From an uncultured Bacteroidales bacterium (lineage in GTDB: Bacteria > Bacteroidota > Bacteroidia > Bacteroidales > F082), in assembly GCA_947305795.1 (NCBI GenBank), contig CAMZEK010000006.1, positions 20,554-84,553 of the forward strand: a stretch of DNA of 64,000 nucleotides, written 5' to 3'. The notes under the pieces are model-generated. The model saw nothing but the letters and a program-made list of their open reading frames with translations, was not told where the DNA came from and made no database searches. Both the position numbers and the translations under genes were made by a program. The first letter of the stretch is position 1; the number at the start of each line of letters is the position of its first letter. Shown piece after piece: positions 1 to 64,000 of this stretch.

Positions 1-1
1 C

Positions 2-241
2 AAATACCTCATTCGCGCGGTAAATACGGCCACGCAAACCAAAAAATCGGCAGAAGAACGTTTCAAGAACGTGAAGGACATCTTCGAGGTGCGCCATGCC
101 GAGGAATTGCAAGGTAAACACGTGCTTCTCATCGACGACGTGTTGACCACAGGCGCGACTTTGGAGGCCTGTGCGCACCAGTTGGAAAGCGTTCCTGGCA
201 TCGTCATCAGTGCAGCCACGGCTGCCTGCGCTGGAAATTGA
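2..241 (+). CDS. ComF-family phosphoribosyltransferase, C-terminal fragment (5' end outside window)
   Basis: Frame 2 reads KYLIRAVNTATQTKKSAEERFKNVKDIFEVRHAEELQGKHVLLIDDVLTTGATLEACA..., with the PRPP-binding motif VLLIDDVLTTGAT; stop at 239-241. Confidence 0.85.
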   Translation, partial: KYLIRAVNTATQTKKSAEERFKNVKDIFEVRHAEELQGKHVLLIDDVLTTGATLEACAHQLESVPGIVISAATAACAGN

Positions 242-315
242 AGGCTTCGAAATCACTTTTTTTCCGTCCGTTTTGTCGTTTTTCCTATCTTAGCCGCCGC
301 AAAACGACCTAAATC

Positions 316-2094
316 GTGCTTAAAGAGAAGATAGACCAATGGATTGACCGTTTCAATGCGTGGCGGACGACACACATGACAGACCGGCGTTTCATGCTGA
401 TTATCAGCATTCCGACGGGGTTTCTGGCGGGGGCTGCCGCTGTTGTCATCAAGAAATTAGCGCACGGTATCCGCGATTTGGTCATCAACGCGCAGTTCAA
501 CTATTCCCATCTGCTCTATTTTGTTTGTCCCGCCATCGGCATCCTGCTGACCATCCTGTTTTGCAAGTACATCCTGAAAAAAGACGTGGGGCACGGCATC
601 CCAGGCATCCTTTACGCCATCTCGAAGAACAAGGGTAAAGTGGACCGCAGCAGCACTTGGTCGAGCATCATCACCAGTGCGCTGACGGTCGGTTTTGGCG
701 GTTCGGTGGGATTGGAAGGTCCTTCCGTCTCGACGGGCGGCAGCATCGGCTCCAACATTGCCCAACTCTTGAAACTCGACTACAAACACACCATTCAGCT
801 CATCGGCATGGGTGGCGCGGCGGCGTTGGCAGCCATTTTTCAGGCACCCATCACGGGCATTGTCTTTGCCCTTGAAGTGTTCATGATAGACCTGTCGCTC
901 AACGCGATAGTGCCCATCATCGTGTCTTCGTTCACAGCCATCTTGACGGCCTATTTCTTCCTCGGCCAGACGGTGGAATACCCTGTCGCCATCACTGAGG
1001 GCTTCATCCCCTCCAATGCCTTGTATTATGTGCTTTTGGGCGTTTTTGCCGGTTTTGTGTCGGCTTATTTCCTGAAGGTGACTTTCAGCGTGGAGAAACG
1101 TTTCAAGCGAGTGAAGTCGCCTTGGATGCGTTTCCTCGTCGGAGGCTCACTGTTGGGCATCCTTATTTTCTTGTTTCCGGCCCTATACGGCGAAGGCTAC
1201 GAGGCCATCAACTCGGCCTTGCGCGGCGACTATAGTCCCATTTTCGGCAACCCGTGGTTCGACCGTTTCAAGGACTTCGATTTCGTGGTCATCATTCTCT
1301 TTGCGAGTATGATACTGCTGAAAGCCTTTGCCACGGCCTTTACCTTCGGTGCGGGCGGCGTGGGTGGCACCTTTGCTCCGGCCTTGTTCATCGGGGCCTT
1401 TACGGGGTTGTTTTTCGCCACTTTGGTTAATTATTTGGGCATTGCCGAGTTGGATCCGGCCAAGTTTGCCCTCGTCGGGATGAGCGGTTTGGTGGCGGGG
1501 ATGCTCCATGCTCCGTTGACAGGCATCTTCCTTATTGCGGAAATCACCAATGGTTACGCTCTTATTGTTCCGCTGATGATTGTCGCGGCTTTGGCCTACG
1601 CCATCAACAGACTGTTTTTCAGGCACTCCATTTATACCAATGCTGTGGCTGAAAAAGGCGTGGAAGTGACCCACAACAAGGATAAGAGCATTCTTAACAT
1701 GATGGCTATCAATCAGTTGATAGAGACCAATTTCAGTCCCATTGACCCAGACAGTCTTTTCCGCGACTTGTTGCCTTTGGTTTCATCCTCGAAGCGCAAC
1801 ATCTTCCCCGTGGTCGACAAGGAAGGTTTCTTCTGCGGTCATGTGCTGTTCGACGATGTGCGCGCCATCCTCTTCGATGAGAGCTATTACGACCAGTCCA
1901 TCCAGAATTTTGCTGTCCTTCCCGATTATGTCATCCATCCCGAGGAGCCGATGGAGGAGATTGTGCACAAGTTTCAGAAGTCGGGCAAATACAACATCCC
2001 CGTGATTCAAGGTGGAAAGTATTTGGGCTACATCTCGCGTGCCAATGTTTTCTCGGCCTATCGCAACATGATGAGCGAGATTTCAGAGGATTGA
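316..2094 (+). CDS. ClC-family chloride channel/antiporter with C-terminal CBS domains
   Basis: 592 aa; GGSVGLEGPSV and GAGGVGGTFAPALFIGA ClC motifs; CBS-like C-terminus. Confidence 0.92.
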   Translation: MLKEKIDQWIDRFNAWRTTHMTDRRFMLIISIPTGFLAGAAAVVIKKLAHGIRDLVINAQFNYSHLLYFVCPAIGILLTILFCKYILKKDVGHGIPGILYAISKNKGKVDRSSTWSSIITSALTVGFGGSVGLEGPSVSTGGSIGSNIAQLLKLDYKHTIQLIGMGGAAALAAIFQAPITGIVFALEVFMIDLSLNAIVPIIVSSFTAILTAYFFLGQTVEYPVAITEGFIPSNALYYVLLGVFAGFVSAYFLKVTFSVEKRFKRVKSPWMRFLVGGSLLGILIFLFPALYGEGYEAINSALRGDYSPIFGNPWFDRFKDFDFVVIILFASMILLKAFATAFTFGAGGVGGTFAPALFIGAFTGLFFATLVNYLGIAELDPAKFALVGMSGLVAGMLHAPLTGIFLIAEITNGYALIVPLMIVAALAYAINRLFFRHSIYTNAVAEKGVEVTHNKDKSILNMMAINQLIETNFSPIDPDSLFRDLLPLVSSSKRNIFPVVDKEGFFCGHVLFDDVRAILFDESYYDQSIQNFAVLPDYVIHPEEPMEEIVHKFQKSGKYNIPVIQGGKYLGYISRANVFSAYRNMMSEISED

Positions 2095-2261
2095 TATGGC
2101 TTTTGTTTTTTGTTTTGTTGCGCAGAAAATCCAATTTTGCGCAGAAAAACACGTTTTTTACCCATTTGCCAAAAATTGATGTCATACAAATCTGTTTTAA
2201 TCGTTATTTTTGCACGGCTTTTTAGTCAAATCTATTGTTTAACAAATCTAACACAAAAAAA

Positions 2262-2765
2262 ATGAAAAAAGTAACATTTCTACTCGCCACCCTGCTTATT
2301 GGTGGCATGATGCTGACAGGCTGCAAAAAAACTCCAACGCCTTCAACTCCCGACACACCGTCGACACCAACGACAAAAACCGTGGTGTACAAAATGGATA
2401 ACACCTATGTGGATAAGACGACATCAACAACGTTCGTAATTTCGCCTTGCTTCCACTTCAGTTTCAGTTACAAGGATGCTAATGGAACCATGGTTACAGT
2501 GAACGATCCCACTTTGCCCTGGTCAAAGGAAATTACAGTGACGACTCCTTTTGAAGCCAAACTGGAAGGAACTGCGACGTACAATGAGGCGGATCTTCCT
2601 GAGGATAGGATTAATTATGACGCGCTTGTCTATATCTTGGGTGGTGGTACACAAGTGCCACAAGAGCATTATGTGCGCTCATTCCCTACCAAAGAGAAAT
2701 TCTTGGAATATATGGGCAACCATCCCGACTTAATGAGCTATAGTTATACCTTGTCGGTTAACTAA
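2262..2765 (+). CDS. Hypothetical lipoprotein
   Basis: MKKVTFLLATLLIGGMMLTGCKK lipobox; internal start chosen over the ORF start at 2235. Confidence 0.7.
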   Translation: MKKVTFLLATLLIGGMMLTGCKKTPTPSTPDTPSTPTTKTVVYKMDNTYVDKTTSTTFVISPCFHFSFSYKDANGTMVTVNDPTLPWSKEITVTTPFEAKLEGTATYNEADLPEDRINYDALVYILGGGTQVPQEHYVRSFPTKEKFLEYMGNHPDLMSYSYTLSVN

Positions 2766-2790
2766 GACTCTGTGAGGATTTTACCTTTTC

Positions 2791-2830
2791 TTTGCCCGAC
2801 CTTCACGAATGGAGGTCGGGCAAATTGTTT
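2791..2830 (+). terminator. Intrinsic terminator-like hairpin
   Basis: TTTGCCCGACC...GGTCGGGCAAA perfect 11-bp arms followed by TTGTTTT. Confidence 0.75.
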
Positions 2831-2872
2831 TATGACAAATGATGGTTTTTGCTTGTTCTCGCAATAAAATTG

Positions 2873-2880
2873 TACTTTTG
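2873..2880 (+). promoter_or_regulatory. Bacteroidetes-type -7 box TACTTTTG
   Basis: TAnnTTTG match a few bases upstream of the ATG at 2886. Confidence 0.55.
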
Positions 2881-2885
2881 CAGCC

Positions 2886-3488
2886 ATGGAAACGAAGAAT
2901 CAAACCCCCATCAAGAAGGTGAAGAGTATTGAGAGCCAGTCTCTTGTGAATCATGTGGACAGCGGCTTGCCACGTTGTCTCATTGAGGCGGCTTTTGTGT
3001 GCTACCTTTTGCAAGCCGTCCTCAACTGGGCGCCGCTTTTGCATTGGATGAACGACGCGCATCTTTCGTGGGCGCGAGGCATCGTTCAGACTTTTGGGGC
3101 TGTGGTGATGTATGTTGGCCTGATGCGAGGCATGAAGCCGTTGTATCGGCCGTTCACGGTGTGGTGGTGGATAGTCATAGCACTGAATCTCGCTGGGTTC
3201 ATAACGGAGCTGATTCCAGCTATCATGTATTCCATAGGCTTACCTGTGGCTGTTTCACTAATGTTGATCTATTTGCCTTTTGGTTGCTCCATCATCTTTA
3301 ACTACCGTGGGAGGCTGCGTCAAGTAGGGTTATGGATGGTGCTTTACATCTTGATTTCCAGCATTATTCCCGTTGTTTCCTTTCTGCTTGTTGGCCCAGA
3401 GAATGGCCTGGCCAACCTGCCGATGGAGATTCCCACCATTGCTGTCATAGTGATTTATGCTTGGGTGCAGAGAAGGGTATTAATCTGA
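2886..3488 (+). CDS. Hypothetical integral membrane protein
   Basis: 200 aa with several hydrophobic segments. Confidence 0.7.
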   Translation: METKNQTPIKKVKSIESQSLVNHVDSGLPRCLIEAAFVCYLLQAVLNWAPLLHWMNDAHLSWARGIVQTFGAVVMYVGLMRGMKPLYRPFTVWWWIVIALNLAGFITELIPAIMYSIGLPVAVSLMLIYLPFGCSIIFNYRGRLRQVGLWMVLYILISSIIPVVSFLLVGPENGLANLPMEIPTIAVIVIYAWVQRRVLI

Positions 3489-4148
3489 AACTTGCGCTGA
3501 CGTTTCTTGGTCGATCACATTCTCCATGCCTTGTCGGTATTGCAAGGGCGTGATGCCGAGACGGCGTTTCACTTCCATCTGGAAAGTGCGGCGACCACCG
3601 AACCCCGCCTCTGCCCCAACAGCTTCGATGGTCCAATTGGGCTTTTCGCGTAGCAGGCGGCAAGCCAAGAGGAAACGCTTCTCGTTCAGATAATCGGCCA
3701 AGTTGTTGTACTTCTCATTGTTCTTGAACAAAGCCCCCAATCGTCTTTGTGTCAGACCGAGTGATTTGGCCATCATCTTCAATGTCAGATTGGTATCGGT
3801 GTAGAGTTGCCTCTCGTCCATTTCCTGATCTATCCATGCCATCAGTTCCTCGTTGCTCATGTTGGTGGTTAATTCGATACGCTCGCGGTGCTGTCGTGTC
3901 TGCTCCTGTAGCAGTGTCACTTCATCCTCTATGTGTTGCTTCAGTTGTTCTTCCAGTTCGTTGATTCGTTTTTCCAACGTGTCTTCTTGCTGCTTGTTAT
4001 GTTCCAATAGAGTGTTTTGGTTCTCCACCAACTTCGAATTGATGTCAATTATCTTTTTCGCGTTGGCATTTAGCAGTACCATCGTGATGATGAATGCAAT
4101 CACGAACATGACAATGACGGCTACGATGAGCAGTTGAGGTCCAATCAT
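3480..4148 (-). CDS. Membrane-anchored coiled-coil AraC-family HTH regulator
   Basis: N-terminal TM (MIGPQLLIVAVIVMFVIAFIITMVLL), long coiled coil, C-terminal AraC HTH (...AGFGGRRTFQMEVKRRLGITPLQYR). Confidence 0.78.
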   Translation of the reverse strand: MIGPQLLIVAVIVMFVIAFIITMVLLNANAKKIIDINSKLVENQNTLLEHNKQQEDTLEKRINELEEQLKQHIEDEVTLLQEQTRQHRERIELTTNMSNEELMAWIDQEMDERQLYTDTNLTLKMMAKSLGLTQRRLGALFKNNEKYNNLADYLNEKRFLLACRLLREKPNWTIEAVGAEAGFGGRRTFQMEVKRRLGITPLQYRQGMENVIDQETSAQVSD

Positions 4149-4272
4149 GGGTTTGTTTCTATTAATGTGCAAAAATACTTTATTAATCAACAAAACTGCC
4201 AAAATAATTGCGCGAAAATAGTGATTTTGCGCAAAAAAGTTGATTCCAGCACACTGTTTCTGCATGAAAACT

Positions 4273-4716
4273 TCATCTCTTCTTCTTGAAGAAATCCGTT
4301 AGTAAGGCAAGACATTCGTCGTGCATCACACCTGTTTCAGTTTTAGTTTTGGGATGCAGCATGTTGCCGAAACGCGAGAAACCGTTTTTCGGGTCGTTGG
4401 CGGCCCAAACGATTTTACCGATATGGGTATGACATAAGGCTCCAGCACACATGGGGCAAGGCTCCAAGGTGACGTAGAGTGTGCATTCGTCCAGATACTT
4501 GGCACCCAGAGCGTTGGCTGCGGCAGTGATGGCCAGCATCTCTGCGTGAGCGGTCACGTCGTTGAGGGTTTCCGTTTGGTTGTGAGCGCGGGCGATGATT
4601 TTGTTATTGCACACCACCACCGCCCCGATGGGGATTTCGTCGGCTTCAAGGGCCAGTTGAGCCTCTTGGTAGGCTTGTTTCATATAGTACTCGTCGGAGA
4701 AAACGCTAAAGGCCAT
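4273..4716 (-). CDS. tadA: tRNA-specific adenosine deaminase
   Basis: HAEMLAI and PCPMCAGAL zinc deaminase motifs; 147 aa. Confidence 0.88.
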   Translation of the reverse strand: MAFSVFSDEYYMKQAYQEAQLALEADEIPIGAVVVCNNKIIARAHNQTETLNDVTAHAEMLAITAAANALGAKYLDECTLYVTLEPCPMCAGALCHTHIGKIVWAANDPKNGFSRFGNMLHPKTKTETGVMHDECLALLTDFFKKKR

Positions 4717-4720
4717 ATTT

Positions 4721-5566
4721 TTACATTTTGGATAGAAGTTGGCTCGAAGTAATCTCCATCTTGCTGAAAGCGAACCATTTTTTGCCCAAGTCTTTCATTG
4801 ATGCGCCGATGTGATATACGGTTTCGTCAATCATCAAGAAGCGGTCGTGTGATTGGGCAAATTCTATGGCATCAATTGGCTCATATTGTGTATTGTGCAA
4901 GTTGATGTCGTTTTGTAAAGTGGGACTTATTTGACGGGTGTATATGGTGGCTTTTACACCCGCAGAACGCTTGTCAAGTAGTTTCAAAACAGTATCGTCT
5001 ATATAATTGTCAATCAAAGTGATGCTGTTTTTTGCGGAGCGAATCAAATCGCTGACAAAAACATGGGCATCAAACACTTGGCCTTCATAGAAGATACCTT
5101 CGGCAGGTGGAAGCGAGGTGCGGACAAAGAAGTCTATCTTTTCGGAGTGTTCAGCGAGCAGGTTTTGTTGGTTTTCCAACTGGTTTTCGATTTTTATAAG
5201 TCGTTGATTCAGAGAATAGCCTTTTAGTAAATAGTCTTTTAGAACTTTATTGGCCCATTGGCGGAATTGGATACCGCGTTGTGATTTTACCCGATAGCCA
5301 ATGGATAAAATCATGTCCAAATTATAGTGCTCAACTAAATAAGTTTTGCCATCTGTAGCAGTTGTCGCAAATTTTGCGACAACTGGAAGACCTAATAATT
5401 CTTCAACAAGCGCATTATTAATATGCTTACCTATGGTTTTGATGTCTCTGTCAAACAACAAAGCCATTTGCTGACGGTTAAGCCAGACAGTTTCCTCCTC
5501 CAAGCGAACTTCAAGTTGTACATTTTCGTCATGTTGATACAATATAATTTCCCCGGTTTGCTGCAT
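4721..5566 (-). CDS. RhuM-family protein with C-terminal PLD-like domain
   Basis: RhuM core VVAKFATTATDGKTYLVEHYNLDMILSIGYRVKSQRGIQFRQWA; C-terminal HDRFLMID HKD-like motif. ATG at 5566 chosen; the listed 5590 start is TTG. Confidence 0.8.
   Translation of the reverse strand: MQQTGEIILYQHDENVQLEVRLEEETVWLNRQQMALLFDRDIKTIGKHINNALVEELLGLPVVAKFATTATDGKTYLVEHYNLDMILSIGYRVKSQRGIQFRQWANKVLKDYLLKGYSLNQRLIKIENQLENQQNLLAEHSEKIDFFVRTSLPPAEGIFYEGQVFDAHVFVSDLIRSAKNSITLIDNYIDDTVLKLLDKRSAGVKATIYTRQISPTLQNDINLHNTQYEPIDAIEFAQSHDRFLMIDETVYHIGASMKDLGKKWFAFSKMEITSSQLLSKM
5359..5385. repeat. Perfect 27-bp palindrome inside the RhuM CDS
   Basis: CAGTTGTCGCAAATTTTGCGACAACTG, 13-bp arms around one base. Confidence 0.95.
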
Positions 5567-5587
5567 AATTAATGGTAGATTATCCGA

Positions 5588-5595
5588 CAAAAGTA
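5588..5595 (-). promoter_or_regulatory. Putative -7 box TACTTTTG of the RhuM-PLD gene
   Basis: Plus strand reads caaaagta; a TTTG lies at 5618-5621, 22 bp upstream, as a -33 candidate. Confidence 0.55.
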
Positions 5596-5609
5596 ATGAT
5601 TTTTCGTTT

Positions 5610-5670
5610 AGTTATCGCAAATTATGCGACAACTGAAAACTTTTCAACTGTCGCATTTTTTGCGATAGTT
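5610..5670. repeat. Two palindrome copies related to 5359-5385, arranged as a 61-bp dyad upstream of RhuM
   Basis: AGTTATCGCAAATTATGCGACAACT (5610-5634) and AACTGTCGCATTTTTTGCGATAGTT (5646-5670). Confidence 0.9.
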
Positions 5671-5736
5671 ACCAATCTATGCGTTTATTGCACAAGTTGA
5701 ACAACCGAGAAACTCTCGGCAGTTGATAAGCAATCC

Positions 5737-6531
5737 TTACAAACTGATTTCAAACCCATCCCAATCCGGTCCCAAAGGAAACTTCTCCCGAAAATGCTGC
5801 AACTTTTCATAATCCAAAGTGCAGTGCAGCACAGCTTCCTGATAAGGTTCTGCTTTGGAAATAATCTCGCCACGGGAGTTAATCACCTGTGATTCACCGC
5901 TGTAATGTAAATCGTTGGCATCTTCGCCGACACGGTTCACGCCAATCCAATAGGCTTGGTTTTCGATGGCGCGAGCCACGAGAAGCGTGTTCCAAACTAC
6001 CATCCGCGAATCGGGGAAATTGGCGAGATAGAACCCCAAATCATACTCATACTGACCGTTTGCGTAACGGTTTCTTGCCCAAATGGGAAAACGGATGTCG
6101 TAACACACCATCGGCCTGATGCGCCAGCCTTTGAGTTCTACAATCAATTGTTTATCACCGCGTTCTACTAATTGGTCTTCACCACCCATGGTAAAAGTAT
6201 GCCGCTTGAAGTACAGTTCATAGCTACCGTCAGGTCGCATCCAAACGAGGCTGTTGTAATAATGCCCATCAATGTCCAAAGGGAATGTGGTGCAAATCAC
6301 GGCGTTTTTGGCCTTGGCTTGGTTTTTCAGCCATTGCATGGTCGGACCATCAAGGGTCTCGGCAAACTGTTTTGGGTTGACGGGGAAGGCCGTGGTAAAG
6401 GTCTCAGGCAAGAGAATCAAGTCCGTTTCGGGCTGCACTTGTTTTAGTAAATCATTGAAATGCTGTAAATTAGCGGTTTTGTCCTCCCATTTCAGGTCGG
6501 CTTGGATGTAGGCGATGTTGAGGTTGGGCAT
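5737..6531 (-). CDS. Nitrilase-superfamily carbon-nitrogen hydrolase (omega-amidase/Nit2-like)
   Basis: LLPETF, VCYDIRFPIWARN catalytic contexts; start MPNLNIAYIQADL. Confidence 0.85.
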   Translation of the reverse strand: MPNLNIAYIQADLKWEDKTANLQHFNDLLKQVQPETDLILLPETFTTAFPVNPKQFAETLDGPTMQWLKNQAKAKNAVICTTFPLDIDGHYYNSLVWMRPDGSYELYFKRHTFTMGGEDQLVERGDKQLIVELKGWRIRPMVCYDIRFPIWARNRYANGQYEYDLGFYLANFPDSRMVVWNTLLVARAIENQAYWIGVNRVGEDANDLHYSGESQVINSRGEIISKAEPYQEAVLHCTLDYEKLQHFREKFPLGPDWDGFEISL

Positions 6532-6609
6532 GGATTTCAACTTTTATACGGCAAAAGTAGAGATTTTTCCCTATCTTCGCACCGTCAAATCAATAAACAA
6601 TTTAACGCG

Positions 6610-7371
6610 ATGAAAATTGTCAGCTACAACGTGAACGGCATCCGCGCAGCCATCAACAAGGGTCTGCTGCAATGGATTAGCGACTATCAGCCCGACGTGC
6701 TCTGCTTCCAGGAACTGAAAGCCACGCCCGACCAGATTCCTTTGATGGATTTTGAGATGATGGGCTACCGCCATTATTGGTTTCCCGCACAGAAAAAAGG
6801 CTACAGCGGTGTAGGCCTGATTACGAAAAAGGAACCCGACAATGTCGTTTACGGCATGGGCAATCCACTTTACGACAATGAAGGCCGCTTTCTACGTGCT
6901 GATTTCGGTGACTTGTCGGTGGTAAGCGTCTATCATCCCTCGGGCACTACGGGTGACGAACGCCAAGCCTTCAAGATGGTTTGGCTCGACTTTTTTCGCA
7001 AGTATGTCAATGAGTTGCGCAAAGAACGTCCCAACCTCGTGCTCTCTGGTGACTACAACATCTGTCACGAGGACATCGACATCAACAACCCGAGAAAGCA
7101 CGACACATCGTCAGGATTCTTGCCCGAAGAACGGCAATGGATGACCGACTTCCTCAGTGATGGCTACATCGACAGTTTTCGCCATTTGGTGAAGGAACCC
7201 AACCAATACAGCTGGTGGAGTTTCCGCGCTGGTGCCCGTGCAAAAAACCTCGGTTGGCGCATCGACTACCATATGGTGACTGACAACCTTCGTGACCGCA
7301 TTGCCAACGTCGGCATTTTGCCCGAGGTGATGCATTCTGACCATTGCCCTATTGTTTTGGAATTGAAGTAA
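6610..7371 (+). CDS. xth: Exodeoxyribonuclease III
   Basis: MKIVSYNVNGIRAAINKGLLQWI...CFQELKA...SDHCPIVLELK; ATG at 6610. Confidence 0.93.
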   Translation: MKIVSYNVNGIRAAINKGLLQWISDYQPDVLCFQELKATPDQIPLMDFEMMGYRHYWFPAQKKGYSGVGLITKKEPDNVVYGMGNPLYDNEGRFLRADFGDLSVVSVYHPSGTTGDERQAFKMVWLDFFRKYVNELRKERPNLVLSGDYNICHEDIDINNPRKHDTSSGFLPEERQWMTDFLSDGYIDSFRHLVKEPNQYSWWSFRAGARAKNLGWRIDYHMVTDNLRDRIANVGILPEVMHSDHCPIVLELK

Positions 7372-7382
7372 AATCAGCCGTG

Positions 7383-7515
7383 CATGTCATTCCAACGTAG
7401 GCTTGTGCGAGAGAGGGAATCTGTGCACGGCGGCACAAAAAGCAAGAACCATACATGACGGCCCTTGAAACCATAGATTCCACACTACCGCACCGCCCAC
7501 CGCAGGAATGACATG
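7383..7515. repeat. MITE-like intergenic element with 11-bp terminal inverted repeats
   Basis: CATGTCATTCC at 7383-7393 and GGAATGACATG at 7505-7515; internal GGAATCT/AGATTCC. Confidence 0.65.
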
Positions 7516-7614
7516 GCTTCAAAGGCCTTCCTATGACATACCCATTGAGGCCTGCAAACAATGATATGGCAAAACGATTTTCAAAAACACATGCCGACAT
7601 TCCAGAAAAAGTAG

Positions 7615-7622
7615 TACCTTTG
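7615..7622 (+). promoter_or_regulatory. -7 box TACCTTTG upstream of the tRNA
   Basis: TAnnTTTG match 17 bp upstream of the tRNA 5' end. Confidence 0.6.
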
Positions 7623-7639
7623 CAGCGGTTTTCACCAAT

Positions 7640-7711
7640 GGCCTAATAGTTCAAGGGATAGAACGGAAGTTTCCTAAACTTTAAATCTAGGTTCGAGTCC
7701 TAGTTGGGCTA
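7640..7711 (+). tRNA. tRNA-Arg (anticodon CCT)
   Basis: Cloverleaf: acceptor GGCCTAA/TTGGGCT, D-arm GTTC-GAAC, anticodon loop TTCCTAA, T-arm CTAGG-TTCGAGT-CCTAG. Confidence 0.9.
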
Positions 7712-7720
7712 CAGAAAAAG

Positions 7721-7757
7721 CCCCTAACCTGCTGAAAAACAAGTTAGGGGTTTTCTG
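7721..7757 (+). terminator. Intrinsic terminator downstream of the tRNA
   Basis: CCCCTAAC...GTTAGGGG followed by TTTTCTGTTT. Confidence 0.8.
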
Positions 7758-7773
7758 TTTGCACCAATGGTTG

Positions 7774-9366
7774 TCACTTTACTGAAACTTTTTGCTCAAA
7801 AACCTTCCCGTCAGCAGCAGTGATGCGCAGCAAATACATGCCTTCAACCCAATCGCTGACATTGATTTCATTCACGTTTTTGAAGGTCTTTACCTTTTGG
7901 CCAAGCGCATTGAAAACTTGCACTTCCTTAGACTCAAAACCTTGAATATAAAGCATTTCCGAAGCAGGATTCGGATAAACCATTACCGAGAGCACTTTTT
8001 CATTGACAGCATCGTAGCCTGTTTGGAAGATCTTGAACGGACCGCATTCTAACCAAATGCTGTCGCCAAACTCACAGACCATAGTATACTCATAATAAGT
8101 ATCCTCCTCAAGCTCTTCGAGAACGGCCTCCACATAGCCATCGGTGGTCACATCCACCTCAATCCAGTCGGTGTCGTCCAGTTTATGATACTTGAAATAA
8201 GCCCTCGCAAAATAATCGTTGCCCTCGTGAATCCAAGCAGATAACATGGCCGTGTGTGGGGTGATGTCAGATGCCTCAAAAAGCACAAAACTTGCCAAAC
8301 CATGAATGGGGTAGCCGTTGTTGGTACCGTTGTCCATCACGAAAGCATGTGCGCTCTGGTCGAGTTGGTTCTTGAACTCCTCGGTCTGCATCTCTTCGGC
8401 AGCCATGCCTGTGCCGTAACCGTTGTTACCGCTTGCCGAGGTGAGGAAGTAACAATTGGAGACTTGTATTTCGTTCTCTGCCTTAGTCGGGTCGATGGGA
8501 CTGACCATACCGAAAACACCTCCCGAAGTGCTGCCGCTGATTGATCCGACATTGTAACTGGAATAGATATTGACATTCGCCGACTCCACCGTGGCACCCA
8601 AAATGCCAGCAGAAATGCCCATCAACATGGCACTTGCCGTGACTGTTCCAGTATTATAACAATGCTGAATAAAAGCGTCTTCACGTGCAAAGCATACCAC
8701 ACCACCAGCCACAGCTGCACCCATGAAATTGGTATTGGTAACCGTTATGCTTGCCGACGACGAGCACTCAATCACGCGACCGTTTTGGACACCTGCCACA
8801 ACACCAGCAGCACCGCAGAAGTTGCCGATATTGGTCACGCTGACCGAGCCCGAGAAACAGCATCGGCTAACTACAGCATGGCCGGCGATACCACCCACCA
8901 CACCCGAGGCACCTATGCCTGTAGAATTGACCGTGCCGCTAACCGAAAGATTGCAAACGCAGCCCACTTCGCCACCAACAGCAGCAAACAAACCCGACAC
9001 ATCGGCATTAGTCTGAATCTGAAGATTCTCAACCTGATGATAGGCGCCATCGAAAAATCCAGCAAAGTAAAAACCGTTCATGTCGTAATCAACATTGCCG
9101 ATGGGTGTCCAGTTGAGATTGTTCAGGTCAAGGTCGTCCATGAGCAAAAACCGTTCTCCCTCAAAAACGCCTTGTCCCGTGGACTGGTAGCCCTCGTTGA
9201 CTTTCTCAGCGAGATAGGCCAATTGTGCCGCCGTTTCAATACGGTAAGGATTGTAATACGTGCCGTCACCTTGGGTCCATGACTCAGATGAGCCGTCCCA
9301 AACATTGGTTGCCACCACATTGAATGTCAATGCCATGACAAAGATGGAAAGGAATAATTTTTTCAT
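7774..9366 (-). CDS. Secreted GLUG-like repeat protein with T9SS C-terminal sorting domain
   Basis: Signal peptide MKKLFLSIFVMALTFNVVA; repeated GGIAG.../GGVVC.../GILGA... units; C-terminal VYPNPASEMLYI...GMYLLRI. Confidence 0.82.
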   Translation of the reverse strand: MKKLFLSIFVMALTFNVVATNVWDGSSESWTQGDGTYYNPYRIETAAQLAYLAEKVNEGYQSTGQGVFEGERFLLMDDLDLNNLNWTPIGNVDYDMNGFYFAGFFDGAYHQVENLQIQTNADVSGLFAAVGGEVGCVCNLSVSGTVNSTGIGASGVVGGIAGHAVVSRCCFSGSVSVTNIGNFCGAAGVVAGVQNGRVIECSSSASITVTNTNFMGAAVAGGVVCFAREDAFIQHCYNTGTVTASAMLMGISAGILGATVESANVNIYSSYNVGSISGSTSGGVFGMVSPIDPTKAENEIQVSNCYFLTSASGNNGYGTGMAAEEMQTEEFKNQLDQSAHAFVMDNGTNNGYPIHGLASFVLFEASDITPHTAMLSAWIHEGNDYFARAYFKYHKLDDTDWIEVDVTTDGYVEAVLEELEEDTYYEYTMVCEFGDSIWLECGPFKIFQTGYDAVNEKVLSVMVYPNPASEMLYIQGFESKEVQVFNALGQKVKTFKNVNEINVSDWVEGMYLLRITAADGKVFEQKVSVK

Positions 9367-9460
9367 TTTGTTCAGTTTTTCCTGCAAAGTTAAAACATTT
9401 CGACGAAAACAGCGTTATCATCCCATAAATTTGTATTTTTACCGCCTAAAATTACATTGT

Positions 9461-11782
9461 ATGAAATACTTGAAGATTTTTACCCTCATCATAACTTCGT
9501 GGTTCGTTTCGGCCAATCTCTTCGCCCAAAACGGCATTTCCATCGGCAAATGGCGCACTCATCTCCCGTATCAGAAAGTGATTGGTGTTGAGCCTATTGG
9601 GCAGAAAGTCTATGCTGCCACGGAATATGAGCTGTTCTATTATGACAAAGAAGATAACTCCATCAACATCCTGAACAAGGTGAAAGGCCTATCGGATATC
9701 GGCATCAGCACGATACGCTACAACTCGAGCCAACGTAAACTGTTTGTGGCCTACACCAACGCCAATGTCGACCTCATTTATTACGATGGCACCATCAAGA
9801 ACATGAGCGATATCAAGGACAAGACCATTATTGGTAACAAAAGTATTAATAGCGTATTTTTCGATGGCGATTTGGCTTACCTTGCCTGTGGTTTCGGTAT
9901 TGTAGTGTTCGATTTAAAGAAAGAGGAGGTAAAGGATACTTATTACATTGGGAATCAAGGTGATGCGGTAAATGTTACAGACATAGAGTTTTTCAACGGC
10001 ATGATTTATGCTTGCACGGACAATGGCGTATATCGTGCCAGGCTTGACGCACCCAATTTGGCAAACTACACCTCGTGGAGTTTTGATAATTCGTTGATCT
10101 ATCCGCATTTGGCGTATACTGAGATGGAAGTGTTCAACGGAAAACTATATCTGAACTATGACGGTGGTTTCAATGCCGACACGTTGTTTGTTTTCGATGG
10201 CAACCACTGGGGTTATTTCGATAAGCAGAGCGTGAGTCAGAAAAATGAGCTTCGCGCTTATGAGGATTGTTTTGTCGTTACCAACAAATATTCTATCAAC
10301 ATTTACGACAGGAACATGACCCAAACCATGCAGATTTATATGCCTGGCAGTAGCATTGAGCCGCTTTCGACAGCCATCGACAATGCTGGAAACTATTGGA
10401 TTGGCGATGCCAAGCGCGGTTTGATCAAGTCTGACAACGGTTGGAACAACATGGACGTGTTGCCCAACGGCCCAGCTTCGAAGAATGTATTTCAACTACA
10501 ATCATGTGGCGATCAGGTTTGGATTGCTACGGGTGGCTATGCCGCCGACTGGAGCAAGCGTTACATAAGGGACGGCGTGGCTCGATTCGATGGTTCTTGG
10601 ACGGTTTTCAATGCTGACAACATGCCCGATCTCGACAGCTATTCGGATATGGTGTGTAGTGTTACCAATCCATCTGACCCTTCAGTGACTTATGTTGGCA
10701 CATGGGGCAACGGACTTCTGAAATTCAAGGATGGCCAACTGAGCGAAGTCTACAACGCTGATAATAGCTCTCTCGATTATTGGACGTCTGACCCGTCAAA
10801 AATCCTCATCAGCGGCCTTGCTTTTGACAGCCACGGCAATCTTTGGGTGGCCAATTCAGGAGCCACCAACCTCCTCTCTGTGATGCGGCCTAATGGAACT
10901 TGGCGCTCATTCAACATGGGAGGAAGCCTTGCTGGTATTGATGTCGGCACGCTTATGGTGGACGATAACGACTACAAATGGCTCATAAGGCGTAGTGGCG
11001 ATATCATCGTATTCAACGATAATGGTACGCTTGACAATACCGCTGACGATGTGGCGAAAACCCTCAATACTGCTGCGGGCAGTGGCGGTTTGTTTGGCTC
11101 GGTGAAGAGCCTTGCCGTGGATAGAGACGGTGTCGTTTGGATTGGCACAGACAACGGCCCCTGCCTAATCAGCGACTCAAAAAAGATTTTCGACGGCTCA
11201 AACTTTGATGCCGTAGAGAAAAGGGTGCCACGCAATGATGGTACTGACCAATACGACTATCTTTTTAGCGGTTCTACAGTGCTTTCCATGGCTGTTGATG
11301 GATCAAATAATGTTTGGTTTGGTCTCGAATCGGGTGTCTATTTGGTGGCACAAGACAGAAACGCGACGCAATTGGAATATTTCAATACAGACAATAGCCC
11401 ATTGCTTGAAAACGCAGTGACCACCATGGCCATCGACAACAACGGCGAAGTGTTTTTCGGGACGAGCAGTGGGGTCATTTCTTATCGCGCCCAGTCTACA
11501 CCGCCTTCACCTGAAGTGACAGACGTTGTGGCTTATCCTAATCCCGTGCCTAAGGGTTATGAGGGTTATGTGGGCATCAAGGGACTGACTGCCAATACGC
11601 TGGTTCGTATTACCACGGTTGATGGCGCATTTGTCACTCAACTCATGTCAGAAGGCGGCCAAGCTGTTTGGGACTGTACTACCGTTGACGGAAAGAAAGT
11701 CAGCCCTGGTGTCTACCTGATTTTCACCAGCACCAAGGATGGTAAAAACAAGTTTGCCACAAAGATACTCGTCCTAAACTGA
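9461..11782 (+). CDS. porZ: PorZ-like beta-propeller protein (T9SS-associated)
   Basis: Signal peptide, WRTHLPYQKV..., repeated 'NLWVAN/VWIGT/VWFGL' propeller motifs, C-terminal YPNP...GVYLIF domain; ATG at 9461. Confidence 0.75.
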   Translation: MKYLKIFTLIITSWFVSANLFAQNGISIGKWRTHLPYQKVIGVEPIGQKVYAATEYELFYYDKEDNSINILNKVKGLSDIGISTIRYNSSQRKLFVAYTNANVDLIYYDGTIKNMSDIKDKTIIGNKSINSVFFDGDLAYLACGFGIVVFDLKKEEVKDTYYIGNQGDAVNVTDIEFFNGMIYACTDNGVYRARLDAPNLANYTSWSFDNSLIYPHLAYTEMEVFNGKLYLNYDGGFNADTLFVFDGNHWGYFDKQSVSQKNELRAYEDCFVVTNKYSINIYDRNMTQTMQIYMPGSSIEPLSTAIDNAGNYWIGDAKRGLIKSDNGWNNMDVLPNGPASKNVFQLQSCGDQVWIATGGYAADWSKRYIRDGVARFDGSWTVFNADNMPDLDSYSDMVCSVTNPSDPSVTYVGTWGNGLLKFKDGQLSEVYNADNSSLDYWTSDPSKILISGLAFDSHGNLWVANSGATNLLSVMRPNGTWRSFNMGGSLAGIDVGTLMVDDNDYKWLIRRSGDIIVFNDNGTLDNTADDVAKTLNTAAGSGGLFGSVKSLAVDRDGVVWIGTDNGPCLISDSKKIFDGSNFDAVEKRVPRNDGTDQYDYLFSGSTVLSMAVDGSNNVWFGLESGVYLVAQDRNATQLEYFNTDNSPLLENAVTTMAIDNNGEVFFGTSSGVISYRAQSTPPSPEVTDVVAYPNPVPKGYEGYVGIKGLTANTLVRITTVDGAFVTQLMSEGGQAVWDCTTVDGKKVSPGVYLIFTSTKDGKNKFATKILVLN

Positions 11783-12507
11783 TGGGAAACAAGACACAAG
11801 GCATTGTCCTGCAAAGCCTTAGATATGGCGATTCAAGCCTGATTGTCAAAGTATTCACTCGTGATTTCGGCTTGCGATCGTATATGGTGAAGGGAGCCTT
11901 CAACCACAATGCAAAGAACAAGGTTGCGCTTTTCCAAAATCTGAACATTATTAGTTACGTGGAGTCCGACAAGCCCATTGTTGCGTCGTTGGGTTACTTG
12001 AAGGATGTACAGCTTACGTGCGTTTACCGAAGCCTTCCTTTTGAGATGAAGAAAAGTGCCATCGTTCTGTACACTAGCGAATTGCTTTCAAAAACCCTGG
12101 TGGGTCAGGAGCAAAATGTTCCCTTATATGACTTCGTTGTGCAGTCGTTGCAGTGGCTTGATTTGGTGGAAGCGCATTATGCTAACTTCTCTTTGTTTTT
12201 CACTTTGGAATTGACACGGCATCTTGGGTTTTATCCTCAAACAAACTGGCACTCAGGTGATTGTTTCGACATGATAGAAGGCCATTTTGTACACGGTTAT
12301 CCAATGCATCCTTATTATTTGGGGTCTGAAACGGCTGCTTTGTTTGGTAGCCTGTTGGGTAGGAGTATTGATGAAGTGTGCGCAATAAGTTTGTCTTTGC
12401 CGCAGCGACGCGAGTTGCTTGATGGCCTCATTATCTTTATGCGGCTACATGCCCCGGTAATGAAAGATTTTCATTCACATGAGGTGCTGAAAACCGTCAT
12501 GCAATAA
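11782..12507 (+). CDS. recO: DNA repair protein RecO
   Basis: GIVLQSLRYGDSSLIVKVFTRDFGLRSYMVKGAF; start overlaps the preceding stop. Confidence 0.88.
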   Translation: MGNKTQGIVLQSLRYGDSSLIVKVFTRDFGLRSYMVKGAFNHNAKNKVALFQNLNIISYVESDKPIVASLGYLKDVQLTCVYRSLPFEMKKSAIVLYTSELLSKTLVGQEQNVPLYDFVVQSLQWLDLVEAHYANFSLFFTLELTRHLGFYPQTNWHSGDCFDMIEGHFVHGYPMHPYYLGSETAALFGSLLGRSIDEVCAISLSLPQRRELLDGLIIFMRLHAPVMKDFHSHEVLKTVMQ

Positions 12508-12512
12508 AAAAA

Positions 12513-12532
12513 GCCGACCTTGTCTGGTCGGC
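12513..12532. terminator. Hairpin terminator between convergent genes
   Basis: GCCGACC TTGTCT GGTCGGC with a poly-A stretch on its left, giving a T-run on the minus strand. Confidence 0.65.
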
Positions 12533-12553
12533 TTAAACAAGCGATTACTTTTA

Positions 12554-13468
12554 TTATCTCAGTTCAAACGAAGTCTGTCCGACGAGTTTGCCGCCTTGTT
12601 CGTAAATGTCAACGAAGTAATAGCCTGGCTGCATCTGAATGCCAGAAGGTTTGATATAATAAGCACGTACGTCTTTCTCTTTGTTGTCGTAATTGACTGA
12701 GACCTTTTCGGTGTATTGGAGCATTTCGCCGTTGGATTCAAATGCGTATTCATCACCAGTGCCTTTGCAAATGATGGCTTTGTCGGGATCGGCGATGCGA
12801 ACATAGAACAATTTGGTGCCTGCTTGAACAAGGTCGTTTTGAGCGAGTGTGAAGTCAATCTTAACGCGTTCGGTGCGATTGGCTTTGTTGGTTTGGGTTT
12901 CTTTGCTTCCGCCTTTGAAATAGACCGGATTGGCAGTCAGACTATAGATTTTTAAGGTTGAAGCCAGATTCACCTTGTTAGTCAGTTCCTCTTTTTGGCG
13001 GGTCAGGTTGGAGTTTTGCCGTTTTTCGGCTTGGTATTCCTCACGGATGCGTTCGTTTTCGGCCACCAATTCACGGTTAACGGTATAAAGCGAATCCATC
13101 TGGCGCACATATTTTTGTGAGATGGCTTGCAAAGAAGCCACTTTCTTCTTGATGCGGTTGTAGTCCCACTGCGAGTCAAGGAGCTTTTTGATTTCAACGG
13201 CGTCGGCTTGGATGATGCTGTCTTTTTCAGCCAGCTCGGCACTTAATTCGCCGTAGCTTTCCTTGAGTTCGTTATGAACACGCAACAAGCTATCGACTTC
13301 GGCCTGGAAATCAACGCGTTGCATTTCCTTTTCGGCTTCCAAATCCTTGAGGTCACTTTTTACCGAAGCCATGCGTACCAATGCAATGATGAGCGCGACA
13401 ATAGCCACAGCCAAGGCTCCCAACACAGCGTACAAGACGGTTTTGTTGTTTTTCTTCTCTGTATCCAT
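12554..13468 (-). CDS. Hypothetical TM-anchored coiled-coil protein
   Basis: N-terminal TM (TVLYAVLGALAVAIVALIIALV) then a Glu/Lys-rich coiled coil; start MDTEKKNNK. Confidence 0.72.
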   Translation of the reverse strand: MDTEKKNNKTVLYAVLGALAVAIVALIIALVRMASVKSDLKDLEAEKEMQRVDFQAEVDSLLRVHNELKESYGELSAELAEKDSIIQADAVEIKKLLDSQWDYNRIKKKVASLQAISQKYVRQMDSLYTVNRELVAENERIREEYQAEKRQNSNLTRQKEELTNKVNLASTLKIYSLTANPVYFKGGSKETQTNKANRTERVKIDFTLAQNDLVQAGTKLFYVRIADPDKAIICKGTGDEYAFESNGEMLQYTEKVSVNYDNKEKDVRAYYIKPSGIQMQPGYYFVDIYEQGGKLVGQTSFELR

Positions 13469-13532
13469 ATTGTTTGTGTTTGATTTATTGTGCAAAAATA
13501 GTATTATTTTAAAATACAAACAATTTTGTGAC

Positions 13533-14060
13533 TTATTTTTCGACGGCTTTTTCGGTAATTGGCTCGATTTTCGTCCGGGGAATACTTACGGAGATGTATT
13601 GTCCAACAGCCTCGATATAAACTGTAAGTCGTTTTTTGTCCTTCACGGAGTGCAGTTTTCCAATGAGGCCCATCATCGGGCCAGCGGTAATCCGTACGAT
13701 TTGACCTTCTTTAAGCTCTGTATTTTTCAGGCTGGATTCTCCTTCCTCAAAATCGTCAATATAGCGTTTGATGGCGATGATTTGGTTGTCAGGAACCACA
13801 ACAGGCTTGTGTTCGAAAGTGACGAACTTCACCACGCCATAGGCATTCAAGATGGGATAGTGGTCCTTCGGGGTGGAATGCACAAAGATGTAAGACTTGA
13901 ACAGCGGTTCTTCCACTTTTTTCTTGCGATCGCTCCACTGTTTGATTCGAGTGATAAGGGGTAGAAAAGCTTCCACCCCCATATCATCAAGTTGCATCAG
14001 CACCTTTTTTTCCGAACGCGACCTGACATACAGTGCATACCAATGCTTGTCAGAATTCAT
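13533..14060 (-). CDS. UpxY-like/NusG-like transcription antiterminator
   Basis: HWYALYVRSRSEKKV (NGN domain) and a KOW-like segment EGQIVRITAGPMMGLIGKL. Confidence 0.85.
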   Translation of the reverse strand: MNSDKHWYALYVRSRSEKKVLMQLDDMGVEAFLPLITRIKQWSDRKKKVEEPLFKSYIFVHSTPKDHYPILNAYGVVKFVTFEHKPVVVPDNQIIAIKRYIDDFEEGESSLKNTELKEGQIVRITAGPMMGLIGKLHSVKDKKRLTVYIEAVGQYISVSIPRTKIEPITEKAVEK

Positions 14061-16588
14061 TTCTCGCTGCTGTGATGGTGGTGATGGCGGTGTTTCTTTT
14101 TCTTATCGCCTTCACTTTCATTATCTTCACCATAGTAACTTGCCGAATCTTCGTTATATCCATATTTGCCGTAGCCATAGCCGCCATAGGCATAGGCGTA
14201 ACCGCCATAACCGTATCCATATCTACGACCGCCATAACGATAGCCATAGCCTTTGGCAGCTTGGATGCCGTTCATAACGATGGCCATCTCAATACCACGA
14301 TTCTCAATGTCCTTGATAATACTGCCGAAGATGTTCTTGTTGGTATGGTTTTGACGCACGACGAACAGATTGACATCGCTATGGCGCATCAGTAAGTATG
14401 AGTCAGTAACGAGGCCCAAAGGCGGCGTATCAATGATGATATAATCGTACATTTCTCTTAGTTTCTCAAAGAGTTCGTCGCATTTCTTGGAGGCAATCAA
14501 TTCGGCGGGGTTGGGCGGAATGGGACCAGAAGTGATGATGTCGAGATTTGGAGTCTTTCTCGAAGGTTGGATGATGTTTTCCAATGGTTCCTTGTTGGAA
14601 AGGAAGGAGCTTAAACCAATGTTGTTGGTCAGGTTGAACTCTTGGAACAGCTTAGGCTTTCTCATGTCAAAGCCGAGCAGAACGGTCTTTTTGTTGTATA
14701 ATGCATAGATGGATGCTATGTTGATACTACAGAAGGTTTTTCCAATACCTTGGATGTCACCTGTGACGAGAATAGTAGTCTTTGTCTTGCCCTGGGTGAG
14801 GAACTCGACATTTGTACGTATGGAGCGGAACGACTCTGCAATAGGTGCTTTTGGCTTGTTGATGACCACGAGGGGATCTTTGTCACCTACTTGGGATATT
14901 TGTCCAATAATGGGGAACTGGGTCAATTTTTCAATGTCATTTCGGTCGCTGATGGAAACATTGAAAATCTCTTTCAAGAAAAGGTACAAGGCAGGAATCA
15001 TCAAACCAAGAATGAGGGCAATGAGATAGTTCACCGACCTTCTTGGCTTGATTAATCTGACGAGTACAAGTCGAGCTTCATCAAGGACTTCGTTGTCAGG
15101 GGTGTTGGATGCTCTAAGGATTTGGGCCTCGGCACGACGTTGCATCAGATATTTGTATGTCTCATCGCTTAAATTGAAATTACGTTGGTAGCTTAACAGT
15201 TGACGTTGCTTTTCAGGCAACACCCTCGTCTCTGACTCGATTTGTGAGATACGTTTCTCGATTTCGTTGAGACTCAATTGGGCGTTCAGTACAAGGTTAT
15301 TCACCGTTTCGAGCAAAGTTTTTTTGGTGGTGACGATCTGTTCGTTGAGCTTCACAATCTGAGGGTGTTGTTCGGTTTGGGTAAGCAATTGCGTTGCCTT
15401 GGTCTGCGACAAGGAGACAAGGTCTCTCACTAACTGGTTGAGCAAGGGGTCTGCTATACCCATTGTACTGGGAGCTGCAAGATTCTCTGGGTCATCAATT
15501 TGTACTTTAATATAATCTTGCAAGCGCTTATAAATCTTGACGTTTACTTGCATTTCCGCCCGTTCCTTGTCCAAGGCTTGTAGTCTACTATAGGCTTGAT
15601 TGGCTTGAACATCGAAGTTTGTTAGGTCGTTTTGAGTGCGAAAATCCTTCAGTTCTATTTCAGCAGCGGTCAACAATTCTTGAATATCTCCCAACTCTTT
15701 GTCAATGAACACAATAGTATTATCCGAAATCATATTTTTCTTTTCCAATCCTCTCATCACAAATTCGTACATGAGCATATTGGTGAAATCGACAATCTTT
15801 TGCTTATTGCTTCCCGTCATAGTAACAGCTACAACTGACGATTGCCTGTTAATAGTGTTAACGCTAAAACTTTTCATCTGTTTAACTAGGTCAGAATAAC
15901 TGTTGAGCCAAAAAGAGATTTTTCTACTTGGCAAAGTCTCTGGATTGCAATCGTCTTTGAGGACAACACGCAATCGGTTGTATCCTGTTTCAAACCATTC
16001 TCCTTGTTTGAACTCTTGGGTAAACTCAAAATCATATATGCTGTCATTGATATTTTCTTCTAGAATATAATCGTAAAGGGAATAGATTTTTCCATAAGCG
16101 GAGAGCGTGAAATGCTCATTATCAGAGAAAGCGATATTGTACACCAAACCTACCGCTTGTGGCACGGTGCGGTCAAATTCCACTACGAATGGTACCTCGT
16201 CTTTGTACAACTCGGAACCTGTAATTCTCCCTTTGCCATAATATGATACTTCAATACCCATTTTCTTGACCACCCGTTCAGTAAGCATATACGATTGGAG
16301 AATTGCGATTTCGTTTTCAACATTGTTTCCATTACCGGTATATATATTGGTCATAATCTCTGTTGGATCAATACCTGTACGTTGATCTTTAACAATGACA
16401 GTACCGCGAGTTTGGTACACCTTTGTTGAATAACGATTGATGACGAAACCTATAGCAAGAGCCGCAACTGCAGCTATCACAAATAAATACCAATTGTCAA
16501 GAAAAATATATGCTATTTTTTTAAAACCATCATATTGATGCTCGTCATCTTCTTGAATTGCTTTGTATGTGTAGTCGTCGTTTGCCAT
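14057..16588 (-). CDS. Wzc-like polysaccharide biosynthesis tyrosine autokinase
   Basis: Wzz domain; Walker-like TILVTGDIQGIGKTFCSINIASIYA; DYIIIDTPP; Tyr-rich C-terminus. Confidence 0.92.
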   Translation of the reverse strand: MANDDYTYKAIQEDDEHQYDGFKKIAYIFLDNWYLFVIAAVAALAIGFVINRYSTKVYQTRGTVIVKDQRTGIDPTEIMTNIYTGNGNNVENEIAILQSYMLTERVVKKMGIEVSYYGKGRITGSELYKDEVPFVVEFDRTVPQAVGLVYNIAFSDNEHFTLSAYGKIYSLYDYILEENINDSIYDFEFTQEFKQGEWFETGYNRLRVVLKDDCNPETLPSRKISFWLNSYSDLVKQMKSFSVNTINRQSSVVAVTMTGSNKQKIVDFTNMLMYEFVMRGLEKKNMISDNTIVFIDKELGDIQELLTAAEIELKDFRTQNDLTNFDVQANQAYSRLQALDKERAEMQVNVKIYKRLQDYIKVQIDDPENLAAPSTMGIADPLLNQLVRDLVSLSQTKATQLLTQTEQHPQIVKLNEQIVTTKKTLLETVNNLVLNAQLSLNEIEKRISQIESETRVLPEKQRQLLSYQRNFNLSDETYKYLMQRRAEAQILRASNTPDNEVLDEARLVLVRLIKPRRSVNYLIALILGLMIPALYLFLKEIFNVSISDRNDIEKLTQFPIIGQISQVGDKDPLVVINKPKAPIAESFRSIRTNVEFLTQGKTKTTILVTGDIQGIGKTFCSINIASIYALYNKKTVLLGFDMRKPKLFQEFNLTNNIGLSSFLSNKEPLENIIQPSRKTPNLDIITSGPIPPNPAELIASKKCDELFEKLREMYDYIIIDTPPLGLVTDSYLLMRHSDVNLFVVRQNHTNKNIFGSIIKDIENRGIEMAIVMNGIQAAKGYGYRYGGRRYGYGYGGYAYAYGGYGYGKYGYNEDSASYYGEDNESEGDKKKKHRHHHHHSSEK

Positions 16589-16635
16589 GATGATTTATAT
16601 TTTATTCTAGTTATTTATTTTGATTTTATTGTTTC

Positions 16636-17463
16636 TTATTTGCTTAATAATTTCATATTCATGTACATAGTAATGATTGAAACTGCCAATGATGATAATG
16701 AGATGACTGTTGAGTATGGGAATGTGGTGAAGCCCCATTGCTTGGCGGCCATCGGTTCAACGTAAATGATGTCGTTGGGCTTTAAATAATAGTAATCCGA
16801 TGATAGAATGTCGGCATGACCCATGTCAACAGTGATGATTTCAGAGCCGTTGTCGGTTTGGCGGATGATTTTCACTTCGTCTTTTTTTGCGAAATTGGTC
16901 ATATTGCTAGCCAAGGAGATGGCTTCAAACAAATTGATTTGCGATTGGTAGACCTTGTACATTCCGGGCCTAGTCACCTCACCAAGCACGGTAATGTTGA
17001 AATTGGCCAATTTGACAACAAGCATGGTTTGGTTGACATATTGGTTGAGAGCGGTCTGCATTTTGTCTTTAGCCTCGTCGATGGTCAGGTTTTTCAATTC
17101 GATTTTGCCAGTAAGGGGAAAATCAATGTATCCTTGTTCATCAATAGTGTAGGTCTGGAGGTAGATGCTCGCATCGTTTGTTAAATAATTGGCACGGCTC
17201 ATAGAAGTTTCACCATTTAGCGAAGCGGCGCTTCTTTCATCGATAGTGTTGATCACTCGGATGTAAAGGTTATCTCCGGGTTGAAGTTTGTAGTTGAGCG
17301 TGCGGTCGTTGACGTATTCTTTGGAAAGCCTTTCGGCAACCATTTCAGCGTCTTTCAGATAAAGCATTTTCTTTTGTGGTACGCATGAGGCGAAAACAGC
17401 AACAAAAACTAAAGCAATAACGCCTAATTTGCTGTACTTGTTGATTCTTTTGATGTGATTCAT
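16636..17463 (-). CDS. Wza-like polysaccharide export outer-membrane lipoprotein
   Basis: SLBB/poly_export motif LQPGDNLYIRV...; lipobox VFASC. Confidence 0.88.
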   Translation of the reverse strand: MNHIKRINKYSKLGVIALVFVAVFASCVPQKKMLYLKDAEMVAERLSKEYVNDRTLNYKLQPGDNLYIRVINTIDERSAASLNGETSMSRANYLTNDASIYLQTYTIDEQGYIDFPLTGKIELKNLTIDEAKDKMQTALNQYVNQTMLVVKLANFNITVLGEVTRPGMYKVYQSQINLFEAISLASNMTNFAKKDEVKIIRQTDNGSEIITVDMGHADILSSDYYYLKPNDIIYVEPMAAKQWGFTTFPYSTVISLSSLAVSIITMYMNMKLLSK

Positions 17464-17479
17464 ATTTGCATTTATTTAA

Positions 17480-17947
17480 TTATTCGTTGTTGACTAAGGC
17501 CAGTTTCTTGACACCGACAAGTGGTGTGATTGGCATTTTTTGTTCGACTTGGAAACAGTAAACGCCAGGCTCTTCAAGGCGCAACTGCTTGTTGATGGGC
17601 AGTGTAAAAGTGTAGCACCCATCTTTTAGTTCCGCACTCCACTGACCTTTGTCGTCTTTCACTTTTGGTTTGTATTCCTTGCTCCTAAATGGTTCACCAT
17701 CGCGGGTGAAAACCGTGAAAATCAAGTCAATATAATCATATGGATAATCGTCAGTGAAACTGATGTGCAAACTTAAATCGTATGTGGTTTCAGCTTTGAT
17801 TGCGATGTCATTGCGTACATAGTCGAAGCGTTCCCAAGTTTCATTGTAAAAGCTACGTTGAAGCAAGGTTTTCTCGCCAACCTGTCTTTGGCAGGAGGGA
17901 AGTACAAAACATGAAAGTATCACTATGACTGGTACTATTCGCTTCAT
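17480..17947 (-). CDS. gldH: Gliding-motility lipoprotein GldH
   Basis: Lipobox FVLPSC; YDLSLHISFTDDYPYDYIDLIF..., C-terminal GVYCFQVEQKM. Confidence 0.7.
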   Translation of the reverse strand: MKRIVPVIVILSCFVLPSCQRQVGEKTLLQRSFYNETWERFDYVRNDIAIKAETTYDLSLHISFTDDYPYDYIDLIFTVFTRDGEPFRSKEYKPKVKDDKGQWSAELKDGCYTFTLPINKQLRLEEPGVYCFQVEQKMPITPLVGVKKLALVNNE

Positions 17948-18075
17948 TTGTTTAAAATCGTGCAAAAATAAAGAAAATTCAGATATGGACTATTGTTATC
18001 ACAACTTTTTTCGGAATAAAAACGAAAAACTGAAAATATTATTTTCTTCATTATGTTTGGAAATGGAAAAATCAT

Positions 18076-18083
18076 TACTTTTG
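18076..18083 (+). promoter_or_regulatory. -7 box TACTTTTG upstream of mrdA
   Basis: TAnnTTTG match 28 bp before the ATG. Confidence 0.55.
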
Positions 18084-18111
18084 TCAATTGTGAAAACGAC
18101 TTTTTTTAGCC

Positions 18112-19959
18112 ATGCGACAGAATAGTAACAATTTGACAACGAGAAAGTTTCTCATCATTGGCGTTTTCGTTGCCGTAGGCGTGGCGTTTTTGGCTAAGTT
18201 GTTTTGGTTGCAAGTAATCGACAAAAAATATGTAGCGATGGCCGACAACAACGCACTTCGTTACGTAACACAATATCCTGCTCGAGGCAAGGTGTATGAT
18301 CGCAACGGCCAACTTTTGGTGTTCAACGAAGCTGTTTATGATCTGATGGTGGTGCCCAGGCAAGCTTGTAAGGTTGACACTTTACATCCCTTCGACACGG
18401 TAGAATTTTGTCGTCTGCTGAAAATCTCAAAGGAATCGTACATCGAGCGGATGAAGAAAGCACGGAAAGAGTCGTATATGAAACCAACGCCCTTCGTGAC
18501 GCAGGTCTCCAAAGAGGATTATGCGCATGTGGCGGAGGTGTTATATCGCTATCCAGGTTTTTATTTTCAGACGCGTACCGTGCGACATTATCCCCAAGCT
18601 ATTGCTGCGCATACATTAGGTGATATCGGCGAAGTGAGTCCGAACGAACTGGAAAAAGACGACTATTACAAGCAAGGAGACTATATTGGCAAGTCCGGTA
18701 TCGAGCGTTCCTATGAAAAGGAACTGCGCGGCAAAAAAGGCTTGAAAGTGGTGATGGTTGACGTACACAATCGCGAAATGGGTAGTTTCATGGACGGTGA
18801 ACTCGATCGCGACCCCGTGGCTGGAAAAGATATCTATCTCGGTTTGGATGCCGAATTGCAGGCTTATGGCGAGCTGCTTATGGTGGGCAAAATCGGCTCC
18901 ATCGTAGCCATTGAACCAAAAACAGGACAAATCTTGGCATTTGTCTCCAGTCCCACCTATGATCCTAATCTACTGGTAGGTCGTGAGCGTGGAGCCCATT
19001 ACAAAGAATTGCAGCAAGACCCGATGAAACCTCTTATCAACCGTGCTATCAGTGGTACGTATCCGCCAGGTTCCACGTTCAAGAGCGTCATCGGTATGAT
19101 TGCCATGCAAAGTGGTAGCATTACACCACAAACCGTTTTTCATTGCAATGGCCCTGGGTCACTGCCTATCAAATGCACCCACCACCACGGTAGTTCTCCC
19201 GATTTTGCCAATGCTATCATGAATTCCTGTAATCCTTATTTTTACGAATCTTTCAAAGCCACCATTAACAATCCCAAGTTTGGCGGTGTGAAGAAAGGCT
19301 ACGAGTATTGGAAGGACATGACTTATAAGTTGGGGCTTGGCCATACCTTTGGCACCGACATCCCTTACGAGCGTCCGGGTAACATTCCCTCTCGCGAGTA
19401 TTATGACAAAATGTATAAAGATCAATGGAATGCAGTGACCATCAGATCATTAGGTATCGGTCAAGGTGAAGTTTTGGTGACGCCCTTGCAATTGGCCAAC
19501 ATCGCTGCTTTGATTGCCAACGAAGGCTATTATTACCCGCCCCACCTCATCAAATGTTTTGGCGACTCAACGGCCATCCCCGAAGTGATGACGACCAAAG
19601 TCAACTCAGGCATCGAACAACGTCATGTCAAGGTGATGAAAGACGGTTTACGCACCGTGTTTAGCGGACCGGCAGGTACGGCACGGCGATACGAGATGAA
19701 AGACATCCCGCAATGTGGCAAAACTGGAACCGCGCAAAACCCGCATGGTAATTATCACTCCAACTTCATAGCGTTTGCCCCAGCTGACAACCCTAAAATT
19801 GCCCTAGCTGTCATTATCGAAAACGGCGGTTATGGTGCCACTTGGGCAGCGCCTATCGCCAGCTTGATGATAGAGAAATACATCCGTGGCTATAGCGTGC
19901 GTGAGGATTTGGAAAAACGTATGATGGAAGGACGAATCACATATAAGAACGAGAGATGA
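18112..19959 (+). CDS. mrdA: Penicillin-binding protein 2
   Basis: SGTYPPGSTFKSVIG (SxxK), SCN-type motif (NSCNPYFYE), KTGTAQN. Confidence 0.93.
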   Translation: MRQNSNNLTTRKFLIIGVFVAVGVAFLAKLFWLQVIDKKYVAMADNNALRYVTQYPARGKVYDRNGQLLVFNEAVYDLMVVPRQACKVDTLHPFDTVEFCRLLKISKESYIERMKKARKESYMKPTPFVTQVSKEDYAHVAEVLYRYPGFYFQTRTVRHYPQAIAAHTLGDIGEVSPNELEKDDYYKQGDYIGKSGIERSYEKELRGKKGLKVVMVDVHNREMGSFMDGELDRDPVAGKDIYLGLDAELQAYGELLMVGKIGSIVAIEPKTGQILAFVSSPTYDPNLLVGRERGAHYKELQQDPMKPLINRAISGTYPPGSTFKSVIGMIAMQSGSITPQTVFHCNGPGSLPIKCTHHHGSSPDFANAIMNSCNPYFYESFKATINNPKFGGVKKGYEYWKDMTYKLGLGHTFGTDIPYERPGNIPSREYYDKMYKDQWNAVTIRSLGIGQGEVLVTPLQLANIAALIANEGYYYPPHLIKCFGDSTAIPEVMTTKVNSGIEQRHVKVMKDGLRTVFSGPAGTARRYEMKDIPQCGKTGTAQNPHGNYHSNFIAFAPADNPKIALAVIIENGGYGATWAAPIASLMIEKYIRGYSVREDLEKRMMEGRITYKNER

Positions 19960-21236
19960 TCAACGAAAACGACAATAGGAATAAAATCATTGGGAAAATA
20001 GATTGGGTTACGGTGCTGATTTACTTTGCTTTGGCCATTATTGGATGGTTCAGTATTTTTTCGGCCAAATATAATGAATTACATCCCAGCATTTTCGATT
20101 TCTCGATGGAATACGGCAAACAGCTGATTTGGATTGGTGCGGCAGTGTTTATCGGCTTTGTCATTCTGCTCATCGATGCCAAGTTCTTCAACGCCTTTTC
20201 GCTGTGGATTTATATTGCCGTTTTGATAGCATTGTTTGCGGTGTTGGTATATGGCAAGGCAACCAATGGTGCCACATCTTGGATTAACTTTGGCCCTATA
20301 AAGTTCCAACCATCTGAATTTGCAAAAATGGCTACGGCCTTGGCTTTGGCGGGCTACCTCGACCGTCTTGGCGTGGATTTAAAAAAACGCAGAGATCGCC
20401 TCGTTTCCTATGCCCTTATCCTCATCCCCATGGTTCTTGTGTTGATGCAAAACGACACGGGATCGGCCATCGTTTTTGTTTCGTTCATTTTTGTGCTCTA
20501 TCGGGAAGGGATGCCTGGAGCGGGGTTCTTGATGCTGTGCGGCGTGACGGCAGTATTGTTTTTCATTCTGACACTGCTTTGGGGACAAAAAACCATGTTC
20601 ATTATCCTTGGAGTATTGTTTGTCTTGGCTTTGGCTTTTTTCTTTCTGACCAGAAAGCGTGGCTTTATCCCGATGATTGCTGTTTTTGTCTTCATGTTCG
20701 GCTTCGTTTTTTCGGTCGATTACGCTTTCAACAACGTCCTTCAGGACCATCAGCGTTCGCGAATTGAGGTGCTTCTTGGTATGAAAGACGACCCCAAAGG
20801 TGACGGTTACAACGTACACCAGTCGAAAATCGCCATCGGCTCAGGCGGCTTGACGGGGAAGGGCTTTCTACAAGGCACCCAGACCAAATACGACTTTGTT
20901 CCCGAGCAGCACACTGACTTCATTTTCTGTACGATAGGAGAGGAGGGTGGTTTCATGGGTACAGCGGTTGTGGTGCTGCTTTATGTGGCTTTGCTTGTGC
21001 GGCTTATCGTGTTGGCCGAGCGTCAGCGATCTACTTTCAGTCGTGTCTATGGTTATGGCATTGCTGGAATACTGTTTGTACACGTTGCTATCAATATCGG
21101 CATGACCATCGGCTTGATGCCTGTCATTGGTATCCCATTGCCATTCTTGAGTTATGGTGGGTCAAGCATGTTGGCCTTCACCATTATGTTGGCCATCTTC
21201 GTCAAACAGGATGCCAATCGGTTGAATATTCTTTGA
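19956..21236 (+). CDS. mrdB: Rod-shape determining protein RodA (SEDS)
   Basis: FKFQPSEFAKM-like PIKFQPSEFAK, GLMPVIGIPLPFLSYGGSS; ATGA overlap with mrdA. Confidence 0.92.
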   Translation: MINENDNRNKIIGKIDWVTVLIYFALAIIGWFSIFSAKYNELHPSIFDFSMEYGKQLIWIGAAVFIGFVILLIDAKFFNAFSLWIYIAVLIALFAVLVYGKATNGATSWINFGPIKFQPSEFAKMATALALAGYLDRLGVDLKKRRDRLVSYALILIPMVLVLMQNDTGSAIVFVSFIFVLYREGMPGAGFLMLCGVTAVLFFILTLLWGQKTMFIILGVLFVLALAFFFLTRKRGFIPMIAVFVFMFGFVFSVDYAFNNVLQDHQRSRIEVLLGMKDDPKGDGYNVHQSKIAIGSGGLTGKGFLQGTQTKYDFVPEQHTDFIFCTIGEEGGFMGTAVVVLLYVALLVRLIVLAERQRSTFSRVYGYGIAGILFVHVAINIGMTIGLMPVIGIPLPFLSYGGSSMLAFTIMLAIFVKQDANRLNIL

Positions 21237-21323
21237 TTCCAAAAAATGCGGATTGTTTTGACGGTTTTGAAAATATTCTGTTATTTTTGCCGTTTATTTT
21301 AAACAGATAACCCCTTTGTTTTT

Positions 21324-22853
21324 ATGAAAAGAACGTACCTTATATTAATGCTATGGTTGCCTTTGTCGCACCTTTTCGCTCAGACAGTCGACACTTTGAA
21401 TACCGTCAATGATAGCATTGACATGGAATATGACGAACAGGAAATCAAGGACTTGAACTCGGGAAAAGCTGTAGTGGAAGAGTCGACGGTGATAGAAATG
21501 TTGGAGGCGGTGAGTAGCATTACCTATTTCAAAGACATTTATCTTGACATCGATTCGGCGGTGATGAACGTGTACGGTTACGAACCTGACGAGATACCCG
21601 TTTTTGACGATTCCGTCTATGCGCAACGCATCGAGGCTTTGGCGCGCGAAACGACCATCCCGCTGACGTTCAACACCCATGTGAAATCGTTCATTGACCT
21701 ATATGCCAACCGTCGCCGGACACAATCAAGTCGCATGTTGGGCCTTTCCCATGTTTATTTCCCTCTGTTCGAGGACTTGCTTGACAAATACAATCTGCCG
21801 CTTGAATTGAAGTATTTGGCCATGGTGGAGTCGGCGCTGAATCCCACGGCGGGTTCGCGGGCTGGTGCCAAAGGCTTGTGGCAGTTCATGCTCGCTACGG
21901 GCAAGGATTATGGTTTGAGAGTCACCTCATTGCTCGACGAGCGTTACGACCCAATGAAGGAAACCGTGGCGGCTTGCCAATACTTGCAAAGCTTGTATGC
22001 CCGTTACGGCGACTGGTTCCTTGTGTTGGCGGCCTATAATTCGGGTCCAGGCACGGTCAACAAGGCCATTTTGCGCGCTGGAGGCGTGAGGAACTATTGG
22101 GCAATTTGGCCTTATCTGCCCAAGGAGACGCGCGGTTATGTGCCAGCTTTCATCGCTGTGACCTATGTGATGAACTTCGCCACCGAGCACAACCTTTATC
22201 CCATCAATCCGGGCTTGCTGATGCATGGCACCGACACCGTGATGGTGCGCGACCATGTTGCCTTCGACCAAATCAGCGAGTGCGTGGGTGTCCCGATGGA
22301 GGACATCGTGTTCTTCAACCCGCAATACACTAAGCGAATTATCCCCGCCTCGTCCGACAATCCCTATGCTTTGCGCCTGCCTATGAAATATGCGCTGCGT
22401 TTTGTGCAGTTGGAGGACAGCATTTACAATTATAAGTCTACGGCAGCCATTACCCAAGAGAGAATCGTCGAGCAGGTGAAAGAGGTGAGCGACAGCTTCA
22501 CGCACACGGTGAAAAAAGGCGAAAGTCTGGGCAGCATCGCGAAGAAATACCATGTCAGTGTGTCGAATGTCAAGCAATGGAACCACCTGAGAAAAGATAC
22601 GATTCACGTGGGTCAGAAATTGGTCATCTACCGTTCGGGCGCCCCTATGGCTCAGGCTGGGAAGTCGAAATCTTCAGGGAAGTCGAGCGGTCAGACTTCG
22701 TCATCGACCGTCAAGACACACACGGTGAAAAAAGGCGAGACCCTTTCCTCGATTGGACGGAAATATGGTTGCAGTGCCAATCAAATCAAGAAATGGAACG
22801 GCCTGAAGAATAACAATATCAAGGTTGGACAAAAGCTGAAAATCAAGAAATAA
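21324..22853 (+). CDS. Lytic transglycosylase with two LysM domains (MltD-like)
   Basis: SLT motif AMVESALNPTAGSRAGAKGLWQFM; LysM HTVKKGESLGSIAKKY and HTVKKGETLSSIGRKY. Confidence 0.9.
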   Translation: MKRTYLILMLWLPLSHLFAQTVDTLNTVNDSIDMEYDEQEIKDLNSGKAVVEESTVIEMLEAVSSITYFKDIYLDIDSAVMNVYGYEPDEIPVFDDSVYAQRIEALARETTIPLTFNTHVKSFIDLYANRRRTQSSRMLGLSHVYFPLFEDLLDKYNLPLELKYLAMVESALNPTAGSRAGAKGLWQFMLATGKDYGLRVTSLLDERYDPMKETVAACQYLQSLYARYGDWFLVLAAYNSGPGTVNKAILRAGGVRNYWAIWPYLPKETRGYVPAFIAVTYVMNFATEHNLYPINPGLLMHGTDTVMVRDHVAFDQISECVGVPMEDIVFFNPQYTKRIIPASSDNPYALRLPMKYALRFVQLEDSIYNYKSTAAITQERIVEQVKEVSDSFTHTVKKGESLGSIAKKYHVSVSNVKQWNHLRKDTIHVGQKLVIYRSGAPMAQAGKSKSSGKSSGQTSSSTVKTHTVKKGETLSSIGRKYGCSANQIKKWNGLKNNNIKVGQKLKIKK

Positions 22854-22854
22854 C

Positions 22855-22906
22855 CCCGCGTCCCAACGGGACGCAACATCCCGTAACCATAGGTCGTGAC
22901 CTACAG
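22855..22906. repeat. Intergenic double-palindrome element
   Basis: GCGTCCC-AAC-GGGACGC and TAGGTC-GT-GACCTA. Confidence 0.75.
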
Positions 22907-22940
22907 CAGACATATAACAAATCAACTAAACTGAACAGCT

Positions 22941-23945
22941 ATGAAAAAAACAACCCTTCTTCTCCTGACTCTTGCCCTCCTTGCGGCCTGCACCGACAAG
23001 CCGAGAACGGCGAAAAAAGACCGTTCGGCGGGTGGCACTGCCGAAATTTTGGTCGTCACTCAAAATGTTGAACAATGGGACGGCAGAATCGGCGATTCCA
23101 TCCGACACTATTTCCTTGATTACCAATACGGTTTGCCGCAGCCTGAGGCGATGAACGACTTGGCGCACATCAATGTTTCGGGCTTTTCGGACATGTTCAA
23201 GAAGCACAAGTGCATCCTTGAGGTGGAGATTAATCCCAGCTTTGAAAAAGCCAAGGCCGAGACCGCCGAAGACCTTTGGGCCGCGCCGCAACGCTATGTG
23301 AAAATCACGGCACCTGATGTCGCTTCATGGGTGGAACTGTTTGATTCTCAAAAGGAAGTGTACAAGCTTTGGTACGACAAAGTGGAACGCGAACGCATTA
23401 TGAGCGTGTTCAGGCCTTCCGTTGACAACAACGTCACCAACGCTATTGCCGAGAAAATGGGGTTCACGTTGACCGTCCCGCAAGGCTTTTATATCGCCAA
23501 GAACGAGCCTGATTTCATGTGGCTTCGCAAGGAATTGGAGCGTTCGAGTGCGTGTATCCTCATTTACCAGACACCTTATCTCGACACGGCACAGTTCAGC
23601 ACGAACAGCCTCGTGGCCATGCGCAATATGATGCTGCAAAAGTATATTCCTGGCCCTTCGGAAGGCTCCTACATGAGCACCGAAACCGAGTTTGTGCCGC
23701 CTTTGGTGACTTATGTCCCTGATTTTCCAGCAGGTTATGCGATGGAAATGCGCGGCATGTGGAATGTGGAGAATGACTACATGGGCGGCCCCTTTGTGTC
23801 GTACACTTTTGCTGACGACAGAACGGGCAAGCTCGTTACGGTGGAAGGCTACTACTACGAGCCTAACCAAAAGAAACGCAACCAATTGTTGCAATTGGAA
23901 GCGATTCTTTACAGCTTGAAATTTGTAGAACAGGAACAGGAATAA
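22941..23945 (+). CDS. DUF4837-like lipoprotein
   Basis: Lipobox LLAAC; family recalled from memory. Confidence 0.7.
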   Translation: MKKTTLLLLTLALLAACTDKPRTAKKDRSAGGTAEILVVTQNVEQWDGRIGDSIRHYFLDYQYGLPQPEAMNDLAHINVSGFSDMFKKHKCILEVEINPSFEKAKAETAEDLWAAPQRYVKITAPDVASWVELFDSQKEVYKLWYDKVERERIMSVFRPSVDNNVTNAIAEKMGFTLTVPQGFYIAKNEPDFMWLRKELERSSACILIYQTPYLDTAQFSTNSLVAMRNMMLQKYIPGPSEGSYMSTETEFVPPLVTYVPDFPAGYAMEMRGMWNVENDYMGGPFVSYTFADDRTGKLVTVEGYYYEPNQKKRNQLLQLEAILYSLKFVEQEQE

Positions 23946-26006
23946 TTATCCCACGTTGCATCCTGGAGCGACCAAGTCGCTCGGCGTGAGCAATACGAGG
24001 CGACCATCTTTGTCCTCGGCAGAGAGAATCATGCCCTCGCTGACCACACCCTTCAGTTTACGTGGCTCGAAGTTGGCGATGAAGCATACTTGCTTGCCCA
24101 CAAGTTTCTCAGGCTCAGTGTAATACTTGGCGATGCCACTTACGATGGTGCGTTTGTTCATGCCGTCGTCGATGAGGAACTGCAACAGCTTGTCGGCCTT
24201 CGGCACCTTTTGGCATTCGAGGACAGTACCCACGCGTACATCCACCTTCATGTAGTCGTCGAAACTGACCACGGGCTTCACGTCGGCAGGCTTCCAAGCG
24301 TTCAGTTGATTGGCTTTCTTGGTCTCTTCCAACTTTTTCAGTTGAGCTTCCACCACGCTGTCCTCCACTTTTTCGAACAGCAATTCCGGCTGACCGATGA
24401 CATGGCCTTCGGTCAACAAGACGGTGTTTTCGGCATCGTCCCACATATTGAACTTCAAGCCAATCATCTTTTGCAGTTTCTTCGCGCTGAAAGGCAGGAA
24501 AGGCTCGCTCAGAATGGCGAGATGCGCCACAATCTGCAATGATACGGCCATCACGGTCTTCACGCGATCGGGGTCGGTCTTGATTTGTTTCCAAGGCTCA
24601 TTGTCAGTGAGATACTTGTTGCCAAGTCGGGCCAAGTTCATCAATTCGTTGAGAGCCTCGCGGAATTTGTAAGTTTCAATGAGTCGGCCGATTTTGGCGG
24701 GATAGGCATTCATTTCCTCGATGACGGCCTTGTCGGTATCGTTGAGGTTGCCCAAAGCGGGTACGGCACCTTCATAATACTTGTGCGTCAACACCAACGT
24801 GCGATTCACGAAGTTGCCGAAGATGGCCAAAAGTTCGTTATTGTTGTGGTCTTGGTAGTCTTTCCAGGTGAAGTTGTTGTCCTTGGTTTCAGGTGCGTTG
24901 GCAGTGAGCACATAACGTAGCACGTCTTGTTTTCCGGGGAACTCTTCGAGGTATTCGTGAAGCCATACGGCCCAGTTTCGCGAGGTCGAAATCTTGTCGT
25001 TTTCGAGGTTGAGGAACTCGTTGGCGGGCACGTTGTCGGGCATGATATAGTCACCGTAGGCCTTCATCATGCAAGGGAAGATGATGCAGTGGAACACGAT
25101 GTTGTCCTTGCCGATGAAGTGCACCAGCTTGGTCTCGGGATCTTTCCACCACTTCTCCCAATTCTCGCCACGTTTTTCGCAAATCTCCTTGGTGTTGCTG
25201 ATGTAGCCAATAGGGGCATCAAACCAGACGTACAAGACTTTACCCTCGGCACCCTCAATCGGGACGGGAACGCCCCAATCCAAGTCACGGGTGACGGCGC
25301 GGGGTTGCAAGCCACCGTCCAACCAGCTTTTCACTTGGCCGTAAACGTTGGTTTTCCATTCCTTATGGCCTTCGAGGATCCACTCGCGGAGCCAGGTTTC
25401 GTATTGGTCGAGAGGCAGATACCAGTGTTTGGTCGGCTTTTTCACCAAAGCGGCGCCGCTGAGTTGCGAATGGGGATTGATGAGTTCATCAGGACTCAAG
25501 GATGAGCCGCATTTCTCGCATTGGTCGCCGTAGGCACCGTCAGCGCCGCATTTTGGGCATGTTCCAACGATGTACCTGTCGCTCAGGAACTTATGACGTT
25601 CTGGGTCGAAGTATTGTTCTGTCTCTTTCTCGATGAACTTGCCTTCGTTGTAAAGCTTTTTGAAGAACTCTTGGGCTGTGGTGCGGTGCATTTTCGAAGA
25701 GGTTCGCGAATAAATGTCGTAACTGATACCCAGTTCCTCGAACGACTTCTTAATGATTTCATGGTAGCGGTCGACGACATCTTGAGGCGTAACACCCTCT
25801 TTTTCAGCTTTAATCGTAATTGGCACGCCGTGCTCGTCGGAACCACCGACAAACAGCACTTCCTCCCCGCGCATTCGCAGATAGCGGACGTAGGTGTCGG
25901 CGGGAATGTAGACGCCGGCCAAGTGACCGATGTGGACGGGGCCGTTTGCATAAGGCAAGGCCGTGGTTACTGTGTAACGCTTGAAAGGTTTGTTCGTTGA
26001 TTCCAT
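23946..26006 (-). CDS. metG: Methionyl-tRNA synthetase with C-terminal tRNA-binding domain
   Basis: [26 protein letters not shown] zinc knuckle, C-terminal [21 protein letters not shown]. Confidence 0.95.
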
Positions 26007-26032
26007 GATGATTAAAGTTTTAAGAGGTGTAA

Positions 26033-28354
26033 TTATTTCTTTTTTGTTGTCCGTTTTTTGGGTGCGTTGTTGGGGTCTTCAATGATGGCCATACATGCTT
26101 CGTATGAGAGCTTTGTCGGGTCGGTGGTCTTCGGGATTTTGAAGTTGCTCTTCTTGTGGGCAATGTAGGGGCCGAAGCGACCGTTCAGCACGCGTAGGTC
26201 CGGGTCTTGCTCGAAGGTGAGGATGATGTTGTTGAGGTCTTTTTCGCGCTTCTCGTTGATGATTTCCACGGCACGGTCATGTTCGATCAAGGCCGGATTG
26301 TCGGTCTTGGCCAGGCTGTAAAACTTATTGTCGTGTTTCACGTAGGGACCGAAACGACCTACTGCCACAACGATTTCCTTGCCTTCGTATTCGCCGAGCG
26401 AACGCGGGAATTCAAACAATTTCAGCACTTCCGCCAAGGTGACATTCTCAATACTCATGTCCTTTTTCAGACCGGCAAAACGAGGCTTTTCCTCCGATTC
26501 GGTGTCGCCGATTTGTGCCACCGGACCGAAACGCCCGACTTTCACATAGACGTTCTTGCCCGTGGCAGGGTCGGTTCCAAGGAGTTTCTCTCCGCTGAAT
26601 TTGCCGGAATTTTCCGTGGTGGAGACGATTTGCTTGTGGAAATCCTTGTAGAAGTCCTTGATCATGGCGTTCCACTCGCGTTTCCCTTCTTCAATCTTGT
26701 CGAATTCCTTCTCCACATTGGCGGTGAAGTTGTAGTCGATGATGCTCTCAAAATACTGCATCAGGAATTTGTTCACCAAGACGCCGATGTCGGTGGGCAA
26801 CAGCTTGCCTTTTTCGGCACCATAGTTTTCCTTTCCGGTCTTTTCCGTGATTTTGTTGTTCTTTAACGATATGATTTTGAAGGTTTTGATTTCGCCTTTC
26901 ACATCGCCTTTGGTGACATATTCGCGCTTCTGGATGGTTGAAATCGTGGGTGCGTATGTGGAGGGGCGACCGATGCCGAGTTCCTCCATTTCGTGTACTA
27001 AACTGGCTTCGTTATAGCGGAAGGGCGGACGGGTAAAGCGTTGCTGGGCTTCCATTTTGTCCAACTCAAGCGCGGTGCCCACCTCGACGGTCGGCAGCAG
27101 GCTGACGGTGTCTTCCGAAGTGTCGTCGTCATAGCTTTCCATGTAGACTTTCAGGAAGCCATCAAAGAGGATGACCTCGCCTTTGGCCACAAATTGCTTG
27201 TCGGTAGACGAAACGCTAATGTTCACGTTGGTGCGTTCAAGCTGTGCATCAGCCATTTGCGAGGCGATGGTGCGTTTCCAAATCAGGTCGTAAAGCTTGC
27301 GCTCATCGGCGGTGCCTTTGATGTCGTGACGGTCCAAATAAGTCGGGCGAATGGCCTCGTGTGCTTCTTGTGCGCCTTTGCTCTTAGTATGGTATTGGCG
27401 CGTCTTCACGTACTCAGTACCGTAGTTTTCTGCGATTTCCTTCTTGGCCATGCCGAGGGCGAGGCTCGAAAGGTTGACCGAGTCGGTACGCATGTAAGTG
27501 ATTTTTCCGGACTCGTAAAGCTGCTGGGCGATACGCATGGTGTTGGCGACCGAGAAACCGAGTTTTCTCGCGGCTTCTTGTTGTAGGGTAGAGGTCGTGA
27601 ATGGCGGTGCAGGATACCTTGTAGCCGGCTTTTTCTCGATGGAATCCACCTTGTAGGAAGCATTGACGCACGATTGCACGAACGCCTTCGTTTCTTCCTC
27701 AGTATCAAAGCGATGCGGAAGTTCGGCGGTCAGGGTGTATTCTTGTCCGTCCTTGATGAAGGTGAACAGAGCCGTGACACGGTAGTTGCTGGTCTGCACA
27801 AAATTCTTGATTTCTTCTTCGCGCTCGACGATGAGGCGCACGGCTACCGACTGCACGCGACCTGCCGAAAGCGCGGGCTTTACTTTTTTCCACAGCAAAG
27901 GCGAAAGCTCATAACCCACAAGGCGGTCGAGGACGCGGCGCGCCTGCTGGGCGGCCACCAAACCCATGTTGATTTCGCGCGGGTGCTCTATGGCGTTCAG
28001 GATGGCCGATTTGGTGATTTCATGGAAAACGATGCGCTTGGTGTCTTTTTTCTTCAAGTCAAGGGCCTCGTAAAGATGCCACGAGATAGATTCTCCTTCG
28101 CGGTCCTCATCGGAAGCGAGCCAAACAGTCTCAGCCGCCTTTGAGAGCTTCTTCAAGTCGGCAACGATGGCCTTCTTGTCGTCCGAAATCTCGTATTCTG
28201 GCTCAAAATCATTTTCAATATTGACACTTAACGTATTCTTGTTCAAGTCGCGGACGTGTCCTTGACTTGCCTTCACCGTGTATTCCTTGCCCAAAAAACC
28301 TTCGATGGTCTTGGCCTTGGCCGGTGATTCCACGATTACTAAATTCTTTGCCAT
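26033..28354 (-). CDS. topA: DNA topoisomerase I
   Basis: [34 protein letters not shown] active site; C-terminal RFGPY repeats. Confidence 0.95.
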
Positions 28355-28500
28355 AGATTCAAATTTAATCTCGGGAAGGCAGTATCTTCCCCAATTTTCG
28401 CGTGCAAAATTAGTAGAATAAAAGCGGACAAAGGAAATTTTTTTGGAGGAAAATGCTTATTTTATTGATAAACAAAGAGATAATTTTGTAATTTTGTCGC

Positions 28501-29226
28501 ATGGAAGAATTGTTGCAATATGCCATCGAAGCTGCTCTCAAGGCTGGCAAAGCCATTATGGAAGTGTATGCCACGTCGTTTGAGGTCTATACCAAGGATG
28601 ACGACTCTCCTGTCACACAGGCCGACTTGAGAGCTAGTCAAATCATTAAGGAAATGCTGAAACCCACGGGTTTACCCTTCGTCAGCGAGGAGGATTTGCC
28701 TCCCGACCGCTCCAAATTTGGGCGCTATTGGCTTGTCGATCCGTTGGACGGCACGGCAGAGTTTGTGAAGCGCAACGGTGAATTTACGGTCAACATTGCC
28801 CTCATCGATGACAAGCGGCCTGTTTTGGGCGTGATTTATGCGCCGGTGATGGATAAAATGTGGGATTCGATACATGTTGGGCTACCACATTGTGACAGCC
28901 ATACAAAAAGGCCTTTCACGGTGTTGGTCAGCCGCTCGCACCGAACGTCTGAGGTGGACGCTTTTATTAATAAGGTATTACGTCCCACCCATCCCGACTT
29001 GGTCATCGACTCGCAAGGTAGCAGTTTGAAATTCGCTCGATTAGCCGAAGGCACGGCAGATGTTTACGTATGTTACAGCAAAACGAAAGAATGGGACACC
29101 GCTGCAGCCGAGGCTATTCTCTGTGCCGCAGGCGGCAAAGTGCTTCGTATTAATGACGGCAAACCTTTGGAATACAGCAAAAAAGACTACCCCAATCCGC
29201 CGTTTGTGGCTTGGGCACTGCAATAA
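28501..29226 (+). CDS. cysQ: 3'(2'),5'-bisphosphate nucleotidase
   Basis: VSEEDLPPDR; WLVDPLDGTAEFVKRNGEFTVNIALI; EWDTAAAEAIL. Confidence 0.9.
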   Translation: MEELLQYAIEAALKAGKAIMEVYATSFEVYTKDDDSPVTQADLRASQIIKEMLKPTGLPFVSEEDLPPDRSKFGRYWLVDPLDGTAEFVKRNGEFTVNIALIDDKRPVLGVIYAPVMDKMWDSIHVGLPHCDSHTKRPFTVLVSRSHRTSEVDAFINKVLRPTHPDLVIDSQGSSLKFARLAEGTADVYVCYSKTKEWDTAAAEAILCAAGGKVLRINDGKPLEYSKKDYPNPPFVAWALQ

Positions 29227-29228
29227 TT

Positions 29229-30083
29229 TTAGTGTGTCAGGATTTCCAACCCTGTTTCAGTCATGAGGAAGGTGTGTTCCCATTGGGCTGAGGGCAGCTC
29301 GTCTTCGGTGATGACGGTCCAGCCGTCGGCACTGTCGATGAAGACTTTCCATGTGCCCATGTTGATCATCGGCTCGATGGTGAACACCATGCCTGGCACG
29401 AGTAGCATTCCCGTGCCTTTTTTGCCGTAATGCAACACTTCAGGGTCGTCGTGGAACTTGAGGCCCACGCCGTGGCCACAGAGGTCGCGCACCACGCTGA
29501 AACCGTTCTTATGGGCATGTTTCTCGATGGCGTTGCCGATGTCGCCGACGAAGCCAAAGGGCTTGGCTGCCTCCATGCCAATGTAAAGGCATTCCTTGGC
29601 CACGTCCACCAGTTTTTGCTTGCGCGTAGAGGTCTGCCCGATGAAGTACATGCGCGAAGCGTCAGAATAGAAACCGTCCAAGATGGTGGTGACGTCCACG
29701 TTGATGATGTCGCCTTCTTTTAGGATTTCCTTGGCAGAGGGAATGCCGTGGCATACCACCTCGTTGATGGAAGTGCAGACACTTTTCGGGAAGCCTTCGT
29801 AGCCCAAAGGAGCTGGGATAGCACCATGCTCGATGGTATAATTATGAACCAACTCGTTGATTTCCAACGTGCTCATTCCCTCGTGTATTTTTTCGCCTAC
29901 AAGGTCAAGGATGGCTGTGGTGATGACACCGCTTTTCCTGATGCCTTCAATCTCTTCAGGCGTGCGGATGAGGGTGCGTTTGGGCACCATCACGCCTTTG
30001 CTTTCCAAATACATCACTTTCCGGTCCAATGCTGTCGGTTCTTGTCCGGCTGGGACACGCCATCTTTTACGTCTGTTAAACAT
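29229..30083 (-). CDS. map: Methionine aminopeptidase
   Basis: SVCTSINEVVCHGIPS, DLCGHGVGLKFHDDPEV. Confidence 0.9.
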   Translation of the reverse strand: MFNRRKRWRVPAGQEPTALDRKVMYLESKGVMVPKRTLIRTPEEIEGIRKSGVITTAILDLVGEKIHEGMSTLEINELVHNYTIEHGAIPAPLGYEGFPKSVCTSINEVVCHGIPSAKEILKEGDIINVDVTTILDGFYSDASRMYFIGQTSTRKQKLVDVAKECLYIGMEAAKPFGFVGDIGNAIEKHAHKNGFSVVRDLCGHGVGLKFHDDPEVLHYGKKGTGMLLVPGMVFTIEPMINMGTWKVFIDSADGWTVITEDELPSAQWEHTFLMTETGLEILTH

Positions 30084-30124
30084 GTTGCTTTGAAATTTCG
30101 CGCAAAAATAGGGATTTTTTCAAT

Positions 30125-32089
30125 TCATTTGGCAATGACAATGCCCAACTGGCGGTTGAGTTGTCTGCGGATTTCGTCAAGGTCTTTCTTTTGCTTCAAA
30201 AGAATGAGCTGATTCTCTAACTCCGTTGCGTTTTTCAAACTCTCTTCGACAGTCTTGCGACGCTCCTCAATGATGAGATCCTTGTAGCGGTAAATCGAGG
30301 ATAAAACGGTGGCTTTCAACACATCTTCTTCTCGTTTGACGAAAATGCCGTACTTTTCCCATTGGTCGAGTTTGTAGGGCGAAGAAAGTAGGTCGGCAGC
30401 CAACTGGGCGATGTTTTCGTCCTCGTTGGAGGTGAAATATTGGTCATCAGGGATGCTGCCCTCGTCGATGGCATGGTCGAAGAGGTCGAAGATTTTCTTG
30501 TTGACGGGGTCAACGAAGAGGCACTCATCGTTTTTCAGGTCATCGATGATGAACTGCGCCACGGAGACTTGCTCGTAAACCGTTTGTCCGTTCTCATCGA
30601 AACGCTCGTCAGTAATCATCTCCCGACCGTACATGAGCAGCAGTTTCACCAATTCACGTTCTTGGTAGTAGCCCGCAGGAAGCTGTTCTTCAAGGGTTTC
30701 CTCCTGTTTAGGTTGCGTCACCGTCGTGGTTTCCGTCTCGGGAACTACTTCACCTTCCACTCCTAACGACTTCTTGAATTTTGCCCGCAGAATCTTGTTC
30801 AGCTCATTGGTGAGTGTCTGCTCGGGCATGTCCAAAAGGCGGCTGCATTCCTTGACATAGGTGATTCGGAAGATGCTGTCAGGGATGACGGAGATGGTTT
30901 CCACAATCTCCCGGATGACCTGCCCGCGTTTGATGGGATCGTTTTGGGCATCTTTCAGCAAGAGTTCCGTCTTAAAACGAACGAAATCTTTTGCATTTTC
31001 TTTCAAGTAGTTGCTGACATATTCCGTCGAAAACTCCTTGCCAAAAGTGTCGGGGTCGTGCTCGGGTGGTAGTACCACAACGCGCACGTTCATACCTTCG
31101 GAGAGAATCATGTCTGTGCCTCGCAAAGCTGCATGAAGTCCCGCTGCATCGCCGTCGTAGAGCATGGTGATGTTCTTCGTGTAGCGCTTGACGAGGCGAA
31201 TCTGTTCCATTGTGAGCGAAGTGCCGCTGCTGGCCACCACATTCTCAATACCAATTTGATGCATCCTTAGCACATCAAAATAGCCTTCTACAAGGATGCA
31301 TTCATCGGCCTTGGCGATAGCGTTTTTGGCGAAAAAAATGCCATAGAGCGTCTGTTTCTTGTCGTAAATCTCTGACTCGGGCGAGTTTTGGTATTTCGGG
31401 CTTTTCTTGTCGTTGACAAGGATGCGCCCGCCGAAACCGATAACACGTCCCGTGAGGCTGTGGATGGGGAACATCACGCGACCATGATAGCGGTCGTAGA
31501 GGCCTTTTGAGCCTTTAATGGACAAGCCAATCTGTTCCAAAAGCTCCTCGGAATAGCCATTTTTCTTGGCATGTTCGGTGAAGGCATCCCATTTGGGAGC
31601 TTCGGGATTGTAACCGAGGTGGAACTTCTCGATGATGGGATTGAGGTAGCCGCGCTCACGGAAATATTCCAAGCCAATGGTCTTGCCTTCTTCCGTATTC
31701 CATAGGGTATCAACGAAATACTTGTCAGCAAATTCGTTAATGTTGAACATCTTCTCGCGGATGCTCTGTTGCATCAGTTCCTCGGCGGTCTGTTCCTTTT
31801 CCTCGATTTTGATGTTGTATTTCTTGGCCAAATAGCGCAAAGCCTCGGGATAAGTGAAGTGCTCGTGTTCCATGAGGAACTTGGCCGAATCGCCAGCCTT
31901 GCCGCAACCAAAGCATTTGAAGATGTTTCGGGCGGGATTGACGTTGAAAGACGGCGTTTTCTCGTTGTGGAAAGGACACACGCCAATAAGGTTTGCCCCA
32001 CGTTTCTTCAGCGTGACAAACTCGCCTACAACCTCCTCAATGCGAGCGGTTTGCAGGATTTGTTCGACGGTTTCCCTTGGGATGGCCAT
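30125..32089 (-). CDS. dnaG: DNA primase
   Basis: CPFHNEKTPSFNVNPARNIFKCFGCG zinc motif; EGYFDVLRMHQIG Toprim. Confidence 0.95.
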   Translation of the reverse strand: MAIPRETVEQILQTARIEEVVGEFVTLKKRGANLIGVCPFHNEKTPSFNVNPARNIFKCFGCGKAGDSAKFLMEHEHFTYPEALRYLAKKYNIKIEEKEQTAEELMQQSIREKMFNINEFADKYFVDTLWNTEEGKTIGLEYFRERGYLNPIIEKFHLGYNPEAPKWDAFTEHAKKNGYSEELLEQIGLSIKGSKGLYDRYHGRVMFPIHSLTGRVIGFGGRILVNDKKSPKYQNSPESEIYDKKQTLYGIFFAKNAIAKADECILVEGYFDVLRMHQIGIENVVASSGTSLTMEQIRLVKRYTKNITMLYDGDAAGLHAALRGTDMILSEGMNVRVVVLPPEHDPDTFGKEFSTEYVSNYLKENAKDFVRFKTELLLKDAQNDPIKRGQVIREIVETISVIPDSIFRITYVKECSRLLDMPEQTLTNELNKILRAKFKKSLGVEGEVVPETETTTVTQPKQEETLEEQLPAGYYQERELVKLLLMYGREMITDERFDENGQTVYEQVSVAQFIIDDLKNDECLFVDPVNKKIFDLFDHAIDEGSIPDDQYFTSNEDENIAQLAADLLSSPYKLDQWEKYGIFVKREEDVLKATVLSSIYRYKDLIIEERRKTVEESLKNATELENQLILLKQKKDLDEIRRQLNRQLGIVIAK

Positions 32090-32180
32090 AGTATGGGTTT
32101 GATTTGCAAAAATACGAGTTTTTGGGTATTGGTTTTAATCATTTTACTATTTTTGCGCCTTAATTCAATCCAAAAGACCT

Positions 32181-33926
<1,746 letters not shown>

Positions 33927-33950
33927 ATCAAAATTGTAATCGTCTTGAAT

Positions 33951-34706
33951 TCATTGTTTTGTGGAGACGGAGTGCACACCGTCTCCACTTTTATTTACGA
34001 TAGGCACCGTCTCCACGCAATTCGTTTCAAGGCAAAACTTGATGTCGTCATAAAATCCCAACGTAAACAGGCGTTTCACATGGTGGCAACCCGCCAATGC
34101 GCCTAACAAATTTGCTTGATTTTCAACATAATAATGGTTCAATAAAAGCCCCAAGTCGTCAGTTTCGACGGGGGCTTTTTGCTTTAGCAATTCTATCAAC
34201 ATCCCTGCGCAAAGGCCATCATCCAAGGAAAAATGGCTTTCCGTGCCAGCACAAACGATGACGATGTCTTGTGTAGGTCTGTCACATTGTGGCAGTCGTA
34301 CCAAAATGTGTTTCACAACAGCTTGAGCATTCCTGAAACAGGCCAAAACCACCACTTTGGCACCTTTTACGTTATTAAGGGCGTTGGTGCCGTTGGTGGT
34401 GGTCAGGATGAGGGTCTTGCCTTCGACGGATTTTTTCTTGTATTCCAAAGGCGAGTTGCCCAAGTCGAAACCTTCGATTTTTAGGGCGTTGCGCTCGCCG
34501 CCGCGTAAAGTATTGGCGGCATTGCAAGTGGCGTAAAGGCTTTGCGCTTCCTCGACAGTCTTTACGGGGATGACTTCACTTGCACCATTGTCCAAGGCCG
34601 TGGTGATGACACTCGTCGCCCGCAAGACATCAATCACAACGGCAATTTTCCCGCTGAAATCGATGTCTTGGGCTTGTTGCGCGGTGGAAATAACGCTAAT
34701 GTTCAT
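33951..34706 (-). CDS. comB: 2-phosphosulfolactate phosphatase-like protein (ComB family)
   Basis: AVVIDVLRATSVITTALDNGA; LRGGERNALKIEGFDLGNSP; TTTNGTNAL. Confidence 0.82.
   Translation of the reverse strand: MNISVISTAQQAQDIDFSGKIAVVIDVLRATSVITTALDNGASEVIPVKTVEEAQSLYATCNAANTLRGGERNALKIEGFDLGNSPLEYKKKSVEGKTLILTTTNGTNALNNVKGAKVVVLACFRNAQAVVKHILVRLPQCDRPTQDIVIVCAGTESHFSLDDGLCAGMLIELLKQKAPVETDDLGLLLNHYYVENQANLLGALAGCHHVKRLFTLGFYDDIKFCLETNCVETVPIVNKSGDGVHSVSTKQ
33961..33995 (+). terminator. Hairpin terminator of glnS, lying within the comB 3' coding end
   Basis: GTGGAGACGG-AGTGCACA-CCGTCTCCAC then TTTTATTT. Confidence 0.7.
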
Positions 34707-34723
34707 GGTCTTTTTTTTGGAAG

Positions 34724-34825
34724 CAAATCTTACACAAATCTGTCCTAAATATTTTCTTTTTTTTCGGCAAGTCCGATTAGGATGATGCCGAAAAAAACAT
34801 TTGTTTTAGATTTATGTAAGATTTG
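34724..34825. repeat. Nested long inverted repeat with a central hairpin
   Basis: Outer CAAATCTTACACAAATCT / AGATTTATGTAAGATTTG (17/18); inner CGGCA...TGCCG flanked by T8/A7. Confidence 0.75.
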
Positions 34826-34842
34826 TTTCTCAAACAATTACA

Positions 34843-35937
34843 TTAAATTCCCAATGAGATATTCAGTCCTTGAGCTGTTCTCACCAAGTCGCTGTCAAAG
34901 GTGACAAGGTTGGGCTTGGAGACAGCTTCCTTGAGCGAAACCGCCACCAAGTCAGGATGATGGTAGGCCACCATCTGGCCAAACTGTTTGTTGAGTACCA
35001 TCTCGAAGGCCTTCACGCCAAACTCGGCGGACAACACACGGTCGTAGGCAATCGGCACGCCACCACGTTGCAGGTGACCCAAAGTAGTTTCGCGCATGTC
35101 GTGGGTGAAGCCTGCCGCCTTCATCTCCTCGATGAAACGACGACCGATGCCACCCAGTTTCTTGTTCTCGTATCCGACTTCGGCGCTGATTTCGTACACC
35201 TGCTGACCGTCCTTGGGGCGTGCGCCCTCTGATGCCACTACCACGGCGAAGCCACGGTCGTGGTTGAAGCGATGTTCCAAACGCTCTTTCACGATGTTGA
35301 TGTCATAGGGGAACTCGGGCAACAAGCACACTTCTGCGCCACCCGCGATAGCGGAATGCAAGGCAATCCAGCCCGCATCACGACCCATGACTTCGAGAAC
35401 GAAGACGCGGTTGTGCGAAGCCGCGGTAGTTACGAGTTTATCAACCGCCTCAGTAGCAATCTGTACAGCGGTCTGGAAACCGAAGGTGCATTCCGTTGAG
35501 GAAAGGTCGTTGTCGATGGTCTTGGGCACACCGATGATGTTCAGGCCCTTTTCGTAGAGCTTCTGGGAGATGCGCTGCGAGCCGTCGCCGCCGATGCTGA
35601 TGACCGCATCGATGCCCATGTATTGCAGTTTGCGGAGCATCTCGTCGCTGCGGTCAACAGTGCTCCAAGTGCCGTCGGCATTCTTGACGGGCCAACTGAA
35701 CGGACCGCCCTTGTTGGTGGTCTCAATGATGGTGCCGCCGCGGAAGTGGATGCCGCGCACCGACTCGGGTGTAAGCCTGACAACCTCGGTGGGTTCCCAT
35801 AGGATGCCGTTGTAGGCCTGTATGCTGCCGAGCACTTCCCAATCCTTTTCTTGGGAGGCTCTCTTGACGATGGCGCGGATCACTGCGTTCAGGCCTGGAC
35901 AATCACCGCCACCGGTTAGGACTAATAATCGTTTCAT
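34843..35937 (-). CDS. pfkA: 6-phosphofructokinase, probably ATP-dependent
   Basis: GGGDCPGLNAVIRA; GGDGSQRI; PKTIDNDL; MGRDAGWIAL. Confidence 0.88.
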   Translation of the reverse strand: MKRLLVLTGGGDCPGLNAVIRAIVKRASQEKDWEVLGSIQAYNGILWEPTEVVRLTPESVRGIHFRGGTIIETTNKGGPFSWPVKNADGTWSTVDRSDEMLRKLQYMGIDAVISIGGDGSQRISQKLYEKGLNIIGVPKTIDNDLSSTECTFGFQTAVQIATEAVDKLVTTAASHNRVFVLEVMGRDAGWIALHSAIAGGAEVCLLPEFPYDINIVKERLEHRFNHDRGFAVVVASEGARPKDGQQVYEISAEVGYENKKLGGIGRRFIEEMKAAGFTHDMRETTLGHLQRGGVPIAYDRVLSAEFGVKAFEMVLNKQFGQMVAYHHPDLVAVSLKEAVSKPNLVTFDSDLVRTAQGLNISLGI

Positions 35938-35979
35938 ATTTAATAATTACTTAAAATTCAAATAGTTAATATAATTCAA

Positions 35980-36429
35980 TCAAAGTAGCATGAAATTGGG
36001 TAAACAGTGTTTACCTTTTTCAGTTTGAATTTTCAAACCAGTGTTTTGGATTTTGGAATGACCTAAATTGGGTAACCGCTGGTTACCTTTTTTAGTTTGA
36101 ATTTCGTAACCAATGTTTACGGAATTGGAATAAATAAGATAAAATTTGCGAATCGACTTTAAGTTTTCCACCGACCAACCTTTTCCAAGTCTATCTGTTA
36201 ACCTTCCCGACAATTCCACCAGCACCTGCTTTCCATACTTTGCCCTATATTCGCCTTCTTGCTCATCTTCAACGATATAGCGACCAATCTCATAATAAGT
36301 GTAAACCATGGCGGTATTCACGGCTGTGACGACTTTGTTTCGTGCTTCGGCCATGAGTTTGGCAATACGGTCGGAAAGAGCATCTATTCGATTGCCTTCC
36401 AAGTGTGTCAATCCTTTGTCTTCATCCAT
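35980..36429 (-). pseudogene. DUF1016/YhcG-like N-terminal domain, truncated, ending in a palindromic repeat tail
   Basis: AVNTAMVYTYYEIGRYIVEDEQEGEYRAKYGKQVLVELSGRLTDRLGKGWSVENLKSIRKFYLIY matches the DUF1016 N-domain; no C-terminal nuclease domain before pfkA. Confidence 0.7.
35988..36131 (-). repeat. Two tandem in-frame 72-bp palindromic units
   Basis: Ungapped period of 72 bp; palindromes at 36105-36121, 36071-36087, 36033-36049, 35999-36015. Confidence 0.92.
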
Positions 36430-36453
36430 GGTTTATAAATTTAATAATAGGAC

Positions 36454-36488
36454 ATTGTAGGGCTGCCATACCATGACAGCCCTACAAT
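36454..36488. repeat. 35-bp near-perfect palindrome between aspS and the DUF1016 gene
   Basis: ATTGTAGGGCTG-c-CAT-ACC-ATG-a-CAGCCCTACAAT. Confidence 0.85.
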
Positions 36489-36493
36489 CATAA

Positions 36494-38248
36494 TTATTTC
36501 AAATTCAGCGCAATCTGCAATTCATCTAGCTGTTCCTGAGCAATCGGTGCAGGCGAGCCGCTCATCACGTCGCGGCCGGCGTTGTTCTTCGGGAAGGCGA
36601 TGAAGTCGCGGATGCTGTCGGCGCCACCGAAGAGCGAGCAGAGACGGTCGAAGCCGAAGGCCAGACCAGCATGAGGCGGTGCACCGTACTCGAAGGCACC
36701 CATCAGGAAGCCGAACTGCTCCTGGGCCTTCTCGTCGGTGAAGCCGAGGGTGTGGAACATCTTGTTCTGCAAGGTGCGGTCGTGGATACGGATGGAGCCG
36801 CCACCGACCTCCACACCGTTCATCACGATGTCGTAGGCGTTGGCGCGGATGTCGCCCCATTTCGTCGGGTCGTCGAGCAAAGCCTCGTCCTCGGGCTTCG
36901 GTGCGGTGAAGGGATGGTGCATGGCGTAGTAGCGTTGCGTCTCCTCATCCCATTCCAAGAGCGGGAAGTCGATGACCCACAAAGGCGCATATTCATCAGG
37001 CTTGCGGAGACCAAGTTGGTTGCCCATTTCGAGACGCAATGCGTTCAACTGCACGCGGGTCTTCATGGCCTCGCCACAGAGAATAAGCATCAGGTCGCCA
37101 GGCTTGGCACCGAACTTGTCGGCGATGAGCTTCAGGTCTTCAGGCGTGTAAAACTTATCGACGGACGACTTGAACGTGCCATCGGTGTTGTATTTGATGT
37201 AGACCATACCACCGGCACCCACCTGCGGACGCTTCACGAACTCGGTGAGGGCATCAAGTTGCTTGCGGGTGTATTCCGAGCATCCCTCAGCACAGATACC
37301 GACCACGAGATCGGCGTTGTCGAAGAGGCCGAAGCCCTTGCCCTTGGCAACATCATTGAGTTCCACAAACTTCATCCCGAAACGGATGTCGGGCTTGTCG
37401 GAGCCGTAATATTTCATGGCGTCGTGCCAAGTCATGCGCGGGAATTGGCCAAATTCGAGGCCTTTCATCTCCTTGAAGAGGTGCTTGGCCAAGCCTTCGA
37501 AGGTGTTCAGCACATCCTCTTGCTCCACAAACGACATCTCGCAGTCGATTTGCGTGAACTCGGGCTGACGGTCGGCGCGGAGGTCCTCATCGCGGAAGCA
37601 ACGCACGATTTGGAAGTAGCGGTCCATGCCGGCCACCATCAGCAACTGCTTATACTGCTGCGGGCTTTGCGGCAGGGCGTAGAACTCACCAGGATTCATG
37701 CGGCTCGGCACAACGAAGTCGCGGGCACCTTCGGGCGTGCTCTTGATGAGCATCGGGGTCTCAATTTCGAGGAAGTTGAGGTTGCTCAAATAGTTGCGCA
37801 CAAGCATGGCCATACGATGGCGCAGTTCGAGGTTCTGGCGCACGGGGTTACGACGGATGTCCAAGTAACGGTATTTCATGCGAAGGTCATCGCCACCGTC
37901 GCTGACGTCCTCGATGGTGAAAGGCGGAACTTTACTACTGTTGAGTAGTTGGAAGGTGCTCACTTTCAACTCGATGTCGCCCGTAGGCATGTTCGGGTTC
38001 TTCGACTCACGCTCGATGACGGTGCCCTTGGCCTGAATCACGTATTCACGCCCGAAGGAACGGGCTTGTTCCAAGAGTTTCGGGTCGCTGCTGCCATCCA
38101 AGAAGAGTTGAGTGATGCCATAACGGTCGCGGAGGTCAATCCAAACGAGAGAGCCTTTGTCGCGGGTGCGCTGCACCCAGCCGGCCAATGTCACTTCCTT
38201 GCCAGCGTCGGCAAGACGAAGTTCGCCACAAGTATGCGTTCTGTACAT
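36494..38248 (-). CDS. aspS: Aspartyl-tRNA synthetase
   Basis: [11 protein letters not shown]...[47 protein letters not shown]. Confidence 0.96.
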
Positions 38249-38336
38249 ATTTTCGAGATTTAAGATTTAAAATTCAAGATTTAAGATTTGTCTGTTGAAC
38301 GAAATTGCAAAAGTAGTAAAAAAACAATCCAAATGT

Positions 38337-38672
38337 TCAAACTACAGCCTGCATAAGACTTTCTTTCACAAAAGCGTTGAGCGAGATGCCTTCTTCTTGG
38401 GCTTTGGCCGCTGCCTTGGCGTGAAGTTCGATGGGAATGCGGATGTTGAAACTGCCTGTGTATGACTTATGTAAAGGGAGTCCTTTCTCTTTGCAGAAAG
38501 CGATATAGTCTTCCACAGCGTTGATGAAGTCTTCTCTCAGTTCGGCAAGGGTGTTTCCTTCGTAAGTCACCAAAGTTCCTTTGTCCAAGCCGAGCACTTT
38601 TCCATAGAGAGTGTCACTATCGAGTTCGGCCTCTATGCTTCCGATAAATCCTTTGTATTTTAGCGTATCCAT
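38337..38672 (-). CDS. HicB-like antitoxin, no adjacent HicA seen
   Basis: YEGNTLAELREDFINAVEDYIAFCKEKG; C-terminal RHH-like FNIRIPIELHAKAAAKAQEEGISLNAFVKESL. Confidence 0.82.
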   Translation of the reverse strand: MDTLKYKGFIGSIEAELDSDTLYGKVLGLDKGTLVTYEGNTLAELREDFINAVEDYIAFCKEKGLPLHKSYTGSFNIRIPIELHAKAAAKAQEEGISLNAFVKESLMQAVV

Positions 38673-38772
38673 AATGCAACTGTTTTTCGGTTGCAAAGGT
38701 AATAACTATTTCTGGAATACAATAGAATTTTTATTAATTTTGCCGCCTATTCACCTAAAATAACCAGCAATT

Positions 38773-40443
38773 ATGAAGAAAATCGTCTTTACTATTATCA
38801 TGGCTTTTGCGACAATCACATTGATGGCGCAACAAACTGACGAATTTACTGAAGTGTTGGACAGCCTCGTCATTACTGATATTGACGGAGATTTTGTAAG
38901 GGCCAAGTTCAACTACGATTACGATAATCAAGGACGCCTGAACCAAGTCATTTTCTCGAAAGTGGAAGAATATTCCACCGACTTGCATTATTACGAAAAT
39001 CAGAACTACACCTATGACGACTATGGACGCTGCCTTTCATATACCCATTCCTTTTGGGAGAACGGATGGATTGTCGACCGAAAAACAGACAGCACTTTCA
39101 ACGCTATGGGAGAGTGCGTTTTCCTTAGGAACTATTCATATAGCAGTTACTTTTCCAACTACGAAAAAAGGGAATACATCTACGAAAACGGGAACTGCAC
39201 GGAACGAAGGATTTACGACGCACACTCTACCGACACGCTTTGGGAACCATACAACCGCCTCACTTGGGAATATGACGCTTTGGGCAACTGCCTGCAACAA
39301 ATTGATTATCTTCCCGAGGGCAACGACTGGAAGCCCTATAGCAAACTGGTTTACACCTACAACGGTCTGCATCAACTGGTTTTCGAGGAATACTTCCTTT
39401 GGAACGCCAACACAGGCACATGGGATTCGGAAGGGACCACCACCGAATACGAGTACAACTCGGATGGCTTCCTGTTGAGAGAATATTACATTTCAAGCAA
39501 CAACATAGAAAAGGAGACAAAGTATATTTATGATGAGCGCAACAACCCGATTTGGTATTATTTCTGCCAAACCACGCTTCCTGATTTCGTTTGGGAACAA
39601 GATACTATCGAATTTGCTTATAATGAACACGATAGCCTCGTCTGGAAATTGGAGAACTTCACCCATCACAATGGGGCGATAGACCATCCCGTGCTATACG
39701 AATACGAGCGCGACGAGCAAGACCGCATCGTTGCAGAAACCTGTTTCGACAATTGGGCCAATGGACAACAGCCCCGCTTCAGGAACGAAAACACTTATGA
39801 CGAACAGGGTCGCATCATCATGAAACGTCACATGAATTATAGCATGATTGATGGAGCATTGTTGAGCGATTCCCATGTGGAATATGAGTTTGATGACCAT
39901 GGAAACTTGGTTTCAGAATGGGAATATCTTCAGGACTATTATTTTCAGAACTATTTGGAATTCTATTTTAAGCAGAGTTTTGACTATAACACACCATCCG
40001 ACAACATTTTAGGATTGAACAGGGCTTGGAACGATTTCATTGGTTTCATGACAAACCACGAATTCCGTATGATACTCGAATACGAACCTTATTATTGGAA
40101 AAACGACCATTTTCCGATCCATCACAAATGGGAATCAGGAACATGGAAGTTCAGCGACCCCGATTTGCCCGACATCATCTCGCCTGTTAATGCAAATGTG
40201 GCATTGTACTATTCCAATCATCCTTACAGCCTTTCCGAAGCACCTGAGTTCCCCGCCCGTGTTTTCAACATCGTAGGCGGTTTGGCTGTAGAAAGCGACG
40301 AGCCTGCCGATATTGTAGTCTATGACATGCTTGGTCGCGCGGTGGCACAAAAACGACAAGCCACACATGGCGAGTTTTACCTCAAATCAGGTCTTTATGT
40401 GGTGAAAGTAGACGGCGTGGCCACAAAAACCATAGTGAGGTGA
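38773..40443 (+). CDS. Secreted YD-repeat-like protein with degenerate T9SS-type C-terminus
   Basis: Signal peptide; many Y(D/E)x.G.. units (YDNQGRLNQV, YDDYGRCLSY, YDALGNCLQQ, YDEQGRIIMK); C-terminal VVYDMLGRAV...SGLYVVKVDG. Confidence 0.75.
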   Translation: MKKIVFTIIMAFATITLMAQQTDEFTEVLDSLVITDIDGDFVRAKFNYDYDNQGRLNQVIFSKVEEYSTDLHYYENQNYTYDDYGRCLSYTHSFWENGWIVDRKTDSTFNAMGECVFLRNYSYSSYFSNYEKREYIYENGNCTERRIYDAHSTDTLWEPYNRLTWEYDALGNCLQQIDYLPEGNDWKPYSKLVYTYNGLHQLVFEEYFLWNANTGTWDSEGTTTEYEYNSDGFLLREYYISSNNIEKETKYIYDERNNPIWYYFCQTTLPDFVWEQDTIEFAYNEHDSLVWKLENFTHHNGAIDHPVLYEYERDEQDRIVAETCFDNWANGQQPRFRNENTYDEQGRIIMKRHMNYSMIDGALLSDSHVEYEFDDHGNLVSEWEYLQDYYFQNYLEFYFKQSFDYNTPSDNILGLNRAWNDFIGFMTNHEFRMILEYEPYYWKNDHFPIHHKWESGTWKFSDPDLPDIISPVNANVALYYSNHPYSLSEAPEFPARVFNIVGGLAVESDEPADIVVYDMLGRAVAQKRQATHGEFYLKSGLYVVKVDGVATKTIVR

Positions 40444-40456
40444 ACGAAATAATCAT

Positions 40457-40464
40457 TACCTTTG
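40457..40464 (+). promoter_or_regulatory. -7 box TACCTTTG upstream of meaB
   Basis: TAnnTTTG match 19 bp upstream of the ATG. Confidence 0.55.
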
Positions 40465-40483
40465 CAGCCGAGATTAACCGACT

Positions 40484-41605
40484 ATGGAATACGAACACTT
40501 TGAAAACCAAGATCACGAATGGGAGTCGAACCTGAAAGTCACAGAAGGCGTGGAAGGCCCTATCCAAGTGAATCCCAACGCTTTGGACCGCCTGAAGCGC
40601 AACCAGCAGCAACTCATGCCGTTGCAATGGTATGTGGACGGCATTCTCGCTGGTGACCGTGTGGCGTTGAGCAAGGCTATCACATTGGTGGAGAGTGCTT
40701 TGCCGAAGCATCAGGACTTGGCCCAACAGATTATAGCGGCCTGTCTGCCCCATGCGGGAAAGGCTTTGCGATTGGGCATCACAGGCGTGCCAGGTGCGGG
40801 AAAAAGCACCTTCATCGAGGCTTTGGGCGTGCATCTCTGCAACAAGGGACAAAAGCTTGCGGTTTTGGCCATCGACCCGTCGAGCCAACGCTCCAAGGGG
40901 AGTATTTTGGGCGACAAGACACGCATGGAAAGCCTTTCGGTGCATCCCAATGCCTATATTCGTCCTTCGGCTTCGGCAGGTACCTTAGGCGGTGTGGCTC
41001 GCAAGACGCGCGAGACGATTATCCTCTGTGAAGCAGCGGGTTACGATACCATTTTTGTGGAAACGGTGGGTGTGGGTCAGTCGGAAACGGCGGTGCATTC
41101 CATGGTCGATTTCTTCCTTTTGATTCTTATCAGCGGGGCTGGCGACGAACTGCAGGGCATCAAGCGTGGCATCATGGAGATGGCCGACGGCATCGCGGTG
41201 AACAAGGCCGATGGCGACAATGTGATGCGTGCCAACCGCGCCGCTGCCGAGTGCCGTAATGCGCTGCATCTTTTCCCCTTGCCTGAGTCGGGACAAGAAA
41301 CCAAAGTGCTAACTTGTTCAGCTTTAACAGGTTTCAATATCGATGAAGTGTGGCAGATGGTGGCCAATCATGTGCAGGCCATCCGCGACAACGGCTTTCT
41401 TTATAGGAAACGTGCGCAACAGGATGTGCAAATGATGTTCGATTCGATGGACAGCGCCCTGAAAAACGATTTCTACCAAAACCAGCTTGTTTCTGACCTG
41501 CTTCCCTTGGTGGAAAGCGACGTGCGAGGCCAGCGCATGAGTGCCTACATCGGGGCACAAAAGCTGTTGGATGCGTATTTTAACATGCTGAAACGGGAGA
41601 AGTAA
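40484..41605 (+). CDS. meaB: Methylmalonyl-CoA mutase-associated GTPase (MeaB/ArgK)
   Basis: GITGVPGAGKSTFIEALG; AVLAIDPSSQRSKGSILGDKTRM; VETVGVGQSE. Confidence 0.92.
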   Translation: MEYEHFENQDHEWESNLKVTEGVEGPIQVNPNALDRLKRNQQQLMPLQWYVDGILAGDRVALSKAITLVESALPKHQDLAQQIIAACLPHAGKALRLGITGVPGAGKSTFIEALGVHLCNKGQKLAVLAIDPSSQRSKGSILGDKTRMESLSVHPNAYIRPSASAGTLGGVARKTRETIILCEAAGYDTIFVETVGVGQSETAVHSMVDFFLLILISGAGDELQGIKRGIMEMADGIAVNKADGDNVMRANRAAAECRNALHLFPLPESGQETKVLTCSALTGFNIDEVWQMVANHVQAIRDNGFLYRKRAQQDVQMMFDSMDSALKNDFYQNQLVSDLLPLVESDVRGQRMSAYIGAQKLLDAYFNMLKREK

Positions 41606-43298
41606 TCCGTTCGACAAACGGCCTTACAATCTCTGCAAGGTCCTCAATTTCAGTCTTTTTCTTGATGGCGAGGCGGCTTTTGCTCACCGTGTTTTCGCGC
41701 AGGTCGAGGATGTAGGCGATTTCCTTCACGCGGAACGAGAAATACGACAGCAGACAGATGGCGCGTTCGGTTTCGTTCAACTCGGGATGGGCGGCTGAAA
41801 ACTCGCTCAAAGTATTGGGATACAATGCATTGAATTCATTGACGAGGCGGTCGAAAAGGTTGTCGTAATGCTCCTTGTAAATCGTCTTCATCCGCTGCCG
41901 AAGGGCCTCTGTAGAAAGGCGTTCTTTGTCGTTGTAATCCTTTTGCAGTTGGAGCTTCTCTTGACTCAGTCTCAGGTTTTTCACCTCGTTTTCCTTTTGG
42001 TGGCGGTAAAACAGGAAGACGACTACCAAAAGCACAATGACAAGGGTAGCCATCAAGAGGTAGAGCCTCATCCGTTTCAGATGCTGCTCGTTTTGAATTT
42101 GCTGGATTTCAAGTTGTTTCTGATGCTCATCGGTGACTTCGGCAACATCTTTTCCGAGAAACTCAAATTCCCAAGTTTTGGCAAAATAGAGGTCGGCGTA
42201 ATGTCGTGCGTTTTCGATGTCGCCGAGAGCCAAATAGGAGAGCAGCAGGTATTTGTAGGTTTGGGCCGACAACAAGTCATCGTCCTCCGATGTTTCGGTC
42301 TGATGGCCGAAATACAGCGCGGAATCGTATTGTTTCAGTTCAAAATAGCCGTCGCAGAGGCTTTGGTTGAGTTGCGCCCTGAAAGTGACCGCCAACGGCG
42401 CGTTGATGGAGTCGCCGAGGATTTCCAAGCCTTTTCGACTGGTTGCCACCGCCTTGCGGAGCAATTGCAGCCGTTCTTCCTCTGTCTCGTATTGCTCGTA
42501 ATCGATAAGGGTCATGTAATAAAGGTTGGTTGCCACATAATAATAGGCGCGTTCCACGTCGTCGTCGACGGTCTCGGCAAAGTGCAGACCTCGTTCGTAA
42601 TACATCAGGCAAGCGTCGTATTCGCCAAGTTCCAAGTAGTTGTTTCCCAGTGTGAAAGAGGTCCTGATACGTTTTCGACTCAGGTCGTGGTCGGCATAAA
42701 ACTGGTCGGCCATTTTCGTGTAATGGATGGATTCTTCCACGAATCCGGTGCTGGCGTAAAGACTGCTCAACCCCATACAGATTTGGCTCCTCAGCGAGCC
42801 GATTTTATACTGCTTATCTGCCTCGTCTTCCGAACAGCATAGCAGTCTCGGGTCGAGGTGCTGGCAAGCATCAATACAATGTAAGGCCTTAAGCATCAAC
42901 TCGGTACATTCTTTTTCGTTTTGGGTTTCTCTTCCCAAGGTAACGCCCAGCAACCGAGATTGGTTGAAACAGGTGAGAGCCTCGAAATAAGGCTCATCGT
43001 GGCGCGAGAAGTAGTCCGCTGACAGTTGCAATAGCGAGTCGGCCTCGGGGTTACCGAAATCCAATTGGAGGATGGTTTGTGCTTTCAGTAGGCCATAATG
43101 CGCCTTTTCCTTTTCGGAAAGCATGGCAACATTCAGGGTGTCAAGGATTTGCAAAGCACTATCGGGGCGTTGCTGGTAAAAACATTCCACATCATAGAGC
43201 AGTTCCTCTTGAGGAGGCGGCACATTGCGTTTTTGGCAGGCGGAAATGCCCGACAGCAATACAAGGACAAAGGCCAATAGGTTGATAATTCGTTTCAT
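41580..43298 (-). CDS. TPR lipoprotein/TM one-component regulator with C-terminal LuxR-like HTH
   Basis: Lipobox LLSGISAC; TPR-like region; TM LYLLMATLVIVLLVVVFLFY; C-terminal LNETERAICLLSYFSFRVKEIAYILDLRENTVSKSR. Confidence 0.78.
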   Translation of the reverse strand: MKRIINLLAFVLVLLSGISACQKRNVPPPQEELLYDVECFYQQRPDSALQILDTLNVAMLSEKEKAHYGLLKAQTILQLDFGNPEADSLLQLSADYFSRHDEPYFEALTCFNQSRLLGVTLGRETQNEKECTELMLKALHCIDACQHLDPRLLCCSEDEADKQYKIGSLRSQICMGLSSLYASTGFVEESIHYTKMADQFYADHDLSRKRIRTSFTLGNNYLELGEYDACLMYYERGLHFAETVDDDVERAYYYVATNLYYMTLIDYEQYETEEERLQLLRKAVATSRKGLEILGDSINAPLAVTFRAQLNQSLCDGYFELKQYDSALYFGHQTETSEDDDLLSAQTYKYLLLSYLALGDIENARHYADLYFAKTWEFEFLGKDVAEVTDEHQKQLEIQQIQNEQHLKRMRLYLLMATLVIVLLVVVFLFYRHQKENEVKNLRLSQEKLQLQKDYNDKERLSTEALRQRMKTIYKEHYDNLFDRLVNEFNALYPNTLSEFSAAHPELNETERAICLLSYFSFRVKEIAYILDLRENTVSKSRLAIKKKTEIEDLAEIVRPFVERITSPVSAC

Positions 43299-43321
43299 GG
43301 CGCGAAGATAAGAAATTATCA

Positions 43322-44983
43322 TCATTCTTTCACCCATTTTCCCGTTTCCACTTCTTTGCCATTGGCAACCATCTTCCATATATATGTTCCCGAAGGCCAA
43401 GCCTCAGCGCCAATCGCCGTAACGCCTTCGGTAATCTCCTGCACATGCACCAATCGCCCCATGACATCATACACTTCCACTCGCGCATCCTTCAATCCCG
43501 TCCTGATGTTCAGCACATCCTTCCCCGGATTAGGATAGGCGACGGCCACCTTCAGACCGTTGTCGTGGGCTTCGTCGATGCTCCAAAAAGCCTCGGCGGG
43601 GAATTTGGTGATGGTGGTCCAACGCTCGTTGGTATTGTCGAGGTTTTTGGATTGATAGACAAGCAACAAACCACCATCATGAGTCACCGAAATGCAATTT
43701 GCTGTGCTATAGATGCGCTCTCCCTCATGGTCATAATAGAGTGTTGCAATCGTGTCGAAATCCAAATCCAAGTGTTCTATCATTATCCATGAGTCAAAAT
43801 CTTCCCAAAAGCCCAAATTTAGTGTATAGCCGAAGAATAAAGTGCCATCATCAGCCACATCTACCGCTTGGATAGTGGCTGGCCAATCCATCTCTTCCGA
43901 CGAACGCTCTTGCATGTGAACAATGGGCAAAAATGCAGCCGGATTGTCAATAGCATCTTCAAACTCGTAAATCCTGACATCAGCATGTACATCCCCGTCC
44001 CTCGGCATTCCCGAAACAAAATAGGTTGTTCCTTGCTGGCTTCTAACGGCAGAATAAGCCTGTATTTGGTCAGAACTGCCTTGATGCTTGAACCTTTTCA
44101 CATCAATTACATTGAAATCATGGTCGAAATAAACAAGTTGGTAATTGCATTGGTAATTCTCACTGCCGACAGAAGGGTCGAATATGCGACCAAAATAATA
44201 CAGATACCCTATCTCACAAGGGAAAAGCAGATGCTTGCCCGACAAAAGCACGTTCATGCTACCGCCATATCCATGATAATAGGACAGTTCATAACCCTCT
44301 CGGTCAATAATGTTTCCTTCAAAACTCATTCGAAACATAAACAACGAGTCTGGGCCTCTTGGGTTACTCGCGTCACGGCTATATCCTTTAATGTAACCGC
44401 CAACTATCACACCGTCTTCTACAAATGGATTGATGAGCGTCAAAGCACCACTGTTTTCATTAGGAAGAAGATTCCATGCGTCAGTTCTCTTTTCAAAGGT
44501 GTCTATCTCTATTTGATGCTCGTATGATTGCGTAATTTCAAGGTTATTACCTAGTTTGTAAAGTCCTAAAATGGCATAGTCGGGTGGATTGTCGTATTTC
44601 TTGAAATAATTGAAATAAGTTGAGTCATGGTCGGGGGTATAGGCCATCATCGCAAACAGTTCACCTGCTTCGTTTTCCAACAGATAAGGGATTCTTCCAT
44701 AAAAGGCAGGCTTGAAAAATACGTTTTGCGCTTGCTCGATTCCGTCCGATGAAAGTTTGCGCAACACTGGATGAGGGGAATAGAAATCACCGGCACCGCT
44801 TCTGAAGAAATAGGAAGATGATACGATAATTTCGTTTGCCGATGTCTCAAAAACATCTTGAACGCTGAACATCTCATTTTCGGAATAGTCTATTTGGTAT
44901 GACTGTTCCCATTCCTGCCCGAAAGTCATGCTCCCGAAAAGCAGCACGAACGCAAGCAGGGTGTAAAGTCTAATGTTTTTCAT
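43322..44983 (-). CDS. T9SS sorting-domain secreted protein (paralogue 1)
   Basis: Signal peptide MKNIRLYTLLAFVLLFGSMTFGQ; C-terminal VAYPNPGKDVLNIRTGLKDARVEVYDVMGRL. Confidence 0.82.
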   Translation of the reverse strand: MKNIRLYTLLAFVLLFGSMTFGQEWEQSYQIDYSENEMFSVQDVFETSANEIIVSSSYFFRSGAGDFYSPHPVLRKLSSDGIEQAQNVFFKPAFYGRIPYLLENEAGELFAMMAYTPDHDSTYFNYFKKYDNPPDYAILGLYKLGNNLEITQSYEHQIEIDTFEKRTDAWNLLPNENSGALTLINPFVEDGVIVGGYIKGYSRDASNPRGPDSLFMFRMSFEGNIIDREGYELSYYHGYGGSMNVLLSGKHLLFPCEIGYLYYFGRIFDPSVGSENYQCNYQLVYFDHDFNVIDVKRFKHQGSSDQIQAYSAVRSQQGTTYFVSGMPRDGDVHADVRIYEFEDAIDNPAAFLPIVHMQERSSEEMDWPATIQAVDVADDGTLFFGYTLNLGFWEDFDSWIMIEHLDLDFDTIATLYYDHEGERIYSTANCISVTHDGGLLLVYQSKNLDNTNERWTTITKFPAEAFWSIDEAHDNGLKVAVAYPNPGKDVLNIRTGLKDARVEVYDVMGRLVHVQEITEGVTAIGAEAWPSGTYIWKMVANGKEVETGKWVKE

Positions 44984-45025
44984 TGTGTTATAGTTTTGAT
45001 GTTTTACCATTTTGGTTGTGCTTGT

Positions 45026-45124
45026 CGTCACTGCGAGGAACGAAGCAGTCCAGACCTGAGGCTGTAGTCTGGATTGCTTCGTCGTACCTCCTCGCAAATC
45101 GAAGATTCGACGTAGTCAATGACG
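45026..45124. repeat. Intergenic palindromic repeat (CGTCAyTGCGAGGAACGAAGCArTCCAG type)
   Basis: CGAAGCAGTCCAGAC / GTCTGGATTGCTTCG (14/15) with outer CGTCACTGCGAGG and CCTCGCAA...AATGACG. Confidence 0.8.
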
Positions 45125-45144
45125 CGAAGCGACGCATTAGTTTG

Positions 45145-46797
45145 TCAGTGTTTTATCCATTTTCCACTTTCGGCTTCCTTACCATTTGCGATGACTTTCC
45201 AAACATAAATCCCCGAAGGCCAGCTTTCGGTGTTTATCGAAGTGATGCTTCCTGTAATCTCTTGATTGCAAATCAGTTTTCCACTTATATCATACACCTC
45301 CACCCGCGCATCCTTCAATCCCGTCCTGATATTCAACACATCCCTCCCCGGATTAGGATAAGCGATGGCCACTTTCAAACCGTTGTCATGGGCTTCGTCG
45401 ATGCCTACAAAAGCCTCGGCGGGAAACTTGGTGGCCGTTGTCCAACGTTGGTTGGTGTTATCAAGGTTCTTGGATTGGTACACAAGCAACAAACCACCGT
45501 CATTTGTTGCCAAAATGCTCGTTGCGCTACTATAAATGCGTTCGCCTTCATGGTCAAAATACAACGTTGATATCGTGTCAAAATCTGGACTTAAGTGCTC
45601 TATCATCATCCATGAATCAAGATTGCTCCAAAAGCCCATGTTTAAGGTATAGGCAAAATAAAGACTATTATCATCCAACAACTCAATATCGCAAGGCCAA
45701 TCCAAATCTTCGGAAGTGCGGGTGATATATTGCAACGAAGGAATGTATGGCTCCGTTCCGTCAATACTATCATCCAACTCATAAAGCCTCACATCGTAAT
45801 CTGTAGCTTTTGCAGGATTATTGGAAGCCAATTCCACTGTAAAATAAGTAGTGTTGTGCCGACTTCTCTTCACCTTAATCCCTTGAATTATGTCGTCATA
45901 TTGTGAAAGCGGTTCTATTTTTCTATATGGCCTTACCTTCTCCAGATTGAGGTCGTGGTCAAGATAAATTACATGGTACAAGTTTCCGTCATCAACGAAA
46001 CGAAACGGGCAATAGAACATGTATCCATTTTCCGATTTGAACAACAATTCTCTGCCTAATAGATGCCGACAACTGCCACCACTACCCATATAGGGAAGTT
46101 CAAATCCCTTTTGGTCAAGAATGTTTCCTTCGAAATCCATCCGAAATGCAAACAAGGAATCGGGGCCATGCGGGTTGGTCGGATACCTGCTGTATGTCTT
46201 CACATAGGCACCAACTATTTTGTCATCATCAACAATAGGAGGAACCAGCACCAATGCGCCACATTGTTCAAGTGGTACGTCTTCCCATTGTTGGTCACGG
46301 TATTCCGAGGTGTCAATTTTGATATGATGTTCGTATGCTTCTACAACGTTCAGTTGGTCGTCAAGTTTATACAATCCATAAATACCCTCATCTGGCGGAT
46401 TGTCATAGTTCAGAAAGTAATTGAATGAGGTGTAGTCGTGGTCTGGAGTGTAAGAGGCCATCATATACAATTCACCATTTTTGTTTTCAATGATGTGCGG
46501 GTGTCCCCCATAATAGGCAGGTTTGAAGTAAAGATTTTCCGCCAACTCCGTTCCGTCTGCCGCAAACATTTTCAATGCGGGATGTGGCGCGTAGAAATCG
46601 CCCCAACCGCATTTGTAATAATGGTTCGTCGAAACAGCAATCTTGCCCGAAGAAAGCTCATGTGCTTTGACCAAATCGAATTCCTCCTCATCTGAAAAAA
46701 GCCATTCGTATGACTGTTCCCATTCTTGGGCAAAAGCGTTGCTTCCGAAAAGCACCGCAAAAGCAATAGCAGCTATAAATTTGAGTTTTGTTCTCAT
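45145..46797 (-). CDS. T9SS sorting-domain secreted protein (paralogue 2)
   Basis: Aligns along its length with 43322-44983; C-terminal AYPNPGRDVLNIRTGLKDARVEVYDISGKL. Confidence 0.82.
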   Translation of the reverse strand: MRTKLKFIAAIAFAVLFGSNAFAQEWEQSYEWLFSDEEEFDLVKAHELSSGKIAVSTNHYYKCGWGDFYAPHPALKMFAADGTELAENLYFKPAYYGGHPHIIENKNGELYMMASYTPDHDYTSFNYFLNYDNPPDEGIYGLYKLDDQLNVVEAYEHHIKIDTSEYRDQQWEDVPLEQCGALVLVPPIVDDDKIVGAYVKTYSRYPTNPHGPDSLFAFRMDFEGNILDQKGFELPYMGSGGSCRHLLGRELLFKSENGYMFYCPFRFVDDGNLYHVIYLDHDLNLEKVRPYRKIEPLSQYDDIIQGIKVKRSRHNTTYFTVELASNNPAKATDYDVRLYELDDSIDGTEPYIPSLQYITRTSEDLDWPCDIELLDDNSLYFAYTLNMGFWSNLDSWMMIEHLSPDFDTISTLYFDHEGERIYSSATSILATNDGGLLLVYQSKNLDNTNQRWTTATKFPAEAFVGIDEAHDNGLKVAIAYPNPGRDVLNIRTGLKDARVEVYDISGKLICNQEITGSITSINTESWPSGIYVWKVIANGKEAESGKWIKH

Positions 46798-46801
46798 AGT
46801 A

Positions 46802-48676
46802 TCATTGTTTTATCCACTTCCCACTTTCCGCTTCGGTCACTGAGCCTGTCGAAGTGCCGGCAACCACCTTCCATATATATGTCCCCGCAGGCCACCCTTC
46901 GGCATTTATCGAAGTCACATTCTCCGTAATCTCTTGCCCATAAACCATCCTCCCACTCATATCATACACCTCCACCCGCGCATCCTGCAATCCCGTCCTG
47001 ATGTTCAGCACATCCTTCCCTGGATTAGGATAAGCAATCGCCACTTTCAAGCCATTGTCGTGGGCTTCGTCGAGGTCGTTTGGTTGGATGTGAATTATGG
47101 TGCTTACACGGCCTGCAAAAATGCTTTGTCCTTGATGGCCAATCCGATAGATGTCGCACGACAAATTAAAATCCCCTTCAGAGAGATAATTATGTTGCAT
47201 CGATGTGCCTGTTTCAATCGCTGTGCTGCCATCGCCAAAATCCCAATGGGCTTCGCTGAGATTGTAATTGAGCAGCAATTTCAGACTCAGCATTTCGTCA
47301 ATGGCGGCCTCAAATCCCTCAGGGTGTTCCAGTTCAGGCTCGTTGTTCACCGTCAACTCGGAAGCCAAGGTCATCGACGCGGGCGAAAAAGCATAGCCTT
47401 CGTAAATGCCGTGGCCATATACGTGCGAAATGAAGCCTCCCGCGCTGTTCGACAAACGATGCACTCCGTTCGTGAGTGGGACTCTTGCGTAGGAATATTC
47501 TGTATTGCCCGGCACCAAATCGAACTGTTCCGCAATGTTGGTGCTGTCCAACATCATACCTGAAACATGTGCGGTTTCGCAAACAATGTTGGTGAAATGT
47601 GTGTGCGAATAATAAGTGTTGAACGTGCAGAAATTGGCATTCTCAACTTGCTGCTCCAAAGGTGGAATGACGACCATCGCGGGGTCGCCGACCGACCACG
47701 GGTCGCCGCAGCCCGTGAAGTACAAACCTACCATGGCGGGTTCTGAAGTCTCAAGAAACAAGGCAGGCTCATTTGCCGAGAGGACCAAATCGTATGGTTG
47801 GTTCGTGTTGATGTTGCCTATCAAAGTTCCGTTTTGCCAGATTTTGCAATGGTCTTTCAATGTCGTTATCCGAACCCAGTCGTTATCGCGTTGGAGGGTT
47901 TGCGTCACCACGAAACGCCGTCCCAAAGCTGTGGCGGGCATCATTTGCTCTTGGGAGTGGTCGAGATACATGGTTGAAATGTCTGGAACGGCCAAGTTGC
48001 GGTTTCCTGCAAAAACGGCGATTTTTTGTTTCCTGTTGCGCACTGAAACGCGGCTTCCGTTGAAATTCTGATAGTTGGCGGATTGCAACTGGTAGCATTG
48101 TCCGGCTTGCAAGGTCACCGAAAAAGGCTCGTTGGCATGATGGCCGTACTTGGTGTCGCAACTGAGCAGAAAGTCTACAGTAGTATTGTCTGCCACCGCG
48201 ATGACGGAAAGCGCCGCACGTTCTCCCTCTTGGTCGCCTGCCGAGTTGAAAGTCTGCACCAAATAGTCGCTTCCCAACGAGGAAACAGGCAAAGCGCAAG
48301 AAACATCGAACGAGCCTCGCCGATAATCGGCAACAAACACTGAGATGGAATCCGAAGCCACGACGCGAAGTGCGGTTTCAAGAACGCAATCCGAGGTGTC
48401 CTGAGCGTAGGCCTGTTCCAATGGAATGTCAATGGTAGCTGCTTGCCCTTCTACGACCTCAAATGGCACCGACCAGCCTGTGAAGGGGTTGGCCACCGTT
48501 CCCGAACAGGGCCTTTCGCCCGTGATTTTGAGGAAAGGCTCCATCGGCGACTGTGAATGTTCTTCATCGCCATTCGGCAAAAGAGTCACCCAAAAATCGG
48601 TGCCCACCGTGCCTTGGGCGAAAAGGTGTGATGCTCCAAACAAAAGCAGTAGCATGATGAGGAAGTTGTTTTTCAT
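46802..48676 (-). CDS. T9SS sorting-domain secreted protein with IgGFc-binding-like N-region and PKD-like domain
   Basis: GTDFWVTLLPNG..., YLVQTFNSAGDQEGERAALSVIA; AHWDFGDGSTAIETGTSMQHNY; C-terminal AYPNPGKDVLNIRTGL. Confidence 0.8.
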   Translation of the reverse strand: MKNNFLIMLLLLFGASHLFAQGTVGTDFWVTLLPNGDEEHSQSPMEPFLKITGERPCSGTVANPFTGWSVPFEVVEGQAATIDIPLEQAYAQDTSDCVLETALRVVASDSISVFVADYRRGSFDVSCALPVSSLGSDYLVQTFNSAGDQEGERAALSVIAVADNTTVDFLLSCDTKYGHHANEPFSVTLQAGQCYQLQSANYQNFNGSRVSVRNRKQKIAVFAGNRNLAVPDISTMYLDHSQEQMMPATALGRRFVVTQTLQRDNDWVRITTLKDHCKIWQNGTLIGNINTNQPYDLVLSANEPALFLETSEPAMVGLYFTGCGDPWSVGDPAMVVIPPLEQQVENANFCTFNTYYSHTHFTNIVCETAHVSGMMLDSTNIAEQFDLVPGNTEYSYARVPLTNGVHRLSNSAGGFISHVYGHGIYEGYAFSPASMTLASELTVNNEPELEHPEGFEAAIDEMLSLKLLLNYNLSEAHWDFGDGSTAIETGTSMQHNYLSEGDFNLSCDIYRIGHQGQSIFAGRVSTIIHIQPNDLDEAHDNGLKVAIAYPNPGKDVLNIRTGLQDARVEVYDMSGRMVYGQEITENVTSINAEGWPAGTYIWKVVAGTSTGSVTEAESGKWIKQ

Positions 48677-48746
48677 GGTTTTTGTGTCTTAGGTTTTCCA
48701 AAACACAAAAGTATATAAAAAATTCGCCAAAATTTCAAGGTTTCGG

Positions 48747-48821
48747 CCAAATCCATATTTTTGTTGGAAGTCTGTGTTGAGAATCAACGGATTATAAAAA
48801 CAAAATCCACATTTTTGTTGG
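48747..48821. repeat. About 20-bp direct repeat, two copies
   Basis: AAATCCATATTTTTGTTGG and AAATCCACATTTTTGTTGG. Confidence 0.6.
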
Positions 48822-48822
48822 C

Positions 48823-50286
48823 TCAATTCCGCCAAAATCCACGTGAAAACAGTGTAATCAGCGAGAAAAGTTCCACCCTGCCGAGGAGCATCAGCAGCAT
48901 GAGCAGCCATTTGGCAAAAAGCGGAAAAGCGACGTATGACCCGCCCGGCCCAACCTGCCCGATGCCCGTGCCGATATTGCCCAAAGTGGCCACCGACGCA
49001 CCCAATGCAGTCTCGAAATCGGTGCCAATGGCCAAAAGAATGATACCACCAAGGATGAAAATGAGGAAATAGACAAAAATGAAAGTGGTGTTTTTGTAAA
49101 CGCCTCCCGTGGAGATGGCTTTCCCATTGATTTTCACAGGCAAAACGGCATTGGGATGGATGATACGTTTCAGCTCCAAGACTGAATTTTTGAGGAAAAT
49201 CAGGTGCCGGAACATCTTCACACCGCCTGAAGTGGAACCCGAACAAGCTCCGATGAACATGAGCAAAAACAGTAAGACCCAAAGAAACTCCGGCCAAGCC
49301 ATGTAGTCACTGACGAAGAAACCTGTGGTGGTCAGGACGGAAATGGTGCTGAAGAACGACTCGCGGAAAGCCGACCCGAAAGTAAAGTTGCAGCCGAACA
49401 ACAACACTAAGCCGATTCCGATGCCACAAACCATGATGTATTGCAAATAGGTGTTGAATTCCTGATTTTTAAGGATGGTGAATGATTTCCAGCTCAGCGA
49501 AAGTAGCAGCAGGGAGAAATTGCAGCCCGAAAGTACCATGAAAACGCTCACCACCACTTGCGAATAGTTGGAAAACGCGCCCATGTTGGCTGTCCGTGTG
49601 GAGAAACCGCCCGAGCTGACGGTGCTCATGGAGTGGCAGAGGGCATCGTAAAGGTCCATGTCGCCCCAATAAAGCAAGAGGGTCTCTAATAAGGTGAAAA
49701 ACAGATAGATACCCCAAATGCGCCTCACGGTATGCATGATGCGAGGGTGCAGCTTGTCGTAGGTGATGCCGTTCATCTCGGAGACGAAAAGTTGCATTCC
49801 GCTCATGCTCAAGTAGGGAAGGATGGCGATGGTGAACACGATGATAATCAGGCCGCCCATCCATTGTGTCATGCTACGCCAAAACAGGATGTCTTTCGGC
49901 ACAGCCTCAATGCGGGTAAGGATGGTGGCGCCGGTCGTGGTGAATCCCGACAAGGCTTCAAAAAAGCCGTCGGTGAAGTTGGGTACGCTCTTGCTGAGCA
50001 AATAGGGCATGGCACCGAACAGCGACAGCACTAGCCATGAGATGCAGACGACAAACACGCCGTCGTGCGAGGTGGTTTTTTCGCCTTTGTGGTTGTGGGT
50101 CGCGATGAGCAAAATGAACCCCGTGAGCAGGGTGATGAGCGCGGAAAAAGGCATACTGTAGGTGTAAAGGCCGTGATACAAGTAAGTTACGGGTAGCACC
50201 AACAGCATGAAAAGGCCTTCGAGCAATAGCAGGAAGCCTTCTATCCTGAGTACTAAAGGGATGTTTATTTTGCTTTTGAATCGCAT
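48823..50286 (-). CDS. trkH: Trk-type potassium uptake protein TrkH
   Basis: ALSGFTTTGATILTRIEAVPKDILFWRSMTQWMGGLIIIVF; SACSGSTSGGVKMFR-like GACSGSTSGGVK. Confidence 0.92.
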   Translation of the reverse strand: MRFKSKINIPLVLRIEGFLLLLEGLFMLLVLPVTYLYHGLYTYSMPFSALITLLTGFILLIATHNHKGEKTTSHDGVFVVCISWLVLSLFGAMPYLLSKSVPNFTDGFFEALSGFTTTGATILTRIEAVPKDILFWRSMTQWMGGLIIIVFTIAILPYLSMSGMQLFVSEMNGITYDKLHPRIMHTVRRIWGIYLFFTLLETLLLYWGDMDLYDALCHSMSTVSSGGFSTRTANMGAFSNYSQVVVSVFMVLSGCNFSLLLLSLSWKSFTILKNQEFNTYLQYIMVCGIGIGLVLLFGCNFTFGSAFRESFFSTISVLTTTGFFVSDYMAWPEFLWVLLFLLMFIGACSGSTSGGVKMFRHLIFLKNSVLELKRIIHPNAVLPVKINGKAISTGGVYKNTTFIFVYFLIFILGGIILLAIGTDFETALGASVATLGNIGTGIGQVGPGGSYVAFPLFAKWLLMLLMLLGRVELFSLITLFSRGFWRN

Positions 50287-50288
50287 GG

Positions 50289-51629
50289 TTAATAGAACAA
50301 ACGTTCGACTGCAGGGATGGCATTGGGCAGGGCCAGTACCACAACTTGGTCGTCGGTTTCGATTTGGAAGTCTTCGGTGGCGATGTAGCTCTCGCCGTCG
50401 CGGGTGATGCCGCAGATGATGGCGTCGGTGGGCATGGGCAGTTGTCCGATGGTCTTGCGCGTGACCGCTGAGCCGTCTCTGACGTCAAACTCCACAATGT
50501 CGGCGTCGATGCCACTCAAGCATTTCAGCGAGGAAACTTTGGCACCCAACGTATATTTGACCATATAGCTCGCCGCAATCAGTTTCTTGTTGATGATGGA
50601 GTCGATGCCGATGTTCTGGGATATGTCGATGTAGTCGATATTTTCGACCAACGCAATGGTCTTTTTCACACCGAACGTCTTGGCTTGCAGACAGGTAAGG
50701 ATGTTGGTCTCGGTGTTGTCAGTCACGGCGATGAAAGCGTCCATGTCCTTGATGCCTTCGTCTTCCAAGAGGTCGAGGTCGCGGGCATCGGCGTTCACCA
50801 CAAGGGCTTCCGAAAGGTAGTTGGTCAAGTCCATGCAGCGCTCCTTGTTGTTCTCCAATACTTTGATATTCAGTTCATTTTCAAGGCGTTTCGCAGTGAT
50901 TCTTCCCACACGTCCGCCGCCCACAATCATCACGTTGTGGATGTTGATTTGCTTTTTGCCGCTCAGTTTGATGATGTCCTTGATGGCGTGGGGCTTGGTG
51001 ACCACATACACCATGTCGCCGAGTTGGAACACGTCGTCGCCTTGCGGGATGAAAGTGTTTTGTCGGCGGTGGATGGCCGCAACGCGGAACTGCAAGTGCT
51101 CATATTGGTTGAGTGTCTCATCGATGGTTTTGCCGAGGATGGCGGCCTCCGATTCCAATTTCACCATGAAGAGTTGCAGCTTGCCGCCCGAGAAGTCGTA
51201 GGTCTCCAAAGAGGCGTTTTGTTTCAGTAAAGAGATAATCTCCTGTGCGGCAATGTCTTCTGGCGAGAGCAAGCCATCTATGCCAAGGTCTTGGTACATG
51301 CGCCACACCTCTGGACTCAGATTTTCCATCGTATTGACGCGGGCGATGACTTTCTTCGCGCCCAGTTTTTTGGCGATGATGCCCGTCAACAGGTTGATAT
51401 GCTCGTCGTGCAACACCGCGATGACCAAGTCGGCGCGTTTCACGTTGGCGCGTTGCAGCACGGCGGTCGATGTGGAGTCGCCCGTGATGGTCATCAAGTC
51501 GCTGTGCGATTCCATCATTTTCAGCAGTTCCTCATGCGGGTCTACAATGGTGATGTCGTGGTTGCTGCGCACCAAAGCTTCGGCCAAATGCAGGCCCACT
51601 TCACCGTCTCCAGCTATGACTATGTTCAT
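50289..51629 (-). CDS. trkA: Trk system potassium transport protein TrkA
   Basis: MNIVIAGDGEVGLHLAEAL; two RCK N/C units (MIVGGGRVGRITAKRLE). Confidence 0.92.
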   Translation of the reverse strand: MNIVIAGDGEVGLHLAEALVRSNHDITIVDPHEELLKMMESHSDLMTITGDSTSTAVLQRANVKRADLVIAVLHDEHINLLTGIIAKKLGAKKVIARVNTMENLSPEVWRMYQDLGIDGLLSPEDIAAQEIISLLKQNASLETYDFSGGKLQLFMVKLESEAAILGKTIDETLNQYEHLQFRVAAIHRRQNTFIPQGDDVFQLGDMVYVVTKPHAIKDIIKLSGKKQINIHNVMIVGGGRVGRITAKRLENELNIKVLENNKERCMDLTNYLSEALVVNADARDLDLLEDEGIKDMDAFIAVTDNTETNILTCLQAKTFGVKKTIALVENIDYIDISQNIGIDSIINKKLIAASYMVKYTLGAKVSSLKCLSGIDADIVEFDVRDGSAVTRKTIGQLPMPTDAIICGITRDGESYIATEDFQIETDDQVVVLALPNAIPAVERLFY

Positions 51630-51676
51630 TTCACTTTGGTTTTAAACTGCAAATGTATGTTTTTTTCTGAAATCCA

Positions 51677-52309
51677 TCACCAAATATCCGACCAAGTCAC
51701 CGAAATCACATGGTTGGTCGACTTTTCGCCGACCTTGAAGACGTTGGCCATCCCGAAGGTGTAGCGCACTTCGATGAACCAATAGCTTAGTGCGGCGGTA
51801 AGGCCATAATCGATACGGTTGAAGCTGCCTTTTTCCCACGGCGTGATGTATTGCTGTTTTTTCTTGCCCTTCATGTCCAAAATTTCATTGCCACCCAAGC
51901 AGAACCCGATTTGCGGCCCGATGCGCAGGCGCGGAATCTTCGACTCGTCTTCGTCGTCTTCGTTCCAACGGCGGAGATAGACATTCAGCAGTAGCGGCAC
52001 ATTGATATAGTGCGATTGCTCCTTGTAGCGGAGCGTGTTATCCTCTAAATCGAGGCCTTTCTTCGAGCTTGTGCCCTGCCGTGAATAAATGACATCCACC
52101 TCGGCACCAAGAATGAAACGCTTGGGAATGAACGCGATGCGCACACCTGCGCAAAAATCGGGGCGAAAAGTGGTGCTGTCGTTGAGGCTCATCTTCATGG
52201 TGGAAAAGGTCGGACCGAGCATCAGGCCGCCGCCGAGTTTCTGGGCATGGAGCGAGGATGCTGCCAAAAACATGAAAATGAAGAGGATATATGTTCTTTT
52301 GCCTTTCAT
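51677..52309 (-). CDS. Outer-membrane beta-barrel protein (PorT-like fold)
   Basis: Signal peptide; GLMLGPTFSTMK..., GAEVDVIYSRQGT, YINVPLLLNVYL. Confidence 0.72.
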   Translation of the reverse strand: MKGKRTYILFIFMFLAASSLHAQKLGGGLMLGPTFSTMKMSLNDSTTFRPDFCAGVRIAFIPKRFILGAEVDVIYSRQGTSSKKGLDLEDNTLRYKEQSHYINVPLLLNVYLRRWNEDDEDESKIPRLRIGPQIGFCLGGNEILDMKGKKKQQYITPWEKGSFNRIDYGLTAALSYWFIEVRYTFGMANVFKVGEKSTNHVISVTWSDIW

Positions 52310-52403
52310 CATAAACAAGTTCATGCAGCAAAAGTAATGGATTAAGATGAAATCTGTGCATTATTCTTTTGTATTTTGTTATTTTTGCCATCAAGAGAAC
52401 GAC

Positions 52404-52411
52404 TATCTTTG
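52404..52411 (+). promoter_or_regulatory. -7 box TATCTTTG
   Basis: TAnnTTTG match upstream of the ATG at 52435. Confidence 0.5.
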
Positions 52412-52434
52412 CAACGAAAAAGGAAAGGAATGGT

Positions 52435-53457
52435 ATGACGAAGATAAACAATGTGGTTATTATTGGCGCAGGACCAGCGGGTTGTGTTTGTGGTTATTTG
52501 TTGGAGAAGGCGGGGGTGAATTGTGTCATCGTGGATTATGCAACTTTTCCGAGAGAGAAAATCTGTGGGGGAGGACTGACTCCTAAAGCGTATGAATTAT
52601 TGAAAGAATTGATGCCAGATCTTCGTTATGAATTTCAAGGTGTCAAGCACTTTAGATTGATGATGGACGGCAAGACGCTTTGTGAGGTCGATATCGCCAA
52701 AGAATTGAGAATGGTACGCCGGAAGGATTTTGACAATGAATTGCTCAAGCAATATTTGGCTGTTGGAGGGAAACTGGTCAAAGATGCTTTTTCGTGTTTT
52801 GAGAAACAGAAGGATGGGACGGTTTTGGTCAAACTCAAGTCGGGGGAACAAATGGTTTGTGATTATCTTGTCGGTGCGGATGGTGCCAACAGCCAAGTTA
52901 GGAAGCAACTGACGGGACGTCGTCCCAAAAACACACTTTGGATGGAGCAATATGTGGAGAAAGGCGTGAACGAGTTCATCTTCGAGTTCTCAAATCAGTA
53001 TAAAAAAGGCTATTATTTCAGTTTCCCAAGCGTAAACAGGGATGTTGTGGGAATGGGAGGTTTTTACTCGTCAGCTGATGAGATACGATCCCAGTTAAGC
53101 ATGAATACAATCAGGGGGAAAGCCGCTGCAAATGGTTTTGTTTTAAAGGGAGCCTATATTTCAGTGGACACCGTTGAATCAGGGAAAAACCATGTTATCC
53201 TTATTGGTGATGCCGGTGGATTTGCAAACAAGTTGACCTATGAAGGGTTGTACTACGCCATTGCAACGGGTAGGAATGCATACAAAGCCATATTGGAAGG
53301 AAAGGAATTTGCCATTACCAATCGAGAGATATACCGGAAGAAAAAGAAAGAGGTTTATATAACACGCCTGTTTTACAGTCGGTTTGGCTTATGGTTGGTT
53401 AGGATGGGTGCGCATAGTCCAAAACTAATTAAAAAGGCTTTTGAGATGAATTATTGA
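52435..53457 (+). CDS. FAD-dependent oxidoreductase, geranylgeranyl-reductase family
   Basis: VVIIGAGPAGCVCGYLLEKAGVNCVIVDYATFPREKICGGGLTPKA; VGADGANSQVRK; LIGDAGGFAN. Confidence 0.85.
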   Translation: MTKINNVVIIGAGPAGCVCGYLLEKAGVNCVIVDYATFPREKICGGGLTPKAYELLKELMPDLRYEFQGVKHFRLMMDGKTLCEVDIAKELRMVRRKDFDNELLKQYLAVGGKLVKDAFSCFEKQKDGTVLVKLKSGEQMVCDYLVGADGANSQVRKQLTGRRPKNTLWMEQYVEKGVNEFIFEFSNQYKKGYYFSFPSVNRDVVGMGGFYSSADEIRSQLSMNTIRGKAAANGFVLKGAYISVDTVESGKNHVILIGDAGGFANKLTYEGLYYAIATGRNAYKAILEGKEFAITNREIYRKKKKEVYITRLFYSRFGLWLVRMGAHSPKLIKKAFEMNY

Positions 53458-53509
53458 CCAATGCTGCTTCCTTCGTATGCTTTCGAGGTAGTCTGGTTCA
53501 TGGAACGAA

Positions 53510-53545
53510 AAATCCGGCAAGGAATTCCACTTCCAAGCCGGATTT
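53510..53545. terminator. Hairpin terminator between convergent genes
   Basis: AAATCCGGC...GCCGGATTTT. Confidence 0.75.
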
Positions 53546-53592
53546 TCTGCATTTAAGGCACGAATTTGAATTGTACTTGAGGCCTAAGGTTG

Positions 53593-53988
53593 TTATTTAT
53601 CCGTGTCGATATACCATTTACCATCGACCTTTTTGGTCTCAATTACCTCATCATCATCCACTTCTCCGTTGCCGTAGGTGATTTCGCCCCTTACAACGGC
53701 TTTGTCGCCATCTTCTTCTACAGAATTAATTTTGAATGATTTAATTCCTCCCCTTTCTTCAAGGGCATCTCCGCCTTTTTCAATCAAGTCGACCATTTGG
53801 GATTTATGGGTCTTGATTTCATCTTTGGTGCCTTCATAATAGAAGTAATCAGCAGCTTTTTCGTAATCCTTGTTTTTCATCGCTTGGAGATACGAGGTGA
53901 CGACGTCTTTGGGTGTGCTTGGCTTTGAGCAACTAATCGAAACTACAGCTAACATGATAACTGCAAATCCTAAAATAACTTTTTTCAT
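53593..53988 (-). CDS. DUF4878-like lipoprotein
   Basis: Lipobox VVSISC; PKDVVTSYLQAMKNKDYEKAADYFYYEG. Confidence 0.75.
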   Translation of the reverse strand: MKKVILGFAVIMLAVVSISCSKPSTPKDVVTSYLQAMKNKDYEKAADYFYYEGTKDEIKTHKSQMVDLIEKGGDALEERGGIKSFKINSVEEDGDKAVVRGEITYGNGEVDDDEVIETKKVDGKWYIDTDK

Positions 53989-54015
53989 GGTGGTAAATTT
54001 TTAATTAATAATGAG

Positions 54016-54660
54016 TTATAGTTTGTTGATTCCTATGTCAAAAATGTTTTTCTTAATGATCAAAGGACTATTCCAGATGTCTTCTGGAAATATCACATGG
54101 GTTTTTGTGTTGATGATAGGAATCCTGTGCCAGCGATCTTCGCAAAGGTCAATGTGCTGTGCGAGATAGACGAGGCGCACAAGTTCCGTACAATAAAGCT
54201 CGGTCGTGTCGTTGATATCATAGTTGTTGTCGAAAAGAATCTTGCGGTTCACAATTTGCAGTGCCCTTTCGGCTATGATGTTGGCTATTGAGTCGGAGCA
54301 ATTTACTCGTGCCGATCCACCAAGCTTTGCCCGCGAATTGCAGTAATAATCTGAGATAGGCTCACATTTTAGGTATTCCGGCTCGTCTTTTTCATTCTCT
54401 CCTGGCACTGCATGAATCACATTCCATTGTCTCCCATTGTGATAAGCTATCCCGACATGTGAGAATTTGCCGTCGCTCAAGCCGGTTACCACACGACTCT
54501 CATAACCGATGCCGTTTCGGAACAACAGGTCGCCATTGCGCAGTTCTGTGGTGTCGTACATCACTTGATTAGGAGACTTGTAGGTATGGTTCGCACACGA
54601 CATGGCTGCGGAGAGCCATGCCACGACCCAAAGGAGACATATTACCTTATTTTTATTCAA
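54016..54660 (-). CDS. YiiX/YebB-like permuted papain-fold hydrolase
   Basis: LRNGDLLFRNGIGYESRVVTGLSDGKFSHVGIAY; CTELVRLVY. Confidence 0.75.
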   Translation of the reverse strand: MNKNKVICLLWVVAWLSAAMSCANHTYKSPNQVMYDTTELRNGDLLFRNGIGYESRVVTGLSDGKFSHVGIAYHNGRQWNVIHAVPGENEKDEPEYLKCEPISDYYCNSRAKLGGSARVNCSDSIANIIAERALQIVNRKILFDNNYDINDTTELYCTELVRLVYLAQHIDLCEDRWHRIPIINTKTHVIFPEDIWNSPLIIKKNIFDIGINKL

Positions 54661-54847
54661 ATCCCAACTGATTTACAATGTTTTATTGACAAATTCTTGC
54701 AACGTGATAGCGCGATTCAAGGTTGACGGTGCAAATATACAAATATTTGCCAAAATCAAAGAAGTGGTGTGCCATGCGATAGATTTCCCTCACTTCAGCA
54801 ATTTCATAATCTCCTTTTCCGAAGCCTCAAGATGGGCAAGCAAGCGT

Positions 54848-57800
54848 TCACTTCACTTCCTTACAACAAAACCTGTCGAATGCGGCAAGAAGTCCTGGCA
54901 AAACGAAAATGATCAGCAATACGGCGGCCAATGCGCCTGCTGCTATGCATTGCAGTATCGTTGCAATGGTCGTGTCGTCTATCATAAGCGACATTGCAAA
55001 TGGGGCAAGCGTCATTATCGTTCCCGAGGTCAAAATGGTGTGCGTTGATGCCAGATAGGCCTTGCGAATGGAATCTATCTTACTCGTCGAGGCCCGGGCT
55101 TCACGGTAGTTGTTGGTGAAAAGTATGCCATAGTCGATGGTTGCCCCCATCAGAATGCTCTGCATGATGAGGTAGGCCAGATATAACAGCTTACCGTTCA
55201 ATCCGCTCACTATCACATTGATATACACAGCCGACATTACCGTCATTACCAGTATGGCAGGCACGGCAAACGAACGGAAAGTGATCGCCACGATGAGGAA
55301 AATGGACAATACAGTGATGAGCGTGACAAGAAGCATTTCATTGCCGAACTGATTGCGCATTTCGTTTATCATCACCGATTCGCCGATAAGATAATGCCTG
55401 CTTTCAAGCTGGTTGTCGCATTGTGCGGCAAGCGTTTCCACAAAGTTATGGGTTGCATCTGATTCCTTTGGCAGTTCGGTGAAAACGATGGCTTGCGAAT
55501 ACTTTCGTCCGCGTAACTGGCTGAAATTCTCATCTATCAGGACATTAACGTTGTCCATTCCAGACCTCATCTCGTCGTTCACTATTGAAGCAAACCGTGG
55601 ATTGTCAATTACAGAATCATTCAGCGTTTTGAGAATCTCTTCTGCCGACATTTTCACACTGTCGTCATCGAAATGGATGATGCCATTGTAGAGGTAGGCA
55701 AGTTCAATGTCGCGCATTTCCATTTTGGCGCCAAAGGTGGTGAGCAGGGCGTGCATCTCGGCAGCATCGAAACGGTTCCCTTTCTTGGCGATGGCCATGA
55801 CTCTTTCAGCCATGTTGAGCTTTTCTATGTTTTCCTTGTCAACTGTTGGCATCGCAAAGTCAAGCTCTTCTTCCTGCTCATCGGCAGGCTCAAAGACTTC
55901 CGTTGGGCTTTCCTCCAACTCGGCTATGATTTCTTCCTCGACTTTTTCCTCGGAACTTTCGGTTTTGCCAGACTGAAGTGTCATCAACATCAAATTTTCC
56001 TTGTGCCTCAACAATCTGCGGTTTTCTTGGTTTATCTGCGAAGCAAAAATCTTTCTGTTGGCGATGTCGCTAATGACGAAATGTATAAAATCGTACACCG
56101 ACATGGTTTTTGTTTTTTGCTTCATGGTACGTCCGTAAAGGTTGAATATGATGGATGCACTTTTTTCGTTCATTCCTATCATTTGGGCGATTTCGGACGA
56201 AGTATACTGACTCAGGAAAATGGTCGAATCCTTGTAAATCGCATCCTCATCGTCTTCGTCTGAAACGCCTATGTTTTCGTCTTGGACTATGTTCACAACG
56301 GTTTCGATGGAATCGCTTTCGACGGGAAGAACAACCTGCTGCTCAACAAGTTGAGGTTTTAGCGTTTTGCTACTTTTATGCGAAGGCATCATGCTTTCGT
56401 TGAGCAATTCCTTGGATGATCTGACAATTTCTCTAATAGTAGTCTTTTGGCCCGCTGGACATAGAAGCGCGATGAGTTCCTGGTCAATGCCAATAATGCC
56501 TGAAATTTCTTTTGAAGTCAACTTTTTGTCAATAAGGCATGTGTCGGTAAGCGAAACGAGGATGTCGAGGTATTGCGATTCGTCCTTGCTGATGTTTGAC
56601 GCGTCTCCAAGATATGCCGAAAGGGTAGTGTCAGCACTCAGTTCCGCAGCGAGCGAGGCGAAATCATGAAGGCTCATTTTTTCTTCGTTAGGGTTTCTCG
56701 AACCTATGTAGTAAATAGCATCCACAATCGTATTAAGGTCAAGATCAGCGATATTGTAGTCATTATCGCCAGCCATCGACATCATATCGCCAGCCATTGC
56801 CGACAAATCCCCAACCACGCTTTTTGTTTCAGCTGCCGTAAGTTGTTTTTGCATCAGCGACGGATACGAAATGAAGGACTTCACTTTCGGATTTTCAGTC
56901 ACATTGTCGGAAAGCTCTATCACCTTTGTGGAATCTGTATTTTCGTACAGAAGCACGATGATGTTTTTCGGCGGGAAATATTTTTCAATCTCGGATTTTT
57001 GTTCGAAAGAAAACGAGATTTCGGTCTTTTTGTGAAGATAGTAGGAGCCGGCGAAGATGGCCACGAAAGCTATGGCTAACGGGATGCGGAATTTCATGCT
57101 GAAACCAGCAAGGCGGTCGGTCCTGAATTTCAACACCCTTTTTGTCGATTTCGTGATGGCGCTGTCCAAAGCCAATATGATCGTTGGCAGTACAGTATAA
57201 ATTGACACCAGACTGCAAAGAACGCCTTTTGCCAAAACGATTCCCATGTCGGCACCGATTTTCAACTTCATGAACACGAGAGCCATAAGCCCGACAATGG
57301 TGGTAAAGGCACTGCTAACTATCGACGACGACGCCTTTTTGAGCGCATTGGTCATGGCAGTGATTTTGTCGCCATTCCCCAACAACTTTTCCTGCCTGTA
57401 GCGGTTCATGAGAATGATGGAATAGTCGATGGAAAGGACGAGCTGAAGAATGGCTGCAATAGAATTTGTGGTAACCGAAACGCTCTCGAACAGAGCATTG
57501 GTGCCCATGTTGATGGCCACAGCCACACCTATGGCGGCAAGGAATATGGGCGGTTCGAGCCACGACTCGCACATGATGAATAGCACAATAAGAAGCAAGA
57601 CAAAGGCGATGAGTATTACGCCTATAGGTGCCGAAGTGCCATTTTCACTTTTCTCAACGATAATCCGATCACCGTATTGAGCCGAAATCTCATCGGCAAT
57701 CTCCTGTTGGCTGCGTTGGCTGCTGCATAAAAGTTCATACAGTACCTTTTCGCCACGGTTGTATTCTTCGCTGCCATTTTGGTACAATATATTGGAAACG

Positions 57801-58078
57801 CCATCAATGTTGGAAAGTTCGACTTGGGTAGCTGTCTTTAGACTGTCGGGAAGTGACCAAAACATTACCCTGATCATGCCAGTACCTACTGCGTCTGCGC
57901 CAAACTCTTCCGACATTAGGTCTAAACCTTGTTTCATCTGTGAGTCATTGGGCAGATAACGCGTCATGTCGGTATTAATGTTGGTGTGAGGAATCATCAA
58001 TGCGCAAGCAATTGCCACGACAACCGCTGCTACGAGGAGCACAAGACGTTTCCTTACAACTAATTCCGAAAGACGCAT
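54848..58078 (-). CDS. MMPL/RND-superfamily exporter
   Basis: 1076 aa; two TM blocks, SIDYSIILMNRYR and ATIDYGILFTNNYRE motifs. Confidence 0.88.
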   Translation of the reverse strand: MRLSELVVRKRLVLLVAAVVVAIACALMIPHTNINTDMTRYLPNDSQMKQGLDLMSEEFGADAVGTGMIRVMFWSLPDSLKTATQVELSNIDGVSNILYQNGSEEYNRGEKVLYELLCSSQRSQQEIADEISAQYGDRIIVEKSENGTSAPIGVILIAFVLLLIVLFIMCESWLEPPIFLAAIGVAVAINMGTNALFESVSVTTNSIAAILQLVLSIDYSIILMNRYRQEKLLGNGDKITAMTNALKKASSSIVSSAFTTIVGLMALVFMKLKIGADMGIVLAKGVLCSLVSIYTVLPTIILALDSAITKSTKRVLKFRTDRLAGFSMKFRIPLAIAFVAIFAGSYYLHKKTEISFSFEQKSEIEKYFPPKNIIVLLYENTDSTKVIELSDNVTENPKVKSFISYPSLMQKQLTAAETKSVVGDLSAMAGDMMSMAGDNDYNIADLDLNTIVDAIYYIGSRNPNEEKMSLHDFASLAAELSADTTLSAYLGDASNISKDESQYLDILVSLTDTCLIDKKLTSKEISGIIGIDQELIALLCPAGQKTTIREIVRSSKELLNESMMPSHKSSKTLKPQLVEQQVVLPVESDSIETVVNIVQDENIGVSDEDDEDAIYKDSTIFLSQYTSSEIAQMIGMNEKSASIIFNLYGRTMKQKTKTMSVYDFIHFVISDIANRKIFASQINQENRRLLRHKENLMLMTLQSGKTESSEEKVEEEIIAELEESPTEVFEPADEQEEELDFAMPTVDKENIEKLNMAERVMAIAKKGNRFDAAEMHALLTTFGAKMEMRDIELAYLYNGIIHFDDDSVKMSAEEILKTLNDSVIDNPRFASIVNDEMRSGMDNVNVLIDENFSQLRGRKYSQAIVFTELPKESDATHNFVETLAAQCDNQLESRHYLIGESVMINEMRNQFGNEMLLVTLITVLSIFLIVAITFRSFAVPAILVMTVMSAVYINVIVSGLNGKLLYLAYLIMQSILMGATIDYGILFTNNYREARASTSKIDSIRKAYLASTHTILTSGTIMTLAPFAMSLMIDDTTIATILQCIAAGALAAVLLIIFVLPGLLAAFDRFCCKEVK

Positions 58079-58231
58079 GACTATACTATGTCAATTTCGG
58101 GGTGCAAAAATACAAAAAGTCCCTTTCCTGCTCATTTTTCTTTTTGTTCACTATTCATGTTCTGTTTTTTGCGCTATTCAAACTACCGGTGGTTCAGTGT
58201 CTCAAAGAACACCGGAATAGTTGCGTAACCG

Positions 58232-59320
58232 TTATGGAAGCAGCTCAGCGAGTATCACATCCAATTCGTCAGGTTCTTTGTCGCGGGCGATGATTATGCC
58301 AGTCTGACAATCGATGAGCAGGGTTGAAGGATAGGCTCGAAGGGCGTATTCATCACGAACTTTGCTTTCGCCTTTCCCTCCTCCGCTGAAGTCACACACG
58401 TTGATCCAGGTCATGCTATTTTCTTCAAGACAGGATTTCCAAAATTTGAAACGATTTTTAGAATCCGTGGAGAGACCGAATATTTCAAGACCTTTATCAT
58501 GATATTTTGCGTATATCTCCACCAACCGGGGCAGAGCTTCTCTGCATCCGCCGCACCATGACGCCCAAAAATCGACGAGCACATAGCGGTTGGCAGGGTT
58601 GTTGACCACCGAACTCAGGCTGATAGGGTTGCCGTTCACATCGGGATATTCCATGTCGATGTACATTCCACCAGCTTCGGTCTTCATGCGACGGGTAAAC
58701 TCATCTCTTAGTTCATCTACATAGGGCAACGATGCCAATTCGGGTATAAGACGATCTAAAGCATCCAGCGCTTGAGCCGACGAATCGCACCAGTATTCGA
58801 TATTGGCCAACGCCAAAGCTCCGGTTGGATTGGCGTTCATCACCTCTGCCTTTAAGGCTTTCTCGGTGTCGTGGTCGCCACTCAGCATATAGTCTCTGAT
58901 CTTGCGCTCCGTGTCATTTGAAGTCGTGCCAGTGGCTCCCGTGGCGTAATCCTCCTCGTCGGTGGCATCCACTTCCACGAGAATCGTTCCTGGCTCAAGA
59001 ATGAAGTCTTTTAACTGCATGCCATTGTGTACATATAAATATACATGGGTTGGTGAAGCTATGTCGGGATGAAACTCGAAGGCTCCATCCTTTACAGTGG
59101 AGGTCTCTATAACTTTAAAATAATCGAATGCATCCGCCAATTCGAGTTTTGTGCCGTTTTTCAGCCCTTTTAAGACGGTGCCCTTAACGGTGCAATAGCC
59201 AGATTGGTTTTGATGGGAGTGGCATCCGCTGAAACTCAGCATCATCAATACAGAAATCAAGGCGGTCAGAACGCGGCCGTTCATCTTCAAAAACGAAGGT
59301 TTTTCATTTGTTTTTTTCAT
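58232..59320 (-). CDS. TlpA-family thiol-disulfide oxidoreductase with DUF4369-like N-domain
   Basis: Lipobox FSGC; DFWASWCGGCREALPRLVEIY. Confidence 0.87.
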   Translation of the reverse strand: MKKTNEKPSFLKMNGRVLTALISVLMMLSFSGCHSHQNQSGYCTVKGTVLKGLKNGTKLELADAFDYFKVIETSTVKDGAFEFHPDIASPTHVYLYVHNGMQLKDFILEPGTILVEVDATDEEDYATGATGTTSNDTERKIRDYMLSGDHDTEKALKAEVMNANPTGALALANIEYWCDSSAQALDALDRLIPELASLPYVDELRDEFTRRMKTEAGGMYIDMEYPDVNGNPISLSSVVNNPANRYVLVDFWASWCGGCREALPRLVEIYAKYHDKGLEIFGLSTDSKNRFKFWKSCLEENSMTWINVCDFSGGGKGESKVRDEYALRAYPSTLLIDCQTGIIIARDKEPDELDVILAELLP

Positions 59321-59485
59321 ACTTGTCATATCTTTAATAACTCAAAAACAAGTTTGTAATCTATTTCAATGACCATGATGTCATAGAGGGCAGAGTCAAA
59401 CTTCAAATTGGCGCAAAAGTACAAAAAACACAACTTGAATTATGGATTTCTTTTCATACAAAAAACTGGAATCGCGTTTTTTTTC

Positions 59486-59493
59486 TACTTTTG
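59486..59493 (+). promoter_or_regulatory. -7 box TACTTTTG upstream of the LolA-like gene
   Basis: TAnnTTTG match upstream of the ATG at 59536. Confidence 0.5.
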
Positions 59494-59535
59494 CCGCACC
59501 GCACTGCCAACCAAACCTGTGCGATTGAACAAGAA

Positions 59536-60171
59536 ATGAAACGTATCTTTTTGATTATCTGCTTTATCGGGGCGACGATGGCCTCAATGAATCTCCGCGC
59601 ACAGACACCTGAAGAAGTCGTCGAGCGCATGAACACCGAGTTTAGTAAAGGCGACTCCCTCGGCATGTCTTTCGATTTTGTCATGTCAATTCCCATCCTT
59701 GGTACGTTCAGAAGCACCAATTACACGCTAGGTGACAAATTGAAGATAGAGCTTAACGTAAAGGGCAATAAAGTCATCACATGGAACGATGGCACGACTG
59801 AATGGGAGTATGACTCCGAGAAGAACGAGGTGAAAATCACCAAGGCAAAACCTAAAGAGGATAATGAAAACTCAGGCAACACGGACCTCGTCACCAGTGT
59901 TTCCGAAGGGTACGACCTTTCTTTTGATAAGAAAACCAACGACAAAGTGTGGTACATCGTATGCAAGAAAAACAAGTCGAACAAAGACAAGGATGATCCG
60001 AAGCGGATTGACCTCGCCATTTCTAAAGCCGATTATTCGACCATCTACATGAAGACCAAGGCAAAAGGCATCGGAATCTCTATGGAGAACTTCAAGTTAG
60101 GGGTGACGGAAGCGCAAGTCACCTTCAATCCCGCTAACTACCCCAATGCCAAGATTATCGACGAACGATAG
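59536..60171 (+). CDS. LolA-like outer-membrane lipoprotein carrier family protein
   Basis: Signal peptide; FRSTNYTLGDKLKIELNVKGNKVITWNDGTTEWEYDSEKNEVKI. Confidence 0.75.
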   Translation: MKRIFLIICFIGATMASMNLRAQTPEEVVERMNTEFSKGDSLGMSFDFVMSIPILGTFRSTNYTLGDKLKIELNVKGNKVITWNDGTTEWEYDSEKNEVKITKAKPKEDNENSGNTDLVTSVSEGYDLSFDKKTNDKVWYIVCKKNKSNKDKDDPKRIDLAISKADYSTIYMKTKAKGIGISMENFKLGVTEAQVTFNPANYPNAKIIDER

Positions 60172-60211
60172 TTGGATTTCTTCTATTGTTTTTCTCTATG
60201 GAGTCTATCAC

Positions 60212-61108
60212 TTAGCACTCTTTGTCGTGACAATGGCAGTCTGTTGTCTCGGGTTCGAGGGTAGCGTGTGTGATACCATGCTCAGCGAGGGTGTGCTTGA
60301 GTTGTTCTGAGATTTGTGGCCAGCAGTTAAGGTCATCAAGGACGATATGTGCCGTGAGTGCCGTCTCGGTAGTGCTGATGGCCCACACATGAATGTGGTG
60401 TGTTTCTTTTACATGCTCATCTTTAACAATTAATTGCTCAATCTCATGCAAGTCCAGCCCTTCGGGAATGCCATCCACCGCAAGCCGCAAACTGTCGGAG
60501 AGCAGTTCCCAAGTGGAGAAGAGGATGACTGCAGCGATGATAAGTGACACGATAGGGTCGATAACCGTCCAACCTGTGAAATAAATGACGATGCCGCTGA
60601 TGACGACCCCGACGGACACCAAAGTGTCGGCAGCCATGTGGAGAAAGGCGCCACGCACGTTAAGGTCGCTCTTCTGACTGCGCATGAGCAGCAAGGCTGT
60701 CACGCCGTTGATGATAATGCCCACGCCTGCCGTCCACGACACAGCGATGCCATTCACTTCGGCAGGCTCACTGAACTTGTGGATGCTCTCGATGACGATG
60801 GCTCCAACCGCCACTAATAGGATGACCGCATTAAGCAACGAGATAAGGATGGTGGATTTACGATAACCGTAGGTAAAACGCTCGTTGCGCTGCACTTTTG
60901 CCAGACGGAAAGCGATCAGCACAAGCACTAAGCTGAATACATCGCTCAAGTTGTGCCCCGCGTCGCTAAGAAGCGAAAGTGAGTTTTGCCATAGACCCAC
61001 ACCTGCCTCGATGAGCACGAAAAGCCCGTTGAGAATGATAGACAAAATGAAGATACCGTTTAGCGTCTGCGTTGGCGCGTGATGATGATGGTGATGATGA
61101 TGTTCCAT
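60212..61108 (-). CDS. Cation diffusion facilitator transporter
   Basis: LLSDAGHNLSDVFSLVL; HMAADTLVSVGVVISG; His-rich N- and C-termini. Confidence 0.92.
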   Translation of the reverse strand: MEHHHHHHHHAPTQTLNGIFILSIILNGLFVLIEAGVGLWQNSLSLLSDAGHNLSDVFSLVLVLIAFRLAKVQRNERFTYGYRKSTILISLLNAVILLVAVGAIVIESIHKFSEPAEVNGIAVSWTAGVGIIINGVTALLLMRSQKSDLNVRGAFLHMAADTLVSVGVVISGIVIYFTGWTVIDPIVSLIIAAVILFSTWELLSDSLRLAVDGIPEGLDLHEIEQLIVKDEHVKETHHIHVWAISTTETALTAHIVLDDLNCWPQISEQLKHTLAEHGITHATLEPETTDCHCHDKEC

Positions 61109-61117
61109 GATGATTTC

Positions 61118-62290
61118 TTAATTATATGCATGTACCCCGCCCAAAAGCAGATTTACCCCAAAATAGGTGATGACCACGCTCAAAAAGGCAAGAATGCCGT
61201 AAACGTGGAAAAATATCGGCTTCTGGAACGATTTCCATAATTTTTCATGTAGCGGTGCGGCATAGATAAGCAAGGTGATGAGTGCCCACACCTCTTTCGG
61301 GTCCCACGACCAATAGTTGCCCCAGGAGACATTGGCCCACACCGCCCCAATGAAAATGCCGATGGCCAGCAAGGTCACAGCAGGATAGAGCATTGCTGTG
61401 CTGAGGTTTTTCAATCGCTCCAAACGAGGCAAGTCTTTTGGTTTAATTACGGCAATGATGCCAACCACCATAATGCTCAGCAGCAGGGCATAGGCCGTGA
61501 CGATGGTCGAGATGTGGATGCTGAAGAACGGCGAGCGTAGCACGGGCAGCAGGGGACGGGTGAGCATCCTGACATGCAACACTACAAGCAAAACGACAAG
61601 CACCGCCAACCACGAAATGGTGACGGCACGGAAGGCTTTGCGCCGTTCAACAAGCATGGCCGTCAAAGCGAAAAAAAGCAGCAAATAGCCCGCGTATGTT
61701 ACGCCGATGCCCCAAGGGTCGCGTGCGACATCGAGGATGGAATTGCCTTGCTCATCGTAGTCGCTTTGGTAGAATCGGTAATGCCTGTGTTTCAGGATGT
61801 GATTCATGGAGATGACAATGTCCTGTTGGGTTTTGCCATCGTTGAGTCGGAGGTAACTCACATAGTCTTTTGGCTTGCTGCTGCCTTCGTAGGTCTCGAT
61901 TTCGAACCGATTCAAAGTGAGGCTGAAGGGGAGGGCTTCCTTGGTGATCTCGCCCTTGTCCTTGATGAAGAATTGGCTGTTGGGACGGTTAGGTTCGAGT
62001 TTCATGCGGCCGTGTTGCCCCGTGAGCATGGTGAGCAGTGCCCCGACCAAAATCAGCAGAATGGAAACATGCAACGCGCAGACCGCCCCCCGTTTCCACA
62101 AGCGGCATTTCACCGCCATATAGACCATAAGGCCTGCCACCAATGCCCACAACCCCACAAACCACCATGTACCATACACATGAGCCAGCGCGAACTCTGA
62201 GCCGTGCTGCTTCTCAACGATGGTGCCTGAGGCCAGGACGGCAATCAGAATGATGACCAAAACTGATGTTATGTGACGAACATATTTCAT
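61118..62290 (-). CDS. Cytochrome c biogenesis protein (CcsA-like, ResB-like N-part)
   Basis: GIFIGAVWANVSWGNYWSWDPKEVWALITLLIYAAPLH (WWD motif). Confidence 0.87.
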   Translation of the reverse strand: MKYVRHITSVLVIILIAVLASGTIVEKQHGSEFALAHVYGTWWFVGLWALVAGLMVYMAVKCRLWKRGAVCALHVSILLILVGALLTMLTGQHGRMKLEPNRPNSQFFIKDKGEITKEALPFSLTLNRFEIETYEGSSKPKDYVSYLRLNDGKTQQDIVISMNHILKHRHYRFYQSDYDEQGNSILDVARDPWGIGVTYAGYLLLFFALTAMLVERRKAFRAVTISWLAVLVVLLVVLHVRMLTRPLLPVLRSPFFSIHISTIVTAYALLLSIMVVGIIAVIKPKDLPRLERLKNLSTAMLYPAVTLLAIGIFIGAVWANVSWGNYWSWDPKEVWALITLLIYAAPLHEKLWKSFQKPIFFHVYGILAFLSVVITYFGVNLLLGGVHAYN

Positions 62291-62308
62291 AAGCTTGAAT
62301 CGATGTTG

Positions 62309-62352
62309 CAAAATTAAAAAAAGATGCAGGACAAAGACCTTTGCCCCGCATC
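62309..62352 (-). terminator. Terminator-like hairpin whose T-tract merges with a TAATTTTG promoter box
   Basis: Minus strand: GATGCGGGGCAAAGGTCTTTGTCCTGCATC then TTTTTTTAATTTTG. Confidence 0.6.
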
Positions 62353-62509
62353 GGTAACTAACTCAAAATTCTTTCTAATTACTTGTGACAAAAATCTGAC
62401 GCAAAGTAACGGCGATTCCAAAAACCGTGAAATCCCAATGTTTGGCGATTTTGGTGTAAGAATGTCCCCATTAATGGTGGATTTGTCGGGAGAAAGATGT
62501 TGTTTTTGC

Positions 62510-64000
62510 TTATGATTTAATCCTGCTCTCTATCCATTCTCTTGTCTCTTTCCCAAACTTCTCTTCTGCATAATCTAAAAGAAGGGCTGTTGAGGTTATT
62601 TCACGTTCAGCCACACCCTGCATAAACTCGAAGAAGCGCGTTTCACCGACTTCCTGCTCTAAGTCATACAGAAGCAAGGCACCTTTATTATACAGGGCAT
62701 CGTAAGCTTCAGGAGCATCACGGTCAACCTCGTAGATGGGACAGGCATGGCGGGCATTTTCGCGGCAGGCTTCCAGATAACAGTCGAAAACGTGCCTGTC
62801 AAAATGACACTTGATGTACCACAACATACTGAATTCTGCAAAGCCTTCGTTGAGCCAGTCTTCCCAACTGAATGTCGGTGCCTTGTTCCACCAGAAATGC
62901 CCCATTTCGTGGCCAATAGCAGTTTTGAAATCCTCGTTGAAGTGTCTCGTTTGGTAGGCAATGAAGTTCTTTCGGCTGATGCCACCACCACGACGTGGTA
63001 CAACAAGGAATTTCATATAGTCGTTGCTGGGATTGGTTTTGAACAAGCGGGTATAGAATTGCAGCGCCTCGCTACATGCAACCAACGCAGAGTCGGCATC
63101 TGCATCGGCGAAGTCAGTATAGACTATTTCGAATGTACGCCCATCACTTGTCATCTTCTTCGATTTGAGTGTTGGCGAGGCCACAATCTGAAGGTCAAAC
63201 CCTCCCCACGGTTGCGACATTTCCCACTTTTCACCCTTACGCTGTACGATACCCGAACCGCTAACCGTATAGCCGTCGTTGATGGAAACGGAGACTTTTG
63301 CCGTGAAGTCGCGGCTGTCGCTGTTGATGGGAAACCATGCCATGTAATAGCCCAGTTGCACCCAATCCCTTTCCATCGAACTCATCCAAGCGTCAAGACT
63401 GTCGAGGTTGCAGGAATAGTCGAAGGTGATGCTGCAAAGGCCATTCTTCTTTGGGGCGGTTAGGCATAGCAGTGCTCCTTGCGGGATGTAGGTGTTAGGC
63501 GATTTGGCCTTAGTGTCGAATGAGTATGTTAGTTCCTTCTTCTTGCAATGGATGTAGTTGATGGTCGAGTATTTCCAAAGCGTGAAATCAATGTTCTCCC
63601 TACCCTTGAAATCAATCTGTGCCGTTGCTGTCACTATGAGTGTCTTTTTATCCACGTCAATGTTCAACTGTATATCGTATCGCTTGACGGTTGGGGCGCT
63701 GTCGTCCTCCACAACCGTTTTCCTTGGATAAGCAATTTCCTCTTTATCCTCGGCTTCATGCTTGTAAGTACGCATAGAGTCCATAAAAGCCGTCCACCGT
63801 GCATCATTGTGAAGTGTTCTGTAGTCTTCTTCTGTTAAGAACGACGTATAAGCAAATGCATATTGTCTGCCGAACTTTTCCCTGAACAGATTGAGATAGT
63901 AAAATGTACTGTCAATGTTTCCCGCTGCCAGTGCTTTGTCGGCCGCTAACCAATAATCATTTGCCGTTTGTGCCGATGCGAATGTCGCTGTCAATAGCAT
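62510..64000 (-). CDS. M1-family metallopeptidase-like protein, 5' end at or beyond the window edge
   Basis: AIGHEMGHFWWNKAPTFSWEDWLNEGFAEF (HExxH-x18-E); signal peptide looks incomplete. Confidence 0.85.
   Translation of the reverse strand: MLLTATFASAQTANDYWLAADKALAAGNIDSTFYYLNLFREKFGRQYAFAYTSFLTEEDYRTLHNDARWTAFMDSMRTYKHEAEDKEEIAYPRKTVVEDDSAPTVKRYDIQLNIDVDKKTLIVTATAQIDFKGRENIDFTLWKYSTINYIHCKKKELTYSFDTKAKSPNTYIPQGALLCLTAPKKNGLCSITFDYSCNLDSLDAWMSSMERDWVQLGYYMAWFPINSDSRDFTAKVSVSINDGYTVSGSGIVQRKGEKWEMSQPWGGFDLQIVASPTLKSKKMTSDGRTFEIVYTDFADADADSALVACSEALQFYTRLFKTNPSNDYMKFLVVPRRGGGISRKNFIAYQTRHFNEDFKTAIGHEMGHFWWNKAPTFSWEDWLNEGFAEFSMLWYIKCHFDRHVFDCYLEACRENARHACPIYEVDRDAPEAYDALYNKGALLLYDLEQEVGETRFFEFMQGVAEREITSTALLLDYAEEKFGKETREWIESRIKS

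Follow-up and report, generated by a model that had tools for sequence, protein, structure and literature searches.

Intragenic operators are known from autoregulation and from transcriptional roadblocks, as in lac O2 within lacZ, the internal gal operator in galE and the PurR site in purB. In Bacillus subtilis, parS, which is one invariant sequence, lies inside the parB/spo0J gene. The HsdS subunits of type I restriction systems undergo shuffling of their target-recognition domains. Like the lac, gal and purB operators, the palindrome described here in rhuM is a candidate repressor site in transcribed coding sequence, with or without further sites at the promoter; unlike them, it makes up the wing codons of its own predicted binder, is found family-wide, and covaries with the recognition helix. 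As with parS, a DNA-binding protein would have its site within its own gene, but the RhuM site diversifies along with the protein. As in HsdS, specificity segments are swapped inside otherwise conserved genes; the RhuM target differs in being a palindrome that the swapped segment itself contains. A further likeness is to RptR, which represses defence islands and is an autorepressor at repeated promoter palindromes (PMC12255303). RhuM is likewise predicted to be the autorepressor of a defence locus with repeated palindromes in its promoter; unlike RhuM, RptR is all-helical and has 6-bp promoter sites, and the part of its description drawn on here mentions no coding-sequence site (PMC12255303).

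RhuM is an uncharacterised family present in phage satellites, prophages, plasmids, type I restriction loci and Salmonella SPI-3, and has variously been labelled a virulence or a toxin protein. In a Rhodobacter plasmid, rhuM lies between hsdM and hsdS. A search of the open-access literature found no prior report of the RhuM palindrome.

The rhuM gene of the window and its palindromes

The window is a 64,000-nucleotide stretch from the genome of an uncultured Bacteroidales bacterium. The features of its rhuM locus are the following.

4721..5566, minus strand: rhuM-PLD CDS (281 aa, ATG 5566), encoding a wHTH, a long helix and a PLD-fold C-terminal domain
5359..5385, centre 5372, no strand: in-CDS palindrome CAGTTGTCGCAAATTTTGCGACAACTG, a predicted operator, encoding wing-strand residues 62-69
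5426..5449, minus strand: codons 40-47, start of the recognition helix (R40 D41 I42 K43 T44 I45 G46 K47), which specify the palindrome core by covariation
5588..5595, minus strand: TACTTTTG, a Bacteroidota-type -7 box, conserved as TATTTTTG in orthologue L043
5609..5635, centre 5622, no strand: predicted upstream operator 1 (25-nt form AGTTATCGCAAATTATGCGACAACT, 5610-5634), overlapping the -33-like TTTG
5618..5621, minus strand: TTTG, resembling a -33 element, within operator 1 and separated by 22 nt from the -7 box
5645..5671, centre 5658, no strand: predicted upstream operator 2 (25-nt form AACTGTCGCATTTTTTGCGATAGTT, 5646-5670), 36 bp from operator 1
5699..5725, no strand: RhuM-type palindrome of a different class (CCGAG), CAACTGCCGAGAGTTTCTCGGTTGTTC on the minus strand

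The gene product is a member of the RhuM family PF13310 (84.3 bits against a Pfam gathering cut-off of 33.7) and matches the profile of the PADLOC phage-defence candidate PDC-S05 over residues 1-280 (E=4.4e-129). ATG 5566 is its likely start codon; a start at TTG 5590 would run into the proposed -7 box. In an AlphaFold (AF2) model (mean pLDDT 78.7, pTM 0.44), the wHTH comprises a helix at 31-37, the recognition helix at 42-55 and wing strands at 63-69 and 75-81, and is followed by a long helix (96-150) and then the C-terminal domain. The best Foldseek matches were TrmBL2 regulators and PLD-fold proteins, e.g., NucT and FAM83. The wHTH, coiled-coil and PLD-fold architecture is like that of TrmB/TrmBL2 (E=5e-7), but the overall superposition is poor (TM 0.3) and comes without a sequence match, a resemblance of fold only. 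In a phmmer search at E<=10, no PDB chain, whether of the TrmB family or another, matched the window RhuM by sequence.

The first-pass annotation had placed variants of the in-CDS palindrome (inner span 5360-5384) at 5610-5634 and 5646-5670 and had joined the two in a larger dyad. Their positions and their likeness to the in-CDS copy were confirmed, and the pair is nested in one inverted repeat with arms at 5613-5639 and 5641-5667, which are 85% complementary and separated by 1 nt. The promoter-like elements had also been placed correctly on the minus strand, with the -7 box at 5595-5588 and TTTG at 5621-5618. Their spacing of 22 nt looks slightly long for a Bacteroidota promoter, and orthologue L043 has a -7-like box and a spacing similar to those of the window gene. 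Transcription would be expected to begin near 5581. The TCGCA cores are intact in both half-sites at all three sites; the upstream sites differ at the centre and at position -8 while keeping both cores. The promoter sites are of the same class as the CDS site, 250 bp away, or about 24 helical turns. A decayed rhuM CDS was considered as a source of the upstream sites and rejected, no rhuM-like frame having been found.

The palindromes lie downstream of a hydrolase gene, between its stop codon (5737) and rhuM, a location that would suit an intrinsic terminator for that gene, one of the alternatives raised by the first-pass annotation. However, the same palindrome occurs inside CDSs, and a scan of 5300-5800 for terminator-like sites (a stem-loop followed by a U-tract) found 0. 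We consider a terminator extremely unlikely.

The CCGAG palindrome at 5699-5725, which the first-pass annotation had missed, is of the class also carried by the CDSs of L257 and L236, and is predicted either to be bound by another RhuM or to be a relic. Besides the window gene, a single rhuM was found in the window genome; it lies on contig C43 and is of the TTCC class, as against the CCGAG of this palindrome. Elsewhere in the window, positions 35993-36131 hold an imperfect tandem repeat with a 72-bp unit in 1.9 copies.

A palindrome at constant codons in rhuM genes

We compared 294 RhuM domains from Bacteroidota together with proteobacterial, streptococcal and Wolbachia-phage examples, the non-Bacteroidota sample amounting to about a dozen genes. 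In 288 of the 294, a palindrome is centred on the same codons, those of the first wing strand. It is present in rhuM genes of Salmonella, Aeromonas, Vibrio, Rhodobacter, a streptococcal phage and a Wolbachia phage; a Gordonia phage rhuM gene likewise has a palindrome, but lies outside the aligned set. Position and palindromicity are directly visible in the DNA. The location is constant, while the sequence and the encoded peptide are lineage-specific (VVAKFATT, VVKESLTT, TVRNFRTV, TCSILEHM, NVHFLHIA and others). In a non-redundant set of 278 domains, pairs 3-7 match by Watson-Crick rules in 98-100% of cases, and the types of pair vary. Synonymous-codon shuffles reach a palindrome score of 2.79 against an observed 8.95, which indicates that selection acts on the DNA.

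A perfect dyad within an mRNA will fold, and the first-pass annotation had offered as a second alternative an RNA hairpin, through which the transcribed palindrome would control translation or mRNA decay. Such a hairpin should tolerate G-U pairs. Over pairs 3-12, however, G-T mismatches number 30 and A-C mismatches 31, and this absence of a G-U bias points to a duplex-DNA dyad rather than an RNA hairpin. Moreover, the core follows the DNA-recognition helix (see below), and no Rfam family matched the palindrome. Control through an RNA hairpin is, in our judgment, very improbable.

In the window's own genome (an assembly about 80% complete), the strict pattern has 3 occurrences, all at this locus. 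Across 394 Bacteroidales genomes, the strict CGCA-class pattern yielded 36 sites and a reversed control pattern 0, so that chance does not account for the palindromes. At rhuM are 34 of the 36, with 30 in rhuM CDSs and 4 directly upstream of a same-class rhuM (two of these being the window's); of the two outliers, one lies in a reading frame at a contig end that has no RhuM domain, and the other beside ftsH. The CAAG class gave 21 sites in 148 genomes, every one (21/21) in a rhuM CDS, and all 19 legible helices at these sites are KQNxSLH. In L274, a CGCA-class palindrome at 1501-1525 encodes EVVAKYATT near a contig end, where no RhuM domain was detected.

The first-pass annotation had said that a palindrome scattered genome-wide would count against its idea of an operator for the encoded protein; instead, the sites are almost confined to rhuM. 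Taken with the covariation of helix and palindrome, this near-confinement strongly supports that idea. The mixed-class intergenic palindromes upstream of a few rhuM genes might instead suggest a dispersed mobile palindromic repeat (REP-like) that lies in rhuM by chance. We find this hardly credible: both classes searched genome-wide are nearly confined to rhuM, helix residues specify the core, and the many copies scattered between genes that typify REP elements were not found, all 3 copies in the window's own genome being here.

Correspondence between recognition helix and palindrome core

The palindrome core, defined as positions -7 to -3, corresponds to residues at the start of the recognition helix. 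The base at -4 goes with residue 47 (K with C, 93/94; L with A, 60/61; E with G, 47/47; R with C, 38/38; M with A, 10/10; Y with G, 9/9), the base at -7 with residue 42 (R with G, 56/56; K with T, 99/100; Q with A, 15/15) and the base at -6 with residue 43 (K with C, 63/63). The residue-base chemistry (Arg/Lys toward G, Glu toward C, Gln toward A) agrees with known protein-DNA contacts. Half-site centres are 10 bp apart, which is one helical turn. The window helix, DRDIKTIGKH, is of the CGCA class, in which K precedes the conserved His in 55 of 56 cases; its pairing with the core fits the family covariation, on a statistical rather than a biochemical basis.

Cassette hitchhiking was considered as the cause of the covariation and rejected, the residues between helix and palindrome carrying little information. 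Corrected MI with the half-site averages 1.23 bits for residues 40-47, 0.26 for residues 48-60 and 0.11 for the N-terminus; residues 48-60 sit nearer the palindrome than residues 40-47, yet carry less MI. With so little MI between helix and palindrome, linkage alone would not produce the covariation.

Prediction of the core from the nearest neighbour in helix sequence succeeded at 0.93 with no exclusion, and at 0.87 and 0.85 when neighbours of at least 80% and at least 60% identity were excluded; from the nearest neighbour in flank sequence, the corresponding values were 0.44, 0.24 and 0.04. Trained on Bacteroidota, helix prediction was right for 8 of 9 cores outside that phylum, and flanks for 0 of 9. 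These correspondences argue that the helix of RhuM very probably reads these palindromes.

Helix and palindrome are also exchanged together. Outside residues 33-85, same-locus orthologues of the window gene differ little, yet their helices and palindromes differ together. The rhuM alleles at selC in E. coli CFSAN051542, E. coli U12A and Salmonella Infantis are 82-100% identical in DNA from CDS base 300 on and 35-60% identical over bases 120-300, with the helix-palindrome pairs TQH-GTAAG, NEH-TCCGG and SEH-TTCGG across the three. Judged from these alleles, the helix is swapped along with the palindrome between E. coli and Salmonella. The DNA-binding segment of the U12A type is present in 843 E. 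coli genomes, that of the CFSAN051542 type in 3 and that of the Salmonella type in none.

Most E. coli, K-12 included, match a rhuM fragment alone, annotated as a pseudogene in those examined; in K-12 MG1655, the short fragment beside selC (L303, 1502-1663) adjoins tRNA-Sec. The C-terminal part of rhuM is mostly retained in about 847 E. coli genomes.

Upstream sites and the proposed control of rhuM

Upstream of 284 rhuM genes, we found 20 intergenic palindromes with a RhuM core, in 11 loci. Only 4 of the 284 genes have such a palindrome with their own core: those of the window, L110, L257 and L034. In L034 the site is 388 bp upstream and may belong to a neighbouring gene. As own-core upstream sites are rare, the promoter arrangement is a local feature, and the in-CDS site must serve some purpose by itself. 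We considered and rejected a general match between upstream copies and the CDS palindrome of the same gene: an upstream copy is absent from most rhuM genes, and L043, L208, L209, L213 and L110 include upstream palindromes of foreign class. Orthologue L043 keeps promoter sites of classes that mismatch its own helix. In L208, L209 and L213, whose rhuM is of the TTGCA class, an upstream pair of GTGCA and TCAAG palindromes is conserved 27 bp apart, and cross-regulation is possible. More generally, a foreign-class upstream site may be left over from an earlier specificity or may be bound by a paralogue. L110 has four upstream palindromes in which GTAAG and TCGCA classes alternate, which suggests two RhuM specificities acting on one promoter. 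L016 has a run of several closely spaced rhuM genes of different classes. Paralogues of one genome were not significantly orthogonal (same-core pairs 8 of 105, against 9.6 expected).

The best explanation of the palindromes, and a probable one, is that they are operators of RhuM itself, with negative autoregulation likely in the window. Negative autoregulation by RhuM is rated likely since two sites of the same specificity lie at and upstream of the window promoter. In the mechanism that we propose, in which physical binding, the geometry of the dimer, the activity of the promoter and the direction of regulation are inferred, the two recognition helices of a RhuM dimer would enter neighbouring major grooves, at the two TCGCA half-sites. 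Operator 1, lying across the -33 element, would block RNA polymerase with the assistance of operator 2, and the in-CDS site would serve as a transcription roadblock. The putative operator lies within the wing-strand codons of nearly every rhuM gene, so that helix and operator would travel as a single cassette, both by descent and in exchange. The palindrome may also be contacted by the very wing strand that it encodes.

The first-pass annotation had gone further, suggesting a repression loop between the sites at the promoter and the one in the CDS. The window promoter is flanked and followed by sites of one class, 250 bp apart, and the arrangement in L110 is similar. However, this layout is not conserved, the in-CDS site standing alone in most rhuM genes, and we regard looping as doubtful. 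A different use of binding would be to tether or park RhuM on its own gene without transcriptional control, for example with a nuclease or toxin domain held inactive until competing DNA titrates RhuM away. The nearly universal single in-CDS site and the rarity of promoter sites would suit tethering, as would the variable C-terminal domains (a PLD fold in the window, Fic/Doc in Aeromonas and Vibrio), the match to a PADLOC defence candidate and the proposal, in a 2013 survey, of RhuM as a toxin domain (PMC3710099). Against tethering, two window sites lie at and just upstream of the promoter, and the best fold match is to TrmB/TrmBL2 regulators; we think it unlikely.

The rhuM gene may be self-referential: the DNA that encodes the wing would be the sequence that the domain reads, and specificity and target would form a portable cassette swapped by recombination. 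On balance we lean slightly toward this reading. In such a gene layout, an operator evolves jointly with the domain that is predicted to read it. Each RhuM specificity class has a predicted DNA target, readable from the helix residues or from the gene's own DNA, which makes the RhuM regulon and role directly testable. If these readings are true, a self-referential rhuM would provide every RhuM, across phyla, with a self-control circuit of its own, and the natural rhuM alleles, as a dataset, would yield a readable code for wHTH-DNA recognition.
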